This document shows positions 1 through 64,000 of a stretch of 64,000 nucleotides of DNA, piece after piece. Under the pieces are notes generated by a model, which was not told where the DNA came from, searched no databases, and saw nothing but the letters and a program-made list of their open reading frames with translations. Source of the DNA: Collinsella sp. An307. Its GTDB lineage: Bacteria; Actinomycetota; Coriobacteriia; Coriobacteriales; Coriobacteriaceae. A program made the translations under genes and the position numbers. The stretch covers positions 1-64,000 of the forward strand of contig NZ_NFIP01000008.1 of assembly GCF_002161805.1 (NCBI RefSeq). Reading direction: 5' to 3'. Within the stretch, counting starts at the first letter, position 1; every line of letters starts with the position of its first letter.

Positions 1-266
1 CCCCCCCCCTACGTCCAAAAGTAGGGTCGGGCACGAGCAACTCCTTTGCCGCCACGGGCGATGGCGCGGCTGGCGGTATGGGACAGACTATATATACGTA
101 CAGGGTTAATAATAGAGTATTGTGCAAACGGATGCGTGTCTGCCGAGGGGCTGATTTGACACTTGGCCGATGCCCGCAGGATGGTTCGTTATGTTGTCCG
201 CACGACGGGGGATACTTTAACCATTGAGAGGCAACGACCTGCTTGAGGTGGTTGGAGGGGCGCCCT

Positions 267-455
267 ATGGACGAGAAGATTCTGGTTGACGTCGACAAGC
301 TGCGTGAGGCGTTGGTGGACGATACGGGCTCGGCGGTGTTTGCGGGTTCGCCGTGGGCGATTGCCGATGTGGCCGAGTTGGAAGATGCCGACCCGCGTGA
401 TCTCATCCGCGAAGCGGAGGAGCGCGGGTGGGACCTGCGGCGGTTTGAGGCGTAA
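267..455 (+). CDS. Small hypothetical protein, 62 aa
   Basis: I do not recognise this 62-residue acidic protein (starts MDEKILVDVDKLREAL). The ATG at 267 is chosen because GGAGGGG lies about 6 bases upstream; an in-frame TTG at 243 has no comparable ribosome site. It has no cysteines, no membrane segment and looks helical. Its stop codon is immediately followed by the ATG of the HIRAN-domain gene (TAAATG), so the two are almost certainly co-translated. The function is unknown; tight coupling suggests a partner or accessory of the downstream protein, which is inference only. Confidence 0.6.
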   Translation: MDEKILVDVDKLREALVDDTGSAVFAGSPWAIADVAELEDADPRDLIREAEERGWDLRRFEA

Positions 456-1646
456 ATGGGCACTGCGGACGCATGTGTTTTGTTTTGGCTTGAGTTCTGG
501 GTGACGGGCGCGCGCTTTTACCCGGAGGGCATTGCTGCGCTGGGCGCGGATCCTGTGGGCAAGCCGCTCACGCTCGTGCCGGAGCCGGAGAATCCTCACG
601 ATCCAAATGCCGTTGCGGTGGTGGTGCCGACTGCGCACGGCGACTGTAAGGCGGGCCACATTCCGCGTACGCTCGCTCGGGAAATGCGCGATGTGCTCAG
701 CGAGCTTGAGCGCATTGCGGATGCTGTTGACGTGTGTTGCGAGGTCATAAGCTGCGGGGAGTCGGGTCCCTACTTCAATCTCTACGGGCGCCTGATTGTT
801 GAGGTGCCGGAGAGTCCGGAGCAGGCACTGGCGCCGGATTCGCTCGCCCGCCGCGTGGCGAGCGCGCTCTATCCTGAGGATGGCTGGCATGAGGAGGAGC
901 TGCCCTGGAGCTTTGAGGCGGTGGTGGAGCTCGCGGGTTCAGAGAATCTGCTCATCGCCCTCCTCATGAGCGACAAGTTGGGGACACCGCTTCTTGCCCG
1001 CGACCCAGATATCACGCTTCGTCTTATGGTGGCGGGTAAGGCCGCCTCGGCCGCCGTTGCGCGACGTCGCGGTGCGCCTGTCAAAGGGTGGCCTGATTTG
1101 GAGGTGTTCTACGCGGACCCGGCGGATCTGCAGCGCCTCGCCGCTTCGTGCTGCGCCCTTAGAGAGGCGGGCGAGCACTTCTCGCGCGAAGAGTGTTCAG
1201 CCCTGCTTACCGAGACGCTGCGCATTCTTTGCGACACCAGCGGGAGCGCAGACTTCAAACGTGAGCGCTACGGCATCGACCGCGTAACGTTCCTGCGCGA
1301 GAAGCACGCCGAGTGGGCGGAGCTTTTGGGTCCTGCCAGCGCGATTGTAGAGGTAGTCCGGGCCGAGGGCTATGCCGCAAAAAACGGTAACGTAGCAGAG
1401 CTTCTGCCCGAGAAGGCCGTCTTTTGGGCGCGCGATGCCCTTAAGAGCACCGCTGTTCGCCGCGCGCTGCCATGGGTGTTCCTGTGCGCTTTTGCCCCGC
1501 GCCTTGGCAAGGGGTTTGGCGCGTTCACGTGGGAAGGGCTCGCGCCCGAGGAATATGCGTTTGCGGCCGAGCTCCTCGCCAACGCCCATCCCCGCGGTCT
1601 CAAGGCCCTGCTTCGGCATGCGGCGGAGGCGGATGCCGAGGCGTAG
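456..1646 (+). CDS. HIRAN-domain protein
   Basis: The 396-residue protein has an N-terminal HIRAN-type domain at about residues 14-100: a GARFYPEG start, then L.LVPEPENPHDPNAVAV, and a GHIPR-like element. In other proteins HIRAN domains bind DNA ends or stalled forks and are often joined to helicases or nucleases. Here no helicase or nuclease motif follows; residues about 110-396 are alpha-helical and unrecognised. The ATG directly abuts the stop of the preceding 62-aa gene. A DNA-maintenance role is plausible from the domain, but nothing else in the sequence proves it. Confidence 0.7.
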   Translation: MGTADACVLFWLEFWVTGARFYPEGIAALGADPVGKPLTLVPEPENPHDPNAVAVVVPTAHGDCKAGHIPRTLAREMRDVLSELERIADAVDVCCEVISCGESGPYFNLYGRLIVEVPESPEQALAPDSLARRVASALYPEDGWHEEELPWSFEAVVELAGSENLLIALLMSDKLGTPLLARDPDITLRLMVAGKAASAAVARRRGAPVKGWPDLEVFYADPADLQRLAASCCALREAGEHFSREECSALLTETLRILCDTSGSADFKRERYGIDRVTFLREKHAEWAELLGPASAIVEVVRAEGYAAKNGNVAELLPEKAVFWARDALKSTAVRRALPWVFLCAFAPRLGKGFGAFTWEGLAPEEYAFAAELLANAHPRGLKALLRHAAEADAEA

Positions 1647-1746
1647 CGTTTTCGCTTAATGGGCAATCGGGCGGGCGCCGCGGCTTGCGATTACCCGCTC
1701 GTCCAAAACGTTGGCGCGCGAGCGAATTATTCGGTCCGTGTCGCGG

Positions 1747-1925
1747 TACAATAACCCTGCATGCGTATTTCTGTTGCAAGGTGCGCTCGACGTTTTCGCC
1801 GCCGTCGCTCCGCCACCTTCCGGATACGGTAGATGACCTGCAGAAATTCGCAAGCGCCGTTGATTGTCCGGCATGCAAGGGAGCATGCCGGGGGACTGTA
1901 TACCTACACGAGAGGAGAGGGGTAT
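1747..1925 (+). promoter_or_regulatory. Leader and possible promoter of PFOR gene
   Basis: The 279-bp gap before the PFOR gene holds no convincing gene. A possible -10 box TACAAT lies at 1747-1752, with no good -35 partner. A perfect 9-bp stem (CCGGCATGC/GCATGCCGG, six-base loop) spans 1868-1891. It ends about 35 bases before the start codon, so it would sit in the 5' UTR. Its role is unknown. Confidence 0.35.
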
Positions 1926-4900
1926 ATGGCGCGTTCGTTCAAGTCCATGGACGGCAACGAGGCGGCTGCATACGTATCGTATGCATTCACCGAGGTTGCG
2001 GGTATCTACCCGATTACGCCGTCCAGCCCGATGGCCGACCACGTCGACCAGTGGGCAGCTCAGGGCAAGAAGAACATCTTTGGCACGAAGGTGAACGTCA
2101 TCGAGATGGAGTCCGAGGCTGGCGCCGCGGGCACCGTCCACGGCTCGCTTTGCGCGGGTGCGCTGACCACCACCTACACGGCGTCTCAGGGTCTTCTGCT
2201 CATGATCCCGAACATGTACAAGATCGCTGGCGAGCACCTGCCGGGCGTGTTCCACGTCTCCGCGCGTACCGTTGCTTCGCACGCGCTCAACATCTTCGGT
2301 GATCACTCCGACGTCATGGCCTGCCGCCAGACCGGTTTTGCCATGCTCGCCGAGACCAACGTCCAGGAGGTCATGGACCTTTCGGCCGTCGCGCACCTCT
2401 CTGCCATCAAGGGTCGCGTGCCGTTCCTGAACTTCTTCGACGGCTTCCGCACCTCCCATGAGATTCAGAAGGTCGCTACGTGGGATTACGCCGACCTCGC
2501 CGAGATGTGCGACATGGACGCTGTCCAGGCCTTCCGCGATCACGCGCTCAACCCCGAGCATCCGGTCAACCGCGGTACGCACGAGGACGGCGACGTCTTC
2601 TTCCAGCACCGTGAGGCCTGCAACACCACCTACAACGAGCTCCCCGCCGTTGTTGAGGACTACATGAACCAGGTGAACGCCAAGCTCGGCACCAACTATC
2701 ACCTGTTCGACTACTACGGCGCCGCTGACGCCGACCGCGTGGTCGTCTGCATGGGTTCGTTCTGCGACACCCTCGAGGAGGTCATCGACTACCTCAACGC
2801 TCACGGCGAGAAGGCCGGCCTCGTCAAGGTCCGCCTGTATCGCCCCTGGTCGCTCGAGCACTTCATGGCCGCTCTCCCCGAGACGGTCAAGAAGATCGCC
2901 GTTCTCGACCGCACCAAGGAGGCCGGCTCCCTCGGCGAGCCCCTCTACGAGGATGTTGTCTCCTCGCTCTACGAGACGGGCAAGACCGACATCGTCGTGG
3001 TCGGCGGCCGTTACGGCCTCGGTTCCAAGGACGAGCCGCCCGCGGCTGCGTTCTCGGTCTACGAGGAGCTCAAGGCCGACGAGCCCAAGCGCGAGTTCAC
3101 CATCGGTATCGTGGACGACGTCACCAACCTGTCGCTCCCGATGGACGCCGATGCGCCCAACACCGCTGCTGAGGGCACCATCGAGTGCAAGTTCTGGGGT
3201 CTCGGCGGCGACGGTACCGTCGGTGCCAACAAGAACTCGATCAAGATCATCGGCGACCACACCGACAAGTACGTCCAGGCCTACTTCCAGTACGACTCCA
3301 AGAAGACGGGCGGCGTGACCATCAGCCACCTGCGCTTTGGCGACAAGCCCATCAAGAGCCCGTACTACATCACCAAGGCCGACTTCGTGGCGTGCCACAA
3401 CCCGAGCTACATCACGAAGCACTTCAAGATCGCTCAGGGTGTGAAGCCCGGCGGTACGCTCATGATCAACTGCCAGTGGAGCTTCGACGAGCTTGCCGAG
3501 CACCTTTCCGCGGCTGAGAAGCGCTACATCGCCAAGAACAACATCCAGCTCTACACCATCAACGCCATCGACCTGGCGGTCCAGGTGGGTATGGGCAAGC
3601 GCACCAACACCATCCTCCAGTCCGCGTTCTTCACGCTGGCCGGTGTCCTCCCGCAGGAGGACGCGATCCAGTACATGAAGGCCGCTGCCGAGAAGTCCTA
3701 CGCCAAGAAGGGCCAGGACGTCGTCGAGGCCAACTGGAAGGCCATCGACGCCGGCGCCACCGCGTTTGAGAAGCACGAGGTCCCCGCTGAGTGGGCCGAC
3801 GCCTCCGACGACGCTCCCGCCGCTGAGCTCAAGGGTCGCCCCGAGCTCATCAAGCAGGTCAAGGAGATCATGGAGCCCATCAACCGCATGGAGGGCGACG
3901 AGCTCCCCGTGTCTGCGTTCAAGGGCCACGAGGACGGTCAGTTCGAGCAGGGCGCTTCCGCCTACGAGAAGCGCGGCGTCGCCGTTATGGTGCCGCACTG
4001 GGACGAGACCAAGTGCATCCAGTGCAACCAGTGCTCCTATGTCTGCCCGCACGCCACGATCCGCCCGTTCGGCCTCACCGAGGACGAGATCGCCGCTGCG
4101 CCCGAGAACCTGCGCACCATCGACATCAAGGTCCCGAAGGACACGGGCCTCAAGTTCACGATGGCCATCAGCCCGCTCGACTGCATGGGCTGCACCAACT
4201 GCGCGAAGGTCTGCCCGAAGGACGCCCTCACCATGGTGCCGACCGAGCAGGAGCTCGCCGAGCAGCAGGTCTTCGACTACTGCGTCGAGAACGTTGCTCC
4301 CAAGCCGGTCCTCGAGTCCAACAACGTCAAGGGCAGCCAGTTTGTCCAGCCGCTGCTTGAGTTCTCCGGCTCCTGCGCCGGCTGCGCCGAGACGGCCTAC
4401 GCGCGCCTGGTCACCCAGGTCTGCGGCGACCGCATGTTCATCTCCAACGCCACCGGCTGCTCCTCGATTTGGGGCAACCCCGCGGCCCGCAGCCCCTACA
4501 CCGTCAACAAGGACGGCCATGGTCCTGCGTGGAACAACAGCCTCTTCGAGGACAACGCCGAGCACGGTCTGGGCATGGCTCTTGGTTACGAGGCCGTCCA
4601 GGACAAGCTCGTCGCCGAGACCGAGGCGCTCATCGCTGCCGACGGCACGCCCGAGGCTGTGAAGACCGCTGGTCGGGCCTGGATCGACGCCCGTAAGGAC
4701 GCCGAGGCCAGCAAGACCGCTGCCGCCGCCTACATCGAGGCCCTCGAGGCTTGCGGCTGCGACGCTGCCAAGAAGATCCTCGCCGACAAGTCCTTCCTCA
4801 CCAAGAAGTCCTTCTGGATTCTCGGTGGCGACGGTTGGGCGTACGACATCGGCTTCGGTGGCCTGGACCACGTCCTCGCCTCTGGCCACGACGTCAACGT

Positions 4901-5465
4901 CTTCGTCTTCGACACCGAGGTGTACTCCAACACCGGCGGCCAGGCCTCCAAGGCCTCGAACCTCGGCCAGGTGGCCCAGTTCGCCGCTGCTGGTAAGCAC
5001 ACCAAGAAGAAGAGCCTCGCCGAGATTGCGATGAGCTACGGTTACGTCTACGTGGCGCAGGTCGCTATGGGCGCCAACCCCGCTCAGACCCTCAAGGCCA
5101 TCCAGGAGGCCGAGGCCTACGACGGCCCGTCCATCATCATCGGCTACGCTCCCTGCGAGATGCACTCCATCAAGAAGGGCGGCATGCAGAACTGCCAGGC
5201 CGAGATGAAGAAGGCCGTGGACTGCGGTTACTGGAACCTCTTCCGCTTCAACCCCGCCGCCGAGGTGGGCAAGAAGTTCACCCTCGACTCCAAGGAGCCG
5301 AAGGGCGGCTACCAGGACTTCCTGATGAACGAGGCCCGCTACGCTTCGCTCAGCCGTGTCCTGCCGCAGGATCAGGTCGACGCGCTCTTCCAGGCCAACG
5401 AGGCCGCGGCTATGGCGCGCTACCAGCACCTGCTCAAGCTCAAGGACGTCTACGCAGAGGTCTAA
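1926..5465 (+). CDS. nifJ: Pyruvate:ferredoxin (flavodoxin) oxidoreductase
   Basis: This 1179-residue single-chain enzyme converts pyruvate and CoA to acetyl-CoA, CO2 and reduced ferredoxin, the central carbon step of anaerobes. The pyruvate-binding N terminus has YPITPSSPMADH near residue 28. Two ferredoxin-type clusters follow at about 697 (CIQCNQCSYVCP) and 752 (CMGCTNCAKVCP). The proximal-cluster cysteines lie in GSCAGC (about 816), NATGCSS and APCEMHS, and a thiamine-diphosphate motif GDGWAYDIGFGG is near 967. The length fits the family. The start at 1926 has GAGGAGAGG upstream; the frame extends further up but without such a site. The gene is monocistronic and ends in a long terminator. 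Codon use is strongly biased, consistent with high expression. Confidence 0.97.
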   Translation: MARSFKSMDGNEAAAYVSYAFTEVAGIYPITPSSPMADHVDQWAAQGKKNIFGTKVNVIEMESEAGAAGTVHGSLCAGALTTTYTASQGLLLMIPNMYKIAGEHLPGVFHVSARTVASHALNIFGDHSDVMACRQTGFAMLAETNVQEVMDLSAVAHLSAIKGRVPFLNFFDGFRTSHEIQKVATWDYADLAEMCDMDAVQAFRDHALNPEHPVNRGTHEDGDVFFQHREACNTTYNELPAVVEDYMNQVNAKLGTNYHLFDYYGAADADRVVVCMGSFCDTLEEVIDYLNAHGEKAGLVKVRLYRPWSLEHFMAALPETVKKIAVLDRTKEAGSLGEPLYEDVVSSLYETGKTDIVVVGGRYGLGSKDEPPAAAFSVYEELKADEPKREFTIGIVDDVTNLSLPMDADAPNTAAEGTIECKFWGLGGDGTVGANKNSIKIIGDHTDKYVQAYFQYDSKKTGGVTISHLRFGDKPIKSPYYITKADFVACHNPSYITKHFKIAQGVKPGGTLMINCQWSFDELAEHLSAAEKRYIAKNNIQLYTINAIDLAVQVGMGKRTNTILQSAFFTLAGVLPQEDAIQYMKAAAEKSYAKKGQDVVEANWKAIDAGATAFEKHEVPAEWADASDDAPAAELKGRPELIKQVKEIMEPINRMEGDELPVSAFKGHEDGQFEQGASAYEKRGVAVMVPHWDETKCIQCNQCSYVCPHATIRPFGLTEDEIAAAPENLRTIDIKVPKDTGLKFTMAISPLDCMGCTNCAKVCPKDALTMVPTEQELAEQQVFDYCVENVAPKPVLESNNVKGSQFVQPLLEFSGSCAGCAETAYARLVTQVCGDRMFISNATGCSSIWGNPAARSPYTVNKDGHGPAWNNSLFEDNAEHGLGMALGYEAVQDKLVAETEALIAADGTPEAVKTAGRAWIDARKDAEASKTAAAAYIEALEACGCDAAKKILADKSFLTKKSFWILGGDGWAYDIGFGGLDHVLASGHDVNVFVFDTEVYSNTGGQASKASNLGQVAQFAAAGKHTKKKSLAEIAMSYGYVYVAQVAMGANPAQTLKAIQEAEAYDGPSIIIGYAPCEMHSIKKGGMQNCQAEMKKAVDCGYWNLFRFNPAAEVGKKFTLDSKEPKGGYQDFLMNEARYASLSRVLPQDQVDALFQANEAAAMARYQHLLKLKDVYAEV

Positions 5466-5490
5466 GGGTTAAGGGTTAACGCCTAACGGA

Positions 5491-5574
5491 AAGCCCCGGA
5501 GGGTTTCCACGCGAACGTCCTCGCGCTTACGCGCTGCGGAATGTTCGCTTAGGAAATCCCTCCGGGGCTTTTCT
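5491..5574 (+). terminator. Long intrinsic terminator after PFOR gene with conserved apical module
   Basis: An extended interrupted stem-loop is visible. The basal arms AAGCCCCGGAGGG (5491-5503) and CCCTCCGGGGCTT (5558-5570) pair perfectly and run into a T-rich tail. Inside are TTTCC/GGAAA, GCGAAC/GTTCGC and a GC-rich tip. The inner 47 bases at 5507-5553 recur with one change at 21219-21265 inside the rubrerythrin terminator. Confidence 0.9.
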
Positions 5575-5603
5575 GTGTTGAAGGGGGCATTGGATCCCTT
5601 TGA

Positions 5604-5800
5604 TGGTCACTGACCCCCGCAGAATAATGATTTGCGGTCTTTGAGGGCGCCGTGATGGCCCCGAACAGACTGATTCGGACGTCATGGCAAAGACCTAAAA
5701 ACCCGTTATCTGGGAAAACAGTGCGCCTGCCCTCTGACAGGGGATGCCCTTGCGCTCTAATAGAGGGGGTCTTTTATTATTCTGCCGGGGTCTGTGACCA
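5604..5800. repeat. MITE-like element with 25-bp terminal inverted repeats
   Basis: The 373-bp gap between the PFOR gene and mupG contains imperfect inverted ends. Bases 5604-5628 (starting TGGTCACTGACCCCC) match the reverse complement of 5776-5800 with two mismatches. Inside are a further pair GGTCTTTG/CAAAGACC around a diverged GCCGTGATG/CGTCATGGC pair. No transposase is encoded and no clear target-site duplication is seen. A 66-codon open frame at 5652-5852 runs across the right end and is unlikely to be a gene. The features fit a non-autonomous miniature element or a large structured RNA. Confidence 0.55.
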
Positions 5801-5838
5801 CCGCACCCTCTTATGGAGGGCGCAAGAGTGCTTTTTGC

Positions 5839-6894
5839 CTACGGGCGCATGAGTTTGATGCCCATTCCGCGCACGAGATAGGGAAGAAACGCGCGGTCCG
5901 CTTCGATGACCGCGCCCGCAATGTTCATGCGCGCATCTGCAGGGAGATCGACGCGTGATATTTCCATCTCGCCCGCGTAACGGCCGTAAGCAGCGTTAGA
6001 GATAGCGATGGTGCCACAGGGGCGCGCCGCCGGCGCGTTCGGCTCAAAGGGCGTCGCAGGGGCGAGCGTCGTGCGCGACTCGGGGGAGCGGAATATGTAT
6101 TCGCTCGAATCGGGCCGATCGTGATGAATCTGTCCGTACAGATAGGAGTAGGAATCTCTAATCTCGGCACGAAGCGGGAGATACCCAGCCGAGAGGCAGG
6201 AGAGTGCGTCCCATGATTTATCGGTAAGTCCCGGATCGCCTACGAGGACAACGTCGGTTTCGCCGGCAACGCTGAGCTCGAGCATATTGAGCGCCACGCG
6301 CTCCTTTTGGTCGCGATGCTCCTCGACGGTAGGAAGGCCCTCAAAGAGCGGCCCGCGGAGCCTGCCGTCGCCGGGTACGAAGCCCATGGTGGTGAAACCG
6401 AGGCTGGAGAGGCGCTGGTTAATACGGCGCACCTCATCGATGGAAAGCGCGGTGTAGCGCTTGGGATAGAAGTTATGGCACGCAGCGAACCGCGTGAAGT
6501 CCGCGCCCGCCGCTTGCCAGGCGCGGATGTCCTCCGCAGAGATGGTGGATGCGTTGAAGACGATGCGGAAGCTGCGGGACAGCTCGACGGTCTCGCGTGC
6601 GTTGAAGCCAAAGTCGAGCCGCACGGTGGTGATGCCGAGCTCGAGCAGGTCCTCGATGCGCGAACAGCCGAGCTTATCAAGGGTGACCGGGCTCACGTCG
6701 ACCATGAGGTCGATGCCGGCGTCTTGGCAGCAGGTAAGAAGATGGCGGGCGGTATCCGCATAGACGACCCCGGTTTCCTCCGGTATGTGGAGCGAGGTGA
6801 AGGCAAGGGTGACGCCGGCGGCGTGGGCGCGCTCAATGGTGCGCTCGTTTTGCTCGATGTCCTCGCTGAAGTAGAGAGAGATTCCGGTTTGCAT
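5839..6894 (-). CDS. mupG: MupG-type 6-phospho-N-acetylmuramidase (DUF871 family)
   Basis: This 351-residue protein belongs to the DUF871/MupG family, whose Staphylococcus member hydrolyses MurNAc-6-phosphate-GlcNAc to MurNAc-6P and GlcNAc in the cytoplasm. An N-terminal TIM-barrel-like region (about 1-240) contains the family pattern ISLYFSED, DVSP, LRLDFG-type strands and ACHNFYPKRYT. The last ~100 residues form the family's small beta domain. The ATG at 6894 is preceded by AAAGGAG; an upstream ATG pair lacks this. It is the last gene of the murR-murQ-murP-mupG operon, separated from murP by a GC hairpin. A paralogue lies at 39716-40897. The operon context makes the substrate assignment good but not proven. 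Confidence 0.85.
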   Translation of the reverse strand: MQTGISLYFSEDIEQNERTIERAHAAGVTLAFTSLHIPEETGVVYADTARHLLTCCQDAGIDLMVDVSPVTLDKLGCSRIEDLLELGITTVRLDFGFNARETVELSRSFRIVFNASTISAEDIRAWQAAGADFTRFAACHNFYPKRYTALSIDEVRRINQRLSSLGFTTMGFVPGDGRLRGPLFEGLPTVEEHRDQKERVALNMLELSVAGETDVVLVGDPGLTDKSWDALSCLSAGYLPLRAEIRDSYSYLYGQIHHDRPDSSEYIFRSPESRTTLAPATPFEPNAPAARPCGTIAISNAAYGRYAGEMEISRVDLPADARMNIAGAVIEADRAFLPYLVRGMGIKLMRP

Positions 6895-6965
6895 GGCGAT
6901 CTCCTTTCCCGCTGCCCGCATCATAGCCGAATGCGCGACGTGCCTGCGACGAATTGCTCAAAACA

Positions 6966-7000
6966 GGGGCGGGCCCCGGCGCTCTGCCCGGGCCCGCCCC
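6966..7000 (-). terminator. GC hairpin between murP and mupG
   Basis: GGGGCGGGCCC (6966-6976) pairs perfectly with GGGCCCGCCCC (6990-7000). On the minus strand it is followed by TGTTTTGA, a weak T-tract. It lies in the 147-bp gap after murP, so it may partly terminate transcription and lower mupG expression relative to murP. Confidence 0.55.
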
Positions 7001-7041
7001 GACCGCCGGCTACTGCCTGGACGGAATTGCCTGGTCTGGCG

Positions 7042-8496
7042 TTAGACGCCCGCGACCTCCTCGGGCTTCACGAAGATGTTGGTGATGATAAAGCCGCCGA
7101 TGTAGCTGATCACCAGGCCGACGACGTAGAAGACCATCGACATGGTCGCGCTGTTGGCGCCCTGCGTCATGAGCGGGATGGCGATGAGGCCGGAGGGGCC
7201 CCAGGCCGTGGCGCCGATCTGGCAGGCCATGACGAACGCGCCGCCGAAGCCCGCGCCGAGGCCGGCGGTGACGAAGGGCTTACCCATGGGCAGCGTGACG
7301 CCGTAGATGAGCGGCTCGCCGACGCCGAGGAAGCCGGCGGGCAGCGCGCCGTCGATGACGGAGCGGATGCGCTCGTTGTTGACCTTCTTGGCCTTGAGGT
7401 AGATGGCGATGGCGGCGCCCACCTGGCCGGCGCCCGCCATGGCGAGCGTCGGGTACAGGGTCACGTAGCCGAGGGACTCAAGCTGGACGGAGTATAGGGC
7501 GACGAGGCCGTGGTGCATGCCCATTGCGACAAGCGGCAGGAAGAGCGCGGAGGCGATGTAGCCGCCGATGATGCGCACGGGGAGCAGCGGGTTCATGCAG
7601 ACCTGCTCGACGACCCACACGAGGGCGGTGGAGACATAGCCGGTGATCGGCATGACGATGAACACGTACGGCACGACCGTGATGATGAGGGTCAGCAGCG
7701 GGGTGCACACGATATCCAGCGCGTCGGGCATGCGCTTGCGGATGGCGCGCTCGACCTGGCACATGAACCAGACGCCGAGGATGACGGCGAGGACGCCGCC
7801 GCGGCCGGCGCGCAGGATGGCGTCGAGCGGCTGGGCCTCGTTGTAGAGTCCGACGAGCATCGAGATGTTGTCGATGTTGGCGAGCGAGGTCATCATGCCG
7901 AGCATGCCGCCGAGGATCGGGGTGCCGCCGAACTGCTCGGCAGCGCGGTAGCCCGCCCACGCGGTGATGTAGGTGAGTAGCGAGGAGTTGATGAGGGCGA
8001 GCATGTTCCAGACGGTGCCCCAGACCACATCGCTTGCGTAGTCGGGGTAGAGCTGGGCCAGGAGCGTGCCCAGGCCGGAGCAGATGCCCGCGGCGACGAC
8101 GCCGGGGATCAGCGGGATGAAGATCTGGCCGACGGTCTTGAGGGCGCGCTTGACCTTGCCCTCGGACTGGCCCGCCTTGACGGCGGCCTTGTTGGCCTGC
8201 CAGTCGTTGTCGGTGGAGACGCCGGCGTCCGCGGCGGACGCCGGGATGCCCAGGGCGGCGCAGGCGTCGGCGCACTTGCGCGACTTGCCGGGACCCACGA
8301 CGATCTCGAGGTAGGTGGGCTCGTCGCGAACGAGACCGAGCACGCCCTCGGCGTTCTTGATGCCCTCCTCGTCGACCTTGTCGCCGTCGGTCACGCGCAC
8401 GCGCAGGCGCGTCATGCAGTTGGTGGCCGAGCGCACGTTGTCTTTGCCTCCCAATAGGGTCAGCAACTGCTCAACGAGCTTTTCTTCGTTTGCCAT
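7042..8496 (-). CDS. murP: PTS transporter subunit IIBC, N-acetylmuramate type (MurP)
   Basis: The 484-residue membrane protein has an N-terminal IIB domain with the phosphorylated cysteine in SATNCMTRLRV (about residue 27), then a linker and a multi-spanning IIC domain from about residue 115. It imports and phosphorylates a sugar; the flanking murQ and murR genes indicate N-acetylmuramic acid or MurNAc-GlcNAc. There is no IIA domain, so a separate glucose-type IIA is needed; one is encoded at 47940-48455. The start at 8496 has GGGAGGA four bases upstream and follows murQ by 18 bases. The IIB-IIC domain order matches MurP and differs from the IIC-IIB order of the two alpha-glucoside transporters in this window. 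Confidence 0.88.
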   Translation of the reverse strand: MANEEKLVEQLLTLLGGKDNVRSATNCMTRLRVRVTDGDKVDEEGIKNAEGVLGLVRDEPTYLEIVVGPGKSRKCADACAALGIPASAADAGVSTDNDWQANKAAVKAGQSEGKVKRALKTVGQIFIPLIPGVVAAGICSGLGTLLAQLYPDYASDVVWGTVWNMLALINSSLLTYITAWAGYRAAEQFGGTPILGGMLGMMTSLANIDNISMLVGLYNEAQPLDAILRAGRGGVLAVILGVWFMCQVERAIRKRMPDALDIVCTPLLTLIITVVPYVFIVMPITGYVSTALVWVVEQVCMNPLLPVRIIGGYIASALFLPLVAMGMHHGLVALYSVQLESLGYVTLYPTLAMAGAGQVGAAIAIYLKAKKVNNERIRSVIDGALPAGFLGVGEPLIYGVTLPMGKPFVTAGLGAGFGGAFVMACQIGATAWGPSGLIAIPLMTQGANSATMSMVFYVVGLVISYIGGFIITNIFVKPEEVAGV

Positions 8497-8514
8497 ACGT
8501 TCCTCCCTTATCCG

Positions 8515-9411
8515 TTATGCCTTCAGCGCGCCGCGGACATGGCCCTCGGCGGCGTCGAGCGCTTCTCTGGCATCCTCTGCCGTCTGCCCGTTCAGGATCA
8601 TGACGATGGCGGTCTTGACGTGGCCGTTTGCAGCCGCGAGCGCCTCGATGGCTTCGCCGCGCGAGCACTCGGTGGCCGCCATGCAGATGTTCTGCGCGCG
8701 CGTCACGAGCTTCTCGTTGGTCTGCTGCACGTCGACCATGAGGTTCTGGTAGACCTTGCCAAGACCGACCATGGTTGCCGTCGAGATCATGTTGAGGATG
8801 AGCTTCTGGGCGGTACCCGCCTTGAGGCGCGTCGAGCCCGTGAGCACCTCGGGCCCGCAAACGGGCTCGATGACGAGGTCGGCGTGCTGGCCTATGACCG
8901 AGTTCTTGTTGCAGGCGATGGCGACGGTGTGCGCACCAACGCTTTTCGCGTAGTCAAGAGCGTGCGAGACATAGGGCGTGCGGCCGCTCGCGGCGAGACC
9001 CACGACGGTATCCTTCTCCGTGAGACCGAGCGCCTTGAGGTCCTCCACACCGAGCACGGTGCTGTCCTCGGCGCCCTCGACCGCCTGGATGAAGGCGCGC
9101 TCGCCGCCGGCGATGAGGCCCACGACCAGGTCGGGCGAGACGCCAAAGGTCGGCGGGCACTCGGCGGCATCGAGCACGCCAAGGCGGCCGCTCGTGCCGG
9201 CTCCCATGTAGATGAGGCGCCCTCCCTGCTTCAGGCTTTCCGTCGACCACTCGATCGCTTGCGCAATGTGAGGCAGCTCCTCGTGGATGGCCTCAATGAC
9301 CTTGCCGTCCTCGCGATTCATCGTCGTGACGATCTCGAGTGGCGACATCTCGTCCAAATCCATGGTGTCTGGATTGCGCGTCTCAGTGGTCAGCTTTGTC
9401 AGATCGAGCAT
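8515..9411 (-). CDS. murQ: N-acetylmuramic acid 6-phosphate etherase
   Basis: The 298-residue cytoplasmic enzyme splits the lactyl ether of MurNAc-6-phosphate, giving GlcNAc-6-phosphate and D-lactate. The SIS fold carries the family signature [22 protein letters not shown] region at about residues 69-90 (the active-site glutamate follows DAA) and GGERAF with a second conserved glutamate about 30 residues later. Length is normal. The start at 9411 has AAAGGAGGGGAGGA upstream and overlaps the end of murR by 29 bases, so the two genes are translationally linked. murP follows after 18 bases. Confidence 0.95.
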
Positions 9412-10303
9412 CGGATCCTCCCCTCCTTTCCTTGGATGCCTTACGGCGTCCTTCCGGATCCTCCTTTACGGTGTAGTTGCGCCGGATCAGCGCCGAGCAG
9501 CGCTCAAAATCCTTGGCAACGCACACGGCATACAGCGCGTCGATCATGACCATCTGCGACATGCGTGAACCCATGGCGCCGCTTCTGATCAGTGGCTCGT
9601 CCGCTGCGATACCCAAAACGTAGTCGGCTTGGCGCGCAAGCCCTGCATCGTTTCCGATGCGCGTTATAGCGATGACCCGGGCCCCCTGCTGGCGCGCATA
9701 ACGGGCGCACTCGATCATCTCCTCGGTAAAACCCGAGTAGCTGATCACAATGGCCAGGTCGTTGGGATGCATGTTCTTGGCAAACAGGCGCTGGTTGTGC
9801 CAGTCGTCGTTGACGACGCACATCTTGTCGATGCGCGTGAGCTTCATCTCAAGGTCGTGCGCCACCAGAAGCGACGCGCCTATGCCAAAGATGCCCACCA
9901 CACGGCTTTGGAGAATGAGCTGTGCACAGCGCTCGAGCGTGGCAGCGTCAATCAAACGGCCGGTTGCCTCGATGGAGCGCAGGTCGCTCTTTACCACTTT
10001 GGCGACGATTTCGTCGGCGCTGTCGCTCGCATCGATTACCTCGAGCGCCATGTCGCCACGTTCCTGCGAGGATGCGAATTCAAAGACGAGCTCGCGCTGG
10101 AATTCTTTAAAGCCGCTGCAACCGAGCTTCTTGCAGAAGCGGGTGATGGTGGAAGGGGAGGTATAGGTTTCGCTGGCGAGCTCTCGAATGCTGAGCGAGA
10201 GCACGGCCTGCGGGTTCGCCTGAACATAGGCGATGATGTTGCGCTCCGCCGGGCTTGCGTACGGGCGCTGCTCGTTGAGTCGCAAAATCAGACCATGGGT
10301 CAT
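9383..10303 (-). CDS. murR: RpiR-family transcriptional regulator of MurNAc genes (MurR-like)
   Basis: This 306-residue regulator has an N-terminal RpiR-type helix-turn-helix (about residues 1-77, with [21 protein letters not shown]) and a C-terminal SIS sugar-phosphate domain (about 125-260, with [11 protein letters not shown] and [14 protein letters not shown]). By family and position it should sense MurNAc-6-phosphate and control this operon. The ATG at 10303 sits seven bases after GGAGG; two other ATGs upstream are too close to it or lack a site. It is the first gene of the operon and its 3' end overlaps murQ. The C terminus is rich in Arg, Lys and Ser and probably disordered. Confidence 0.88.
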
Positions 10304-10326
10304 GGGCATACCTCCAATATGTCTCC

Positions 10327-10355
10327 ATTTAAGGCGTTGCATGCAAACGTGTCAT
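10327..10355 (-). promoter_or_regulatory. Probable promoter and operator of mur operon
   Basis: Read on the minus strand, ATGACA (complement of 10350-10355) is followed after exactly 17 bases by TTAAAT (complement of 10327-10332). The spacer holds the perfect palindrome TTGCATGCAA (10337-10346), a reasonable candidate operator for the adjacent MurR-like repressor. Position and spacing support it; binding is inferred. Confidence 0.5.
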
Positions 10356-10440
10356 CCGAATATGGGGATGATGAAAATCTGTTTGATAATATGACGCACG
10401 ACCTTCCGCCTGCAGGCGGAAATCGACCGTTTGGCTGCAA

Positions 10441-10473
10441 CGAAAAGCCGCCTGCGGAACGTCGCAGGCGGCT
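10441..10473 (-). terminator. Intrinsic terminator of the C39-like peptidase gene
   Basis: GCCGCCTGCG (10447-10456) and CGCAGGCGGC (10463-10472) form a perfect 10-bp stem with a six-base loop. On the minus strand a TTTTC tail follows. It lies about 40 bases beyond the stop of the peptidase-like gene. Confidence 0.85.
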
Positions 10474-10509
10474 GTCTTCAGGATGCGGTTGAGGTGCGAG
10501 AGCGGGTCG

Positions 10510-11409
10510 TTATGCCGAGAAGCTCCAGAAACTGCGCGCGTCGCGGGCGATGATGTTGAAGTCCCACGACACCTTGTTATCCTCGGGTGCGTTGGGGTTG
10601 TGGACCCATATCTTGCCGGACTCATCGACCCCGGTAAGCACGATGAAGTGCCCCACGGAGGTGAACGATCCAGGGCCTACGTTAACGATGATGGGGTGCC
10701 CCGCTTGGAGCTCGGCGGTAACTGTCTCGGCGTCTGCGCTGAGGCCAGTTGAGGTAAGGCCCAGCTGGGATGCTCCCGTGGTCATGAAGTCCCACGTGGT
10801 TGCGTTGTTCTCTACATAGCCGTTCTGCTCGCAGAAGTTTGCCATCTCCATCGGTCCCATGCTGGTGTCTCCGGTGAGCGCGATGTAGACCATTGCCATG
10901 CAGGTCGGTCCACAGGCGTTTTTGGCCATGGTTCCGCCCGCATAGCTTTCGTTTGCCCATGTCGCATCGGTTTGGAAGAGCTCGGGGACGGTGCCCTGCT
11001 GCCAGGACTCTTTGGGTGTGGAGTTGGGACCGCTGGGATTTTCTGCCGCAGCGGTATTGGTGTCTTCCCCTTGGGCCTCAGAAGATGCGTCGGCGCCTTC
11101 TGCGGCCGTAGCGTCTGTGCCCTCGACGGTCTTTTCGGCGGCAGGCGGGAAGATTGCCTGGGCTATAGCGCGCATGCCCGTGACGACGCCAAAGATGAGC
11201 AGGGCAATGACGGCAATAGCTGCGATACCCATCACTACGAGCTGCCAGGGGAAATTGGCAAAATTGATGCGCCTTTGGGGACTGCGGGACGCGCCTGCGC
11301 GCAAGGTGCCGTTGCGGGGGCGCCTCGATGCGCGGGCACCGGAGGATGAGCTCGCGCGACGGCCGCCGCGCGCTCCGGGAGGCATACGTCTGGGGTTTTC
11401 GTGCGTCAT
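10510..11409 (-). CDS. Membrane-anchored C39-like cysteine peptidase domain protein
   Basis: The 299-residue protein starts at the ATG at 11409, with GAGG seven bases upstream; the open frame continues upstream only as noise. It has a basic, Ser/Arg-rich cytoplasmic tail (1-50), one membrane span at about 57-79, a low-complexity Ala/Glu/Thr linker (85-135) and a C39_2-type papain-fold domain (about 145-299). Candidate catalytic residues are Cys166 in NACGPTC, His254 in VGHFIVL and Asn271 in VHNPNAP. The domain would face outside the cell. Substrate is unknown; cell-wall or peptide processing are possibilities. It is divergent from the PLC-like gene. Confidence 0.75.
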   Translation of the reverse strand: MTHENPRRMPPGARGGRRASSSSGARASRRPRNGTLRAGASRSPQRRINFANFPWQLVVMGIAAIAVIALLIFGVVTGMRAIAQAIFPPAAEKTVEGTDATAAEGADASSEAQGEDTNTAAAENPSGPNSTPKESWQQGTVPELFQTDATWANESYAGGTMAKNACGPTCMAMVYIALTGDTSMGPMEMANFCEQNGYVENNATTWDFMTTGASQLGLTSTGLSADAETVTAELQAGHPIIVNVGPGSFTSVGHFIVLTGVDESGKIWVHNPNAPEDNKVSWDFNIIARDARSFWSFSA

Positions 11410-11435
11410 GATGCGACCTCGTTTCCTGTTGCTCC

Positions 11436-11444
11436 AGTGTAGCA
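11436..11444 (-). promoter_or_regulatory. Extended -10 promoter of the C39-like gene
   Basis: On the minus strand TGCTACACT (complement of 11436-11444) forms an extended -10 box 26 bases before the ATG at 11409. The same string TGCTACACT precedes the YfcE-like gene at 18211-18219. No good -35 is seen. Confidence 0.4.
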
Positions 11445-11568
11445 TGGCTTTTGGAGTCGCTTGTCGTCCGTTGATGGATGCGGGTTCTGGGCATAATGAG
11501 GGGCAGCTAGCAAGTGCCTCGGCGTCGCGCGAATCCGCAATGCGTGGTGCCGCTGTAAAGGAGGATAT

Positions 11569-12513
11569 ATGCCCGCACTGATCACGCATCATCTTTTTGG
11601 CGAGGAGAGCATCGATCGTCTCCCGCAGGGCATCATCACCTCGGAAGATGAGCGCGCGGCCTTTCTCATTGGCAACCAGGGCCCCGACCCGTTCTTCTTC
11701 CATGTGCGCACACTCAACGCCCCTGCTTGCATGGAGTTTGGGCGGCGCATGCATCGTTGTCGCATGACGCGGCAGTTCACGGCCCTGCGTGACGGCGTAG
11801 GGCACCTTCATCGCTATGACGCCGGCGTGGGTCGTGCGTTTGTGCTCGGCCTGCTGTCACATTACGTGCTCGATCGCGCGGCGCACCCGTTTGTCTACGC
11901 GCAGCAATGGGGGATCCAAGAGATGGACTCCACGCTCGATGATGCGGGCTCCCAGGTGCACGGTATCATCGAGGGTGACCTCGACGTGCTGATGCTCCAG
12001 CTCAAGCGCGACGGTGCCACCACGGCGGACTATCCGCCCGAGAGCGAGCTTGTGACCACGGCGCGCATCAACAAGGTCGCCGGTGCCCTTATGAGCTTTG
12101 TCGCCTCGAGCGTCTACGGCATGCGCATCGGCGCCGCCGAGTACGGCGGTGCGGTGGCCGATATGAAGCTCGCCTACCGTGTGATCGAGCCCGCCGGCTC
12201 ACCGCTGTCCTTTGCGCTCGGCTCTGTTGAGGGCATCGTCAAAAACTATCCGCTCACGGCGTCGCTCGCGCATCGGGTTACCACAGAGCCCCCGGCTGCC
12301 GCCGGCAACCTCGCCCACCTCGCCTGGAACGACCCCTTCACGCAGAAGACCTCGCACGAGAGCTTCCCCGAGGTGTTCGCGCGTGCCCTCGACGATTACG
12401 CCGACGAGGCGTCGCGCTTCCTCATGGGCACCGACGTTGTGGAGATTACCGGGCACATCAACTACTCGGGCCGTGTGCTCGCGGCGCACGAGGAGTTTGA
12501 GCGCGAGGAGTAG
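11569..12513 (+). CDS. Zinc-dependent phospholipase C-like family protein
   Basis: The 314-residue protein resembles the PLC/S1-P1 nuclease-like family common in Gram-positive anaerobes. It is rich in histidines in family positions: THHLFGEESI at the start, RRMHRC, and LLSHYVLDRAAHPFVY near residue 105, which would ligate a zinc cluster. There is no signal peptide or membrane span, so it appears cytoplasmic. Start at 11569 follows AAAGGAGGATAT. It is preceded divergently by the C39-like gene and ends before a strong terminator, so it is probably monocistronic. The actual substrate is not known. Confidence 0.7.
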   Translation: MPALITHHLFGEESIDRLPQGIITSEDERAAFLIGNQGPDPFFFHVRTLNAPACMEFGRRMHRCRMTRQFTALRDGVGHLHRYDAGVGRAFVLGLLSHYVLDRAAHPFVYAQQWGIQEMDSTLDDAGSQVHGIIEGDLDVLMLQLKRDGATTADYPPESELVTTARINKVAGALMSFVASSVYGMRIGAAEYGGAVADMKLAYRVIEPAGSPLSFALGSVEGIVKNYPLTASLAHRVTTEPPAAAGNLAHLAWNDPFTQKTSHESFPEVFARALDDYADEASRFLMGTDVVEITGHINYSGRVLAAHEEFEREE

Positions 12514-12568
12514 CGTGCTCGGAGCCCGCGTGTCCTGCGGACGCTCGGCTACCAAGTCGTATCGGCAT

Positions 12569-12600
12569 GCGGGGGCGCCGTTGCCGGCGTCCCCGCTCTT
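12569..12600 (+). terminator. Intrinsic terminator after PLC-like gene
   Basis: A 12-bp stem (12569-12580 with 12585-12596, one G-T pair) closes a four-base loop and is followed by TCTTT. It lies about 55 bases after the stop of the PLC-like gene. Confidence 0.8.
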
Positions 12601-12682
12601 TACCGAAACGTGACGTGCGCCACCTCGGCGCCTGCCGTACCATAGTGCCGTATGCACGATGGAAAAGTGGGAGGCACCGGCG

Positions 12683-13933
12683 ATGAAATACACAACGCTC
12701 GAGCGTAACTGGGTGATGTACGACGTAGGCAACTCTGCCCTCGTCTTGCTCAACACATCGGTGGTGCCCATCTACTTCGATGCCATCAACACCGCCGCCA
12801 ACTCCGCCGAGCTCGTGACCGCATGGGCCAACGCCCAGACCATCGCCTCGCTCGTGGTGGCGCTGCTTATGCCCGTGCTGGGCTCGCTCGCCGACTTTGC
12901 GGGCAACAAGATCAAGTTCTTCCTCGGCTTTTTCCTCACGGGTCTCGTGCTCTGTCTTGCGCAGGCGCTGCCCATGGGAGCCATGCCCTTCCTCATCGTT
13001 TACGTGCTCTGCACCATCGGCCTCAACTCGTCGATGACGTTTTATGACGCGATGCTCCCCGACGTTACGACCGACGAGCGCATGGACGCCGTGTCGAGCT
13101 CCGGATACGCCTGGGGCTACGTGGGGTCCTGCGTGCCCTTTATCGTCTGCATCGCGCTCATCATGGGCGGTCCCGCGGTGCTCGGCCTCGACATGCTGCT
13201 TTGCACAAGGCTCTCGTTTGTCATCACGGGTGCTTGGTGGCTCGCCTTCACGTTGCCGCTGCTGCGCACCTATCGCCAGCGCTATGGCAAGGAGCTCGCG
13301 CCGGGCGAGACCTTTGCGAGCGAGGTCGCAAAGACCATTCGCGGCCTGGTGGGAACCATGCGCCGCATCGCGCGCGACCGCGTGCTCGTCATCTTTATGA
13401 TCGCGTTTTTCTTCTATATCGACGGCGTCCATACGGTCATCTCGATGGCGACCACCTACGGTACGTCGCTCGGCATCGACTCTACCCAGCTCATTTTGGC
13501 TCTGCTCGTCACGCAGTTTGTTGCCTTCCCGTCGGCTATTGCCTACGGGCGCCTCGCTAAGACGCAGGGCACGCTCAAGATGATTATCATCGCCGTTGCC
13601 GCTTACGTGGTGATCGTGCTCTTTGCAGCGTTCTTCTTAAAGTCCGCGGTGGAGTTCTGGATTCTCGCCATCGTGGTCGGTATGTTCCAAGGCGGCATCC
13701 AAGCGCTTTCGCGCAGCTACTTTGGCAAGCTCATCCCCAAGGAGCGCGCCAACGAGTATTACGGTTTCTTCGACATCTTTGGGCGCTACGCCTCTGTTAT
13801 GGGAACTCTGCTAGTATCGGTGGTGACATCGCTCACGGGCGATCCTTCTTTAGGAGTGCTTTCCATCGGGATCTTGCTGGTTGTGGGCTTTGTCATGCTC
13901 ATGAGGCTCGCTCGCATCAAAGGCGTCGCCTAG
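12683..13933 (+). CDS. MFS transporter, UMF1/Atg22-like family
   Basis: The 416-residue integral membrane protein has about 11-12 hydrophobic segments. The N terminus (ERNWVMYDVGNSAL) matches the UMF1 branch of the major facilitator superfamily, related to yeast Atg22. ADFAGNKIKFF is the loop 2-3 signature. Substrates of this family are poorly known; amino acid or peptide efflux has been proposed. The ATG at 12683 is chosen because GGAGG is eight bases upstream; the ATG at 12659 has none. The gene is flanked by a terminator upstream and the QueT leader downstream, so it is likely a single-gene unit. Confidence 0.82.
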   Translation: MKYTTLERNWVMYDVGNSALVLLNTSVVPIYFDAINTAANSAELVTAWANAQTIASLVVALLMPVLGSLADFAGNKIKFFLGFFLTGLVLCLAQALPMGAMPFLIVYVLCTIGLNSSMTFYDAMLPDVTTDERMDAVSSSGYAWGYVGSCVPFIVCIALIMGGPAVLGLDMLLCTRLSFVITGAWWLAFTLPLLRTYRQRYGKELAPGETFASEVAKTIRGLVGTMRRIARDRVLVIFMIAFFFYIDGVHTVISMATTYGTSLGIDSTQLILALLVTQFVAFPSAIAYGRLAKTQGTLKMIIIAVAAYVVIVLFAAFFLKSAVEFWILAIVVGMFQGGIQALSRSYFGKLIPKERANEYYGFFDIFGRYASVMGTLLVSVVTSLTGDPSLGVLSIGILLVVGFVMLMRLARIKGVA

Positions 13934-13948
13934 GTAGGCGGTGCGCGC

Positions 13949-14008
13949 TCACCTGCGGTGGGGGAGGGCTCTGGGCATCAGTAAAGCCCTCCAACAACAG
14001 AAGGTGAT
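13949..14008 (+). promoter_or_regulatory. Candidate translational control leader of the QueT-like gene
   Basis: TCACCT at 13949-13954 is complementary to AGGTGA at 14002-14007, the ribosome site of the next gene. Between them a perfect hairpin GGAGGGCT/AGCCCTCC occupies about 13963-13992. A ligand-controlled switch of the ribosome site is therefore possible. QueT genes in other bacteria often carry preQ1 riboswitches, but I cannot match this leader to a known preQ1 class. Confidence 0.35.
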
Positions 14009-14011
14009 CTC

Positions 14012-14641
14012 TTGAAATCGAATGACATCGCCCAGACGGGTATGATCGCTGCGGTGTACGCGGCGTGCACGCTCATGACCATGCTCTTCTTGGGCAACCT
14101 TGCGTGGGGACCCATCCAGTTCCGCATTTCCGAGGCGCTTTGCGCGCTTGCGCTCTTCACGCCCGCCGCGGTGCCCGGCCTCACGCTCGGCTGCGCCATT
14201 GCCAACGTCGCCAACATCGCGCTCTCCGGTACGGGTGCGCTCGGCCTTCTCGACGTGGTCTTTGGTTCGGCCGCGACCTGCGCCGGCGCGCTCTTTACCT
14301 GGAAACTCCGCGCCCATCCTCTCGTGGCGCTTGCGGGCCCGGTTATTGCCAACGCGCTCATCGTGCCGGCGTATCTGCCGATCCTGCTCACCGCGACCGG
14401 CTTTTACACCATCCCATTCACGTCGATCTCGCTCGACGGGGCGTATCCGCTCATGTACCTCTTTGGCCTCGTGACCACCGGCGCGGGCGAAGCGGTTATC
14501 ATGTATGTACTAGGGTACCCTCTTGGACGCTCCCTGGCGCGCGCCCCGTACTTCCGCGGCCTCTCGCCCTTTGCGGACGAGTCCTCCGTCGGGTCGGGCA
14601 CGCACGCAGGCTTGGCGAGCGACTCCGGCTCCCGCCGGTAG
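14012..14641 (+). CDS. queT: QueT-type queuosine-precursor transporter (ECF S component)
   Basis: The 209-residue membrane protein has about five to six spans. It carries the QueT family pattern LGNLAWGPIQFRISEALCALALFTPAAVPGLT region near residues 27-57 and a GxGxLGLLDVVFGS motif. It is predicted to bind a queuosine precursor such as preQ1 and to work with the shared ECF module (EcfT and EcfA genes at 55.9-58.6 kb here). The start is a TTG with AAGGTGA six bases upstream; no better start exists before the first membrane segment. The last ~35 residues are polar and Ser/Gly-rich. Confidence 0.8.
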   Translation: MKSNDIAQTGMIAAVYAACTLMTMLFLGNLAWGPIQFRISEALCALALFTPAAVPGLTLGCAIANVANIALSGTGALGLLDVVFGSAATCAGALFTWKLRAHPLVALAGPVIANALIVPAYLPILLTATGFYTIPFTSISLDGAYPLMYLFGLVTTGAGEAVIMYVLGYPLGRSLARAPYFRGLSPFADESSVGSGTHAGLASDSGSRR

Positions 14642-14760
14642 AAAAGCGCGCCTGGCCTCACGCTCCTAAGTCGCGCATGGTGCGGGACGTTTACGAGGGC
14701 AGAGCTGGCCGATAGCGCCAAGCGCGGGCGCTGTCTGCCGAGCGCGGGAGCGTGAGTGCG

Positions 14761-15951
14761 ATGGCTTTGAGGGCCACGATTGTCATCCCGACGTACTGGG
14801 CAAGCGGAGCGGACGGGCTCCAGTCTCCCGGTGCCTACGACCATGCAACTGAGCTGGGCGATCCCAACCCGGAACTCGAGCGCTGCCTCGCTTCGCTCGA
14901 ACAGGTGCGCGATCTTGTCCGCATCATTCTTCTTGTGGTGTGCCCCGTGTCGGCAACCGTCGAGGTCTCCCGCCGCGTGGCCGAGATTGTGGGTGCGCAT
15001 CCCAAGCTTTCGATAACGACAGTCACCAACGTGGAGGCGGCGCGCATTGCCGACCGCATTGCCGACCTCGCCCCAACGGCAACCGGCGAGTGCGTCTCGC
15101 TGCGTGGCTACGGTGCAATCCGCAACATGGGGCTCGCGGTCGCTGCCATCTTTGGGCACGACGCCGTTATCTTTTTGGACGATGACGAGGTTGTCCTCGG
15201 GCCCGACTTTATGCGCAAGGCGCTCTACGCGCTCGGCCAGCAAACACGGCAGGGGCTCCCCATTCTTGCCAAGACCGGGTACTTCTACGACCGGGCGGGC
15301 TCCCCGCTTGCCGATGAGTCGCACGTGGGCATCGAGCACCGCTGGTGGACAAAGCGAACGGAGTTCAACGCGTGGATGCGTCGCGCCCTTGCGGCCACGC
15401 GCATCTCGCGGTCCAACTACGTGTGCGGCGGCTGCCTGGCGCTGCACGCCCGCGCCTATAGCCGCATCCCCTTCGACCCGTTCATCACGCGTGGCGAGGA
15501 CCTCGACTACCTGTTCAACATGCGCCTCATGGGCCTCGACGTCTGGTTTGACAACCGCTGGGTCGTGCGCCACCTGCCGCCGGAGAGCCGCGAGCGCGCC
15601 CCGCGCTTTATGCAGGACATCTACCGCTGGTACTACGAGCGCGCCAAGCTCGCCCACGCGAGCCGGCAAAACGACCTCAACGCCGTCACACCGGCGTCGC
15701 TCATGCCTTATCCGGGGCGATGGATCTCCTCCGAGCTCGACGAGCGGGTGCGCAAAACGGCACTCGTACGCGCTCTGGTTACGCGCGAGCACGCAAGCTA
15801 CCTGCGCATATGGCGCCGCGGTCGCGCGGAGGCCGAGCAGTATGCGCGCGAATACCAAGATGCCTACCTGCGTTTTGCGAGCATCTGGCCTACAATCGTC
15901 GATGGCCTATGGAACGACCGCGATCTCGCGGCACTGATTGAGGAGACCTGA
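14761..15951 (+). CDS. Glycosyltransferase, GT-A fold (family 2-like)
   Basis: The 396-residue cytoplasmic enzyme begins with the nucleotide-sugar strand RATIVIPTYWASG. It has the metal-binding acidic motif FLDDDEVVLGPDFM near residue 142 and a later TRGEDLDYLFNMRL acceptor/catalytic segment near 245. The donor and acceptor are unknown; cell-envelope glycan synthesis is a reasonable guess. The ATG at 14761 is preceded by GGGAG at ten bases; a GTG at 14752 is too close to it. Its stop overlaps the ATG of the sensor kinase gene (TGATG), so the glycosyltransferase and the two-component genes are in one operon. Confidence 0.8.
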   Translation: MALRATIVIPTYWASGADGLQSPGAYDHATELGDPNPELERCLASLEQVRDLVRIILLVVCPVSATVEVSRRVAEIVGAHPKLSITTVTNVEAARIADRIADLAPTATGECVSLRGYGAIRNMGLAVAAIFGHDAVIFLDDDEVVLGPDFMRKALYALGQQTRQGLPILAKTGYFYDRAGSPLADESHVGIEHRWWTKRTEFNAWMRRALAATRISRSNYVCGGCLALHARAYSRIPFDPFITRGEDLDYLFNMRLMGLDVWFDNRWVVRHLPPESRERAPRFMQDIYRWYYERAKLAHASRQNDLNAVTPASLMPYPGRWISSELDERVRKTALVRALVTREHASYLRIWRRGRAEAEQYAREYQDAYLRFASIWPTIVDGLWNDRDLAALIEET

Positions 15952-17303
15952 TGGCATCGACGTACCGGGGAAGGCGCGCCGCCGATCTGGCGCTCTGGGC
16001 GGGCACCGTGGTGTGTGCCTGCATCATCGCCGTGATCTTGCTATACCTGTTTGCCACGCATGTGGAGTTCACGCTCACGGGCGTCGCCACGGTGGCGTTC
16101 GTGGTCTTTCTCGTACTGTTTGCGCGCTTGTGTCGCAATCCCGATACGCTGCGGTCTCGCTATACAGAAGAGACGCTCTCTGTCGCCTCCGAGATGCTCG
16201 AAGCCCTCAAAGACGGCCTCACGCCCGAGAGCGCCCAAGAGATCTGCATGCGCCTTATCCCGCAGACCCGCGCGAGCACCATCGCCATCACCGATGCCGA
16301 GCACGTGCTCGCCTGCGTGGGCGACCTTGCCGAGGACTTCCCCGCGGGGTCTCCCATCCACACCAAGGCGACCCACTACGCCATCAAGCACGGCATCGTT
16401 CAGTCGTTCATGAACCCGCTCGGTGTCTTGGGCGAGACCGGGCGCCAGATCCAGATTCCTGCCGGCATCATCGCGCCGCTCAAGGTGGGCGAGCGCACGG
16501 TTGGCGCGCTCAAGTTCTACTTCCACTCCTCGCGCTCGGTGAACCGCACGCAGTACGCGCTGGTCACGGGCTTCTCCGAGCTGCTCTCCACCCAGCTTGC
16601 CATCCACGAGCTCGAGGTTCAGGAGGAGCTCACCGCGCGTGCCGAGGTCCGTGCCCTGCAGGCGCAGATCAACCCGCACTTCCTGTTCAACACGCTCAAC
16701 ACCATCGCCTCCTTCACGCGCACCGACCCCACGCGCGCCCGCGAGCTTCTGCGTGAGTTCTCGTCGTTCTACCGCTCCACGCTCGATAACTCCGGCTCGC
16801 TCATCCCTGTCACGCGCGAGATCGCGCAGACGCGCCGCTACCTCACCTTCGAGCAGGCACGCTTTGGCGAGGACCGTATTCAGGCAACGTTTGAGGTGGG
16901 CGATGATGTTGCCGACACCCCGGTGCCGGCGTTTATCATTCAGCCGCTGGTTGAAAATGCGGTGCGCCATGCGCTTTCCGACGAGGGGGCGCTCCACATT
17001 GCCGTTCGCGTTCAGGCAAGCGAACACAACGCTCTGTGCATCGAAGTGGCCGATGACGGCGTGGGTATGGACGACCAGACGGCGGCGCGCCTCTTCGACG
17101 CCTCGCTGCCCAAGCCCGATACAAGCTCTCCTCAGGGCGGCGGCGCGGGTGTTGCCATGCGCAACATCTCCGAGCGTATCCACCGCTTCTACGGCCCGCA
17201 TTCGTTTGCGCGCGTGGAGTCGACTCCAGGTAAGGGGACGACGGTTACGCTTCACCTCGATCTCTCCGACAGCATATTTGCGCGGGGCGATGGGGTAAAA
17301 TAG
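15951..17303 (+). CDS. LytS-type sensor histidine kinase
   Basis: The 450-residue protein has two membrane spans at about 14-35 and 41-62, a GAF-like sensor region (about 75-225) and a LytS/YehU-type kinase core. The phosphoacceptor histidine lies in QINPHFLFNTLN near residue 242. The ATP-binding part has the N box PLVENAVRHAL (about 325), G-rich ADDGVGM and GVAMRNISERI. The periplasmic loop is very short, so the signal is probably intramembrane or cytoplasmic. The gene overlaps the glycosyltransferase by one base and precedes its LytTR regulator, suggesting control of envelope or carbon-overflow genes. Confidence 0.9.
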   Translation: MASTYRGRRAADLALWAGTVVCACIIAVILLYLFATHVEFTLTGVATVAFVVFLVLFARLCRNPDTLRSRYTEETLSVASEMLEALKDGLTPESAQEICMRLIPQTRASTIAITDAEHVLACVGDLAEDFPAGSPIHTKATHYAIKHGIVQSFMNPLGVLGETGRQIQIPAGIIAPLKVGERTVGALKFYFHSSRSVNRTQYALVTGFSELLSTQLAIHELEVQEELTARAEVRALQAQINPHFLFNTLNTIASFTRTDPTRARELLREFSSFYRSTLDNSGSLIPVTREIAQTRRYLTFEQARFGEDRIQATFEVGDDVADTPVPAFIIQPLVENAVRHALSDEGALHIAVRVQASEHNALCIEVADDGVGMDDQTAARLFDASLPKPDTSSPQGGGAGVAMRNISERIHRFYGPHSFARVESTPGKGTTVTLHLDLSDSIFARGDGVK

Positions 17304-17308
17304 AGAAT

Positions 17309-17400
17309 TGTCCGTGTGCTTGCGGACACATCGATGGAGTTCCCGGTTATCCGGGAGAGCCCTCGGCTGCCGGGGGCAATCGGTTAGAGGTTCGAAAGGG
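17309..17400 (+). other. Three short hairpins between kinase and regulator genes
   Basis: The 105-bp gap contains TGTCCG/CGGACA (about 17309-17329), CCCGG/CCGGG (about 17342-17354) and CCCTCGG/CCGGGGG (about 17360-17376) in series, before AAAGGG at 17395-17400. They could act as an RNA spacer, a processing site or a control leader for the regulator gene. Nothing here matches a riboswitch class I know. Confidence 0.35.
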
Positions 17401-17408
17401 AAGTGCCA

Positions 17409-18125
17409 ATGCTCCGTGCCATGATTGTCGACGATGAGGCTCCCGCCCGCTCCGAGTTGCGTTTCTTGTTGGAGCAGACGGGTAAGACGAGCTCCATCAT
17501 CGAGGCCTCGAGCGTTCGCTCTGCTATCGAAAAGCTTATGGAGAGCCGCGTTGACGTGGTGTTTCTCGACATTTCCATGCCGAGTGCGTCGGGCCTGCAG
17601 TTGGCAGAGGCCCTGCACAAGCTCAAGAACCCGCCTGCCGTTGTGTTTGTGACCGCCTACAGCGACCACGCCGTGGAGGCGTTCGATGTGGACGCGGTCG
17701 ACTACCTGCTCAAGCCCGTGGAGGAGGAGCGTCTGGAGCGCGCCCTCGCCAAGGTCGCTCTGCACGTCAAGCCGCAGGCCGAGCCCAAGTCGAGCATCGA
17801 GCGCATCCCGGTGGAGAAGGGCGGCCGCAAGGTCCTCATCCCCGTCGACCAGATTCGCTACATCATGGCCAAGGACGACTACTCCTGCATCTTTACCGAC
17901 GACGACCGCTTCCTGTCGACGACCTCGCTCGCTCAGTTTGAGTCGAAGCTCGGCGACTTTGGGTTCTTCCGCGTGCACCGCCGCTACATCGTGAACCTCG
18001 CTTGCGTCGAGGACGTCGAGACGGTGCCCTCCGGCGCAATCCAGCTCGGCATCACTGGTACCGACGAGCGTGTGCCCGTCTCGCGCCGTCGTGTCGTGCC
18101 GCTCAAAAAGGCGCTCAGCCTGTAG
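17409..18125 (+). CDS. LytTR-family response regulator
   Basis: The 238-residue protein has a receiver domain (about 1-115) with acidic pocket DDEAP, phosphoacceptor Asp in VVFLDISMP near 54, the conserved Thr/Ala in VFVTAYSD and Lys in YLLKPVEEERL. A LytTR DNA-binding domain fills about 133-238 (IRYIMAKDDYSCIF, FFRVHRRYIVNLACVE). The ATG at 17409 is eight bases after AAAGGG; the GTG at 17403 is too close. It is the partner of the LytS-type kinase just upstream. Its target operators cannot be read here. Confidence 0.92.
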   Translation: MLRAMIVDDEAPARSELRFLLEQTGKTSSIIEASSVRSAIEKLMESRVDVVFLDISMPSASGLQLAEALHKLKNPPAVVFVTAYSDHAVEAFDVDAVDYLLKPVEEERLERALAKVALHVKPQAEPKSSIERIPVEKGGRKVLIPVDQIRYIMAKDDYSCIFTDDDRFLSTTSLAQFESKLGDFGFFRVHRRYIVNLACVEDVETVPSGAIQLGITGTDERVPVSRRRVVPLKKALSL

Positions 18126-18210
18126 GCGCGCGGTGGGGTTCTGCGCGCTCATCAAACGGCTCTTTGGGCCTGCTGAGCGAGATGTAGAATCTGTTCGCCC
18201 TGCTCAGATG

Positions 18211-18219
18211 TGCTACACT
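18211..18219 (+). promoter_or_regulatory. Extended -10 promoter of YfcE-like gene
   Basis: TGCTACACT forms an extended -10 box 37 bases before the ATG at 18256. It is identical to the element before the C39-like gene on the other strand at 11436-11444. Confidence 0.4.
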
Positions 18220-18255
18220 GCCTGCTCGGATACACGAGTAAAGGATTTTCGCGAC

Positions 18256-18720
18256 ATGAAGCGCATCGATATCATCTCCGACACCCATGGTCGGCTCTCG
18301 CGCGCCCTTCTGGCAGAAATCAAAGGTGCCGACCTTGTCATCCATGCGGGGGACCTGACCTCCGAGGCCGATTGGGACATGCTCCAAAACTACGGCCCCA
18401 TCAAGGCTGTCCTGGGCAACAATGACTCCTTCTACAACTACGATCCGCCGCTCAAGCGCCTCAACACCTTTGAGTACGAGGGGCTTGTGTTTGCGGTCTC
18501 GCATTATCGCGAGGACCTGCCTGTCGGCGCGATCGACGTGGGTGTTTGCGGCCATACGCACCGAGCCCGCGTGGCCGAGCAGGGTCGTTGTTTGGTGGTG
18601 AACCCCGGCTCCGCCACGAGCCCGCGCGACTCCGCCAAGCCCTCCATTGCACGCATGTACGTTGAGGACGGCAAGGTGGTCTCCGTTGACATTTTGCGCA
18701 TCGCAAGTGCCTGGGAGTAG
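18256..18720 (+). CDS. YfcE/MJ0936-family metallophosphoesterase
   Basis: This 154-residue calcineurin-like phosphoesterase shows all metal-binding motifs in order: DTHG (about residue 8), HAGDLTS (about 33), GNND (about 55) and GHTHRA near 98. Relatives are cytoplasmic phosphodiesterases active on model substrates; the natural substrate is unknown. The ATG at 18256 follows AAGGA by ten bases. The open frame continues upstream to 18070 but that part overlaps the regulator gene and has no motifs. Confidence 0.85.
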   Translation: MKRIDIISDTHGRLSRALLAEIKGADLVIHAGDLTSEADWDMLQNYGPIKAVLGNNDSFYNYDPPLKRLNTFEYEGLVFAVSHYREDLPVGAIDVGVCGHTHRARVAEQGRCLVVNPGSATSPRDSAKPSIARMYVEDGKVVSVDILRIASAWE

Positions 18721-18810
18721 CGCGTCCGTCTTACCGTTGCCGATTCTTGAGACAAAAGCGCAGGTAGCAGTACGAGTTGGACGCTCTGCCAAAATTATTG
18801 AAAAAAGTAC

Positions 18811-18840
18811 TTGCGCCGCCGATTGTCTTCTGTGTATACT
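18811..18840 (+). promoter_or_regulatory. Promoter of tRNA-Asp
   Basis: TTGCGC (18811-18816) and TATACT (18835-18840) are separated by 18 bases and end 21 bases before the tRNA. The -10 box is strong and the position is right for a stable-RNA promoter. Confidence 0.6.
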
Positions 18841-18861
18841 TACCACCGCAGCATTTGCTGA

Positions 18862-18939
<78 letters not shown>

Positions 18940-18951
18940 TTGTCTGCTTTG

Positions 18952-18978
18952 AGACCCCGCTTCGGCGGGGTCTTTTTT
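18952..18978 (+). terminator. Intrinsic terminator of tRNA-Asp
   Basis: AGACCCCGC and GCGGGGTCT form a perfect 9-bp stem with the stable TTCG tetraloop and a run of T at 18973-18978, 12 bases after the tRNA. Confidence 0.95.
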
Positions 18979-19120
18979 CTAGCTGTCCGATTCGTGCAGG
19001 ATGCTCTGTCTACTCTTCCGGATGGTATAGTACCTACCGTGTATCATTTCCAACCACCGGTACCGCTTGTGGCGTCGCCGGATTACAGCCCGCTTAGGCG
19101 GGCAGCGGCAAGGGGATAGC

Positions 19121-19609
19121 ATGGACATCTCGAGAAAGACCGACTACGCGCTGCGTATCCTCTCTATCTTGGTCGAGAGCGACGGTGCGCTGCTCTCTGT
19201 CCGTACGGCGGCCGACCAGGTGGACGTACCCTACTCCTTTGCCCGCTCCATCCAGCACGGTCTCGTGCAGGCTGGCATTATCGAGAGTCTGCGCGGTGTG
19301 CACGGCGGTATGCGCCTCAAGGCGGATCCTGCCAAGGTTACCGTTAAAGACATCGTGGAGGCGGTCCAAGGTCCGCTCTACTTCAACGATTGCACCGCGC
19401 CCGACGGTTTCTGCGAGCGCATGGACAGCTGCTGCTATCACCCGCTCTGGAACGGCCTCACCGCCCTGGTTGCAAGCTACCTCGACTCCGTCACGCTCGA
19501 AGACGTGGTCAAGCACCGCAGGTTCCCCGCCGTCGAGAGCCAGTTCGCCGACCGCGAGGCGTTCTGCTCCTACGCAGGTTGCGGCACTGCCTGGAAGCTC
19601 GAGCAGTAA
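19121..19609 (+). CDS. Rrf2-family transcriptional regulator with cysteine cluster
   Basis: The 162-residue protein starts with the Rrf2 pattern MDISRKTDYALRIL and has a winged helix (about 1-75, with VPYSFARSIQHGLVQAGIIES). A cysteine-rich loop CTAPDGFCERMDSCCYH at about 91-107 is where Fe-S-binding relatives such as IscR, NsrR or RsrR hold their cluster. Two more cysteines occur near the C terminus (FCSYAGCG). It probably senses redox, oxygen or nitrosative stress. AAGGGGAT precedes the ATG at 19121. The MutY-like gene and rubrerythrin follow on the same strand, and rubrerythrin is a plausible target. Confidence 0.85.
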   Translation: MDISRKTDYALRILSILVESDGALLSVRTAADQVDVPYSFARSIQHGLVQAGIIESLRGVHGGMRLKADPAKVTVKDIVEAVQGPLYFNDCTAPDGFCERMDSCCYHPLWNGLTALVASYLDSVTLEDVVKHRRFPAVESQFADREAFCSYAGCGTAWKLEQ

Positions 19610-19617
19610 CCTCCGCC

Positions 19618-20535
19618 ATGGAACTCAACGCCTTTAGGACCCTTATGCGCGCCGAGGGCGCGCGCCTCTACCGCGATCTGCCGTGGCGCCGCACACGCGA
19701 GCCCTACATCATCTGGCTTTCCGAGGTCATGCTCCAGCAGACGCAGGTACCGCGCGTCGAGGGGTATCTGCCGCGCTGGCTCGACCGGTTTCCTTCCGTG
19801 GAGGCGCTCGCCGCCGCGCCCGTTGCCGATGTTTTGGAGCTTTGGCAGGGTATGGGCTACAATCGCCGCGCGCTCGCACTGCGCGAGGCCGCGGGGCAGA
19901 TCGTCTCGCGTTTTGACGGAGTGTTTCCGCACGACACGGCGGAGCTCGTGTCGCTCCCCGGTATTGGCCCCGCTACGGCGCAGGGCATCCGCGCGTTTGC
20001 CTTTGACCTGCCCGGCGTGTATCTCGAGACCAACGTGCGGACCGTGTTTCTCCACCACTTCTTTCCCGATGTTCCCGGCGTGCCCGACCGCGAGCTCATT
20101 CCGCTGATCGAGCAAACTTGTCCCGCCGCGCCCGAGGATGCCCTGGGGAGCGACTCTATGCCCGACGAACTTCATGCGGCGCCCCAAGATGCCCTCGATA
20201 CGCCGCGTAACTGGTACTATGCGCTGCTCGACTACGGCGCCTATCTCAAGAAGACCATCCCTAATCCTTCGCGTCGCTCGGCGGGGCATGTGCGGCAGTC
20301 TCGTTTTGAGGGCTCGCGTCGCCAGAAGCGGGCAGAGGTCGTACGCTTGCTGCTGGCGGCTCGTGACGAGGGGCTACCTGGGCTTGCCTTCGACGATGTC
20401 CGCGCCCGCTTGGACGCGTTTGAGGCAACGGCGGGCCGTAATCCCGTTGCGGCGGATGAGGTGGAGGCGATCCTCGCGGCGCTCGCGCGAGAGGGCTTTT
20501 GCGCTGAGAGCGATGGCGTTTGGGCAATTGCGTAG
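19618..20535 (+). CDS. Clusterless MutY-like HhH-GPD DNA glycosylase
   Basis: The 305-residue protein aligns by eye with A/G-specific adenine glycosylase over the HhH-GPD core: IIWLSEVMLQQTQVPRVEGY (Glu36 matches the catalytic glutamate), WQGMGYNRRA and the hairpin LPGIGPATAQGIRAF at 113-127. MutY has LDGNVKRV at the catalytic Asp position; here it is YLETNVRTVF with Glu137. The C-X6-C-X2-C-X5-C iron-sulfur loop is absent; only two scattered cysteines exist in the protein. The C terminus (about 215-305) is a winged-helix-like extension rather than a NUDIX-like 8-oxoG domain. It starts eight bases after the Rrf2 gene. The exact base specificity is uncertain. Confidence 0.75.
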   Translation: MELNAFRTLMRAEGARLYRDLPWRRTREPYIIWLSEVMLQQTQVPRVEGYLPRWLDRFPSVEALAAAPVADVLELWQGMGYNRRALALREAAGQIVSRFDGVFPHDTAELVSLPGIGPATAQGIRAFAFDLPGVYLETNVRTVFLHHFFPDVPGVPDRELIPLIEQTCPAAPEDALGSDSMPDELHAAPQDALDTPRNWYYALLDYGAYLKKTIPNPSRRSAGHVRQSRFEGSRRQKRAEVVRLLLAARDEGLPGLAFDDVRARLDAFEATAGRNPVAADEVEAILAALAREGFCAESDGVWAIA

Positions 20536-20571
20536 CAACAGATGCCGCTGATGGCGTTGCGCATAAATGGG

Positions 20572-20577
20572 TATAAC
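20572..20577 (+). promoter_or_regulatory. Possible -10 box of rubrerythrin gene
   Basis: TATAAC at 20572-20577 lies 58 bases before the rubrerythrin ATG in the 100-bp gap after the glycosylase gene. No good -35 is seen at 17 bases, so an activator or an extended element may be needed. Confidence 0.35.
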
Positions 20578-20635
20578 AAGTAAACGCGCAGATAGCGCGC
20601 AACATACCGTTCTCATAGAAGGGAAAGGGATACCC

Positions 20636-21175
20636 ATGGACTTTGAGAACTCTCAGACCAAGAAGAACCTCGAGACTGCATTTGCCGGTGAGTCGCAGGC
20701 TCACACCAAGTATCGTTATTACGCCTCGCAGGCTAAGAAGGACGGCTACGTTCAGATCCAGAACATCTTTATGGAGACGGCCCTCAACGAGTCCGAGCAT
20801 GCCAAGCTTTGGTTCAAGTACCTGCACGGCGGCGCGGTGCCCGGTACCCTCGACAACCTGAAGGATGCCGCCTCCGGCGAGAACTACGAGTGGACCACCA
20901 TGTACGACGAGTTCGCGAAGACCGCCGAGGAGGAGGGCTTCAAGGAGATCGCCGCCAAGTTCCGTGGCGTCGGCGCGGTTGAGAAGGCTCATGAGGAGCG
21001 CTATCTCAAGCTCGCTGAGCGCGTGGAGAAGGGCGAGGTCTTCGATCGCGAGGGCGTCAAGGTCTGGAAGTGCCTGAACTGCGGCCATCTGCATGTTGGT
21101 CCGGCTGCCCCGCAGGTCTGCCCGGTCTGCAACCATCCGCAGAGCTACTTCGAGGAGCAGGTCGTCAACTACTAA
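20636..21175 (+). CDS. rbr: Rubrerythrin
   Basis: The 179-residue non-haem iron protein reduces hydrogen peroxide in the cytoplasm of anaerobes. The ferritin-like di-iron domain (about 1-135) has the ExxH ligand sets in [25 protein letters not shown] and [12 protein letters not shown] rubredoxin-like domain at the end carries CLNCGH and CPVCNH. The ATG at 20636 follows AGGGAAAGGGA. Strong codon bias suggests high expression. The gene ends in a long terminator whose tip is nearly identical to that of the PFOR terminator, linking two oxygen-sensitive-metabolism genes. Confidence 0.95.
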
Positions 21176-21198
21176 GGTCTGAGCTTCACACCTGAGGG

Positions 21199-21294
21199 GG
21201 AGGCCCCCGAAGGAGTTCCCACGCGAACGTCCTCGCGCTTGCGCGCTGCGGAATGTTCGCTTAGGGAATCTCCTTCGGGGGCCTCCTCTTGTTT
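21199..21294 (+). terminator. Long intrinsic terminator after rubrerythrin with conserved apical module
   Basis: The basal arms GAGGCCCCCGAAGGAG (21200-21215) and CTCCTTCGGGGGCCTC (21270-21285) pair perfectly. Above them are TTCCC/GGGAA and GCGAAC/GTTCGC, and a T-rich tail follows. Bases 21219-21265 match 5507-5553 in 46 of 47 positions although the basal arms are unrelated in sequence. Confidence 0.9.
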
Positions 21295-21348
21295 GAAGCT
21301 CGGACGGGCCGGGGGTCTGGGTCGAGAGGCGCCTATTATTGGCGGGGG

Positions 21349-21377
21349 TTGACAAGAGGCTCTGCGCGTTCCATGCT
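21349..21377 (+). promoter_or_regulatory. Promoter of the single-span membrane protein gene
   Basis: A consensus TTGACA lies at 21349-21354 and CATGCT follows after 17 bases (21372-21377), 44 bases before the ATG at 21421. The -35 is perfect but the -10 is weak. Confidence 0.4.
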
Positions 21378-21420
21378 GTAGGCTCCGTCTCCGCACTCCT
21401 CTCTAGAGGAGGCGTTTGGT

Positions 21421-21870
21421 ATGGACCTGTTTATCGAGACGGAAGAGTCGCGGGCAAAGCGGCTCGCACATGTGGTCGGTGAGGCGGCGGGACCGCTTTT
21501 TACACCGCCAGAAACTCCCAGACAATCGAATGAGCCATCGGACGATAAGCGTCCTCAGAGCGCGCGCGGCGAGCGACCGGATAGGTCGTACTCGCTCGAG
21601 CAAGAGGCGTATCGCGAGGAGCTCGCCTTTGATAGGCGCCGCCAGCGGCGTCGCAAGGTGCTTGCTGCCGTGCGATTGCTTGCCGCGGTAGTGCTCGTCC
21701 CCATTGCTTTGATAGCCCTGTTTATTGCCAGCTATGCGCTCACCTGTATTGCGAGTGGTGCCACCCCCGCAGAGGTGGGGGAGCTGCTGCATGATCTCTT
21801 CTACTCAGTGGTCACAACGTTTCAGGCGTATGCATCTCAAGCAAGCAATCGGTTTTCTCTTAAATACTAA
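21421..21870 (+). CDS. Hypothetical single-span membrane protein
   Basis: I do not recognise this 149-residue protein. Residues 1-75 are polar and charged, ending in an arginine-rich stretch DRRRQRRRKV. One or two hydrophobic segments follow (about 79-108), then a short tail. The arginines before the span predict a cytoplasmic N terminus. GGAGG lies eight to nine bases before the ATG at 21421. The next gene, a HicB/HTH protein, follows after about 70 bases and could be in the same unit. Confidence 0.6.
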   Translation: MDLFIETEESRAKRLAHVVGEAAGPLFTPPETPRQSNEPSDDKRPQSARGERPDRSYSLEQEAYREELAFDRRRQRRRKVLAAVRLLAAVVLVPIALIALFIASYALTCIASGATPAEVGELLHDLFYSVVTTFQAYASQASNRFSLKY

Positions 21871-21907
21871 ACCTAGTTAATGTTTATGGAATAGTGAGGA
21901 GGATTGC

Positions 21908-21928
21908 ATGACAAGAAGGCGAGATTAA
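21908..21928 (+). CDS. Six-codon leader ORF (M-T-R-R-R-D)
   Basis: ATG at 21908 has an ideal GAGGAGG site five bases upstream, better than that of most genes here. It reads six codons: ATG, ACA, AGA, AGG, CGA, GAT, then TAA. The three consecutive arginine codons are all types that are rare in this GC-rich genome. The stop overlaps the AAGGGGGG site of the following gene. This has the shape of a leader peptide whose translation or stalling could control the downstream gene. It is too short to prove by coding statistics. Confidence 0.35.
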   Translation: MTRRRD

Positions 21929-21939
21929 GGGGGGCTATC

Positions 21940-22443
21940 GTGCAGTTTTGCGTATACGAATTCGAATTTATTCCAACGGAAGGCTATTATGTGGTGCTCC
22001 CCTTCGATATGGGGGGAGGAACGCAGGGCGAGGACTTTGCCGACGCCTGCGATATGGCAGCGGACTGGCTCAAGTGCGTTATCGAAGAGCATGAGATTTC
22101 CGGGAAGCCCATGCCCAAAGCCACCTTTGGCAACACGCCGCGGTATGAGAACAGCAAGATTGTTGTTATCGGCGTGTCGGCGGGTAGGGAGACTATCCCT
22201 AAGTTGTCCGCGGCGGACGCGGCGCGCCGTCTTGGTGTGACACCCGCGCGGGTGTCACAGATGGTTAAAGGCCACGTTATTACGGGCTGGCGAGAGGGGA
22301 CGCGCGCGTGGGTCGACTTGGAGTCGCTCGAGAACTACATGAAGCGCCGTCGCTGCGCAGGTCGTCCCAAGAAGACCTGCGCGCCGGACGTCCCTGCTGA
22401 CGAGGACATAGCAGACGATGCACCGCAGGCGGCCGTAGGGTAG
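21940..22443 (+). CDS. HicB-like domain protein with C-terminal helix-turn-helix
   Basis: The 167-residue protein (from GTG at 21940, AAGGGGGG five bases upstream) has an N-terminal HicB-like partial RNase-H fold: YEFEFIPTEGYYVVLPFDM, then ADACDMAADWL. The C-terminal part has a clear helix-turn-helix, SAADAARRLGVTPARVSQMV, and an ARG/GRP-type basic tail. HicB antitoxins bind DNA and neutralise HicA toxins, but no HicA-like ORF is adjacent. An in-frame TTG at 21904 abuts a ribosome site that instead fits the six-codon leader. A perfect 24-bp palindrome lies inside the helix-turn-helix coding region. Confidence 0.65.
   Translation: MQFCVYEFEFIPTEGYYVVLPFDMGGGTQGEDFADACDMAADWLKCVIEEHEISGKPMPKATFGNTPRYENSKIVVIGVSAGRETIPKLSAADAARRLGVTPARVSQMVKGHVITGWREGTRAWVDLESLENYMKRRRCAGRPKKTCAPDVPADEDIADDAPQAAVG
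22236..22259. repeat. Perfect 24-bp palindrome inside the HicB/HTH gene
   Basis: TGTGACACCCGC is followed directly by its exact reverse complement GCGGGTGTCACA. It encodes part of the recognition region of the helix-turn-helix. It may be an intragenic operator or a strong RNA hairpin; either is inference. Confidence 0.75.
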
Positions 22444-22473
22444 CTACGGATCAGGGCGATTCGTGGGGCAGCG

Positions 22474-23133
22474 TTAGGCACGCTCGCTGGGGCAGAGGTC
22501 CGCGAGAGGGCACTCGCCGCACTTGGGGCTGCGCGCGTCGCAAATCTCGCGGCCAAAGCTGATCCACTGGTGGTTGACCTGGTCCCAGTACTCGCGCGGG
22601 AGGATCTTCAACAGGTCCTGCTCCGTCTTTAGGGGCTCTTTGGCATGCGTTTTGGGCGAGAGCATGAGGCGATGGGCGATGCGGTTGACGTGTGTGTCGA
22701 CCGCGATGCCCTCCACGATGCCAAACCCAACGTTGAGGACGATGTTAGCCGTCTTGCGCCCCACGCCGGGGAGCTTGACGAGCTCCTTCATGTCGGCAGG
22801 CACCTCGCCGCCGTAATCGGCTACGATCATCTGGGCGCACTCGACAGCGTGGACCGCCTTGGTCTTGTAGAAGCCAAGCGAGCGGATAACCTCGGCGACC
22901 TCGGCAGGCGTGGCGGACGCCATGGCCTCGGGCGTGGGCCAGCGACGGAACAGCTCCGGGGTGACCTTGTTCACTTGGGCGTCGGTCGTTTGCGCGGAGA
23001 GCAAGACCGAGATGACCAGCCGGAAGGGATTCTCGTGGTCGAGGAAGCACTCGACCGGTCCGTAGCGGCGGTTCAGGCGCTCGCAGACCTCGATGGCGCG
23101 GGCGCGCTTAGCGGCGTTGGTTTCGCGGGGCAT
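22474..23133 (-). CDS. nth: Endonuclease III
   Basis: This 219-residue base-excision repair glycosylase/AP lyase removes oxidised pyrimidines. The helix-hairpin-helix LPGVGRKTANIVL carries the catalytic lysine, VDTHVNRIAHRL carries the catalytic aspartate, and the C terminus has the full [4Fe-4S] motif C-X6-C-X2-C-X5-C (CDARSPKC, GEC, PLADLC). The ATG at 23133 has GAGGAGGA upstream; the frame extends to a GTG at 23157 without a site. It starts two bases after the rmuC stop, so the two repair genes form an operon. It contrasts with the clusterless MutY-like gene 2 kb away. Confidence 0.95.
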   Translation of the reverse strand: MPRETNAAKRARAIEVCERLNRRYGPVECFLDHENPFRLVISVLLSAQTTDAQVNKVTPELFRRWPTPEAMASATPAEVAEVIRSLGFYKTKAVHAVECAQMIVADYGGEVPADMKELVKLPGVGRKTANIVLNVGFGIVEGIAVDTHVNRIAHRLMLSPKTHAKEPLKTEQDLLKILPREYWDQVNHQWISFGREICDARSPKCGECPLADLCPSERA

Positions 23134-23134
23134 G

Positions 23135-24532
23135 TCAGTCCTCCTCTGCGGTGACAATCATCTCGTCCGAGGCGTGGGCTGCTTCCAGGGTCTCTACCCC
23201 TATGATGCGCTCGGCCTCGGCGGGGTCCTCGAGCTCGGTGATGCTACGGAGCTTGCGCTCCATCGCGCGCGTGCGCGTGCCCACGAGCGTATCGACCGTG
23301 CGGCTTACGGTGCCGAGCTGCTTTTGGGCCTGGCGGAGCATCTTCTGATAGGTGCCAAACTCGGTCTTGACGGCCGCGAGCACCGTTTGGATCTCGCTGG
23401 CACGCTGCTGGATGGCAACGGTCTGAAAGCCCATCTGCAGGCTGTTGAGCAGAGCCGCCATAGTGCTCGGGCCCGCCACGTTCACCCGGTAGGTGCGTTG
23501 CAGCTCCTCAAGAAGCCCCGGGCGGTTCGCGACCTCGGCGTAAAGCCCCTCAAAGGGCAAAAAGAGGATGCCAAAGGCGGTAGTTGCCGGCGGCTCGAGG
23601 TACTTCTCGCGAATGTCGCGCGCCTCGTCCTTCAAACGGCGCTCGAGCTGCTTCCAGGCCGCCTCGGCGGCAGCGGTGTCGCCCGTGTCGAGCGCCTCGC
23701 GCAGGTGCTCATAGGTATCGCCGGGGAACTTGGCGTCGATGGGCAGGTAGATGGTCTCTCCGGCGTCACCGGGCAGCTTGACGGCAAACTCGACGCGGTT
23801 GGCGCTGCCGGGTACCGTTGCCACGTCGCAGTCGTACTGGCCGGGGGCGAGCATCTCGGCCAAGATGGCGCCGAGCTGGACCTCGCCCAAGATGCCGCGC
23901 GTCTTCACGCCCGAGAGTACGCGCTTGAGTCCGCCCACGTCGGAGGCCAGACTCTGCATCTCGCCCAGACCGCGCCCCACCTTGTCGAGGCTCTCGTTCA
24001 CGAGCGCAAACGATTGCGTGATGCGGTCGTTCAGCGTCTTCTGCAGTTTCTCGTCCACGGTGGCGCGCATGCGGTCGAGCTGCGTGTTGGTGTCGCTGCG
24101 AATATCGGTGAGCTGGCGTTCGACACTGCCGCGCACATCGGTGAGCTGCGTGTTTAGGGTCTCGCCCATCTGGGCGAGGCGCGCGTCGATCGTCTGGCGG
24201 TTGATGTCGAGTTGCTGGGCAACATCGCGGCGCACGCCGTCGGTGCGCTCATCGGACTCGCCGATGCGCTGTACCAGCGTGTCGTGCCGCTGGCGGCTAA
24301 GCGCGGACTCGGTTGAGGCGTGCTGGGCGATAAGGGCGAGGTTGCCGCGCATCTGGGCAAGCTCCTCCTGCGCGCCGGCGAGTGCCCGTTCGAGCTCCTC
24401 GCTCCGTTCAAGCTGTTGGGCGCCCTGCCGCTCTCCCGCAGCGAGGCGCGCACACATGAGCGCAACGAGCACGATAAGCGCCACAAGCAGCGCTCCGATA
24501 ACGATCATCATGATAAAGACCGGCTGGTCCAT
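23135..24532 (-). CDS. rmuC: DNA recombination protein RmuC
   Basis: The 465-residue protein has one N-terminal membrane span (about 5-29), a long coiled coil (about 40-190, rich in Gln, Glu and Arg) and the RmuC nuclease-like core (about 200-400) with GILGEVQLGAILAEML, LPIDAKFPGD and GILFLPFEGLYAE. The family limits inversions and is predicted to be a membrane-tethered nuclease. The ATG at 24532 is six bases after AAAGG; the ATG at 24538 abuts it. nth follows immediately, consistent with a DNA maintenance operon. Confidence 0.9.
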   Translation of the reverse strand: MDQPVFIMMIVIGALLVALIVLVALMCARLAAGERQGAQQLERSEELERALAGAQEELAQMRGNLALIAQHASTESALSRQRHDTLVQRIGESDERTDGVRRDVAQQLDINRQTIDARLAQMGETLNTQLTDVRGSVERQLTDIRSDTNTQLDRMRATVDEKLQKTLNDRITQSFALVNESLDKVGRGLGEMQSLASDVGGLKRVLSGVKTRGILGEVQLGAILAEMLAPGQYDCDVATVPGSANRVEFAVKLPGDAGETIYLPIDAKFPGDTYEHLREALDTGDTAAAEAAWKQLERRLKDEARDIREKYLEPPATTAFGILFLPFEGLYAEVANRPGLLEELQRTYRVNVAGPSTMAALLNSLQMGFQTVAIQQRASEIQTVLAAVKTEFGTYQKMLRQAQKQLGTVSRTVDTLVGTRTRAMERKLRSITELEDPAEAERIIGVETLEAAHASDEMIVTAEED

Positions 24533-24572
24533 AGGCATCCTTTCGAGGTGCGCGTGGTTTGCCGACGCGGGC

Positions 24573-25298
24573 TCAGTGGGCCGGGCGCAGGGCGGTCTCG
24601 CTAAAGGCGAAGAAGCCCGGCTTCTGGTGGGACTCAGTGTATTCGATCATGATGCCGTCGGCGTCAAAGGCATGCGAGCGCATCACGCCCACCGCGTTGA
24701 GGCCGTTCAAGTCAAGGATGCGGCTATCGGTGTCGCTCGCCGCCTCGATGGTGATGACGCGGCGGCTTGTGGCGATGCGGATGCCGAGGGTCCCCTCGAG
24801 GTAGGCGTAGACCGAATGTGCAACCACCTCGGGCGTGAGGCCGGGCACCGCCTCTGCGAGGTAGTAGCTGTCGTCGGTAGAGATGGCGACGCCGTCCGCG
24901 TAGCGGGCGCGCAGGATGTGCGCGAGGCGGCTGCCCTCCTCAAAACCAGTTAGCTGGGCGAGCTCCTCGTCTGCGACGACTTCCTCGCAGATAATCGGCT
25001 CGGTGCGAGGGGAGAACCCGCAGCGACCGGCAAGCTCGTTGAAGGTCTCGAGCCCGATGTAGCCCTCTCGCTTGGCGATAGCGGGATTGCGGATCACGCG
25101 CACACCCTTGCCCTGCTGCGCCTGCACGTAGCCGTCTTGGGCGAGCATGCCGAGCGCGCGACGGATCGAGCTGCGCGAACAGGAGAACTCCTGCGTGAGT
25201 TCGTTTTCCGAGGGGAGGAACTCCTGATAGCCGTACGTTCCGTCCTCAATGCGCTCGCGCAGGTCGCGGTAGATGTTTAAAAAGACCGCCTTAGGCAC
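24573..25298 (-). CDS. GntR-family regulator with UTRA domain (regulator A)
   Basis: The 241-residue regulator has an N-terminal GntR winged helix (about 1-70; FLPSENELTQEFSCSRSSIRRALGMLAQDGYVQAQQGKG) and a UTRA effector domain (about 85-238) of the kind that senses sugar phosphates. Start is GTG at 25298 with AGAGG seven bases before it. TTGTTCGTACA-type sites lie just upstream (25313-25323 and 25408-25421) and again before the PTS-2 operon at 42678-42695. I infer that it regulates itself and that remote operon, with a phosphorylated alpha-glucoside as effector. It is paralogous to regulator B. Confidence 0.88.
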   Translation of the reverse strand: MPKAVFLNIYRDLRERIEDGTYGYQEFLPSENELTQEFSCSRSSIRRALGMLAQDGYVQAQQGKGVRVIRNPAIAKREGYIGLETFNELAGRCGFSPRTEPIICEEVVADEELAQLTGFEEGSRLAHILRARYADGVAISTDDSYYLAEAVPGLTPEVVAHSVYAYLEGTLGIRIATSRRVITIEAASDTDSRILDLNGLNAVGVMRSHAFDADGIMIEYTESHQKPGFFAFSETALRPAH

Positions 25299-25312
25299 AA
25301 GACCACCTCTTG

Positions 25313-25323
25313 TTGTACGAACA
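25313..25323 (-). promoter_or_regulatory. Candidate operator of regulator A, site 1
   Basis: On the minus strand this reads TGTTCGTACAA, matching 11 bases of the palindromic site at 42678-42695. It lies 14 bases before the GTG of regulator A, a position suited to autorepression. Confidence 0.5.
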
Positions 25324-25407
25324 TGCTCCCACCATCATACCGCTCTCAGGCAGCATGCCGTGCGGCGGTCATTTCAGGCCGTTTACCGGAGATGGTGTGC
25401 GCTTGAC

Positions 25408-25421
25408 CTGTACGAACAAGG
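25408..25421 (-). promoter_or_regulatory. Candidate operator of regulator A, site 2
   Basis: On the minus strand this reads CCTTGTTCGTACAG, sharing CTTGTTCGTACA with 42678-42695. It is about 95 bases upstream of site 1, between regulator A and the divergent oxidase-like gene starting at 25476, so it could serve either. Confidence 0.5.
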
Positions 25422-25475
25422 TTGCCAAGATATGACAGACGGCATGGTGAGTTCTTGGTAGAGGAGATGGGTGCC

Positions 25476-26015
25476 ATGATCCGTAAAGACCGCGAGATTA
25501 CCGATTTGGGCGAGCAGCTCGCCATCTTGCGTGACTGCGACGCGTGTCGCATCGCCCTGAACGACCCCGAGACAGGGTTTCCCTATGTGATCCCGTTGAA
25601 CTTTGGGTTGGACGTTGAGGGCGAGCAGGTCTACCTGTACTTTCACAGCGCCTGCCGGGGCAGAAAGCTCGACCTTATCGCTCAAGACAACCGGGCCACG
25701 TTTGAGGTGGACTGCGACCACCGCTTCATCTTCTACGACGAGCGTATGAGCTGCACCATGGGATACCGCAGCGTCATTGGTCACGGCACGATTGAGATGG
25801 TGCCGGACGACCAAAAGGTCGCCGGCCTCAAGATTCTCATGCGTCACTATCACGAGGACGACTTTACCTTCAACCTCAAGACGGTGCCCGCGACCACGGT
25901 TTGGCGCCTGAAGGTGCTCGATATGGTGGGAAAGTTCCGCAACAACGAGCATCCCGGCGAGCATCGGCTCCCGCTGCCCACCACGGGGCCCGTTGCCATG
26001 CGGCGAGGCACCTAG
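25476..26015 (+). CDS. Pyridoxamine 5'-phosphate oxidase-like flavin-binding protein (NimA-like)
   Basis: The 179-residue protein has the split-barrel FMN-binding fold of the PNPOx-like/NimA group: MIRKDREITDLGEQLAILRDCDACRIALND, then PYVIPLNFGLDVEGEQVYLYFHSA and GRKLDLIAQDNRATFEV. Relatives are mostly uncharacterised; some reduce nitroimidazoles. The ATG at 25476 is nine bases after GAGGAG; the ATG at 25467 directly abuts it. It is divergent from regulator A and may share its operator. The last 15 residues are Pro/Gly-rich. Confidence 0.78.
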   Translation: MIRKDREITDLGEQLAILRDCDACRIALNDPETGFPYVIPLNFGLDVEGEQVYLYFHSACRGRKLDLIAQDNRATFEVDCDHRFIFYDERMSCTMGYRSVIGHGTIEMVPDDQKVAGLKILMRHYHEDDFTFNLKTVPATTVWRLKVLDMVGKFRNNEHPGEHRLPLPTTGPVAMRRGT

Positions 26016-26027
26016 TTTCGGGGGCGC

Positions 26028-26762
26028 CTAGCCGCGGGGGACGCCCGAGCGCAGCACCGTCTCGTGCAGTGCAAAGAACGAGGGCACCTGCTTGGTCTCG
26101 GTGTATTCCATAAGCGTGCCATCGATGCGGTAGGTCTTGCCGCGCACGACGGCCAGGCTATCGAAGTCGCCCAAATCAAGGCAGCGACGGTCCTCTTTAG
26201 TGGGGTGCTCGACGGTCACATCGCGCGTGCCCGTTCCGATTTTTATGCCGAGGTCCTCTTCCAGATACCGGTAGATGGAGTCTTCGGCGAGTTCCGGCGT
26301 GAGGCCGGGCACCGTTGAGCTGAGGTAGTAGCTGTCGTCGCTACCCACCGCAACGCCGCCTGCATAGCGGATGCGCTTCACCCGGGTAAGGTCGCTGCCC
26401 TCGGGAAAGCCCGTGATGCGCGAGAGCGCCTCATCGGCAACCAGCAGCTCAAAGACGTTCACCTTGGTCACAAGCGTGAAGCCGCGGCGCACGGCAATCT
26501 CTTTAAAGGTCTCGAGTCCGTCCATGCCGCGCGGCGGTTCGCTGGAGGTATCGCGAATGACGCGCACACCCTTGCCCTGTTGCGGCTGCACATAACCCTC
26601 GGCGGCAAGGCTTGCGAGTGCGCGGCGCACTGTGGTGCGCGAGCAGTCGTAGAGCTCCTTCAACTCGTTCTCGGAGGGGAGGTAGGACTGGTAGGGATAG
26701 TCGCCGCTCTCAATGGCCTGTTTGATGTCGGCAAAGATATCCTGAAAAACTGACTTCGACAT
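26028..26762 (-). CDS. GntR-family regulator with UTRA domain (regulator B)
   Basis: The 244-residue regulator has a GntR winged helix (about 1-70; YLPSENELKELYDCSRTTVRRALASLAAEGYVQPQQGKG) and a UTRA domain (about 85-240). It resembles TreR-like PTS-linked repressors. AAGGA precedes the ATG at 26762. Two CTTGTCTAC half-sites sit right upstream, and three TTGTCTAGACAA-type sites lie at the divergent dehydrogenase/PTS-1 promoters. I infer autoregulation and control of that locus, probably by an alpha-glucoside phosphate. Its recognition helix differs from regulator A, consistent with different operators. Confidence 0.88.
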   Translation of the reverse strand: MSKSVFQDIFADIKQAIESGDYPYQSYLPSENELKELYDCSRTTVRRALASLAAEGYVQPQQGKGVRVIRDTSSEPPRGMDGLETFKEIAVRRGFTLVTKVNVFELLVADEALSRITGFPEGSDLTRVKRIRYAGGVAVGSDDSYYLSSTVPGLTPELAEDSIYRYLEEDLGIKIGTGTRDVTVEHPTKEDRRCLDLGDFDSLAVVRGKTYRIDGTLMEYTETKQVPSFFALHETVLRSGVPRG

Positions 26763-26772
26763 ACTGCCGTTC

Positions 26773-26792
26773 CTTGTCTACAACTTGTCTAC
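26773..26792 (-). promoter_or_regulatory. Tandem half-sites before regulator B
   Basis: CTTGTCTAC occurs at 26773-26781 and again at 26784-26792. The TTGTCTA core matches the operators at 28069-28285. The repeats begin 11 bases upstream of the ATG, next to the ribosome site. Confidence 0.5.
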
Positions 26793-26965
26793 CCAAGCGT
26801 AACGACTTGGCACGGCAACGTCAACGTGCGGGTCGTGCCTCCGCCTCGGCATGCGCCGCGTCCCCTATTTACAGATAAGCCCCGCTCGCGGGGAGGGCGA
26901 ACGGGGCGGGAGCACGGTGGTTGCTGGCGTGCTGGCGTGCCGGCGGTCCGGCGGCTGGCGTGCGG

Positions 26966-27991
26966 CTACTTCTCGGGCGAGATGATGTACTTGCCGAGAG
27001 CGCGGACCTCGGGTTTACCGAGGATATCCGGCAGCTCCTCTAAGCTTGCGACGGCGTGTACCATGCTCGACACGTCGAGGCGGCCCGAGTCGATGAGCGC
27101 AAGGGCGCGGCGCTGGGTGTAAGGGTTGATGTAGGACGAGGTGAGCACGAGCTCCTTCTGGAAGATCTCGAAGGGTTTCACCGTAATGGTCTCGTCGGGC
27201 TTGGTGAGGCCAAACATCATGACGGTCGCCTTGTGTCCGGCAAGACCGATGGCCTGCTCGATGGTGACGGGCTTGCCCACGCACTCGATCACAACGTCGA
27301 TGTTGCCAAAGCCCGCCTCGGCAAGGCGCGCAGCGGGGTCGTCGTTGATGGAGTCAACGGTAAGGTCGGCACCGAGTTGCTCGGCAACGGCGCGCTTGCC
27401 CGCAACGGGCTCCAAAAGCGCGATCTTGGTGGCGCCCGAGATGCGGGCGAGCTGCATCATGATGAGACCGATCATGCCGCCGCCGATGACCACCACGGAG
27501 CTACCGGGGTGGATGTTGCACATGTCGATGCCGTGCAGGCAGCAGGCAACCGGTTCGGTCATGGCGCCCTGCTCAAAGCTCGTGTTGGGGCCGAGCTTGT
27601 ACACCTGCTGTGCGTCGACTGCGCAGTACTCGGCAAAGCCGCCGTCCACGGTGGTGCCATAGCCGGTCATGTGCTCGCAGTAATGGTTGATGCCGTCGCG
27701 GCAGGGCTCGCAGCAGCCGCACGGGTGGTTGGGGTCGATGCAGACGCGATCGCCCACGGCAAAGTCGCTCACCTCGGGGCCCACCTCGGCGACAATGCCA
27801 GAGAACTCGTGGCCCAAGATCGTGGGCGGCGTCACGTCGGCAGCACCCTTATCGCCCTCGTAGATATGGACGTCGGTTCCGCAGACGCCGCACGCCTTCA
27901 CCTGGATGAGAACATCGTGCGGACCCACGACAGGCTTGGGCGCCTCCTCGATGCGCAGGTCGTGCTTTCCATAGAACATCGCGCTTTTCAT
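26966..27991 (-). CDS. Zinc-dependent medium-chain alcohol/polyol dehydrogenase
   Basis: The 341-residue enzyme has the MDR pattern: catalytic zinc ligands in ACGVCGTD and GHEFSG, the structural zinc cysteines CGCCEPCRDGINHYC, and a NAD(P)-binding VVIGGGMIGL. It is closest to sorbitol/threonine-dehydrogenase-like members; the substrate is unknown. The ATG at 27991 is six bases after GGGGAGGA. It is divergent from PTS-1 across a region with three TTGTCTAGACAA-type operators, so it is probably co-regulated and may oxidise or reduce a sugar alcohol or a keto-glucoside linked to that pathway. Confidence 0.85.
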   Translation of the reverse strand: MKSAMFYGKHDLRIEEAPKPVVGPHDVLIQVKACGVCGTDVHIYEGDKGAADVTPPTILGHEFSGIVAEVGPEVSDFAVGDRVCIDPNHPCGCCEPCRDGINHYCEHMTGYGTTVDGGFAEYCAVDAQQVYKLGPNTSFEQGAMTEPVACCLHGIDMCNIHPGSSVVVIGGGMIGLIMMQLARISGATKIALLEPVAGKRAVAEQLGADLTVDSINDDPAARLAEAGFGNIDVVIECVGKPVTIEQAIGLAGHKATVMMFGLTKPDETITVKPFEIFQKELVLTSSYINPYTQRRALALIDSGRLDVSSMVHAVASLEELPDILGKPEVRALGKYIISPEK

Positions 27992-28068
27992 TTGGGTCCT
28001 CCCCAGTTTGCTCGCTCGGCATCGAAGCCGTGGCAAAGGTATATGTTGCGGACAGTCTAACAAAGCAA

Positions 28069-28084
28069 ACTTATCTAGACAAGT
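28069..28084. promoter_or_regulatory. Operator O1 (regulator B type), dehydrogenase side
   Basis: ACTTATCTAGACAAGT is a 16-bp palindrome with one mismatch and contains TCTAGACAAG. It lies 78 bases upstream of the dehydrogenase ATG. Confidence 0.6.
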
Positions 28085-28220
28085 AAAGTTTCTATCTCTA
28101 TTTCAAATCGAAATGAGCGAGCTGAAAAAGAACGGTCTGTATCTTCACATAATCATGCGTAATACCAGCTAAAAGAACAGTCAGCTTCAGACGGCGGAGC
28201 GCGCCCTGGTCCCAAGAGCT

Positions 28221-28250
28221 ACCGTTCACCGGCAAATCACTACCGTTTAT
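28221..28250 (+). promoter_or_regulatory. Tandem ACCGTTYAY motifs before PTS-1
   Basis: ACCGTTCAC (28221-28229) and ACCGTTTAT (28242-28250) are exactly 21 bp apart, two helical turns, and each continues as CCG-N5-CGG. The inverted counterpart occurs before PTS-2 at 42599-42628 with the same spacing. Confidence 0.5.
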
Positions 28251-28251
28251 C

Positions 28252-28285
28252 GGTTGTCTAGACAGGTATATTCTTGTCTAGACAA
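28252..28285. promoter_or_regulatory. Operators O2 and O3 (regulator B type), PTS side
   Basis: O2 has the perfect core TGTCTAGACA at 28255-28264. O3 is the perfect 12-bp palindrome TTGTCTAGACAA at 28274-28285. Their centres are 20 bp apart, so two dimers could bind one helix face. O3 overlaps the likely promoter of PTS-1. Confidence 0.65.
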
Positions 28286-28420
28286 CTTGCGCGTATGATG
28301 CACTCAGAAGGGGAGGCACTCGAGCCGGCGCGACGTGCCTTTTGGGACTCTTCGGATTCATACCTGCACCACGCAGACGCCCGCACGGGTATCTGCGGGG
28401 AGAAAGGGAGGTTCTCTGTC

Positions 28421-30010
28421 ATGATGCAGAAAATCCAAAAGTTCGGTGGTGCCATGTACACCCCGGCGATCCTCTTTGCCTTCTCGGGCATCGTGGTCGG
28501 CCTGGGCACGCTGTTTACCACCGAAGCCATCTTTGGGTCGCTGGCGGTTGCCGGTAACCCCTGGTACGACTGCTGGAACGTCTTGCTCCAGGGCGGTTGG
28601 ACGCTCTTCAACCAGATGCCGCTTCTGTTCTGCGTTGCGCTGCCCATTACGCTCGCCACGCATCAGCAGGCGCGTGCCTGCATGGAGGCGCTTGCCGCGT
28701 ATCTCACGTTCAACTACTTCGTTAATACGATCCTCGCCCAGTGGGGCGGCGTCTTTGGCGTGGACTTCTCCGTCGAGGCTGCAAGTGGCACGGGCCTTGC
28801 CACCATCGCGAGCATCAAGACGCTCGACATGGGCATGATGGGCGCGCTCATCATCTCGGGTATCACCGTGATGCTCCACAACAAGTTCTTCGATACCGAG
28901 CTTCCCGACTGGCTCGGCGTCTTTGGCGGCTCGGTCTTTGTCTACGCTGTCTCGTTCTTTGTGATGCTGCCGTGCGCCATCATCGCCTGCGTGGTTTGGC
29001 CACCGATCCAGCACGGTATCCAGCTCTTCCAGGGCTTCATCCTCTCCACGGGCGCTGTGGGCGTCTGGGTCTTTGCGTTCCTCGAGCGCATCCTCATTCC
29101 CACCGGCCTCCATCACTTCATCTACACCCCGTTCTACTATGCGGACGCAGCTGTCTCCGGCGGAATCTACCCGCAGTGGGCGACCATTCTGCCCACGCTT
29201 GCCGCGTCCGGCGAGCCCCTCGCCGAGGCTGCTCCGTGGGCTGCCTACACCTGCCCCGGTTGGACCAAGGTCTTTGGCTCCCTCGGTGTCTGCATCGCCT
29301 TCTACCTGACGGCTAAGCCCGAGCGCCGCAAAGAGACCAAGACGCTCCTCATCCCGGTCGGCCTTACTGCTATGCTCTGCGGCATCACCGAGCCCCTCGA
29401 CTTTACGTTCCTGTTCATCGCCCCGCAGCTCTTTGTGGTGCACTCCATCCTCGGCGCGACGCTCTGCATGGTGCAGAACCTCGTAGGCACCGTGGGTATC
29501 TTCGACGGTGGCATCATCTCCATGGCTTCCTGGGACTTCCTGCCGCTCGGCGCTACCTACGGTCTGCAGTACCTGCTCTCCATCGCCATCGGCCTTGTCT
29601 TCAGCGCCATCTGGGTCGTGGTCTTCCGCTTCCTCATCCTGAAGTTCGACTTCAAGACCCCTGGTCGCGAGGACGACGACGTTGAGGTTTCCCTCAAGTC
29701 CAAGGCCGAGTTCAAGGCCGCCCAGAGCGGTGCCGCCGCCTCCAAGGAGGTTGCCGGCAGCAAGGCCGAGGAGCGCAAGATCCTCGCCGAGAACATTCTC
29801 GACTTGCTCGGCGGGCGCGAGAACGTCATCGACGTCACCAACTGCGCTACCCGTCTGCGCGTGAACGTTCGCGACGAGTCGCTCGTTGCACCCGAGGCCA
29901 ACTTCAAGGCAATCGGTACGCACGGTATCGCCAAGAACGGCAAGAACATGCAGGTCATCATTGGCCTGTCCGTTCCCAAGGTCCGCGACGTCTTTGAGCA
30001 GCTGCTCTAA
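28421..30010 (+). CDS. PTS transporter subunit IICB, alpha-glucoside type (PTS-1)
   Basis: The 529-residue transporter has an N-terminal multi-span IIC domain (about 1-400, with LIPTGLHHFIYTPF and CGITEPLDFTFLF) and a C-terminal IIB domain (about 445-529) with the phosphocysteine in VIDVTNCATRLRV. The IIC-IIB order and the loop motifs match the GlvC/MalB/AglA group that imports maltose-type or sucrose-isomer alpha-glucosides. The ATG pair at 28421 follows AAAGGGAGG. IIA is missing and must come in trans. The downstream GH4 enzyme would cleave the 6'-phosphorylated disaccharide. Control by regulator B is inferred from operators O1-O3. Confidence 0.88.
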   Translation: MMQKIQKFGGAMYTPAILFAFSGIVVGLGTLFTTEAIFGSLAVAGNPWYDCWNVLLQGGWTLFNQMPLLFCVALPITLATHQQARACMEALAAYLTFNYFVNTILAQWGGVFGVDFSVEAASGTGLATIASIKTLDMGMMGALIISGITVMLHNKFFDTELPDWLGVFGGSVFVYAVSFFVMLPCAIIACVVWPPIQHGIQLFQGFILSTGAVGVWVFAFLERILIPTGLHHFIYTPFYYADAAVSGGIYPQWATILPTLAASGEPLAEAAPWAAYTCPGWTKVFGSLGVCIAFYLTAKPERRKETKTLLIPVGLTAMLCGITEPLDFTFLFIAPQLFVVHSILGATLCMVQNLVGTVGIFDGGIISMASWDFLPLGATYGLQYLLSIAIGLVFSAIWVVVFRFLILKFDFKTPGREDDDVEVSLKSKAEFKAAQSGAAASKEVAGSKAEERKILAENILDLLGGRENVIDVTNCATRLRVNVRDESLVAPEANFKAIGTHGIAKNGKNMQVIIGLSVPKVRDVFEQLL

Positions 30011-30023
30011 CGGTCCCTCTTTT

Positions 30024-30056
30024 GGGTGGGGTGCCCCGGTGCGCGGCGCCCCGCCC
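30024..30056 (+). other. GC hairpin between PTS-1 and its GH4 gene
   Basis: A 12-bp stem (30024-30035 with 30045-30056, two G-T pairs) lies just after the PTS-1 stop and lacks a T tail. A similar hairpin sits between PTS-2 and its GH4 gene. It may stabilise or process the mRNA. Confidence 0.5.
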
Positions 30057-30084
30057 GACGGATCCCCCGCGCACCGCACGTTAG

Positions 30085-31497
<1,413 letters not shown>

Positions 31498-31505
31498 GCG
31501 CAGAT

Positions 31506-31605
31506 GCCCGGCCGAACGCTCCCTTCGGGCGTGGTCCTCGGCACGGGTGCGCGCTTCGCGCGCCCGTGCCTGCGGGAAACGCCCTGCGGGAGCGGTCGGT
31601 CGGGC
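31506..31605 (+). other. 100-nt branched or nested stem-loop after the GH4 gene
   Basis: Nested complementary arms are visible from outside in: GCCCGGCCG (31506-31514) with CGGTCGGGC (31597-31605); CGCTCCC with GGGAGCG; GGGCGT with ACGCCC; and GGCACGGG (31540-31547) with CCCGTGCC (31563-31570), closed by a CGCGC/GCGCG tip. There is no T tract, so it is not a simple terminator. It could be a stable RNA end, a small RNA or a degenerate repeat. Confidence 0.55.
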
Positions 31606-31680
31606 GTGTGGCAACAAGTGTTCCACATGCGGACGGGGATTAGCTGGCAACCAAGGATGGATTGAGACGGAGGAGTGGCT

Positions 31681-32256
31681 ATGGGCAAGAAGAAGATGAC
31701 GCGTGCACAGGCAGCGGCGGCGCGACGCTCGTCGCGAACGGATAGCCCGGAGCGCGAGCTTGCTGCAGCGTCGTCCCCGCGCAACCTCTCGTCCAAACGC
31801 GAACAGCTCACCCATCGTATCGTTATGACCGTGCAGGTCATCTTGGTGATCTTTCCGTTTGCGCTGGTGGGTTACTCGTCGGTTGCGGGCATGGGTCTCG
31901 AAGAGGCCATGCGCAGTGACCCCGCCTTTGCCGTGAGCTTTATCGCCGCTATGGCGCAGCCGCTCGCCGCTTGGATCTTGCGCTTTGCGTACCGTCACTA
32001 CGCCGCGGGCGACGGGGGATATGCCCTCGGCAATGTCATTGGCCTCATTTGCGCAGAGGCGTTTCTGCAGAATCTCGTCGGACTGGCAGGCATGGCGCTC
32101 ATCGTGTGGCGCATGTGGCCGGTGACCGGCGGAGAGCTCTCGGAATGGCGCGAGCGCCGCGGTGTGACAGGGGTTCTTGTCGATATTTCGGGTGCGCTTG
32201 CAGTGCTCGCCATCGGGCTTATCTGTGCGTTTGCGAGCTGGCGGCTCGGCGCGTAA
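31681..32256 (+). CDS. Hypothetical four-span membrane protein
   Basis: This 191-residue protein is not one I recognise. A basic, Arg/Ser/Ala-rich cytoplasmic head (1-45) is followed by about four hydrophobic segments (roughly 50-70, 82-102, 112-134 and 158-185). The ATG at 31681 is preceded by GGAGGAG at seven bases; the GTG at 31675 is too close. It stands alone between the GH4 gene and the convergent HAD gene. No catalytic motif is visible. Confidence 0.65.
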   Translation: MGKKKMTRAQAAAARRSSRTDSPERELAAASSPRNLSSKREQLTHRIVMTVQVILVIFPFALVGYSSVAGMGLEEAMRSDPAFAVSFIAAMAQPLAAWILRFAYRHYAAGDGGYALGNVIGLICAEAFLQNLVGLAGMALIVWRMWPVTGGELSEWRERRGVTGVLVDISGALAVLAIGLICAFASWRLGA

Positions 32257-32271
32257 GGTTGCGCGTTTCGT

Positions 32272-32931
32272 TTACCGGGTGCAGATAAGTTCTGCCAGCT
32301 CGTCGGGTGTGTCGACCACGTAGTCCGCGCCCGCGTCCTCCAACTCGCTTCTGCCGCGAAATCCCCAGGATACCCCCGCAACGGCGAGCCCGGCGTTGTG
32401 TCCGGTCGCCACGTCGACGTTGCTATCGCCCACATAGAGTGTGCTAGCGGGATCGGCCTCGAGCTGGTCGAGTACATAGCGGGTGATAGGCGCGGCGGGC
32501 TTGGGCGGATAGGCGTCGATGCGGCCCTGAACCAGATCGAAGCGCGCGCCAAAGTAGCGTGCAACGAGGGGCTCGGCAGCCGGATGATCCTTATTTGACA
32601 GAACGGCCAGGTGCACGCCGGCGTCTCGCAGGGTGTCGAGCATGTCGATCACGCCGGGGTAGGGCGCCGTGTGGTCTTCCTTATGTGCGTCGTAGTAGGC
32701 GCGAAACTCACCAATGACCTGCTCGAACATGCGCCCGTCACCAGCGTATTCGGCCGGGATGATGCGCTCGATAAGCTTGGGCTGGCCGTTTCCCACCTTA
32801 TAGCGGTACTGGTCGGGCGTGAAGGTTGGCCAACCATGAGCGGCGCAGGTGTGGTTTCCGGCGGCAGCGAGGTCCTCAAGCGTGTTGAGGAGCGTTCCGT
32901 CGAGGTCAAAAATGACGTGGGTGAAGTTCAT
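32272..32931 (-). CDS. HAD-family phosphatase, phosphoglycolate phosphatase-like
   Basis: The 219-residue enzyme has HAD motif I FDLDGTLLNT at the N terminus, motif II in VLSNKDH near 118, the motif III lysine in AYPPKPAAP near 145 and motif IV in YVGDSNVDV near 168, with a four-helix cap at 15-80. The Gph-like subgroup hydrolyses small phosphates such as 2-phosphoglycolate; the exact substrate is open. It follows hypE by about 65 bases on the same strand and may be co-transcribed, though no functional link to hydrogenase maturation is known. Confidence 0.85.
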   Translation of the reverse strand: MNFTHVIFDLDGTLLNTLEDLAAAGNHTCAAHGWPTFTPDQYRYKVGNGQPKLIERIIPAEYAGDGRMFEQVIGEFRAYYDAHKEDHTAPYPGVIDMLDTLRDAGVHLAVLSNKDHPAAEPLVARYFGARFDLVQGRIDAYPPKPAAPITRYVLDQLEADPASTLYVGDSNVDVATGHNAGLAVAGVSWGFRGRSELEDAGADYVVDTPDELAELICTR

Positions 32932-32996
32932 ACGTGCCCTTCAAATAGTGTGAGCGGTCGGCTGTTGCTTGCGATGGCGCTGCCGGGGGTCGGCGC

Positions 32997-34025
32997 TTAG
33001 CAGATGCGGGGGAGCTGTTCGCCCACGAGCATGTCGAGTACGCGGGTGGCGCCCCAAGCGGTGCGCACGCGGACTTGGGCATGCGCGCCCTCATGCGGCT
33101 CGCCTACGCGCCCGATGATGGCAGCGTTTGCACCGTACGGGGCACCCTGCATGGCGGCGAGTGCCGCGTTTGCCTCCTCGGCGGGCACGACGGCGACCAT
33201 CTTGCCCTCGTTTGCGACCTGGAAGACGTCGTAGCCGAGCATCTCGCAGGCGCCGCGCACGGCGGGGGAGACAGGGACGGCCTCCTCGTCGACCTCGATG
33301 GAGACGTTGCTTGCGGTGGCGAACTCGTTGAGCGTGCTCGCAAGGCCGCCGCGCGTGGGGTCGCGGAAGCAGCGCGTGTGCGGTGCTGCCGTAAGGACGG
33401 CGGAGATAAGGTGGTTGAGCGGTGCGGCATCGCTTTTGATGGTGGTCTCAAAGCTCAGACCCTCGCGCTGGCTCATGATGGCGATGCCGTGGTCGCCGAG
33501 GGTACCCGAGAGCAGGACGACGTCGCCGGGTTTGCAGCTGGCGCCCGAGAGCTCGATGCCGGCGGGTACCTCGCCCACGCCGGCCGTATTGATGTAGACG
33601 CCATCGGCGCCGCCGCGTTCCACGACCTTGGTGTCGCCCGTGATGATGGACACGTTTGCCTCGCGCGCGGCAGCGGCCATGCTGGCGCAGATGCGCCGGA
33701 GGTCGGCGAGGGGGAATCCTTCCTCCAGAATGAAGCCGCACGAGAGGTAGCGGACGTGCGCACCGGAGGTGGCGACGTCGTTTACCGTTCCGCACACGGC
33801 GAGGCGCCCGATATCGCCGCCGGGGAAGAAATGGGGCGTCACCACAAAGCTGTCGGTAGAAAGGGCGATGCGCCCGGTCGCGGGCAGGGCCGCGACGCCG
33901 GCGTCGTTTCCTGCGAGGAGCTCGGGGGAGCCGAATGCCTCGTAGAAGACCTCGTCGATGATGCGCTTCATCATCTGACCGCCCGAGCCGTGGCCGAGCA
34001 GGACGGTATCTGGCATAGCTGGCAT
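32997..34025 (-). CDS. hypE: Hydrogenase maturation protein HypE
   Basis: The 342-residue protein dehydrates the thiocarboxamide carried on its C-terminal cysteine to a thiocyanate, supplying cyanide ligands for the NiFe-hydrogenase iron. It has the AIR-synthase-like ATP-binding core (LLGHGSGGQMM, STDSFVVTPHFFPGGDIG, RDPTRGGLAS) and ends in the diagnostic PRIC. GGGAGG lies four bases before the ATG at 34025. It follows hypD by 96 bases and works with HypF, HypC and HypD, all encoded just upstream. Confidence 0.97.
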   Translation of the reverse strand: MPAMPDTVLLGHGSGGQMMKRIIDEVFYEAFGSPELLAGNDAGVAALPATGRIALSTDSFVVTPHFFPGGDIGRLAVCGTVNDVATSGAHVRYLSCGFILEEGFPLADLRRICASMAAAAREANVSIITGDTKVVERGGADGVYINTAGVGEVPAGIELSGASCKPGDVVLLSGTLGDHGIAIMSQREGLSFETTIKSDAAPLNHLISAVLTAAPHTRCFRDPTRGGLASTLNEFATASNVSIEVDEEAVPVSPAVRGACEMLGYDVFQVANEGKMVAVVPAEEANAALAAMQGAPYGANAAIIGRVGEPHEGAHAQVRVRTAWGATRVLDMLVGEQLPRIC

Positions 34026-34121
34026 GAGGCCTCCCGACGCGCCTGTGTATTGCGTAACGGCAGCTATTGTACCGCGCGGCAGTGGCGGGTGCCGACCGCG
34101 CCGCGCGGCAGCAGGTGTTGA

Positions 34122-35213
34122 CTAGTCGCGGAAGCGGAAGTACGCCGCGCAGCTGCCCTCACTCGACACCATGCAGGGGCCGACGGGGTTCTCGGGCGTG
34201 CAGGCGACCCCAAAGAGCGGGCAGGAGGTGGGGGCGATGATGCCGCGCAGAACATCGCCGCACCGGCAGCCGGCATGCTCGCGCGTGGGCTCGACCTCGA
34301 TGGGGAAGCGCCGCACCGCATCGAGGTGCGCGTACGCATCGCGTATGGCGAGGCCCGATGCGGGAAGCTCGCCCAACCCGCGCCACAAGGCGTCGCAGGG
34401 CTCAAATACCTGATCGACCAAGCGCTGCGCGACGACGTTGCCCTCGTTGGCGACGCCACGACGGTAGGCGTTCTCGATGGCGGGGGTGCCTGCGACGATG
34501 AGCTCGACGAGCCGCGCGATTCCCTCGAGCACGTCGACCGGCTCGAAGCCGGTGACAACGCCGGGGATGGAAAACTCGTCCACGAGGAAGCGGTACGGGT
34601 CGAGTCCCGTGATGGTGGAGACGTGGCCAGGGAGGATGAACCCGTCGATGGTGGTCTTGGGATCGCTTGCAATGGCACGGAGCGCCGCCGGGGTGGTCTT
34701 GTGGACGCAGAAGACGGAGAAATTGGTGAGCTCGCGCGCGGCGGCCTCGAGAATGCACGCGGCGATGGCGGGTGCGGTGGTCTCAAAGCCCACGCCCATG
34801 AAGATGACCTCGCGCTCGGGGTTTGCCGCGGCAAGCTCGACGGCGTCGAGCGGCGAGTAGACCACGCGCACGTCGGCGCCGGCGGCTTTTTCGGCGGCGA
34901 GCGACGAGGTCGACCCGGGCACGCGGATCATATCGCCAAAGGTGGTGATGATGGCGCCCGGTACCCGTACGAGCGCGACGGCGCGGTCGATGTCGGCGTT
35001 GGCGGTCACGCAGACCGGGCAACCGGGGCCAGAGAGCAGGTGGAGCCCGGCGGGCAGGATGGAGCGAAAGCCGTAGCGTCCGATGCTCACGGTGTGGGTG
35101 CCGCAGACCTCCATGAGGTTGATCTCGCGCTCCCCCAGAGTCTCGCGGATATGGTCGAGAAGTGCGCGGACGAGATGAGGGTCGCGAAAGGCGGAGAGAT
35201 CGAGGGCGTCCAT
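34122..35213 (-). CDS. hypD: Hydrogenase maturation protein HypD
   Basis: The 363-residue [4Fe-4S] protein forms the scaffold with HypC on which the Fe(CN)2CO unit of NiFe hydrogenase is built. Conserved motifs are LMEVCGTHT (about 34), GPGCPVCVT (about 66), FETTAPA and C-terminal cysteines in GCRCGDVLRG, PTSCPLFG and ACTPENPVGPCMVSSEGSCAAY. Length is normal. It starts three bases after the hypC stop, with its GAGG site inside the hypC end, so translation is coupled. Confidence 0.97.
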   Translation of the reverse strand: MDALDLSAFRDPHLVRALLDHIRETLGEREINLMEVCGTHTVSIGRYGFRSILPAGLHLLSGPGCPVCVTANADIDRAVALVRVPGAIITTFGDMIRVPGSTSSLAAEKAAGADVRVVYSPLDAVELAAANPEREVIFMGVGFETTAPAIAACILEAAARELTNFSVFCVHKTTPAALRAIASDPKTTIDGFILPGHVSTITGLDPYRFLVDEFSIPGVVTGFEPVDVLEGIARLVELIVAGTPAIENAYRRGVANEGNVVAQRLVDQVFEPCDALWRGLGELPASGLAIRDAYAHLDAVRRFPIEVEPTREHAGCRCGDVLRGIIAPTSCPLFGVACTPENPVGPCMVSSEGSCAAYFRFRD

Positions 35214-35216
35214 CGC

Positions 35217-35498
35217 CTAAGCCTCCGCACCGGTGGGCACGGTGGCGGACATGGCGCCCGCACCGGCGAGCTCCTCGGCCTCAAGCTCCTCGAGGTCACG
35301 CAGAACCTCGATGGTCTCGCGTGCCTGCTCGGCATCGATAACCTCGATAGCAAAGCCGGCGTGCACGAGCACGAAGTCGCCGACCTTGGCGTCAGGCGTC
35401 AGGCGCACCGATGCATCGCGGGTGGCGCCCATCATGTCGACGGTCGCTTGCGCACCATCGCGAATCTCGAGAATCTTGCCAGGGACGGCGAGGCACAT
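35217..35498 (-). CDS. hypC: Hydrogenase maturation chaperone HypC
   Basis: The 93-residue chaperone begins with the invariant MCLAVPGKI, whose Cys2 binds the iron and the large-subunit precursor. VGDFVLVHAGFAI is the second family block. The tail (about 75-93) is an Ala/Glu/Gly extension longer than in many relatives. AAGGAGG lies four bases before the ATG at 35498. hypD follows after three bases. Confidence 0.96.
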   Translation of the reverse strand: MCLAVPGKILEIRDGAQATVDMMGATRDASVRLTPDAKVGDFVLVHAGFAIEVIDAEQARETIEVLRDLEELEAEELAGAGAMSATVPTGAEA

Positions 35499-35654
35499 GG
35501 CTCCTCCTTTTTGAAGCGCGGCTTGTGCGCGCTTCTGCGTGCGGCTACGGCGCCGCGGGTGGACTGGGATGGATGGTACCGCGCCGGTAGCGTTTGAGCA
35601 ACCGCGCGTAGGTGCGCATCGGCGTGCCCGCTCGGTTCCTGTGCCGAATTGGTG

Positions 35655-35918
35655 CTACATAAGAAAGTCGCCCTTACGGGGAGGGAGCGCAGCCCCAAGG
35701 GTGATGCCGAGAGCTTGAAATATTGTCAGAAGGCGGCTGAGGCTAATGCCAGGGGCGTTGCCGCGCTCAAGTGCGGAGAGCTGGCGCCGGGAGATGTTCG
35801 CCCGCCTCGCGAGCTCGTCCTGCGAGAGCCCCTGTCGTACGCGCGTGTCGTGAACGAAGATACCTGCTTGGCGCGCGGAGGTGATGGGCTCGAATGGGCT
35901 TTGGGAATCGCTGGACAC
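35655..35918 (-). CDS. XRE-family helix-turn-helix regulator
   Basis: The 87-residue protein has a Cro/CI helix-turn-helix (about 20-75): VRQGLSQDELARRANISRRQLSALERG, then ISLSRLLTIFQALGITLG. The start is GTG at 35918 with AGGAGG six bases upstream; an ATG at 35957 lacks a site. It sits between hypF and hypC on the same strand, interrupting the hyp cluster, and may regulate it. HipB-like antitoxins have similar sequences, but no HipA kinase is nearby. Target and signal are unknown. Confidence 0.8.
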   Translation of the reverse strand: MSSDSQSPFEPITSARQAGIFVHDTRVRQGLSQDELARRANISRRQLSALERGNAPGISLSRLLTIFQALGITLGAALPPRKGDFLM

Positions 35919-36073
35919 AGGACACCTCCTGGAAAACGGTGTTGTAAGTATAGACACGGGGCGTAGATGCTGTGGCCGCGATGATTACGTGAAGAGGAAT
36001 GTGCAAAATATTTCATATTCCCAGAAGTGCAATATTTTGCCACTTTTGGTAGGGGAGCCCGGGGAGAATTGTG

Positions 36074-38542
36074 TTAGCGGGTGGTTAGGCTCTGCTGTGC
36101 GAGGTGGGCGCGCGCGACGGCGGCCTGCCCGTAGGCGATGCAGCCGTCGTTGACGGGGGCGTTGCGCGGCGTAAGTACGGTGAAGCCGTTTGCCTCGAGA
36201 TTGCGCTTGATGAGGGTGAGCAGCATGCGGTTCATGAAGCATCCACCCGAGAGCGCAATGCGTGTGAGCCCATTGTTGCGCGCTGCCGCCATTGCATACG
36301 CGGAGATGGTGCTCGCCACGTTTTTGTGCGCATCCCAAGCAAGTGATGCCGGATCCTCGCCACGTGCGGTTGCATCGAGCAGGGCTGTGAGCAGATCGGT
36401 GAAGTCGATGACAGATGGCTCCGCCTGCCCCGCGCGTTTTGTGAAGAAAGCGTCGCTGTCGAGTGTTGTGGGGGAGGGGACATCGCTAGAGTGGCCAGCT
36501 GCCACGCGTGCAGTGGCGGCCTCGAGCTCGATGGCGGGCTCGCCCTCGTAGGTGGCGCGCGTGCAGATGCCAAGCAGGGCGGCAACGGCATCGAGGAAAC
36601 GCCCCATGCTGCTTGTGAGCGGACTGTTGAGGCCGCGCTCAATCATCGTCTGCGTGAGCGTGCGTTCCTGCTCGGTCATGGTCGCGAGCAGGGGCTGCGC
36701 GCCGGGGTGGTCAAGCAGCCCGTAGGCATGGAGCAAGCCGTAAGCGTTTCGCCGGGCGTCGCGCACGGCAGTTGCACCGCCAGGAAGATGCCAGGTGCGC
36801 AGGTGTGCCGCGCGCGTGAATTCGGTAAGGTCTGCGACGAGAATCTCTCCGCCCCAAACGGTGCCGTCGTCTCCCGCTCCTGTGCCGTCGAGCGCGATGC
36901 CGACGACGCGCGTGTTAGGCTCAATATCGCCTCGTGCTGCCGCCTCGGCGATGACGCTCGCGATATGGGCATGGTGGTGCTGCACCTCGACCAGCGGCAG
37001 ACCGCGTTCGGCCGCTTCCGCGCGCGCCCACTGGCTGGAGAGATAGCCGGGGTGCCGGTCGCAGGCGAGTGCCGCCGGCGTGAGGTCAAAGAGATCTTGC
37101 ATGTGAAGGCAGCAGGATTGCCAGGCGTCAAAGGTCTCGGCATTCTCGAGGTCACCGATGTGCTGCGAGATGAGGCACTCAGCGCTTCCATCGGCATGCT
37201 CGCGCGTGAGGGCAAGCGTCGTCTTCTGCTCGGGGCCGCAGGCAAGGATGCACGGCACATCAAACGCGTCGCCTGCGATGGCCGGCAGCGCCACGGGGCG
37301 CGGGGCATAGCCGCGGGCACGGCGCACGATGTGATGTTCGCCGTCCACCACGCGTACCACGGAATCGTCGAAGCGGGCGAGAATGGCGCGATCGTTGCCC
37401 AGAAGCGCGTCGGCAAGTCCGCCTTCGACCAGATGGTGCCAGGCGAGCGCGTCGTCGGTCTCGATAGGTTCCTCGCTCACGTTGCCACTGGTCATAACAA
37501 GCGTGTGCACGCCGCGGTCCGCGCAAGCGGCGAGCAAAAGATGCTGGAGGGGCGTGTAGGGGAGCATGACGCCGAGCTCGGGCAGGTCGCCGGCCACCTG
37601 CGGAGCGAGCGCGTCGGTGCTGCTTGGGGCGCTGCCCGGTGTGTCCTCAGCGCGGCGCCGTAGCAGCACGATGGGGCGGATGGTGCCGGCAAGCAGTTTG
37701 CGCTCGGCGTCGTCGACATGGCAGAGTGCCTCGGCAGCCATAAGGTCGCGCACCATGACAGCGAGTGGCTTGTTGCTGCGACGTTTGCGACGCCGAAGCT
37801 CCGTGACGGCAGACTCGTCGGCAGCGTTGCAGGCAAGGTGGAATCCGCCGAGCCCCTTGATGGCAATGATGCCGCCGTCGGCGATAAGCTCCGCGCACCG
37901 CTCGATGATGCTGTCGCTGGCGGCCAGGTTGGTTCCCGTAAGCGTCTCGGCCTCGCCGCGCGAGCGCCAGGTGAGGTGCGGCCCGCAGGCAAAGCAGGCG
38001 TCGGGCTGAGCGTGGAAGCGGCGGTCGAGCGGGTCGGCGTATTCGGCGGCACACTCCGGGCACATGGGGAAATCTGCCATCGACGTCTGCGCGCGATCGT
38101 AGGGGAGCTGTCGAATGATGGTGTAGCGCGGCCCGCAGTTGGTGCAGTTGATGAAGGGGTAGTGGTAGCGCCGGTCTGTCGGATCAAAGAGCTCGCGCAG
38201 GCAGTCGGGGCAGGTGGCGATGTCGGGCGAGACAAGCGTGGTGCGCTCGGTCGCCGCGTCGGAGGCGATGATGCGAAAGACCCCGGCGGCGAGCTCGGCG
38301 GAGGGTCCTTCGAGCTCTTCGACAGCGACCTGCGCGACGCGCGCCGCTGCCGGTGCGTTCGAGCTCAGTGCGTGAACAAAGGAGCGCAGGGCGTCTGTAG
38401 CACCCTTCGCCTCGATATGCACACCGTCGCCGGCATTGAGCACCCAGCCCGAAAGACCGCGCGCAGCCGCCTCGCGATAGACGAACGGCCGAAAGCCCAC
38501 GCCCTGAACGATGCCCGTGATATGAATCCCCAGCGTTTTCAT
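36074..38542 (-). CDS. hypF: Carbamoyltransferase HypF
   Basis: The 822-residue protein makes the carbamoyl group that becomes the cyanide ligands of NiFe hydrogenase. Domains in order are an acylphosphatase-like head (about 1-90; GIVQGVGFRPFVYR), two zinc fingers of C-X2-C-X18-C-X2-C form (CPDC to CTNC, CPEC to CFAC), a YrdC-like domain (about 200-390; IIAIKGLGGFHLACNA, RRRKRRSNKPLAVM) and a Kae1-like carbamoyltransferase (about 410-822; VEVQHHHAHIASV, LDGTGAGDDGTVWGGE, ALSGGCFMN). Full length and all motifs are intact. No strong ribosome site precedes the ATG. Nif3 is upstream on the same strand. Confidence 0.96.
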   Translation of the reverse strand: MKTLGIHITGIVQGVGFRPFVYREAAARGLSGWVLNAGDGVHIEAKGATDALRSFVHALSSNAPAAARVAQVAVEELEGPSAELAAGVFRIIASDAATERTTLVSPDIATCPDCLRELFDPTDRRYHYPFINCTNCGPRYTIIRQLPYDRAQTSMADFPMCPECAAEYADPLDRRFHAQPDACFACGPHLTWRSRGEAETLTGTNLAASDSIIERCAELIADGGIIAIKGLGGFHLACNAADESAVTELRRRKRRSNKPLAVMVRDLMAAEALCHVDDAERKLLAGTIRPIVLLRRRAEDTPGSAPSSTDALAPQVAGDLPELGVMLPYTPLQHLLLAACADRGVHTLVMTSGNVSEEPIETDDALAWHHLVEGGLADALLGNDRAILARFDDSVVRVVDGEHHIVRRARGYAPRPVALPAIAGDAFDVPCILACGPEQKTTLALTREHADGSAECLISQHIGDLENAETFDAWQSCCLHMQDLFDLTPAALACDRHPGYLSSQWARAEAAERGLPLVEVQHHHAHIASVIAEAAARGDIEPNTRVVGIALDGTGAGDDGTVWGGEILVADLTEFTRAAHLRTWHLPGGATAVRDARRNAYGLLHAYGLLDHPGAQPLLATMTEQERTLTQTMIERGLNSPLTSSMGRFLDAVAALLGICTRATYEGEPAIELEAATARVAAGHSSDVPSPTTLDSDAFFTKRAGQAEPSVIDFTDLLTALLDATARGEDPASLAWDAHKNVASTISAYAMAAARNNGLTRIALSGGCFMNRMLLTLIKRNLEANGFTVLTPRNAPVNDGCIAYGQAAVARAHLAQQSLTTR

Positions 38543-38615
38543 GGCCTGTATTATCGCCGATTCTCCCGTTGCTCATCAACGAAGTTGCAGGCCCTAGGAA
38601 CGCTACGCGGGAACG

Positions 38616-39488
38616 CTATTCCTCCGAGCAAGTCACATAGTGGTACGTGTCGCCGTCGGACACGTAGCTCACCTGCGGGGCGCCGGCGCCAAGCGCCGAG
38701 GGGATCCACGTCGCCATGTGCTCCATACCCGGCTCCTCCAAGTTGAAGTGCCCGAGTACGATGGCGCACTTACCGCGCCCGAGTTGGGCAGCGTCGCGAA
38801 TGTACTCGCAGGTTGTGAAGTCGATAAACTCCATGCCGAGCAGACAATCGGGCCCGCCTGCCGCATCCATGGCGTTGGCAAGCGCCGTGTCTTGCGGACC
38901 GCCCATGACGTGCATGGGAATCTGCACGCGGCGCACGCGCGCGGCGGGGTCGCCCACCAGGCGCACGCCCGCAAGACCGAGCTTGCTCACCATGTCGCGG
39001 GCGAGCTCCCGGCCGGTCACCTCGGGAATCTCAAAGTCCATGCTGCGCGCGATGTCGCCCGTACGCGCCTCAAGCCAGTCCACCTTCCAGGCAAAGCCGT
39101 AGAAGATGCCATCGGCAAGCGCCCCGTTTGCGTCCAGCGGCACGCCGGAGTGAATGTAGTCGTGGCAGCGCCACACCGCGCCGCCCCAGGCGTTCAGAAG
39201 ATCGCGCTTTGCCTGGAACGTGGCGTTTTCCGCCACCACGTCTTGGTGATCTCCATGGTTCCAAAAGAGCGCCTCATGCGGAATGATGAGGTTGGCGCCG
39301 AGCTCCTGCGCCTGCCGGATGACGTCGGCCGTTGCCCAAATGCAGGTAATGATACCCGTGCATTCCTGGTCGACGTTGCCGTAGAGCACCTTGTCGCGTG
39401 TGGTGGCCTCGTCGATGGGGCGATCGCCCATCATATCGTAGCCGCCGCAATAGTCCTTTATGTGCTGGATAACTTCGCTGATGAGCAT
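38616..39488 (-). CDS. Nif3-like dinuclear metal centre protein
   Basis: The 290-residue protein resembles the Nif3/DUF34 family. It has LISEVIQHIKDYCGGYD at the start, the metal-binding HEALFWNHGDH segment near residue 72, and a later ALGHFNLEEPGMEHM region with His and Glu ligands. Family members form hexamers with two metal ions; their reaction is not settled. AAAGGA precedes the ATG at 39488; an upstream in-frame ATG has none. It is followed by hypF after 73 bases. Confidence 0.8.
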   Translation of the reverse strand: MLISEVIQHIKDYCGGYDMMGDRPIDEATTRDKVLYGNVDQECTGIITCIWATADVIRQAQELGANLIIPHEALFWNHGDHQDVVAENATFQAKRDLLNAWGGAVWRCHDYIHSGVPLDANGALADGIFYGFAWKVDWLEARTGDIARSMDFEIPEVTGRELARDMVSKLGLAGVRLVGDPAARVRRVQIPMHVMGGPQDTALANAMDAAGGPDCLLGMEFIDFTTCEYIRDAAQLGRGKCAIVLGHFNLEEPGMEHMATWIPSALGAGAPQVSYVSDGDTYHYVTCSEE

Positions 39489-39715
39489 AGGGGTCCTTTC
39501 TAACGAAAGAAGGGGATGAAAACAATTGTCCCTTTGTGAGGCGCCCGGACGCAAGGGGGGTCCTGCGTCCGGCCTGCCGCAGGGGGTGTGCGTGAGCAGC
39601 CAGTCGCCGAATACGTGCTTGCCGTCTGCCGGCGTTCGCCGTCGGCTTGCAGCGCAGGGGCGTCAGCTTCGATACAGTTGACTCGCTGTGCAGACAATTC
39701 GAGCCAGGAGGTTTT

Positions 39716-40897
39716 ATGGTCAAGCTGGGAGTCTCGGTCTACCCGGAGCAGGAGTCGGCAGAAGAGCTCGCTTCGTATCTCGAGCGTGTGGCGGCTGCCG
39801 GTTTCAAAAAGGTGTTTACCAGCATGTTCTCGGTCGACGAGGGGGCAGATGCTCTTGTGGAGCGTTTTGGGTCGCTCGCGGCTCGCGTGCACGAGCTCGG
39901 CATGGAGCTTTCGGTCGACGTGAATCCCATGCTCTTCGACCGCATTGGAGCCGCAGCCGATAACCTCGAGATTTTCCACCGTATGGGTATCGACGTCCTG
40001 CGCATGGACATGCCGTTTTTTGACGAGCGCAACGCCGCGCTGATTGAGAACCCCTACGGCATTGGCATCGAGTTCAACGCCATGATGGAAGACCTGCTCT
40101 GCCGCTTCATTCCGGCCGAGCTCATGCCCAAGGTCGCGGTGTGCCACAACTTCTATCCGCAGCGCTTCACGGCAGAAAGCGTCGAGGCATACTGCCAGAT
40201 GAACTCCTTCTGGAAGGCGCGCGGTGCGCGGGTGGGCGCCTTTGTGAGTAGCCAGTGCGAAGGCGCGCGCGGCCCCTGGCCGGTCCGTGAGGGCCTGCCC
40301 ACGGTGGAAGATCACCGCGACATGCCGCTGGAGCTCCAGATTCGCCACATGCTGCTGCTCGGCGATGTGGACGAGATTCTGATTGGCAACGAGCCGGCAA
40401 CTGACGAGGAGCTCACCGCGGTGGGCGCCCTTATGTGCAAGCTTTCCGGCGAGGAGGAGAAGGAGGACAGGGCTGCCGACGACCCGACGCGCCAGTTCGA
40501 CGGACTTGCCGCCCTCTTTGGTGCAGGAGAGCGGACGCTTCTCCATATTGACCTTGATGAGGACATCTCTGCTGTCGAGCGCTCGATTGCGCTTGATTAC
40601 CGCCGCCATAGCGACGGAGGCGACGGCACCGAGTACATGCTGCGCTCCCGCATGACGCGCATGTCCTACCGCGGCCAGGCGATCGCCCCGCGCGCCTGGG
40701 CGGAGCCCATGTTCCACCGTGGTGACATCGTGGTGGTGAACGATAACCTCGAGCACTATCGCGCCGAGCTGCAGGTTGTGCTCAAGGACATGCCCAACGA
40801 CGGGCAGCGCAACCACATCGGCCACATTGTACCCGAGGAGCTTTTCCTGCTCGACGCGCTGGGTCCGCGCATCACCTTCCTGCTTGAGGAAGCGTAA
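39716..40897 (+). CDS. Second MupG-like (DUF871) protein
   Basis: The 393-residue protein is a distant paralogue of the MupG at 5839-6894. Shared blocks are LGVSVYPEQESAEE, FTSMFS, DVNP, VAVCHNFYPQRFT and GLPTVEDHRD. It is about 40 residues longer, with an insertion at about 250-275 rich in Glu, Lys and Asp. A phospho-glycosidase role like that of MupG is likely, but here there is no murQ or PTS partner next to it; the neighbours are a divergent Nif3 gene and a convergent GH51 gene. CAGGAGG lies five bases before the ATG at 39716. The substrate could differ from muropeptide sugars. Confidence 0.75.
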   Translation: MVKLGVSVYPEQESAEELASYLERVAAAGFKKVFTSMFSVDEGADALVERFGSLAARVHELGMELSVDVNPMLFDRIGAAADNLEIFHRMGIDVLRMDMPFFDERNAALIENPYGIGIEFNAMMEDLLCRFIPAELMPKVAVCHNFYPQRFTAESVEAYCQMNSFWKARGARVGAFVSSQCEGARGPWPVREGLPTVEDHRDMPLELQIRHMLLLGDVDEILIGNEPATDEELTAVGALMCKLSGEEEKEDRAADDPTRQFDGLAALFGAGERTLLHIDLDEDISAVERSIALDYRRHSDGGDGTEYMLRSRMTRMSYRGQAIAPRAWAEPMFHRGDIVVVNDNLEHYRAELQVVLKDMPNDGQRNHIGHIVPEELFLLDALGPRITFLLEEA

Positions 40898-40926
40898 GCC
40901 AACAACTGCCGCGACGCGATGGTTGG

Positions 40927-40960
40927 ACGCGCCCGCCTTGCGATGAGGCGGGCGCGTTTG
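40927..40960. terminator. Bidirectional terminator between MupG-like and GH51 genes
   Basis: ACGCGCCCGCCT (40927-40938) pairs perfectly with AGGCGGGCGCGT (40946-40957) and ends in GTTTG. It separates two convergent genes. Confidence 0.8.
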
Positions 40961-40971
40961 TGTAAAGAAGC

Positions 40972-42513
40972 TTACCTGACGTGCAGAGCGGTCCAGCTGA
41001 CCGGGGGCAGCGTGATGCGAATTGTGCCGGACGCCGCGTCGAGGGTCGCTGTGTCGTTGGTGTGGGGCACTACGCGCTCTTGGTCTTGTAGTGTGTTGGC
41101 AGCAAAGAGGTCGTCATCGTGCAGGGTGTTCGCTTCGACTGCGCATACGGTGCCGGGCACCTTGATCTCAAACTCGCAGGAATCCTTCAGCGAACGGTTG
41201 GTGGCGAACACGGCAAGCGTGCCGTCGGCGCAGCGTATGGCAACTGCGTTGATACCGTCGACCTCGCCATAACGGCTCGTGCATACGGGGTCCGAGGCGA
41301 GTTTTGGCTCCAGTGCGGTGCCGCCTTTTGCCAGGCGTGCCGTTGCAGAGAACGGATAAAACGTGGTCTGGCGCCAAGCCGGCCCACCCGGTTCGGTCAT
41401 GATAGGCGCTATGACATTGACCAGTTGAGCAAAGCAGGCAGCGTGCACGCGGTCAGCGTTTTTGAGCAGCGTGATCAAAAGGTCGCCAAAGACCACGGCG
41501 TCCGCTGCCGAGTATACGTCCTCGAGCAGGTGCGGGGCGACCGGCCAGTTGTCGATGCCCTCGGGGACCTTGCTCGGCTCCTCCCCTTGGTACCAAACGT
41601 TCCACTCGTCGAACGAGATAAAGACGTCATGTTCGCTTTTCAGTCGTGCCTTGGTGGCGTCGATGATGGCGGCGACATCTTTGATGAATCCGTCCATATC
41701 CACGCCCGAGGCGAGGAAGCTCGCCATATCGCGCGTGCCGTCATCGTTGCGTTGCGGTTGGTAGTACGCATGGCATGAGATAAAGTCAACGTTCTCGTAG
41801 GTCTTCTCGAGCACGGTTTGTTCCCATGCGCCAAAAGTTGGCATGTCGTGTGACGAAGAACCGCAGACGACGAGCTCCACAGTCGGGTCGATCTGACGCA
41901 TGCCTGCTGCCACCGACGCTGCGAGCTTGCCGTAGTCCTCGGCAGACTTGTGCCCGAGCTGCCAGGGTCCATCCATCTCGTTGCCCAGGCACCACATACG
42001 GATGCCAAACGGCTTCTCTGCGCCGTTGGCGCGCCGCTGCTCAGAGAGCTCGGTTCCCTCGGGCACGTTTGCATACTCCAGGAGGTCGAGCGCCTCCTCA
42101 AGGCCGCGCGTGCCGAGGTTTACGGCCTCCATTAGCTCGTTACTGCCCGTTGCCGCAAGCCATGCGGCCATCTCGTGTAGGCCAAATTCGTTAGTCTCAG
42201 TGGAGTGCCAGGCAAGGTCGAGGCGATGCGGGCGCTCGTCTTTGGGGCCTATGCCGTCTTCCCAGCGATAACCAGATACAAAGTTGCCTCCGGGGTAGCG
42301 AACGGTGGTGACTCCGAGCTCCCTGACAAGGTCGATGACATCCTGCCGGAAGCCGGATTCGTCGGCGGTCGGGTGCCCGGGCTCGTATATGCCGGTGTAG
42401 ACGCAGCGACCAAGATGCTCGACGAACGAGCCAAACAATCGGTCCTGGACGGCGCCAACTTCAAAGTCGTCGTCTACGACAAGGCGTGCCGAGAGATGGT
42501 TCTGCTGATCCAT
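40972..42513 (-). CDS. Alpha-L-arabinofuranosidase, GH51
   Basis: The 513-residue retaining enzyme removes terminal arabinofuranose from plant arabinan or arabinoxylan fragments. It has the GH51 pattern FGSFVEHLGRCVYTGIYEP at the start, RYPGGNFVSGYRWEDGIGP near 75, the acid/base glutamate in WCLGNEMDGPWQ (about 175) and the nucleophile in ISFDEWNVWY near 300, then a C-terminal beta domain. No signal peptide is present, so it acts on imported oligosaccharides. AAAGGAA precedes the ATG. It is divergent from PTS-2 and may share that control region. Confidence 0.93.
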   Translation of the reverse strand: MDQQNHLSARLVVDDDFEVGAVQDRLFGSFVEHLGRCVYTGIYEPGHPTADESGFRQDVIDLVRELGVTTVRYPGGNFVSGYRWEDGIGPKDERPHRLDLAWHSTETNEFGLHEMAAWLAATGSNELMEAVNLGTRGLEEALDLLEYANVPEGTELSEQRRANGAEKPFGIRMWCLGNEMDGPWQLGHKSAEDYGKLAASVAAGMRQIDPTVELVVCGSSSHDMPTFGAWEQTVLEKTYENVDFISCHAYYQPQRNDDGTRDMASFLASGVDMDGFIKDVAAIIDATKARLKSEHDVFISFDEWNVWYQGEEPSKVPEGIDNWPVAPHLLEDVYSAADAVVFGDLLITLLKNADRVHAACFAQLVNVIAPIMTEPGGPAWRQTTFYPFSATARLAKGGTALEPKLASDPVCTSRYGEVDGINAVAIRCADGTLAVFATNRSLKDSCEFEIKVPGTVCAVEANTLHDDDLFAANTLQDQERVVPHTNDTATLDAASGTIRITLPPVSWTALHVR

Positions 42514-42598
42514 GGGATTCCTTTCGCTCGGGGCGTGCGCTCAGCAGGCGGGTTAGTGACAGGGTGAGCGCAATTCGGTTCTTTTTCACGTTTCTGCC

Positions 42599-42628
42599 GT
42601 GAACGGTCGAAAACGGCCTGTAAACGGT
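42599..42628 (-). promoter_or_regulatory. Tandem GTRAACGGT motifs before PTS-2
   Basis: GTGAACGGT (42599-42607) and GTAAACGGT (42620-42628) are exactly 21 bp apart. They are the reverse complements of the ACCGTTCAC/ACCGTTTAT pair before PTS-1, so the same protein may bind both promoters. The second copy also approximates a CcpA/LacI-type cre box. Confidence 0.5.
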
Positions 42629-42677
42629 TTTATACCGAAAAGCGTTTTTTCGGACGCCGTTTCGTTCACGGATTTCT

Positions 42678-42695
42678 ATCTTGTTCGTACAAGAT
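42678..42695. promoter_or_regulatory. Candidate operator of regulator A before PTS-2
   Basis: ATCTTGTTCGTACAAGAT is an 18-bp palindrome with only the central pair mismatched. It shares CTTGTTCGTACA with two sites upstream of the regulator A gene at 25.3-25.4 kb. The rest of the 286-bp gap (42514-42799) holds no gene and is AT-rich. Confidence 0.6.
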
Positions 42696-42799
42696 CCACG
42701 TGACAGGCATAATGCAAATCGGAACGAGATTGCGGCCGCGTTTCTCTAACCACAAATGTCCTAAACAAAGACCCAGTCTATTTGAGGGGAGTGGGGTCA

Positions 42800-44410
42800 A
42801 TGAAGGTAGATGTGGCTGGAGTCATGAAGCGCTTTTCTGGCGCGATGATTCAACCTGTTATGTTTCTGTCGGTCGCCGGCATCATGTTGGCGCTAGCCTC
42901 GGTTCTGCGCCTGACCTATATGCCCGCAGCTGTTATTGGTGTGGGAGACTTTCTCTACAACCTGTTCATGAACGGCTTCATCAACAACTTGGTTGTTATC
43001 TTCGTTGTTGGTCTTACCTGCGCGTTCGCAAAAAAGCAAAAGACCGATGCGGCGGTCGTCGCTATCGCGTCGTTCCTTTGCTACCTGTACGCCGATAACT
43101 ACTGGCTGAACCTTACCGGAACGCTCGCGCAGCCTGCAGCGGACGGCTCCTTCTATGGAACCGGACAGGCCATGGTACTCGGCGTCCAAGTTGTAGACAT
43201 GGGCGTGTTCATCTCGATTATTCTCGGCTGCATTAATGGATGGATCTACAACAAGCTTTGTGACGTGCAGTTCCCTGATGCCGTGCGCATCTACGGCGGC
43301 ACTAAGCTGGCCTTCCTCGTTTGCTGCCTCGCCGCGGCGCTCCTCGGCGTAGCTGCCACGTACTTCTGGCCGCCTGTCGCTAGCGGCATCTCCGCCCTTC
43401 AGGGCTTCATCGAAAACGCGGGATACGCGGGTCTGTTTGTCTACGGCTTCCTGAACCGCATCCTCATCCCGACCGGTCTCCATCACCTTGTCTGGATGCC
43501 CTTCAACTACACGAGCGTCGGTGGCGTGGCCGAGATCGCCGGTCAGGTTTATCAGGGCGCCGTGCCCATCTACACCGCTGAGATCGGTAACATCGCAAGC
43601 ATCACCTCCGTCGATCCGTCTGTTCGCTACATCGTCTTCGGCTTCTCCAAGGTCTTCGGCTCCATTGGCTGCGTGCTTGCCTTCATCGCGACTGCCAAGC
43701 CCGAGAAGCGCGCCCAGACCAAGGCCCTGCTGATTACGTCTTGCTTCACTGCGGTGCTCGCTGGCATCACTGAGCCGCTTGAGTTTACCTACCTCTTTGT
43801 GTCGCCGTTGCTGTTCCTTGTGCACTCGCTGCTCGACGGTATCTTCCAGACGCTGCTCATCGCTGTCGGCTATCTGGCGCAGTGCGGTTCGATCATCGAT
43901 ATCATCACGGCCGCTATCATCATCCCGTGGGATATGTCGCACATCTACCTCATCGTTCCTGTTGGCCTTGCTGCCATCGTCATCTGGTTCCTGGCCTTCC
44001 GCTTCTTCATCCTGAAGTTCGACCTCAAGACCCCTGGCCGTGAGGACGAAGGTGAGGAGATCGACCTCTCCAAGATGAACCGCAAGGCGTTTGAGGCGCA
44101 GAAGGCAGCCGGCGGCGCAGCGGTGGCGGTTGCCGGCGGTGGCACCGCGGTTGTGGATGATGACGCCACGAACGTCCAGCACATCATCGACGGCCTGGGC
44201 GGCCCGGACAACATCGTGTCGCTCATGAACTGCTTCACCCGTCTGCGCATCGACCTCAAGGACATGAACCTCATCAACGAGGACGAGGTCAACAAGTTCA
44301 AGAACTCCGGCATCGTCCGCGGCAAGAACAACGTCCAGATCATCGTGGGCATGAAGGTCCAGGACGTCTTCGAGAAGGTCATGGTGGCCCTCGGTCGCGA
44401 CCTCGAGTAA
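42800..44410 (+). CDS. PTS transporter subunit IICB, alpha-glucoside type (PTS-2)
   Basis: The 536-residue transporter is a paralogue of PTS-1. The IIC domain (about 1-415) includes LIPTGLHHLVWMPFNYTSVGG and AGITEPLEFTYLF; the IIB domain (about 455-536) has the phosphocysteine in SLMNCFTRLRI. An Ala/Gly/Val-rich linker joins them. The ATG at 42800 is preceded by GGGGAG; an upstream TTG is less likely. There is no IIA. The next gene is a GH4 enzyme, so the pair takes up and cleaves an alpha-glucoside. The operator at 42678-42695 suggests control by regulator A. Confidence 0.88.
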   Translation: MKVDVAGVMKRFSGAMIQPVMFLSVAGIMLALASVLRLTYMPAAVIGVGDFLYNLFMNGFINNLVVIFVVGLTCAFAKKQKTDAAVVAIASFLCYLYADNYWLNLTGTLAQPAADGSFYGTGQAMVLGVQVVDMGVFISIILGCINGWIYNKLCDVQFPDAVRIYGGTKLAFLVCCLAAALLGVAATYFWPPVASGISALQGFIENAGYAGLFVYGFLNRILIPTGLHHLVWMPFNYTSVGGVAEIAGQVYQGAVPIYTAEIGNIASITSVDPSVRYIVFGFSKVFGSIGCVLAFIATAKPEKRAQTKALLITSCFTAVLAGITEPLEFTYLFVSPLLFLVHSLLDGIFQTLLIAVGYLAQCGSIIDIITAAIIIPWDMSHIYLIVPVGLAAIVIWFLAFRFFILKFDLKTPGREDEGEEIDLSKMNRKAFEAQKAAGGAAVAVAGGGTAVVDDDATNVQHIIDGLGGPDNIVSLMNCFTRLRIDLKDMNLINEDEVNKFKNSGIVRGKNNVQIIVGMKVQDVFEKVMVALGRDLE

Positions 44411-44427
44411 CGCATCCCTCTCAGGAT

Positions 44428-44478
44428 GGGGTAACCCGCCCGGCCCGGTATGGGGTCCGGCCGGGCGGGAATTACCCC
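44428..44478 (+). other. Strong hairpin between PTS-2 and its GH4 gene
   Basis: GGGGTAA then CCCGCCCGGCC (44435-44445) pair with GGCCGGGCGGG (44459-44469) then TTACCCC, leaving a 13-base loop and a small bulge. No T tail follows. The position mirrors the hairpin after PTS-1; it may set the ratio of transporter to hydrolase mRNA. Confidence 0.6.
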
Positions 44479-44531
44479 AATCATCGGTAACCCGCCGGCG
44501 GCAGGAGCCGGCAGTTAGAAAAGGAGTACCC

Positions 44532-45887
44532 ATGAACGAGAACAAGAAGTTTCGCATCTGCATCGTCGGCGGCGGCTCCCGCTACACGCCGGGCATCCTG
44601 AAGATGCTCGTGGCCGAGAAGGACCGCTTCCCGATCTCGACCATCGTGCTTTACGACAACGAGGCCGAGCGCCAGGAGCGCGTCTGCGGCTACGGCAAGG
44701 TGCTGCTGCGCGAGTACTATCCCGAGTGCGAGATCATCCACACCACCGATCCCGAGACCGCCTTCACCGGCATCGACTTTGCCTTCATGCAGATTCGCGC
44801 CGGCCGCCTGAAGATGCGCGAGTCCGACGAGAAGATCGCCCTCAAGCACGGCTGCATCGGCCAGGAGACCTGCGGTGCCGGTGGCTTTGCCTACGGTATG
44901 CGCTCCGTGCCCGCGGTGTGCGCCATCATCAAGGACATCCGCAAGTACGCGCCCGAGGCTTGGGTGCTCAACTACTCCAACCCCGCGGCCATCGTCGCCG
45001 AGGCCACCAAGCGCGTCTTCCCCGGTGACTACCGCATCATCAACATCTGCGACATGCCCGTCGGCATCATGGGCATGTACGCCCAGGCCCTCGGCCTCCC
45101 GTCGAAGCAGCTTGAGCCCCGTTACTTCGGTCTTAACCACTACGGCTGGTTCACCCACATCTACGACAAGGTGACCGGCGAGGACTACCTGCCTAAGCTC
45201 AAGAAGATGTTCGCCACCCCCATGCAGGATGACGAGCACACCGGCCACGAGGTTGACGCCTCCTGGGCCGAGACCTTCCGCTTCATGTCCAAGATGGTGC
45301 GCGAGTGCGGCGACAAGTTCATGCCCAACACCTACCTGCAGTACTACCTCTATCCCAAGCACATGGTCTCGATCGAGAACCCCGACTACACCCGCGCCAA
45401 CGAGGTCATGGACGGCCACGAGAAGCGCACGTTCGAGATGATCGAGGAGGTCATCGCCGCCGATAAGCTCAAGGGCACCAAGTACGAGATGACCGAGGAG
45501 GACTTCAACGACGGTCACGCCACCTACATCGTGGACCTCGCTTACGCCATCTCCCACAACACGCAGGACATCTTCCTGTGCATGACCGAGAACCACGGCA
45601 TCATCTCCAACTTCTCCGAAGGCGCCATGGTTGAGGTGCCGGTCCGCGTGGGCGTGAACGGCGTCGAGGCCCTGAACGTGGGCGAGATCCCGACCTTCCA
45701 GAAGGGCCTGCTCGAGAACCAGTTTGCCTACGAGAAGCTCACCGTGGACGCCTGCCTTGAGGGCTCCTATGAGAAGGCGTGGAACGCGCTCACCCTCAAC
45801 CGCTGCGTGAACGACACCGACACCGCCAAGGCCCTGCTCGATGACTACATCGAGGCCAACAAGGCCTACTGGCCCGAGCTCAAGTAA
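44532..45887 (+). CDS. GH4 6-phospho-alpha-glucosidase (with PTS-2)
   Basis: The 451-residue enzyme is paralogous to the GH4 with PTS-1. It has NAD-binding [25 protein letters not shown], the metal cysteine in NICDMPVG (about residue 176) and the histidine in FGLNHYGWF (about 205). CDMP again points to 6-phospho-alpha-glucosidase activity. AAAAGGAG lies six bases before the ATG. Strong codon bias suggests high expression under induction. A GC hairpin and a terminator follow. Confidence 0.9.
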   Translation: MNENKKFRICIVGGGSRYTPGILKMLVAEKDRFPISTIVLYDNEAERQERVCGYGKVLLREYYPECEIIHTTDPETAFTGIDFAFMQIRAGRLKMRESDEKIALKHGCIGQETCGAGGFAYGMRSVPAVCAIIKDIRKYAPEAWVLNYSNPAAIVAEATKRVFPGDYRIINICDMPVGIMGMYAQALGLPSKQLEPRYFGLNHYGWFTHIYDKVTGEDYLPKLKKMFATPMQDDEHTGHEVDASWAETFRFMSKMVRECGDKFMPNTYLQYYLYPKHMVSIENPDYTRANEVMDGHEKRTFEMIEEVIAADKLKGTKYEMTEEDFNDGHATYIVDLAYAISHNTQDIFLCMTENHGIISNFSEGAMVEVPVRVGVNGVEALNVGEIPTFQKGLLENQFAYEKLTVDACLEGSYEKAWNALTLNRCVNDTDTAKALLDDYIEANKAYWPELK

Positions 45888-45972
45888 GTGCTCCTGGTGC
45901 CGGCGCGGCACCTCCCGCCGCGCCGGCACGGTCTGCGGGGACCGCGATCCCGCACTTCTTGCGACATGCGGT

Positions 45973-45999
45973 CGGGGGCCAAAAGCCCCCGGCCCTCTT
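45973..45999 (+). terminator. Terminator region after the second GH4 gene
   Basis: CGGGGGC (45973-45979) and GCCCCCG (45985-45991) form a perfect stem with a CAAAA loop, followed by GCCCTCTTT. A further perfect 12-bp hairpin (GTGCCGGCGCGG with CCGCGCCGGCAC, 45897-45929) lies between it and the stop. Confidence 0.7.
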
Positions 46000-46056
46000 T
46001 GGAGTTGTAGGCTGTCCACATGGGGCGGCCCGTATCGGACAAGGTAGGAGATTGCC

Positions 46057-46296
46057 ATGACTGGTGTGCTCGTGCAGGCGCCGTTGGAGTTCCAGGCGCT
46101 GACGCTGCCCAAGAAATGCCTCTGTGTTGCCGAGATGCTCGTTGCCTACCTGTGGCCGCTTATCGGGCTTGTGGCGGCGCTTATCATGTGGCGGCGCAAA
46201 AGCCCGCTCATCTGGCGGTTCTGCGCCATTGCCGGCGCGGTCGCCAGCGTGGTGATCTATCTATTTGAGTTTGGCGGGGCGATGCTTGCGGCCTAG
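46057..46296 (+). CDS. Small two-span membrane protein, 79 aa
   Basis: This 79-residue protein is not recognised. It has two hydrophobic segments (about 27-45 and 52-75) joined by the basic loop WRRKSPLIWR, so both ends are probably outside or both inside with a short hairpin. TAGGAG lies seven bases before the ATG. It is convergent with the RpiR gene and stands alone. A transport accessory or a toxin-like role cannot be judged from sequence. Confidence 0.5.
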   Translation: MTGVLVQAPLEFQALTLPKKCLCVAEMLVAYLWPLIGLVAALIMWRRKSPLIWRFCAIAGAVASVVIYLFEFGGAMLAA

Positions 46297-46377
46297 CGCC
46301 CTCGCTCCGTTTTGCCTCGCCTGGGCCCGCTATGCCCTCTCTTGAGTCCTCCGCCAAGCTCTCGCCTGTGCCCTCCG

Positions 46378-47094
46378 CTAGGAAAGGGCGCTCAGGCTCT
46401 CGCGCTCCATCAGGTAGATGAAGCGCTCGAGCGCGCGCTCCACAAGGGCAAGCGAGCCGGCGGCGAAGTAGTTTGGCTCGTAGGCGGAGAGCGCGGACTT
46501 GTTGCTCTTGATGGCAATGGCGAGGTTGGAGGCGCGCGCCACCGGTGTGTTGGCGTCTGCCGTCACAGCCACCGTTTCGAACCCGCATTGCACGCACTCA
46601 AGCGCGTCTTGCCAGCAGGCGAGTCCACTCTCGTTAAAGATGAGGGCGAGGCCCGCGTTACCGTCCTCAGACTGCTCGAGGCAGGCGCGGGCGATTTGCG
46701 GCGTATAGGGCATGGCGGTGAACTCGAGCGCGCCCAAGCGGTAGACAAGGAGACGCCGGCAGATATCGGCGTCACCCGTGCCCTGCAAAAGAACGCGTCC
46801 GCCACGATGGCGCATGAACGCTTGGGCAAGAAGGTCGATGCCGTTAGCGTCATCTCCCGTATGCTCGACGACGCGCCGGTTGTTTTTGAGATACTGGCCG
46901 AGCTGACCCACCATATCGCTCCAGCTCGCATAGCCGTAGCGCTTGGCGGCGCGGTAGACAGCGGAGCTCGAGATGCCGAGTTCCTCGGCAATAAGGCCTA
47001 TGGTCGGTTTCTCGCCCGCGCGCAGATGGTTGCGTACCGCCTGATAGACGGCGCGATCGGATGCCTCGATATCTAGGGGGTTCTTGTGCCTCAT
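46378..47094 (-). CDS. RpiR-family regulator, second of a tandem pair
   Basis: The 238-residue protein has an RpiR helix-turn-helix (about 1-75; TIGLIAEELGISSSAVYRAAKRYGY) and a SIS-like effector domain (about 95-220; GGRVLLQGTGDADICRRLLVYRLG). The ATG overlaps the stop of the preceding RpiR gene (ATGA). Two different RpiR regulators in one operon suggest a heteromeric or dual-input regulator. The operon begins with a glucose-type IIA protein. The SIS domain is short and several usual Ser/Thr ligands are replaced, so it may not bind the standard sugar phosphate. Confidence 0.8.
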   Translation of the reverse strand: MRHKNPLDIEASDRAVYQAVRNHLRAGEKPTIGLIAEELGISSSAVYRAAKRYGYASWSDMVGQLGQYLKNNRRVVEHTGDDANGIDLLAQAFMRHRGGRVLLQGTGDADICRRLLVYRLGALEFTAMPYTPQIARACLEQSEDGNAGLALIFNESGLACWQDALECVQCGFETVAVTADANTPVARASNLAIAIKSNKSALSAYEPNYFAAGSLALVERALERFIYLMERESLSALS

Positions 47095-47846
47095 GCGCTC
47101 GCCCCCTCGTCCGTAGGCTGGCTGGCGGGCAGCGGCGAGCGGTTGGAGCGGTGTGCCGAGTAAGCGGCAAGCGCGCTCTCAAAGAGCATGAGCACCTTTA
47201 CGGGAAACATCTGGGTTACCGTGCTCGGCGTGCGTGCAAGCTTTATCGCCACATCGATATAGGGCAGGTCATCGGGAAAACCTGCGTCGATAATCGCCAC
47301 GGTGGTGTAGCCGTGCTGCACCGCGTAAGAGAGGATGCCCTCGTAGGCGGGGCGCACGTTGACGTAGTTTTTGTCCGAGGCGGGAACTTCCTGCAAAAAG
47401 AAGAACATGACGCCGGCCTCGGGCGCTAGGGAGTCGAACGTCATGTAGTCGTACGAGGACACCGATGTAAGACGGAACATATTGAGCTTGCGGTTGACGT
47501 AGTCGGCCACGATGCCGATAGCCGGGTCGCCTCCCGAGTAGCAGATGTTGCGTTTGCCGCGGCAGCGCTCGAGGCAGTCGGCGAGCATGGCAACCGCCAG
47601 ATCGAAGTCCCCTTCGGTCACGTGCTGCGGTAGCACGCGCGTGCTGTGGATGTTCGAGCTCGTCTGGTAGGCGTAGAGGTAATCCTTAAAGCCCGAGAAC
47701 CCGAGCTTCTTCACGGTTTTGATGACGGTGCTTTTAGCGACATGGCAGGACGCGGCGAGTTCGGTGAGCGAGATTTCCTCGCGGACGGCGTTGCTCGCAA
47801 AGAGCTTCTCGATAATCTCGCGCTCGGTATCTGTCAGCCTCTGCAT
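47091..47846 (-). CDS. RpiR-family regulator, first of a tandem pair
   Basis: The 251-residue protein has the RpiR helix-turn-helix (about 1-75; SLTELAASCHVAKSTVIKTVKKLGFSGFKDYLYAY) and a SIS-like domain (about 95-230; NICYSGGDPAIGIVADYVNRKL). GGAGG lies ten bases before the ATG. It lies 93 bases downstream of the IIA gene and overlaps the next RpiR gene by four bases. A role in controlling sugar PTS genes is inferred from context. Confidence 0.85.
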   Translation of the reverse strand: MQRLTDTEREIIEKLFASNAVREEISLTELAASCHVAKSTVIKTVKKLGFSGFKDYLYAYQTSSNIHSTRVLPQHVTEGDFDLAVAMLADCLERCRGKRNICYSGGDPAIGIVADYVNRKLNMFRLTSVSSYDYMTFDSLAPEAGVMFFFLQEVPASDKNYVNVRPAYEGILSYAVQHGYTTVAIIDAGFPDDLPYIDVAIKLARTPSTVTQMFPVKVLMLFESALAAYSAHRSNRSPLPASQPTDEGASA

Positions 47847-47939
47847 GTGTACCGAGCCTCCGTCCCCTGTGCCTGCTGTTGCGCCCTGCCTATCGCTTTC
47901 AAGTATAGCCTGTGCGCCTCCGTGGCGGCGCGCGGCGCG

Positions 47940-48455
47940 CTATGCGAACCAGATGGCGGTGTCCTGCGTGGTCACCGCTCCGTCGGCGTGCTTATGGAGC
48001 TCGCCTGCGCAGGTGTGCTCGGCAACGAGGCACATGGTCACCGGGTCAAACCCGGCTGCGCGGATCTTGTCGATGTCGATGTCGAGGAGCTTCTGGCCCG
48101 CTTCGACGCGCTCCCCCTGTGCGACGTGCAACGTAAAGCCGTCACCCTGCATCTCCACGGTGTCGATGCCCACATGGACCATGACGGTGATGCCGTTGTC
48201 GCCCGTGATGCCAAAGGCGTGACCGGTGGGGAAGAGCGCGTCAACGCTGCCGCTGACCGGCGCGATTACGGCGCTGTCGGTGGGGACGATGGCCACGCCG
48301 TCGCCCATGGTCTTGCTGGCAAACGCCTGGTCGGCAACGGTCGAGATGTCGGCGAGCGTGCCGGCGACGGGGCAGAGCACGCTCGGGGCTGCCGCCTCTG
48401 TCTGCGCGGCGGTGGTTTCGGCTTCCTTGTTGAAGAGTTTGGAGAAGAGTCCCAT
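47940..48455 (-). CDS. crr: PTS glucose-type IIA protein (Crr-like)
   Basis: The 171-residue cytoplasmic phosphocarrier has a glucose-family IIA fold (about 25-171): VLCPVAGTLADISTVADQAFASKTMGDGVAIVP, then FPTGHAFGI and the phosphorylated histidine in VMVHVGIDTVEM near residue 104. It would pass phosphate from HPr to IIB domains. None of the three PTS transporters in this window has its own IIA, so it is the obvious donor. AAAGGGA lies five bases before the ATG. Two RpiR regulators follow in the operon. Confidence 0.92.
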   Translation of the reverse strand: MGLFSKLFNKEAETTAAQTEAAAPSVLCPVAGTLADISTVADQAFASKTMGDGVAIVPTDSAVIAPVSGSVDALFPTGHAFGITGDNGITVMVHVGIDTVEMQGDGFTLHVAQGERVEAGQKLLDIDIDKIRAAGFDPVTMCLVAEHTCAGELHKHADGAVTTQDTAIWFA

Positions 48456-48555
48456 GGTGTTCCCTTTCTAGGATGGGGGATGCAGGCGAGCGCCTCATCC
48501 GACGAGTGGTTGCGCAGGCTCGAGGGTGCGCACAGTGGAGCTCCTCGAGACATGC

Positions 48556-48580
48556 AAAAACCCCGGCTAAAAACCGGGTT
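48556..48580 (-). terminator. Terminator of nikR unit
   Basis: On the minus strand AACCCGG, a TTTTTAG loop and CCGGGGTT form a stem (one bulge) followed by TTTTTGC. It lies about 155 bases beyond the nikR stop. The remaining bases of the 278-bp gap (48456-48733) hold nothing I can name. Confidence 0.7.
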
Positions 48581-48733
48581 CTGCGGGAACACGCGATGCT
48601 ATGCAATTCTTGCGACAGGGATAGTCTAGCTGCACGTTACGGCAGGGCGCCTTATGTGGCGACGCCGTCCCCCGAGCGGCCGCATCTTGTCGGTGGACGG
48701 CGCACGATTTGGCGGTTTTGCGTGAGGCGGTTG

Positions 48734-49177
48734 TTAGCGCTCGAGGCTTTCCTCGGTGGCGGCGCACGTGAGCTCGCCGTGCTTCACGCCGCGGAGGCCC
48801 AGAAGCTTGTCCGCCAGTTCGTAGACGCGTTCGCCGTGACCCTTGAGGGCGAGGATCTCCAAGCAGTTGTGATGATCGAGATGCACGTGCATGGTCGAGA
48901 CGATCTCGTGCGTGTAATCGTGCTGAATGGCGTCGAGCTTGCGTGTGAGGTCGCCGGTGTGATGGTCGTAGATCATCGTGAGCGAGCCAATGACCTCGGC
49001 ATCGGGGGTGCGTAGCTCGTCTTGCACCAGGGATGCCCGGATGAGGTCGCGGATGGCCTCGGAGCGGTTGGTCGCACCTCCCGAGCGCGCGATCTGCGCG
49101 TCAAAGGCCGCCAACAGATCGGCGGGAATGGCGATGGAGAAGCGGGCGAGCTCGCCTGCAGCGGGGTGCGTGCCCAT
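48734..49177 (-). CDS. nikR: Nickel-responsive regulator NikR
   Basis: The 147-residue protein has a ribbon-helix-helix DNA-binding head (about 8-55; LARFSIAIPADLLAAFDAQIA, TNRSEAIRDLIR) and an ACT-like nickel-binding tail. The nickel ligands are visible as the HVHLDHHNCLE block plus an upstream His in MIYDHHTG. It represses nickel uptake genes when nickel is sufficient. It starts two bases after the end of an 82-aa gene. It fits functionally with the NiFe-hydrogenase maturation cluster at 33-38.5 kb. Confidence 0.95.
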   Translation of the reverse strand: MGTHPAAGELARFSIAIPADLLAAFDAQIARSGGATNRSEAIRDLIRASLVQDELRTPDAEVIGSLTMIYDHHTGDLTRKLDAIQHDYTHEIVSTMHVHLDHHNCLEILALKGHGERVYELADKLLGLRGVKHGELTCAATEESLER

Positions 49178-49179
49178 GG

Positions 49180-49428
49180 CTAGACCAAGCGTACGGAACC
49201 GACGGAGTTGTGATCCGCCTCGATGGCGTCCTCGTATCCCTCGAGCGCAGCACGGGCCTCGTCGAGCGCTTTCATGGCGCGGGCGAGCTTGTCCTCGATG
49301 CGCTCCATGTCAAAGGCCTCGGTCGCATGATACAGGTCATGGCTCCAGCCCCGGGCAAGCTTGATGGTATCGTCCACCTGCTTCACGCTCATGGCGAGCT
49401 GGTTCATGTTCATTCCCACATCATGCAT
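49180..49428 (-). CDS. Small helical protein upstream of nikR, 82 aa
   Basis: The 82-residue protein is not recognised. It is predicted to be nearly all helix, with heptad-like spacing in residues 10-70 (MSVKQVDDTIKLARG, then DKLARAMKALDEARAALEGYEDAI). It contains two histidines in the middle and one near the end, and no cysteines. GAGGAGA lies six bases before the ATG. The stop is two bases before the nikR start, so the two are co-translated; a link to nickel handling is inferred. Confidence 0.65.
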   Translation of the reverse strand: MHDVGMNMNQLAMSVKQVDDTIKLARGWSHDLYHATEAFDMERIEDKLARAMKALDEARAALEGYEDAIEADHNSVGSVRLV

Positions 49429-49531
49429 GGCCTGTCTCCTCTACAGCGCTTTAGGTCGGGGTGCGTGGCGGCAAGGCATAGCCTGCGCGCTTATCGTCGA
49501 TTGTACCGTCAACGGAAATGCAGCGGTGCAC

Positions 49532-49570
49532 AAAAATGCCCCGGGCAGCTCATGTGAGCGGGCCCGGGGC
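49532..49570 (-). terminator. Terminator of thioredoxin gene
   Basis: GCCCCGGGC (49538-49546) and GCCCGGGGC (49562-49570) pair perfectly. On the minus strand the stem is followed by ATTTTTG. It lies about 60 bases after the thioredoxin stop. Confidence 0.85.
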
Positions 49571-49628
49571 GAGCGTGGTGCGCTGCAGATTAAGGCGGGG
49601 GAGTCGCTGCCCTACCTCGTCGCAGCGC

Positions 49629-49949
49629 CTATAGGTAGTTCTCGAGCTCAGCGGCAAGGCGCGCCTTGGGCATAGCGCCCACCGTGCGGCCAACCTCCTG
49701 ACCGCCCTTGAACACCACGAGCGTGGGAATGGACATGACGCCAAACTTCATGGCGAGGTCCTGATTCTCGTCGACGTTGCACTTAGCGACCTTGAGACGG
49801 CCAGCAAGCTCGTCGGCAAGCTCGTCGACAATCGGCGAAAGTGTGCGGCAGGGGCCGCACCACGGGGCCCAGAAGTCAATGAGAACGGGGAGCTCTTCGC
49901 TCATGAGTGCGCCAAAGGACTCGGCGGTGACGTTGGTGATATTTGCCAT
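49629..49949 (-). CDS. trxA: Thioredoxin
   Basis: The 106-residue protein has the canonical active site FWAPWCGPCR (Cys31, Cys34), the buried Asp in VLIDFWA and the cis-proline in MSIPTLVVF. It is a general protein disulfide reductase of the cytoplasm. GAGGAGG precedes the ATG at 49949. It is divergent from the UDG-like gene across a 263-bp gap, where TATAAC on the minus strand (near 50015) is a possible -10. No thioredoxin reductase is adjacent. Confidence 0.96.
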   Translation of the reverse strand: MANITNVTAESFGALMSEELPVLIDFWAPWCGPCRTLSPIVDELADELAGRLKVAKCNVDENQDLAMKFGVMSIPTLVVFKGGQEVGRTVGAMPKARLAAELENYL

Positions 49950-50212
49950 GGTTCCTCCTCGGGGGAGTGCGCGTGGGTTGCGCTTCGGTTGGTTACGTTT
50001 GGGGTTATACCCACAAGACCCGTCGTGTTTCACAAATGATGGTGCATCGCTGTCTTTTTTGTTCGTGCTGTGGCTGCGATGGTTGCGCACGGCGCCGGCC
50101 CGCGCCGCTGGCGAGCCGCTGAAGAGCCGCCGCGTCGGCGTATCCCGGCGTACAATGAGTGGGCAGATGTATGCCCGTGGCCGTGGCCGCGGATGTGAGT
50201 AGAGGAGGGGCG

Positions 50213-50800
50213 GTGTCCGTCTCGTCGCGCGATGTGCGCGCCTCCCGTTTGGCGGCGGCGCAGCAGGAATTCGAGGACCTTGCCGCAAGGGGCGTCCGCA
50301 TAGATGGTGACGGGTTCTCGCCCATCGTGCTCGTCAAGGGCGACCTAAATGAGGGCGAGCAAGCGGGCGGCACGCTCCTAGCGGGAGACGACGGTCGCGC
50401 CCTGCGGGCGGCGCTGCTCAGGCTTGGGTACGCGCCGGAGGACTTCTGTGCCCTGTCCGCTGTTGCAGGGGAGGGCGATCCGTCCGTGGTAGATATGCCT
50501 GCCGCGGGTGAGCTCCTGGCGCCCGAGCTGTTCCGCGAGGCGCTCGAGGCGCTCGACCCCGAGGCCGTGGTGCTTCTCGACGATACCGCGGCGAGCGTCA
50601 TGCGGGAGGCCTATGCAGACGCCCTGTCTCTCATCGAACAGTTTGAGGTGGCAATGCTCGAGCCGGGGCTCGTGGCGCACGTGCTGGGAAGGCGCGTGCT
50701 CGCCCTCGGGGGTTTTGAGACTGCCTTGCAAGACCCGGCGGCAAAGCAACGTGTGTGGGCTTATCTCAAGCAGCTCCCGCCCGCGGGCGCCCCGTACTGA
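50213..50800 (+). CDS. Uracil-DNA glycosylase-superfamily-like protein (uncertain)
   Basis: The 195-residue protein resembles the family 4/5 UDG fold by eye: PIVLVKGDLNEGEQAGGTLLAGDDGRALRAALLRLGY corresponds to the G(E)aPG..E...G.pFvG.aG..L...L pattern, and LDPEAVVLLDDTAA to a later strand. However, the catalytic GEAPG is GDLNE, the final HPS-type motif is missing and no iron-sulfur cysteines are present, so glycosylase activity is doubtful. The GTG at 50213 is favoured by AGAGGAGG upstream. TACAAT at 50151-50156 is a possible -10 box. Confidence 0.5.
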   Translation: MSVSSRDVRASRLAAAQQEFEDLAARGVRIDGDGFSPIVLVKGDLNEGEQAGGTLLAGDDGRALRAALLRLGYAPEDFCALSAVAGEGDPSVVDMPAAGELLAPELFREALEALDPEAVVLLDDTAASVMREAYADALSLIEQFEVAMLEPGLVAHVLGRRVLALGGFETALQDPAAKQRVWAYLKQLPPAGAPY

Positions 50801-50841
50801 GCATCTCGTTGAGGCGCTCGGCTCTAAACGCATAGATATAT

Positions 50842-50872
50842 AAAAGAGGCCCCCTTGCGGGAGCCTCTTTGG
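50842..50872. terminator. Bidirectional terminator between UDG-like and ferredoxin genes
   Basis: AAAGAGGC (50843-50850) and GCCTCTTT (50863-50870) form a stem extended by CCC/GGG. Tails are GCCTCTTT on plus and CCTCTTTTATAT on minus, serving two convergent genes. Confidence 0.85.
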
Positions 50873-50935
50873 TGAGCTTGCGCTCGTGCGAAGGCGTCGG
50901 CAAGACGCCTCTTCGACGGGTGAGTCGGATAAGGA

Positions 50936-51121
50936 CTAGTCCTCAGCGATCTCGGTGATGGCGCCGGCCGGGCAGTTCTCCTGGCAGATGCCGCAGGCGA
51001 TGCAGGAATCCTCATCAACCACGGTGGCAACGTCCTGGATCTCGAGGACGCCCTGGGGGCAGTCGTCAACGCAGACGCCGCAAGAGATGCACTCGTCGGC
51101 AGAAATTACGGGATGGGCCAT
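50936..51121 (-). CDS. 2x[4Fe-4S] ferredoxin
   Basis: The 61-residue electron carrier has two cluster motifs, CISCGVCVDDCP and CIACGICQENCP, each with the distal cysteine pattern of clostridial-type ferredoxins. It probably takes electrons from PFOR and gives them to hydrogenase or other reductases. AGGAGGA lies seven bases before the ATG at 51121. The open frame extends upstream to 51184 without a ribosome site. It is a single-gene unit. Confidence 0.95.
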   Translation of the reverse strand: MAHPVISADECISCGVCVDDCPQGVLEIQDVATVVDEDSCIACGICQENCPAGAITEIAED

Positions 51122-51483
51122 GGTAGTTTCCTCCTCTAGTAGCGCCCGGCGTCCAGGCGTATGAGCCGGGTCTTGTGGCTTCAATATACCCCGGCATCGT
51201 CTATTTGCAAGCCCCTAATGCGACCAATTCATACCGTTCACCGAGTCAGCCGTGGTGAACAGTTGTGCACCTCAAGGGCGACTACCGCAACCTGCAGGTG
51301 GGCGGACTACAAAATCTTATATGAATTGACTTAGATTTTCTGAAACGTGGCGTATAGGGCAGCGTTTGGCGGGATAAGATAGGAGCGAACGAAAAAGAGC
51401 CGTCCTGTCACGCCGACAAGGAATCGGCGGCACGCGGCAGCGACCGGCGGGCGTCCCGCCCCCGGCAAAAGGAGGGACATCCT
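51122..51483. other. 362-bp region upstream of dnaK
   Basis: No gene is supported. An inverted repeat GTTCACC (51236-51242) and GGTGAAC (51254-51260) is present, the first arm being part of ACCGTTCAC as in the PTS-1 promoter. TTGACT at 51326-51331 and TATAGG at 51353-51358 are 21 bases apart, too far for an ordinary promoter. I see neither a CIRCE element nor a good HAIR element. Confidence 0.45.
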
Positions 51484-53388
<1,905 letters not shown>

Positions 53389-53390
53389 TC

Positions 53391-54239
53391 ATGGCTGCGC
53401 GCGATGCTCGCACGGAGGCGGACGTGACCGCCGCCTCCGCTGACTCTGAGGAGAAGGACGTGAAGATACCCGTAGAGGACGCCGACGAGGCCCGTGCCGA
53501 CGAGGTTGCCGACGCTGCGGCCGAGACGCCCGTCGAGGGCGAGGGTGGCGAGAGCGCTGCCGCCGAGATGACCGAGGACGAGATGATCGAGGCCGCGATT
53601 CGCGCTGGCGAAGAGGCGGCGGAGAACGACTTCAAGGTCAAGTACGAGCAGGCCCAAAATGAGCTTGTCGAGCTGCGTCGTCAGCTTGCCGAAGCCGAGG
53701 AGACGTGCGACAGCGCCGATGCCCGCGTGCGCGAGGCTCAGGATCGCGCGACGCGCCTGCAGGCCGACTGGGAGAACTTCCGTCGCCGCACGGCTGCCGA
53801 GCGCATCGCCGAGCGCGAGCGCGCAACCGAGAAGCTCGTGACCGCGCTCCTTCCGGTGATTGACGATATTGAACGCGCCATCGACCATGCGCGCTCGCAG
53901 GAGATGGCAGACGACCTCAAGCAGTTCGTCGACGGCGTGGACGCGGTCCACACCAAGATGGTTGACGTGCTCGCGCACGAGGGTGTTGAGACCATCGACC
54001 CGGCGGGCGAGCCGTTCGACCCGCTCGAGCACCAGGCCGTTGGCCGCGTCGAGGACCCGAGCGTCTACGAAGAGACGGTGCGCGACGTGTACCAGAAGGG
54101 CTACCGCATGGCGGATCGTATCCTTCGCTCGGCGATGGTTACGGTGACCTATGGCGGCGCCAAACGACCGGCGCCGGAGCCCGAGGACGCTCACGAGGGC
54201 GATGCCGAAGGGGCAGAGCCCGAGGCGTCTCAAGAGTAA
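53391..54239 (+). CDS. grpE: Nucleotide exchange factor GrpE
   Basis: The 282-residue protein is the ADP-release factor for DnaK. The N-terminal ~85 residues are very acidic and Ala-rich (a disordered extension longer than usual), followed by a coiled coil (about 85-150; LVELRRQLAEAEE) and the GrpE head with LLPVIDDIERAI, GVETIDPAGEPFDPLEHQAVG and VYQKGYRMADRILRSAMVTV. It begins two bases after the dnaK stop. A perfect terminator-like hairpin lies just after it. Confidence 0.96.
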   Translation: MAARDARTEADVTAASADSEEKDVKIPVEDADEARADEVADAAAETPVEGEGGESAAAEMTEDEMIEAAIRAGEEAAENDFKVKYEQAQNELVELRRQLAEAEETCDSADARVREAQDRATRLQADWENFRRRTAAERIAERERATEKLVTALLPVIDDIERAIDHARSQEMADDLKQFVDGVDAVHTKMVDVLAHEGVETIDPAGEPFDPLEHQAVGRVEDPSVYEETVRDVYQKGYRMADRILRSAMVTVTYGGAKRPAPEPEDAHEGDAEGAEPEASQE

Positions 54240-54245
54240 GTGGCG

Positions 54246-54277
54246 GGGCTCCGGGGCAGTGACCCCGGAGCCCTTTT
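54246..54277 (+). terminator. Terminator-like hairpin between grpE and dnaJ
   Basis: GGGCTCCGGGG (54246-54256) and CCCCGGAGCCC (54263-54273) form a perfect 11-bp stem with loop CAGTGA and a TTTT tail. It sits inside the operon, 6 bases after the grpE stop, so it probably attenuates dnaJ-hspR. Confidence 0.85.
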
Positions 54278-54298
54278 ATACGAAAGGGGGCAAGGCGT

Positions 54299-55258
54299 AT
54301 GCCGCAAGGTAAGAATTTCTACGATGTTCTCGGCGTCAAGCGCGACGCCTCCGAGAAAGAGATCAAGAGCGCCTTTCGCAAGCTCGCTCAGAAGTATCAC
54401 CCCGATGCGGGCGGCGACGAGGCCAAGTTCAAGGAGATTAGCGAGGCGTACGACACGCTCTCCAATCCCGATAAGCGCAAAGAGTACGACCAGCTGCTCA
54501 TGTTTGGCGGCATTCCCGGTGCGGGTGGGCGCCCGGGTGGCGCCTACACCTACGCCGGCGGCCCCGGCGCGGGCGGCTGGAGCGATATCTTTAGCAGCAT
54601 CTTTAACGGCGATGGGGCCTTTGGTGGCGACTGGGCCCAGGGCTTTGGCGGCATGGGCGGCCAGCGCGCCGCGTCACGCCCGCAGCGGGGCAGCGACCTG
54701 TCGCTTACCGTCGATGTCTCGGCCGAGGACGCCTTTATGGGCGCCACGCGCAAGGTGACCTACCGCATCCCCTCCACCGGCGAGCAGCAGGTCATCACCG
54801 TGTCGGTCCCGGCGGGCGCGGTCGATGGCGGCAAGCTCCGCTACAAGCGCAAGGGCGAGTACGGCGCAAACGGCGGCGAGCGCGGCGACTTGGTGGTCAC
54901 CACGCACGTTGAGGAGCACCCGCTCTTTAAGCGCAAGGGCGCCGACGTAACCATGACGCTGCCCATATCCGTTGCCGAGGCGGCGCTGGGCTGCCAGGTA
55001 GATGTGCCCACCCCCGGTGGCGCCACGGTGCGCCTCAAGGTGCCGGCGGGCACGCAGACGGGCAAGACGTTCCGCTTTAAGGAGATGGGCGCCCCGGACG
55101 TGAAGCGCCGCGGTCGCAAGGGCGCGCTGCTGGTAAAGGTCGAGGTTGAGGTGCCGACGCGCCTGTCGGACGCCGAGCGCCGCGCCTTTGAGCAGCTGCG
55201 CGACCTCGACGAGAGAAACTACCGCGAGAACGTGGACCGGTATCGCGCAAGAGTGTAG
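54299..55258 (+). CDS. DnaJ-class co-chaperone lacking the zinc finger
   Basis: The 319-residue J-protein has a J domain (about 5-70) with the essential HPD in KYHPDAGG, a Gly/Phe-rich linker (about 72-130) and the two C-terminal beta domains (about 135-319). The four CXXCXGXG repeats of classical DnaJ are absent and there are almost no cysteines, so it is a class B (CbpA-like) co-chaperone. It stimulates the DnaK ATPase. Its place in the dnaK operon, where a zinc-finger DnaJ is more usual, follows an actinobacterial DnaJ1/CbpA arrangement. A GC hairpin at 55273-55302 separates it from hspR. Confidence 0.92.
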
Positions 55259-55325
55259 GACGTGACGGCACCGCGCCCCCGTCCCGTGAGGGGTGGGGGC
55301 GCCGGCACCGAGGGAGTTGGTTGAG

Positions 55326-55739
55326 ATGGCTCAGGCAGATCGCGACAAGCCGCTGTACATGATCAGCGTAGCGGCGGAGCTGACGGGTATGCACCCGCAG
55401 ACCCTGCGCGTCTATGAGTCGAAGGGCCTCGTGAACCCCAAGCGCTCGGGCGGCAACACGCGCCTGTACTCGCGCTCGGATATCGAGCGGCTTGAGCTCA
55501 TCAACCAGCTCACCGACGAGGGCATCAACCTTGCCGGTGTGGTGCGCATCCTTGACATGAAGGAGCGCGCCGAGAAGCGTGAGGCCGAGATTGAAGAGCT
55601 GCGTGCCCGCGTGCGCCAGTTGGAGGACGAGGTTGCCGAGTACAAGGTCCAGAAGAAGATCACCGCGCTCGTGCCGCGCGGCGGCTCGGCCGACCCGGAG
55701 CAGGTGCTCCGCGGCCTGTTGGGCGGCGGCGGTATCTAG
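55326..55739 (+). CDS. hspR: Heat-shock repressor HspR (MerR family)
   Basis: The 137-residue MerR-type regulator has the HspR signature YMISVAAELTGMHPQTLRVYESKGLVNPKRSGGNTRLYS at about 12-50, then a dimerising coiled coil (about 80-112). It represses the dnaK operon in actinobacteria, using DnaK as co-repressor. GAGGGAG lies nine bases before the ATG at 55326; an upstream GTG is less likely. No canonical HAIR operator is visible upstream of dnaK, so its binding site here is diverged or elsewhere. Confidence 0.93.
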   Translation: MAQADRDKPLYMISVAAELTGMHPQTLRVYESKGLVNPKRSGGNTRLYSRSDIERLELINQLTDEGINLAGVVRILDMKERAEKREAEIEELRARVRQLEDEVAEYKVQKKITALVPRGGSADPEQVLRGLLGGGGI

Positions 55740-55765
55740 GTTGTCCGGTGCGTGATGGCCGATAA

Positions 55766-55879
55766 GCTGGTTTAAGCCAGCATAAGCTGGTAAACGTGGT
55801 TTTGCGATGGCGTCGTTTTGCTAAAACCACGTTTGCCAGCGTTTTTGGGTGCTGGAGCGCTGGTAAACGCGGTTTTAAG
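55766..55879 (+). repeat. Repeat-built terminator region after hspR
   Basis: GCTGG/CCAGC forms a short hairpin at 55766-55780. A larger one pairs 55786-55805 (GCTGGTAAACGTGG...) with 55820-55840 at 19 of about 20 positions and runs into GTTTTTGGG. A third near-copy of the left arm, GCTGGTAAACGCGG, lies at 55859-55872 and continues GTTTT. The hairpin is a good terminator; the extra copies suggest a mobile or amplified repeat. Confidence 0.65.
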
Positions 55880-55913
55880 GAATCGCCGCTTCGTACGAGG
55901 CGAGGTAAGCGGG

Positions 55914-56723
55914 TTATATGCCGAGCGCGAAGAGTGCAGCGAGGGTGACGAGGTAGGCGGCGGCCAGCAGGGCGAACGGCGCATCGCGGCGGACGACAAA
56001 GCGCAGCTCATGGTAATGGGTGCGACCTGCCGGCCCGGTGTAGCAGCGCGCCTCCATAGCGCGGCCGAGGTTCTCGGCGTGACGGAGCGCGCTGGTAAAG
56101 AGCGGCACCAAAAGCGGCGCGCATGCGCGGGCGTAGGCGATGGGGCCCTTGCCCTCAAGGTCTGCCCCGCGCGCTGTCTGAGCAGCGACGATATCGCGCG
56201 CTTCCTGCGAGAGCGCGGGCACGAGCCCAAGTGCGATGGAGATGATGAGCGCCGTCTCGCCCGCGGATACGCCCAAGCGTTCGAGGGGCCCCAAGAGCCA
56301 CGCCAGCGCATCGGTGAGCCCGACCGGTGTGGTCGTGAGCATGAGAAGTGACCCGGCTACCAGCAGTAGGAAGAATCGCACGGTATAGAGAACGGCCGCC
56401 TCGACGCCTCCTGCATGGAGCGCGATGGGGCCGAGCGTGGCGACGATATTGCCCGTCTGGATGAAGAACAGGTTGATAAGCGAGGTCACGGCAAGAAAGA
56501 TTGCTAGTGGCCGTACCTGCGCAAGAAGGCGCCCTGCGGGAACGCGGGACGCTGCCGCGACGGCGCCTACGGCAATGAGGGCGACGGCGAGGGTCGCGGG
56601 GCTTTGCACCATAAGGCAGCTCACCATGAAGGCGATGGTGGCAACGAGCTTTGCCCGCGGGTCGACGCGGTGGAGCGGTGAATTGGCGGTGTAGTACTGG
56701 CCGATGCTAACGCGAAGTGCCAC
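55914..56723 (-). CDS. ecfT: Energy-coupling factor transporter transmembrane protein EcfT
   Basis: The 269-residue membrane protein has about six spans and the EcfT coupling motifs in its cytoplasmic helices (AQTARGADLEGKG and AMEARCYTG, the two A-R-G type signatures). SPLHRVDPRAKLVATI is the family start. The GTG at 56723 with GAGGAGA upstream overlaps the end of the fused ATPase by 17 bases, so translation is coupled. It links the ATPase to exchangeable vitamin-binding S components such as the QueT-like protein at 14 kb. Confidence 0.92.
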   Translation of the reverse strand: MALRVSIGQYYTANSPLHRVDPRAKLVATIAFMVSCLMVQSPATLAVALIAVGAVAAASRVPAGRLLAQVRPLAIFLAVTSLINLFFIQTGNIVATLGPIALHAGGVEAAVLYTVRFFLLLVAGSLLMLTTTPVGLTDALAWLLGPLERLGVSAGETALIISIALGLVPALSQEARDIVAAQTARGADLEGKGPIAYARACAPLLVPLFTSALRHAENLGRAMEARCYTGPAGRTHYHELRFVVRRDAPFALLAAAYLVTLAALFALGI

Positions 56724-58611
56724 GGTCCATCTCCTCGATAAGCGCGCGGGCGAGATCGGTGCCCGTAAGGGGGTATTCCGGCAGGCGCACGCCGTGTGCG
56801 GCGAGCGTGCGGGAAAGGGCGAGGGCCGCGGGCGTGCCAGGTGCGGCGCCCGAGGAGAAGACCTCGCGCGGCGTACCGTTTGCGACAACGCGCCCGCCCT
56901 CGAGGACCACGACGCGGTCGGCAAGCTCCGCCACATCGTCCATGTTGTGCGTGACCATAAGCAGGGTCGTGCCGTGCGCGCGGAGGCGCTCGATGAGCAC
57001 GCGCATGCGCGCCTGACCGCGCGGGTCGAGGCCCGCCATGGGCTCGTCGAGTACAAGAACCGGAGTCTTGAGGGCAAGAACGCCGGCGAGAGCGACGCTG
57101 CGCTGCTGCCCGCCCGAAAGGGTGAACGGCGAGCGCGCGAGGAGCGCGGGCGCGGGCTCGAGACCCACGAGGGCAAGGGCGTCGTGCACGCGGGCGCGCA
57201 CCTCGTCTTCGGTAAGGCCGAGGTTGCGCGGGCCAAAGGCAACATCGTCAAATACCGTCTCGGCAAACAGCTGGCGCGCGGGGAACTGCGATGCGTAGCC
57301 GATCTGCGCGCGCAAAAGCCGGCGACGGGCGCGGTCGGCAGTGTCGATGCCGCCGACGGCTACGCTGCCTGTCAGGGGATACTTGAGCGCGCAGACGAGC
57401 TCGACGGTGGTCGATTTGCCAGCGCCCGTGCGTCCTATGAGCGCGGTGAGCGATCCTGTGGGGACCGCGAACGAGACATCCGAGAGCGCGAGCGGCAGCT
57501 CCGCTTGGGCGGCGTCCCGGCGACGGATGAGCCCGCGCCGCCGGCGGGTGGGGCGATCGGCGGCGTAGGAGAACGATACGTGGGAGAGGCGCACCGCGGC
57601 TGCATCTGTTGCGTTGGAGCCCGCGGCGGGTGAGCCCGCGGTGGCAGGCGCGCTGTTGCGTGGGCTGGCGCCCGGTTGCTCGGGAGCCGCATTTTGGCGA
57701 GGGCTTGCGTGCATGCGCTCGGCAACAGCGCGGGCAAGTTCTTCGGTATCTGCTGTGTGCGGCAGCCCAGCAAAAACAGGGGAGCGACGGCCGAGTTCCT
57801 CGGCAAGGGCGGCGGCAAACGGCAGCTCGAGCCCCAGATGTCGGAGCGTTCCCCCCTCGGCAAAGACCTCGGCAGGTGTGCCGTTACGGGCGATGAGCCC
57901 GCGGTCGAGCACGACCACGCGGTCCGCGGCGAGGGCATCTTCCATGTCGTGCGTGACGTGAACGATGGTGATGCCTTGCCCGCGCAGGTCTTCGATGATG
58001 CGGCGGACGTCCTGCTTGCCGGCGTCATCAAGAAACGCGCCCGGCTCGTCGAGCAGGAGGATCTCGGGCTCCATGGCGAGCGCCCCGGCGATGGCGACCC
58101 TCTGGCGTTGCCCGCCCGACAGGTCGGTGGGGTCCGCCTGTGCGTAAGCGCTCATGCGCACGGCGGCAAGCGCGCGGTCCACGCGATCGGCAATCTCCGC
58201 GGCGGGCACGCCCAGGTTCTCGGGGCCAAAGGCAACGTCGTCGGCGACGATGCTCGTCACCATCTGGTCCTCGGGGCGCTGGAACACCATCGCACAGCGT
58301 CGGCGGACGGCGGCGGCATCGTGGGCGTTGGTGACCGGCTGGCCAAGAACCTCGACCGTGCCCTCGGTTGGGGTCAAAAGCCCGTTGATGAGCTGAATGA
58401 GGGTGGACTTGCCCGACCCGTTGGCGCCAAGCACGCACACGTGCTCACCGGGGGCGATGGTGAGGGTGACTCCAGCGAGCGCCTCGGCGCAGTTGCCCAC
58501 GCATGCGGTGCCTTCCTCTGGCGCCGGCGCGCCGGGGTAGGAGAAGCACACGTTGCGCAGGGCAATCGCCGGTCGCGGCGCGGTTTGTGCGGTGTCGGTC
58601 TGCATATCCAT
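56707..58611 (-). CDS. ecfA: Fused double ATPase of the ECF transporter (EcfA1-EcfA2)
   Basis: The 634-residue protein joins two ABC ATPase domains. Domain 1 (about 15-270) has Walker A GANGSGKST, signature LSGGQRQR and Walker B ILLLDEPGAFLDD. A Pro/Ala/Ser linker (about 290-350) leads to domain 2 (about 350-620) with GRTGAGKST, LSGGQQRS and VLVLDEPMAGLDP. In most bacteria these are separate EcfA1 and EcfA2 subunits. Start is set at the ATG at 58611 (next ATG at 58605); no clear ribosome site is visible, so the mRNA may be leaderless or weakly translated. EcfT follows with overlap. Divergent from murB. Confidence 0.9.
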   Translation of the reverse strand: MDMQTDTAQTAPRPAIALRNVCFSYPGAPAPEEGTACVGNCAEALAGVTLTIAPGEHVCVLGANGSGKSTLIQLINGLLTPTEGTVEVLGQPVTNAHDAAAVRRRCAMVFQRPEDQMVTSIVADDVAFGPENLGVPAAEIADRVDRALAAVRMSAYAQADPTDLSGGQRQRVAIAGALAMEPEILLLDEPGAFLDDAGKQDVRRIIEDLRGQGITIVHVTHDMEDALAADRVVVLDRGLIARNGTPAEVFAEGGTLRHLGLELPFAAALAEELGRRSPVFAGLPHTADTEELARAVAERMHASPRQNAAPEQPGASPRNSAPATAGSPAAGSNATDAAAVRLSHVSFSYAADRPTRRRRGLIRRRDAAQAELPLALSDVSFAVPTGSLTALIGRTGAGKSTTVELVCALKYPLTGSVAVGGIDTADRARRRLLRAQIGYASQFPARQLFAETVFDDVAFGPRNLGLTEDEVRARVHDALALVGLEPAPALLARSPFTLSGGQQRSVALAGVLALKTPVLVLDEPMAGLDPRGQARMRVLIERLRAHGTTLLMVTHNMDDVAELADRVVVLEGGRVVANGTPREVFSSGAAPGTPAALALSRTLAAHGVRLPEYPLTGTDLARALIEEMDRGTSR

Positions 58612-58650
58612 AGGGGTTATGGTAACGGTAAAAGCGCGGGCGCGGTACGG

Positions 58651-58656
58651 TAGAAT
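58651..58656 (+). promoter_or_regulatory. Possible -10 box of murB
   Basis: TAGAAT lies 76 bases before the murB ATG in the 121-bp gap between the divergent ecfA and murB genes. No convincing -35 is seen. Confidence 0.3.
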
Positions 58657-58732
58657 CGAGAGGATAGATCGCGGGCGCTTAGCGTCCACCGCCGCGGCGC
58701 GGTCGCGGCAACAACAGCGAAGGCGGTGCGCC

Positions 58733-59692
58733 ATGCACGAATACGATAGCTTGAGCGAAGACGTTATCTGCACGCTTGCGGCAGCGGCGGGCGAGGACAA
58801 TGTGGCGATGGTTGAGCCCATGAGCCAGCACACCACGTTTAAGATCGGCGGTCCGGCCGACGTGCTCGTCACGCCCGAGACGCCCGAGGCCCTCGTAAAG
58901 GTGCTCGACACCTGTGCCATCGCCGGCGTGCCCGTAACGATTGTGGGCAACGGCAGCGACCTGCTGGTGGGCGACCGCGGCATCCGCGGTGTGGTGGTGC
59001 TCCTGCGCGAGAACTACGCTCACATAGCCCTCGACGGTACGCGTATAACGGCCGAGGCGGGCGCGCTTTTGCGCGACGTTGCGCTTGTTGCGGCAGATGC
59101 CGGGCTCACGGGTATGGAGGCGCTCTCGGGCATTCCCGCTACGGTGGGCGGTGCCTGCTTTATGAACGCCGGCGCTTACGATACCTGCACGGCAGACGTT
59201 CTCGAGTCGGTGACGGTGTACGTGCCTGGCGGTCCGGACGAGGGTGCGGCGCGCCTGCGTGGCACGGTAAAGACGCTCGGTCGCGACGAGCTCGGCATGG
59301 GGTATCGCAAGAGCCGCGTTGCCGTCGAGGGGCTCATCGTCATCTCTGCCACCTTTAGCCTCTCACCGGGTAACGCTGCCATGATTCGAGCGGATATGGA
59401 TACCTACCAGCAGCGTCGTGAGGAGAAGCAGCCGCTTGAGCTGCCGAGCGCAGGTTCCACGTTCAAGCGCCCCGAGGGGTACTTTGCCGGCAAGCTCATC
59501 ATGGATGCCGGCCTTGCCGGTGCGCGCGTGGGCGGGGCCGAGGTCTCGACCAAGCACTGCGGCTTTGTGGTCAACACCGGCGGTGCCACGGCGGCCGACG
59601 TATGCGCGCTCATCGAGCACGTGCAGGATACGGTTCGTGAGAAGTTTGGCGTCGAGCTCGAGCCCGAGGTGCGCCGTATCGGCGAGTTCTAG
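58733..59692 (+). CDS. murB: UDP-N-acetylenolpyruvoylglucosamine reductase
   Basis: The 319-residue flavoenzyme makes UDP-MurNAc from the enolpyruvyl intermediate in peptidoglycan precursor synthesis. It has FAD-binding blocks HTTFKIGGPADVLV and VPVTIVGNGSDLLV, then MEALSGIPATVGGACFMNAGAYD, YRKSRV and the proton-donor serine in PSAGSTFKRPEG; the final glutamate is in LEPEVRRIGEF. It is the short (type II) form. The ATG at 58733 is seven bases after AAGGCGG. It is convergent with apbE. Confidence 0.96.
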   Translation: MHEYDSLSEDVICTLAAAAGEDNVAMVEPMSQHTTFKIGGPADVLVTPETPEALVKVLDTCAIAGVPVTIVGNGSDLLVGDRGIRGVVVLLRENYAHIALDGTRITAEAGALLRDVALVAADAGLTGMEALSGIPATVGGACFMNAGAYDTCTADVLESVTVYVPGGPDEGAARLRGTVKTLGRDELGMGYRKSRVAVEGLIVISATFSLSPGNAAMIRADMDTYQQRREEKQPLELPSAGSTFKRPEGYFAGKLIMDAGLAGARVGGAEVSTKHCGFVVNTGGATAADVCALIEHVQDTVREKFGVELEPEVRRIGEF

Positions 59693-59721
59693 GTGCGAAC
59701 CCGCCCAGTGAGAGCCCTCAG

Positions 59722-60795
59722 CTAGTCGGTAAGCTCCTGCCACCGCGCGCTCTCGCGCGTGGAGCCGTCGGCCAGAATGAAGTAGGCGGCGGTGTTCTCG
59801 TAGCTATCCACAAGGGTGATGCCGCGTTCGCTGCCTGCCACAAAGAGTGCCGTCGACAGGGCGTCTGCCTGCGTGGACGAGGGGCAGCAAACGGTCACGC
59901 TCTCCACGTCGGTCTCAACGGGCATGCCTGTTTGAGGGTCGAGAATATGCCAATACGTGACGCCGTCGAGTTCAAAGGTGCGTTCGTAGAGGCCGCTCGT
60001 CACAAGCGAGACCGCGCCCGCGCTGGTATCCGGCGTGCTCGTGGCATGTACGTGCGCCGTTCCCATCACGGTAGATCCGCCGGGGTCGTTGGGGTCGCGG
60101 ATGCCGATATCCCACGAGCCGCCATCGGGTTTGTCCCCATAGCAGATGATGTTACCGCCGAGCGAGATGACGGCGGCGGTCGCCTTGGTCTTTGCGCGCA
60201 GGGTCTCCACCAAACGGTCGGCGATGAAGCCCTTGGCGATACCGCCGAGGTCGAGTGCAGCCTGCGCGTCGGCAAGCGTAATGGTGGGTGCCTCGGGATC
60301 AGAGGTATCGACTGCAACACCGCGCCAATCGACATGGGCGAGCGCGGCGGCAATCTCCGCATCGCTCGGGCGGACGCCTTCCGCAAAATCCCAAAGCTGC
60401 GACACTGCGCCGATGGTGATGTCAAAAAGGCCGCCCGCCTCGGCGCAGAAGGCGAGCGCCTGCTCGACGACCTCTGCCGTTGCGGGGTCGACCGTCACGG
60501 GCGCGCCGGCAGCGGCGTTTACGCGCGCAATGTCGCTCGCAGGGTCGTAGAGGTCAAACAGCTCGTCGTAGCGGGCGCACTCGCGCGCGAGCAGGGCGGG
60601 CGCGGTCGCGTCGCCATAGACGGTAAACGTGCAGTAGGTGTCAAAGGCAAAGGTAGAGCTCGTACTCGGTTCAGCTTCCGCGTTCGCCTGATCGCGGGGG
60701 GCGTCGGTAGCGTCGCTGCTTTGGCAGGCGGTGAGCGCCGCTGCCGAGGGGGCGGCGAGTGCGGCGAGGGCAAGGAGGGCACGACGGCTAAGCAC
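59722..60795 (-). CDS. apbE: FAD:protein FMN transferase lipoprotein (ApbE)
   Basis: The 357-residue protein has a lipoprotein signal (about 1-25, RRALLALAALAAPSAAALTAC) with the lipidated cysteine after LTA, so it is anchored outside the membrane. The ApbE domain has FDTYCTFTVYG, ALDLGGIAKGFIAD (metal and flavin site) and YWHILDPQTGMPV. It transfers FMN from FAD onto Thr or Ser of target proteins. The GTG at 60795 has AAGGAGG five bases upstream and overlaps the upstream Gx gene by eight bases, so the two work as a pair. Confidence 0.92.
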   Translation of the reverse strand: MLSRRALLALAALAAPSAAALTACQSSDATDAPRDQANAEAEPSTSSTFAFDTYCTFTVYGDATAPALLARECARYDELFDLYDPASDIARVNAAAGAPVTVDPATAEVVEQALAFCAEAGGLFDITIGAVSQLWDFAEGVRPSDAEIAAALAHVDWRGVAVDTSDPEAPTITLADAQAALDLGGIAKGFIADRLVETLRAKTKATAAVISLGGNIICYGDKPDGGSWDIGIRDPNDPGGSTVMGTAHVHATSTPDTSAGAVSLVTSGLYERTFELDGVTYWHILDPQTGMPVETDVESVTVCCPSSTQADALSTALFVAGSERGITLVDSYENTAAYFILADGSTRESARWQELTD

Positions 60796-61315
60796 GAGGG
60801 CCTCCTTCTGGAACAGCGGCAAGAAGCGCGCGCACAAGGATGCCAATCACAGCACCGCACAGCGCCCCCGCTATGGCGAGCACGGGCGTGTTCACCAGGG
60901 CGACCTGCGGCGAGAGCAGAAGGGCCACCATAAGGAGCTGGCCGGCGTTGTGTGCGATGCCACCCAGAATCGAGGTGGCGACGACCGAGAAGAGGCCGCT
61001 TCGCCATGCGAGTGCCATCACTGCCCAGGACAGCGCGCCTCCGGCGAGGCTGAAGGCGAGCATCTGCGGGTTGGCGAAGAGAATCGTCGAGCAAAGCACT
61101 TTGGCGAGCATGAGAAAGACGGCGGGTCGCGCACCCAAGCGCACGAGCGCAAAGAGCACAACGGCGTTGCCGAGGCCAAGCTTGACACCCGGCACCGTGA
61201 CGGGCAGGGGCACGAGCACCTCAAGATAGCCCGCGATGAGGGCAAGCGCCGTGAGGGCGCCGTAGAGCGCCGCGCGACGGGCGGGGGAGGTCGGTATGTT
61301 CGCTCGATTTTCCAT
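60788..61315 (-). CDS. Gx transporter family membrane protein (Hpre_diP_synt_I-like)
   Basis: The 175-residue protein has about five spans and the family blocks ALIAGYLEVLVPLPVTVPGVKLGLGN and GARPAVFLMLAKVL, then ANPQMLAFSLAGGALSW. Relatives are annotated as heptaprenyl diphosphate synthase component I or Gx transporters, and are found with ApbE in flavin-based electron-transfer loci. The start is set at the ATG at 61315. There is no ribosome site, but TATACT on the minus strand ends exactly seven bases upstream, suggesting a leaderless mRNA. apbE overlaps its 3' end. Confidence 0.8.
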   Translation of the reverse strand: MENRANIPTSPARRAALYGALTALALIAGYLEVLVPLPVTVPGVKLGLGNAVVLFALVRLGARPAVFLMLAKVLCSTILFANPQMLAFSLAGGALSWAVMALAWRSGLFSVVATSILGGIAHNAGQLLMVALLLSPQVALVNTPVLAIAGALCGAVIGILVRALLAAVPEGGPRA

Positions 61316-61322
61316 GCGCACC

Positions 61323-61328
61323 AGTATA
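61323..61328 (-). promoter_or_regulatory. -10 box consistent with a leaderless Gx mRNA
   Basis: TATACT on the minus strand lies seven bases before the ATG at 61315, so transcription would begin at or next to the A of ATG. The -35 region is weak. Confidence 0.45.
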
Positions 61329-61433
61329 CGCGAGCCACGGCGGTTGTTTGTGTTACACGGTTTGGTCAAATGGGGGTGTGCGTAGCCCTGTGATGTGTCG
61401 GGCAGATTTCCTCGGCATCAGTATTATCCCATG

Positions 61434-61459
61434 GCGTACTCTAGTGTGCTAAAGTACGC
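61434..61459. promoter_or_regulatory. 26-bp imperfect palindrome upstream of hisZG
   Basis: The two 13-base halves (GCGTACTCTAGTG and, reverse-complemented, GCGTACTTTAGCA) agree at 10 positions. It ends 38 bases before the ATG of the HisZ-HisG gene. The shape resembles an amino-acid repressor operator, but the regulator is unknown. Confidence 0.45.
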
Positions 61460-61497
61460 TGAACTCATCCGAGGTTACGAGTGAAGGAGGGCGCGCC

Positions 61498-63222
61498 ATG
61501 CCCGCGACCCCTTGGGGATTCAGAGACATCCTGCCAGAAGAGGCCCTCGTGCGCGAGGCGGTGGCAGATACCGTGCGCGGAGTGCTCCGGCGTGCGGACT
61601 ATCTGCCGGTGGAGACGCCGCTTCTGGAGGACAAGGCCGCGCTCGAGGCAGACCGCCGCATCGCGGATACGCCTTTCAAACTGTTTGATGATGACAGCCG
61701 CCTTTTGGTGGTGCGCCCCGACAACACCCTCTCAATTGCGCGCATGGTGTCGGCCCGCATGCGCTCGGCGGCGCTGCCGGTGCGTCTGCGCTACGAGGCG
61801 CCGGTCGTGCGCGACCAAGCGCGCCTGGCCGGAGGGTCCCGCCAGTTTACCCAGCTTGGTTTTGAGCTCATCGGCTCGGGCGGCGCGGCGGGCGACGCCG
61901 AGGTGGTGGAGCTGGTGCACGAGGTAACGTATGCCCTTGGCATCGACGATGTGCGCATCGTCTGCGGGAGCGTGCGCCCCTTTACCGAGTTGCTCGCCCG
62001 CTGCGGCGACGCCGAGCTGGCGCAGGACGCGCTCTCGCTCGTCCATGCCAACAAGCTGGTGGATCTTGATGCGCGCTTGGCGCAGGCAGATCTTGTCGCT
62101 CCGCTTGCCCGCGCCATCTCGGAGCTGCCGCGCGTTGTGGGCGATGCACGCGCGCTCGACGAGGTCGATGCGCTGCTCGCTGGCGCGGGCGTTTCTGTCT
62201 CCGCAACGGCGGAGCTGCGGGAGCTTCTCCTCGAGCTCGAGCGCCGCGGTGCCAAGGCGGCTGCCGACCGCATTACCTTTGACTTCTCTATCACGAATTC
62301 GTTTGACTATTACACGGGCCTTGTGCTCAAGGTATACGCTGGCGAGCTTTCCGACCCCGTGGGCTCGGGCGGGCGGTATGACGCCATCTTTACCGGGACG
62401 TTTGCAGATAAGGACCAAGTTCCCGCCGCGGGCTTTGCCTTCTCGCTGGAGCGGCTTGCCGGAACCTGCCGGCTGCCAGAGCGGACCGGCCAGGTTGCCG
62501 TTGAGGGTGCGGTTACCCGTGAGGCTGCGGCGCCCCTGCGCATCGCGGTTCCCAAGGGATCGCTTTTTGCTGGAACGCTCGAGGTGCTCGAGGCGGCGGG
62601 ACTCGCGGTGGACGAGCTGCGCGAGCCCGGTCGTCGCCTGATTGTCGCCGGGCGCGACCTTGTGGGCGCGGGCACAGAAGATGCCGAGACGGACATCGGC
62701 GATGTCGAGTTCATCATCGTGCGCGCTACCGACGCGCCGGCGTTTGTGGCTTGTGGCGGCGCCGATTGCGGTTTTTGCGGGCGTGACTCGCTCATCGAGG
62801 CAGACCTCGACCTGCTCGAGCTTGTTGACATGGGCTACGGCGCCTGCCGCTTCATCGAGGCGGAGCCGGCCGGCAGCGCCGGCGCGGCGGAGCGCGCCTA
62901 TGCGCGGCGCGGCAGCCTGCGCGTGGCAACCAAGTATCCGCGCATTGCCCGCAGCTGGTACGAGAGCCGTGGCATCACGGCGGACATCGTGGCGCTTCAC
63001 GGCAACATCGAGCTCGGCCCTATCGTCGGCCTCTCCGACCGCATCGTCGATATCACTGCAACGGGAACGACCCTGCGCGAGAACGACCTCGTCATCACCG
63101 GGGAGATTATGACCTGCACGGCGCGCTTTTTTGCCAACCCCGGCCGCGCGCGTATCGATCCGCGCGTTCGCGCACTCGGCAGGCGTCTGACGCGTGTCGC
63201 CGCGTCGGGCGGGGTACAATAG
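61498..63222 (+). CDS. hisZG: Fused HisZ-HisG ATP phosphoribosyltransferase
   Basis: The 574-residue protein joins two parts. Residues about 1-335 are a HisRS-like regulatory subunit (HisZ): PWGFRDILPEEA, YLPVETPLLED, RLLVVRPDNTLSIARM, RYEAPVVR and RQFTQLGFELIG. Residues about 345-574 are a short-form catalytic HisG: LRIAVPKGSLFAGTLEVLEAAGL, then GVDYGF-like ADCGFCGRDSL, ATKYPRIARSWYE and the PRPP loop DITATGTTLREN. In most bacteria with short HisG the two are separate chains forming an octamer. It catalyses the first step of histidine synthesis. GGAGG lies seven bases before the ATG. No other his gene is in the window. Confidence 0.92.
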   Translation: MPATPWGFRDILPEEALVREAVADTVRGVLRRADYLPVETPLLEDKAALEADRRIADTPFKLFDDDSRLLVVRPDNTLSIARMVSARMRSAALPVRLRYEAPVVRDQARLAGGSRQFTQLGFELIGSGGAAGDAEVVELVHEVTYALGIDDVRIVCGSVRPFTELLARCGDAELAQDALSLVHANKLVDLDARLAQADLVAPLARAISELPRVVGDARALDEVDALLAGAGVSVSATAELRELLLELERRGAKAAADRITFDFSITNSFDYYTGLVLKVYAGELSDPVGSGGRYDAIFTGTFADKDQVPAAGFAFSLERLAGTCRLPERTGQVAVEGAVTREAAAPLRIAVPKGSLFAGTLEVLEAAGLAVDELREPGRRLIVAGRDLVGAGTEDAETDIGDVEFIIVRATDAPAFVACGGADCGFCGRDSLIEADLDLLELVDMGYGACRFIEAEPAGSAGAAERAYARRGSLRVATKYPRIARSWYESRGITADIVALHGNIELGPIVGLSDRIVDITATGTTLRENDLVITGEIMTCTARFFANPGRARIDPRVRALGRRLTRVAASGGVQ

Positions 63223-63267
63223 GCGGGCGAGTTCCTGTTGCCGTTGATCCCGAGACGGGGGTTGCCC

Positions 63268-63525
63268 ATGATTACCTTTACGCACGTCATCGCCGGTGCG
63301 CAGGGGTTGCATGCGCGCCCTGTTGCCGAGATTGCGCGCCGCGCCCTTGATTGCGAGAGCCTCGTGACTATCTCGGTGCGTGACCGCTCGACGGACGCTA
63401 AGGACATGGTTGGTCTCATGGGTCTCGATGCGCGTTGTGGCGAGGCGGTCGAGGTGACGGTCGCAGGTGCCGACGAGGAGTCCGCGGCGGCAACTATGCA
63501 GGCCGTCTGCAAGGAGTTTCTGTAG
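63268..63525 (+). CDS. ptsH: HPr phosphocarrier protein
   Basis: The 85-residue protein has the phosphorylated His15 in GLHARPV. The second HPr block, normally KSIMGVMSL with regulatory Ser46, reads KDMVGLMGL, so position 46 is Asp. A serine-kinase switch at this site is therefore not possible in the usual way. HPr passes phosphate from enzyme I to IIA proteins, here probably including the IIA at 47.9 kb. The ATG at 63268 follows ACGGGGG; the TTG at 63238 is less likely. It follows hisZG closely but is functionally unrelated to it. Confidence 0.9.
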   Translation: MITFTHVIAGAQGLHARPVAEIARRALDCESLVTISVRDRSTDAKDMVGLMGLDARCGEAVEVTVAGADEESAAATMQAVCKEFL

Positions 63526-63551
63526 CCTCATTACGCTTTACATACGCATGC

Positions 63552-63580
63552 TTGACGGCTGCATGTGGCTTAGATAGTCT
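63552..63580 (+). promoter_or_regulatory. Promoter of the YitT-like gene
   Basis: TTGACG (63552-63557) and TAGTCT (63575-63580) are 17 bases apart, ending 44 bases before the ATG. A GACTA/TAGTC inverted pair lies just downstream and could be an operator. Confidence 0.5.
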
Positions 63581-63624
63581 GTAATCGGACTAAATAGTCA
63601 AGCAATCTCAGGAGGATTGATACC

Positions 63625-64000
63625 ATGACCGCGGCTCATACCACCCGGCCGCTCGTTTTGCTTGCCGATGCGCTGCGCCGTGTCACGCAGCCTCGCAACA
63701 TCCGTCGCGTGGCGTTCATCGCGCTCGGTACCGCCATTCTTACTTTTGGCATCCACAACATCCACCAGGTAACAGGCATTACCGAGGGCGGCATCATCGG
63801 TGGCATGCTCCTCATCAACCACTGGTTTGGCATTCCCTCCTCTGCCGCGACGTTTGTGCTCGATGCTGTCTGCTACGTACTTGCCCTGCGCTACCTCGGC
63901 TGGCGCTTTTTGGTATGGTCTGGCGTCGCTACGTCGTTTACCTCGCTGTTCTATGCGCTGTGGGACGCCCTGCCGCATCTTTTGCCCGACCTCTCCGCTC
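63625..64000 (+). CDS. YitT-family membrane protein (5' part, cut by window end)
   Basis: The first 125 codons are present. After a basic head (LRRVTQPRNIRRVAF) come membrane segments with the YitT/DUF161 block FGIHNIHQVTGITEGGIIGGMLLINHWFGIP at about residues 39-70. The family has a five-span domain and a cytoplasmic DUF2179 domain; its function is not firmly known. AGGAGG lies nine bases before the ATG at 63625. The gene runs beyond base 64000. Confidence 0.85.
   Translation, partial: MTAAHTTRPLVLLADALRRVTQPRNIRRVAFIALGTAILTFGIHNIHQVTGITEGGIIGGMLLINHWFGIPSSAATFVLDAVCYVLALRYLGWRFLVWSGVATSFTSLFYALWDALPHLLPDLSA

Follow-up and report, generated by a model that had tools for sequence, protein, structure and literature searches.

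A bulged internal loop kept within exchangeable stems marks a family of gene-end hairpins in Collinsella and related Coriobacteriaceae

Behind genes of Collinsella sp. An307 and its relatives we found a family of long hairpins, here called class 1, in which a bulged internal loop of about 15 nt is invariant, unlike the stems outside and inside it, which vary with compensation. These hairpins lie almost without exception in the sense orientation, behind genes whose codon usage suggests strong expression. The most likely reading of class 1, to which we give even odds, is an mRNA 3'-end hairpin with a putative conserved binding or stability module. The same core occurs in hairpins of a different make (class 2) that are indifferent to orientation and are sometimes nested, and for this reason an element acting at the DNA level remains a serious rival.

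Three hairpins with the core in the window

The window, which is the whole stretch of 64,000 nt analysed here (contig NZ_NFIP01000008.1, positions 1 to 64,000), carries the following hairpins and carrier genes.

1833..5465, + strand: carrier of copy 1, pyruvate:ferredoxin oxidoreductase, PFOR (TIGR02176, 1694 bits); the start may be 1926
5488..5573, + strand: copy 1, class 1 hairpin behind PFOR (fold z -8.9 vs shuffles), beginning 22 nt past the stop codon at 5465
5517..5541, + strand: invariant core of copy 1 (GTCCTCG 5517-5523, tip 5524-5533, CTGCGGAA 5534-5541)
20567..21175, + strand: carrier of copy 2, rubrerythrin (NF045767, 241 bits); the start may be 20636
21195..21290, + strand: copy 2, class 1 hairpin behind rubrerythrin (fold z -8.6 vs shuffles)
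21229..21253, + strand: invariant core of copy 2 (GTCCTCG 21229-21235, tip 21236-21245, CTGCGGAA 21246-21253)
30154..31497, + strand: carrier of copy 3, glycoside hydrolase family 4, GH4 (PF02056 and PF11975)
31498..31612, + strand: copy 3, variant hairpin behind the GH4 gene, with arms GTGGTCCTCG / CTGCGGGAAAC and a 29-nt tip (pattern and folding)
31534..31577, + strand: core of copy 3 (GTCCTCG 31534-31540, tip 31541-31569, CTGCGGGA 31570-31577)

The first-pass annotation had pointed out near-identical 47-nt tips in copies 1 and 2, and a direct comparison bears this out: positions 5507-5553 match 21219-21265 at 46 of the 47 bases, with A/G at 5529/21241 as the sole mismatch. A pattern made from this tip matched twice in the window and not once in 100 shuffles. 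The bases that flank the two tips differ (T/C at 5506/21218 and A/G at 5554/21266), and together they are a compensatory pair change from U-A to C-G. The basal arms, which had been described as unrelated, do differ in sequence, but both belong to the GGCCCC(G)GAAGG type that is common at gene ends in the family. Since the 56-nt repeat (5503-5558 and 21215-21270) stops at the hairpin, with no longer match surrounding either copy, copies 1 and 2 are not a segmental duplication of the PFOR and rubrerythrin loci, and this candidate explanation was rejected.

Copy 3 is more distant from the other two, begins at the GH4 stop codon and had been missed in the first pass. Neither covariance model of the hairpin family recovered it, because its tip is too long for them. 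The window also holds two related GH4-type gene copies (30180-31500 and 44561-45890) that lie about 14.4 kb apart and have stretches of 71-79% identity; only the first of them ends in a core hairpin, and the second ends in a plain one.

An invariant internal loop within covarying stems

Inspection of 42 matches revealed a common unit, consisting of GTCCTCG, a variable tip hairpin and CTGCGG(A/G)A, set within a long variable stem. The invariant part is thus a bulged internal loop near the hairpin tip, 5'-GUCCUCG / CUGCGG(A/G)A-3', in a hairpin of about 98 nt with a stem of about 30 pairs. It contains two bulged bases, an A and a U, and one U/C mismatch, and is therefore strand-asymmetric. The constancy of the core was seen across 32-79 copies and is in part an effect of ascertainment, the loci having been found through the core itself; the PFOR locus offers a less biased view. 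The earlier picture of a conserved tip on exchangeable stems holds at dozens of loci, but the 47-nt block is not the real unit: only about 15 nt are invariant, and the inner stem and the tip vary as well as the outer stem.

In an alignment made blind to structure, RNAalifold paired the arms around the internal-loop core. In this alignment 98.2% of the cells were paired and double changes occurred at 10 of 17 pairs; 52 cells were double-changed, compared with 12±3 when the partners were shuffled, and sliding the partners abolished the signal. An alignment of 79 distinct copies, fitted to the structure, was 96.3% paired and contained 155 double-changed pair cells (37±5 when shuffled). The pairs of the core showed almost no variation, unlike the stems on either side of it. 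The hairpins thus keep a bulged core while the stems around it covary, as would be expected of a protein-binding 3'-UTR element.

Distribution of the family

The 47-nt tip pattern, with up to 3 mismatches, has only two copies in the genome of An307; it also matches same-genus relatives and, in another genus, a site behind PFOR. The wider search of the genome and its relatives that the first-pass annotation had proposed uncovered a family far beyond two copies. The exact core pattern matched 15 times in this genome, whereas a reversed control pattern did not match at all. About 18 strong copies were counted there by a first covariance model, whose structure was offset by one column, with each hit then folded individually; the corrected model reproduces the matches in the loci examined.

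A blastn scan gave matches in 48 of 65 Coriobacteriaceae genomes, and class 1 matches were also present in a few genomes of another Coriobacteriales family. Six Coriobacteriaceae genomes (G013, G027, G030, G069, G075, G077) had no copy that matched the pattern. Outside this order, two Krumholzibacteriia MAGs contain true hairpins whose core is identical and whose arms are AAC/GTT; one of them follows pstB and the other a response-regulator gene. Hairpins of both classes occur in Krumholzibacteriota MAGs (L168 2265-2322, L186 155-206, L204 ~1502, L205). One gene on the pstB contig seems to encode a putative outer-membrane beta-barrel protein, which would speak against a contaminant from Coriobacteria. 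In other Actinomycetota, matches to the core pattern mostly lacked a paired tip and look like chance occurrences.

Orientation and carrier genes of class 1

Gene calls for context were made with a home-made codon-usage gene finder. A sense gene lies upstream of 74 of the 77 informative class 1 copies, and between co-directional genes 46 copies are sense and none is antisense (p 3e-14 under full independence, which does not hold, because orthologues from related genomes are among the copies). The three exceptions share their flanking sequence and probably represent one orthologous locus. A class 1 hairpin between two divergently oriented genes (L042 ~6516, L170, L177) may mark the end of a small gene or RNA that is not annotated. 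With one exception, the core starts 35-68 nt past the stop codon.

The same carrier genes recur across different genera. Fructose-bisphosphate aldolase (fba) carries the hairpin in seven genomes, and purL, PFOR, universal stress protein, rubrerythrin, pta and pheT are also recurrent; groEL and an iron alcohol dehydrogenase are carriers in two families. The link to anaerobic redox metabolism that was suggested by the first two copies does not extend to this set, whose functions are varied and whose members mostly have highly biased codon usage (fba, purL, groEL, typA, pta, pheT). The share of C-ending (optimal) codons was 0.86 in carriers and 0.73 in other genes of the same loci (p 4e-8), and 0.83 against 0.74 within the An307 genome (p 0.002). 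We took this high share as a sign of strong expression.

Turnover at orthologous loci

At orthologous positions behind fba, groEL, purL and PFOR, the outer stem changes with compensation and the core stays. Across species, the PFOR locus is occupied by the core hairpin, by a near variant (G001, G003, G018) or by a quite different plain terminator, and sister species use a plain tetraloop hairpin where others have class 1. In one genome (G005, locus L229) the hairpin behind PFOR has the same type of basal arm and another long tip, TTCCGCACAAGTACCTAACTTGCACGGAA; this candidate for a second recurrent tip was dropped, as it was found only once among the loci examined.

Copies from the same genome were 0.786 identical on average and copies behind different genes in different genomes 0.790 (permutation p 0.62), so homogenisation within genomes was ruled out. 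Orthologous copies were more alike (0.842). This combination suggests that class 1 is an old, retained element rather than the product of a recent burst. Among pairs of copies from one genome, just 7% are at least 90% identical, which makes the PFOR/rubrerythrin pair unusually similar.

Class 1 hairpins as possible terminators

Class 1 hairpins are stable, GC-rich and placed just behind a gene in the sense orientation, as terminators are. The T content behind core hairpins equals that behind plain gene-end hairpins, but runs of at least 4 T are rarer (9% and 33%, respectively), and a terminator consensus scan did not call copies 1 and 2. From these results it is plausible, and only plausible, that core hairpins end transcription. 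With intrinsic (Rho-independent) terminators they have in common the GC-rich hairpin just past the stop codon, the sense orientation and some T behind it; they differ in a much longer stem, an invariant internal loop and few long T runs.

Class 2 hairpins have the same core and are not bound to one orientation

Hairpins of class 2 contain the same core in another make, CTC(A/G)(A/G)ACA-GTCCTCG / CTGCGGAACT, with a one-sided 5' bulge. In the An307 genome they lie in the intergenic regions of leuA-leuC-leuD and at a single metal-ATPase-like locus; elsewhere they occur in other Coriobacteriaceae, in Krumholzibacteriota and, abundantly, in one genus of the other Coriobacteriales family. They are orientation-neutral (11 vs 10), and the antisense copies of Coriobacteriaceae mostly lie about 60-135 nt before start codons. 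They often form facing (inverted) pairs. Facing class 2/3 pairs were observed in the leuA-leuC and leuC-leuD intervals (L063 2540-2940 and 4170-4470, L108 1400-1780, L106 1250-1720), and two genera retain them with stems that differ; one hairpin of the pair is sense, behind the upstream gene, and the other is antisense, some 60-70 nt ahead of the following start codon.

Class 2 hairpins can also be nested core-in-core, up to three deep (L317, at G249:C12:149122-152143; also L126, L134, L143, L302 and L312). In these, the tip of one core is a complete further hairpin with its own core, an arrangement that looks like repeated insertion into the tip.

Transposases, phages and plasmids

Genes for Y1 transposases are present in most of the Coriobacteriaceae genomes scanned. 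No core hairpin was found at the gene in 40 Y1-domain loci of Coriobacteriaceae and 8 of the other family, and a link to RAYT/REP systems was rejected, given that no Y1 gene examined is flanked by one. RAYT-like Y1 genes of 250-345 aa (L262-L300; in the An307 genome, G000:C10:42266-42595) are flanked by repeats of their own, GGGGACGGGT / GGGACAGTCCC, which are unrelated to the core. Over 48 genomes the number of hairpin copies correlated moderately with the number of RAYT genes (Spearman 0.41), about as well as with genome size (0.35), to which RAYT number was related to a similar degree. One genome (G003) lacks any RAYT-like gene and yet contains 12 copies.

Four viral matches were coding-type sequence without a hairpin, and a second viral scan gave none. 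Plasmid matches in Paracoccus and Streptomyces lacked a long hairpin; the only plasmid match with a hairpin was a 900-kb Collinsella record. Carriage by phages or plasmids was rejected on the basis of these viral matches without a hairpin and plasmid matches mostly without one.

Comparison with known elements

Among described elements the REP repeats come nearest, chiefly the super-family that bears a CGTC tag (Di Nocera et al. 2013, PMC3733652). These are short palindromic intergenic repeats that occur in several phyla, mostly behind genes and without a transposase of their own; the unit has an unpaired CGTC (or TGTC/CCTC) at one end, a stem of 8-9 bp, a loop of 4-5 and a short tail, and REP dimers can sit inside longer palindromes (PMC3733652). 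The core hairpins resemble them as intergenic palindromes behind genes, in the head-to-head dimers that class 2 recalls, and in having no dedicated transposase at the Y1 genes examined. However, the whole unit is conserved in CGTC REPs, whereas here only the internal loop is conserved and the stems vary; moreover, CGTC in class 1 is part of the duplex, within a stem some 30 pairs long, and class 2 reads CAGTCC, with no CGTC. GTAG REPs and REPINs with their RAYT (PMC3116915, PMC3733652) are likewise hairpins with unpaired bases that come in pairs and in many copies, and RAYT-like genes are present here; they differ in that no core lies at the RAYT flanks examined and class 1 is sense-locked. 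No conserved terminal GTAG tag was present in the core or flanks of the aligned copies.

In a search of the window, with its three copies, against Rfam, only tRNA reached the gathering score, and the class 2 loci returned no family; all else that Rfam gave was eukaryotic families at chance level, with E 1-2. Collinsella-1 (RF01700, PMC2864571) is, like the present family, a structured RNA candidate of gut Actinobacteria, but it gave no match at gathering score here. A literature search with the letters of the core returned only papers that resembled chance matches. Free exchange of stems around one kept bulged loop, strictly in sense behind strongly expressed genes, was not found in Rfam or in the literature searched, which covered few subscription journals.

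Discussion

Reading class 1 as RNA is supported by the sense lock, the covariation, the constancy of the core at orthologous loci, the repeated association with the same genes, the biased codon usage of the carriers and the interchange with plain terminators at the PFOR locus. We infer that class 1 is transcribed and acts as RNA, in termination or stabilisation, and that a dedicated factor recognises the core. The hairpin, which starts about 20 nt past the stop codon of strongly expressed genes, would then have two working parts: the long GC-rich stem would probably block 3' decay and aid the end of transcription, and the bulged internal loop (GUCCUCG / CUGCGG(A/G)A) would be the place where a trans-acting factor docks. 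This factor, in all likelihood a protein that binds RNA, might protect, process or regulate the transcript end. Carried to its full extent, this would be an undescribed 3'-end RNA regulon in which a Coriobacteriia RNA-binding factor reads the loop and sets the fate of the mRNA end, with class 2 presenting the same site in other hairpins; we advance this tentatively, as a possibility that falls short of being probable. The weak T runs count against the RNA reading, as does class 2, which is not orientation-locked, lies in part antisense upstream of genes, can be nested and looks more like a DNA element; the choice of loci through the core and the relatedness of the genomes weaken it further. 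The readings offered in the first-pass annotation divide along the same line: an RNA-binding, stability or 3'-end element fits the sense lock of class 1, and a mobile repeat that inserts into loops may still apply, given the neutrality and nesting of class 2.

The core may instead be a REP-like DNA palindrome, read as ssDNA or as a cruciform by a recombinase or transposase and inserting into hairpin loops, terminators included, so that class 1 would consist of copies trapped in gene-end hairpins or co-opted to serve as such. Known ssDNA-hairpin substrates are strand-asymmetric through bulges, like the core. Class 2, with its orientation neutrality, its facing pairs and its nesting, speaks for such an element, as do the patchy occupancy of the PFOR locus and the precedent of REP dimers within longer palindromes (PMC3733652). 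Nevertheless, we consider this explanation less likely than not, given the orientation lock of class 1 (46 vs 0), the Y1 and RAYT genes examined, none of which had a core hairpin, the lack of a within-genome burst (p 0.62), the lack of viral-contig copies with a hairpin, and the return of the same highly expressed genes across genera.

A design without any partner, in which the core merely folds or caps a long gene-end hairpin fast and is selected for folding, would agree with the position of the core in long hairpins behind strongly expressed genes and with a T content like that of plain hairpins. It is improbable, because the core is bulged, mismatched and not especially stable and yet is invariant, whereas the stems, which are stable, and the tip change without constraint, and because in sister species a plain tetraloop hairpin serves equally well. 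That copies 1 and 2 are just a recent duplication or gene-conversion pair, with no family behind them, is scarcely credible in view of the 18 strong copies in the genome, the 15 exact core matches against 0 for the control, and the occurrence of copies in further genera, a second family and a second phylum. This explanation is refuted for the family; the tips behind PFOR and rubrerythrin are nonetheless unusually alike for same-genome copies, and duplication or gene conversion may account for the high identity of that one pair. No duplicated segment was found, and core-bearing intergenic copies are flanked by complementary arms, contrary to what the first pass had named as grounds for abandoning its proposal.

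Terminators and REP-type repeats are already known, and a major gut lineage carries this hairpin family. If the core hairpins are an element of DNA, the nested hairpins of class 2 would be a rare record of insertion into hairpin loops. If a factor does bind the loop at mRNA ends, it would constitute a post-transcriptional system acting on the central metabolism of Collinsella and its relatives, for which the core is a ready-made bait.
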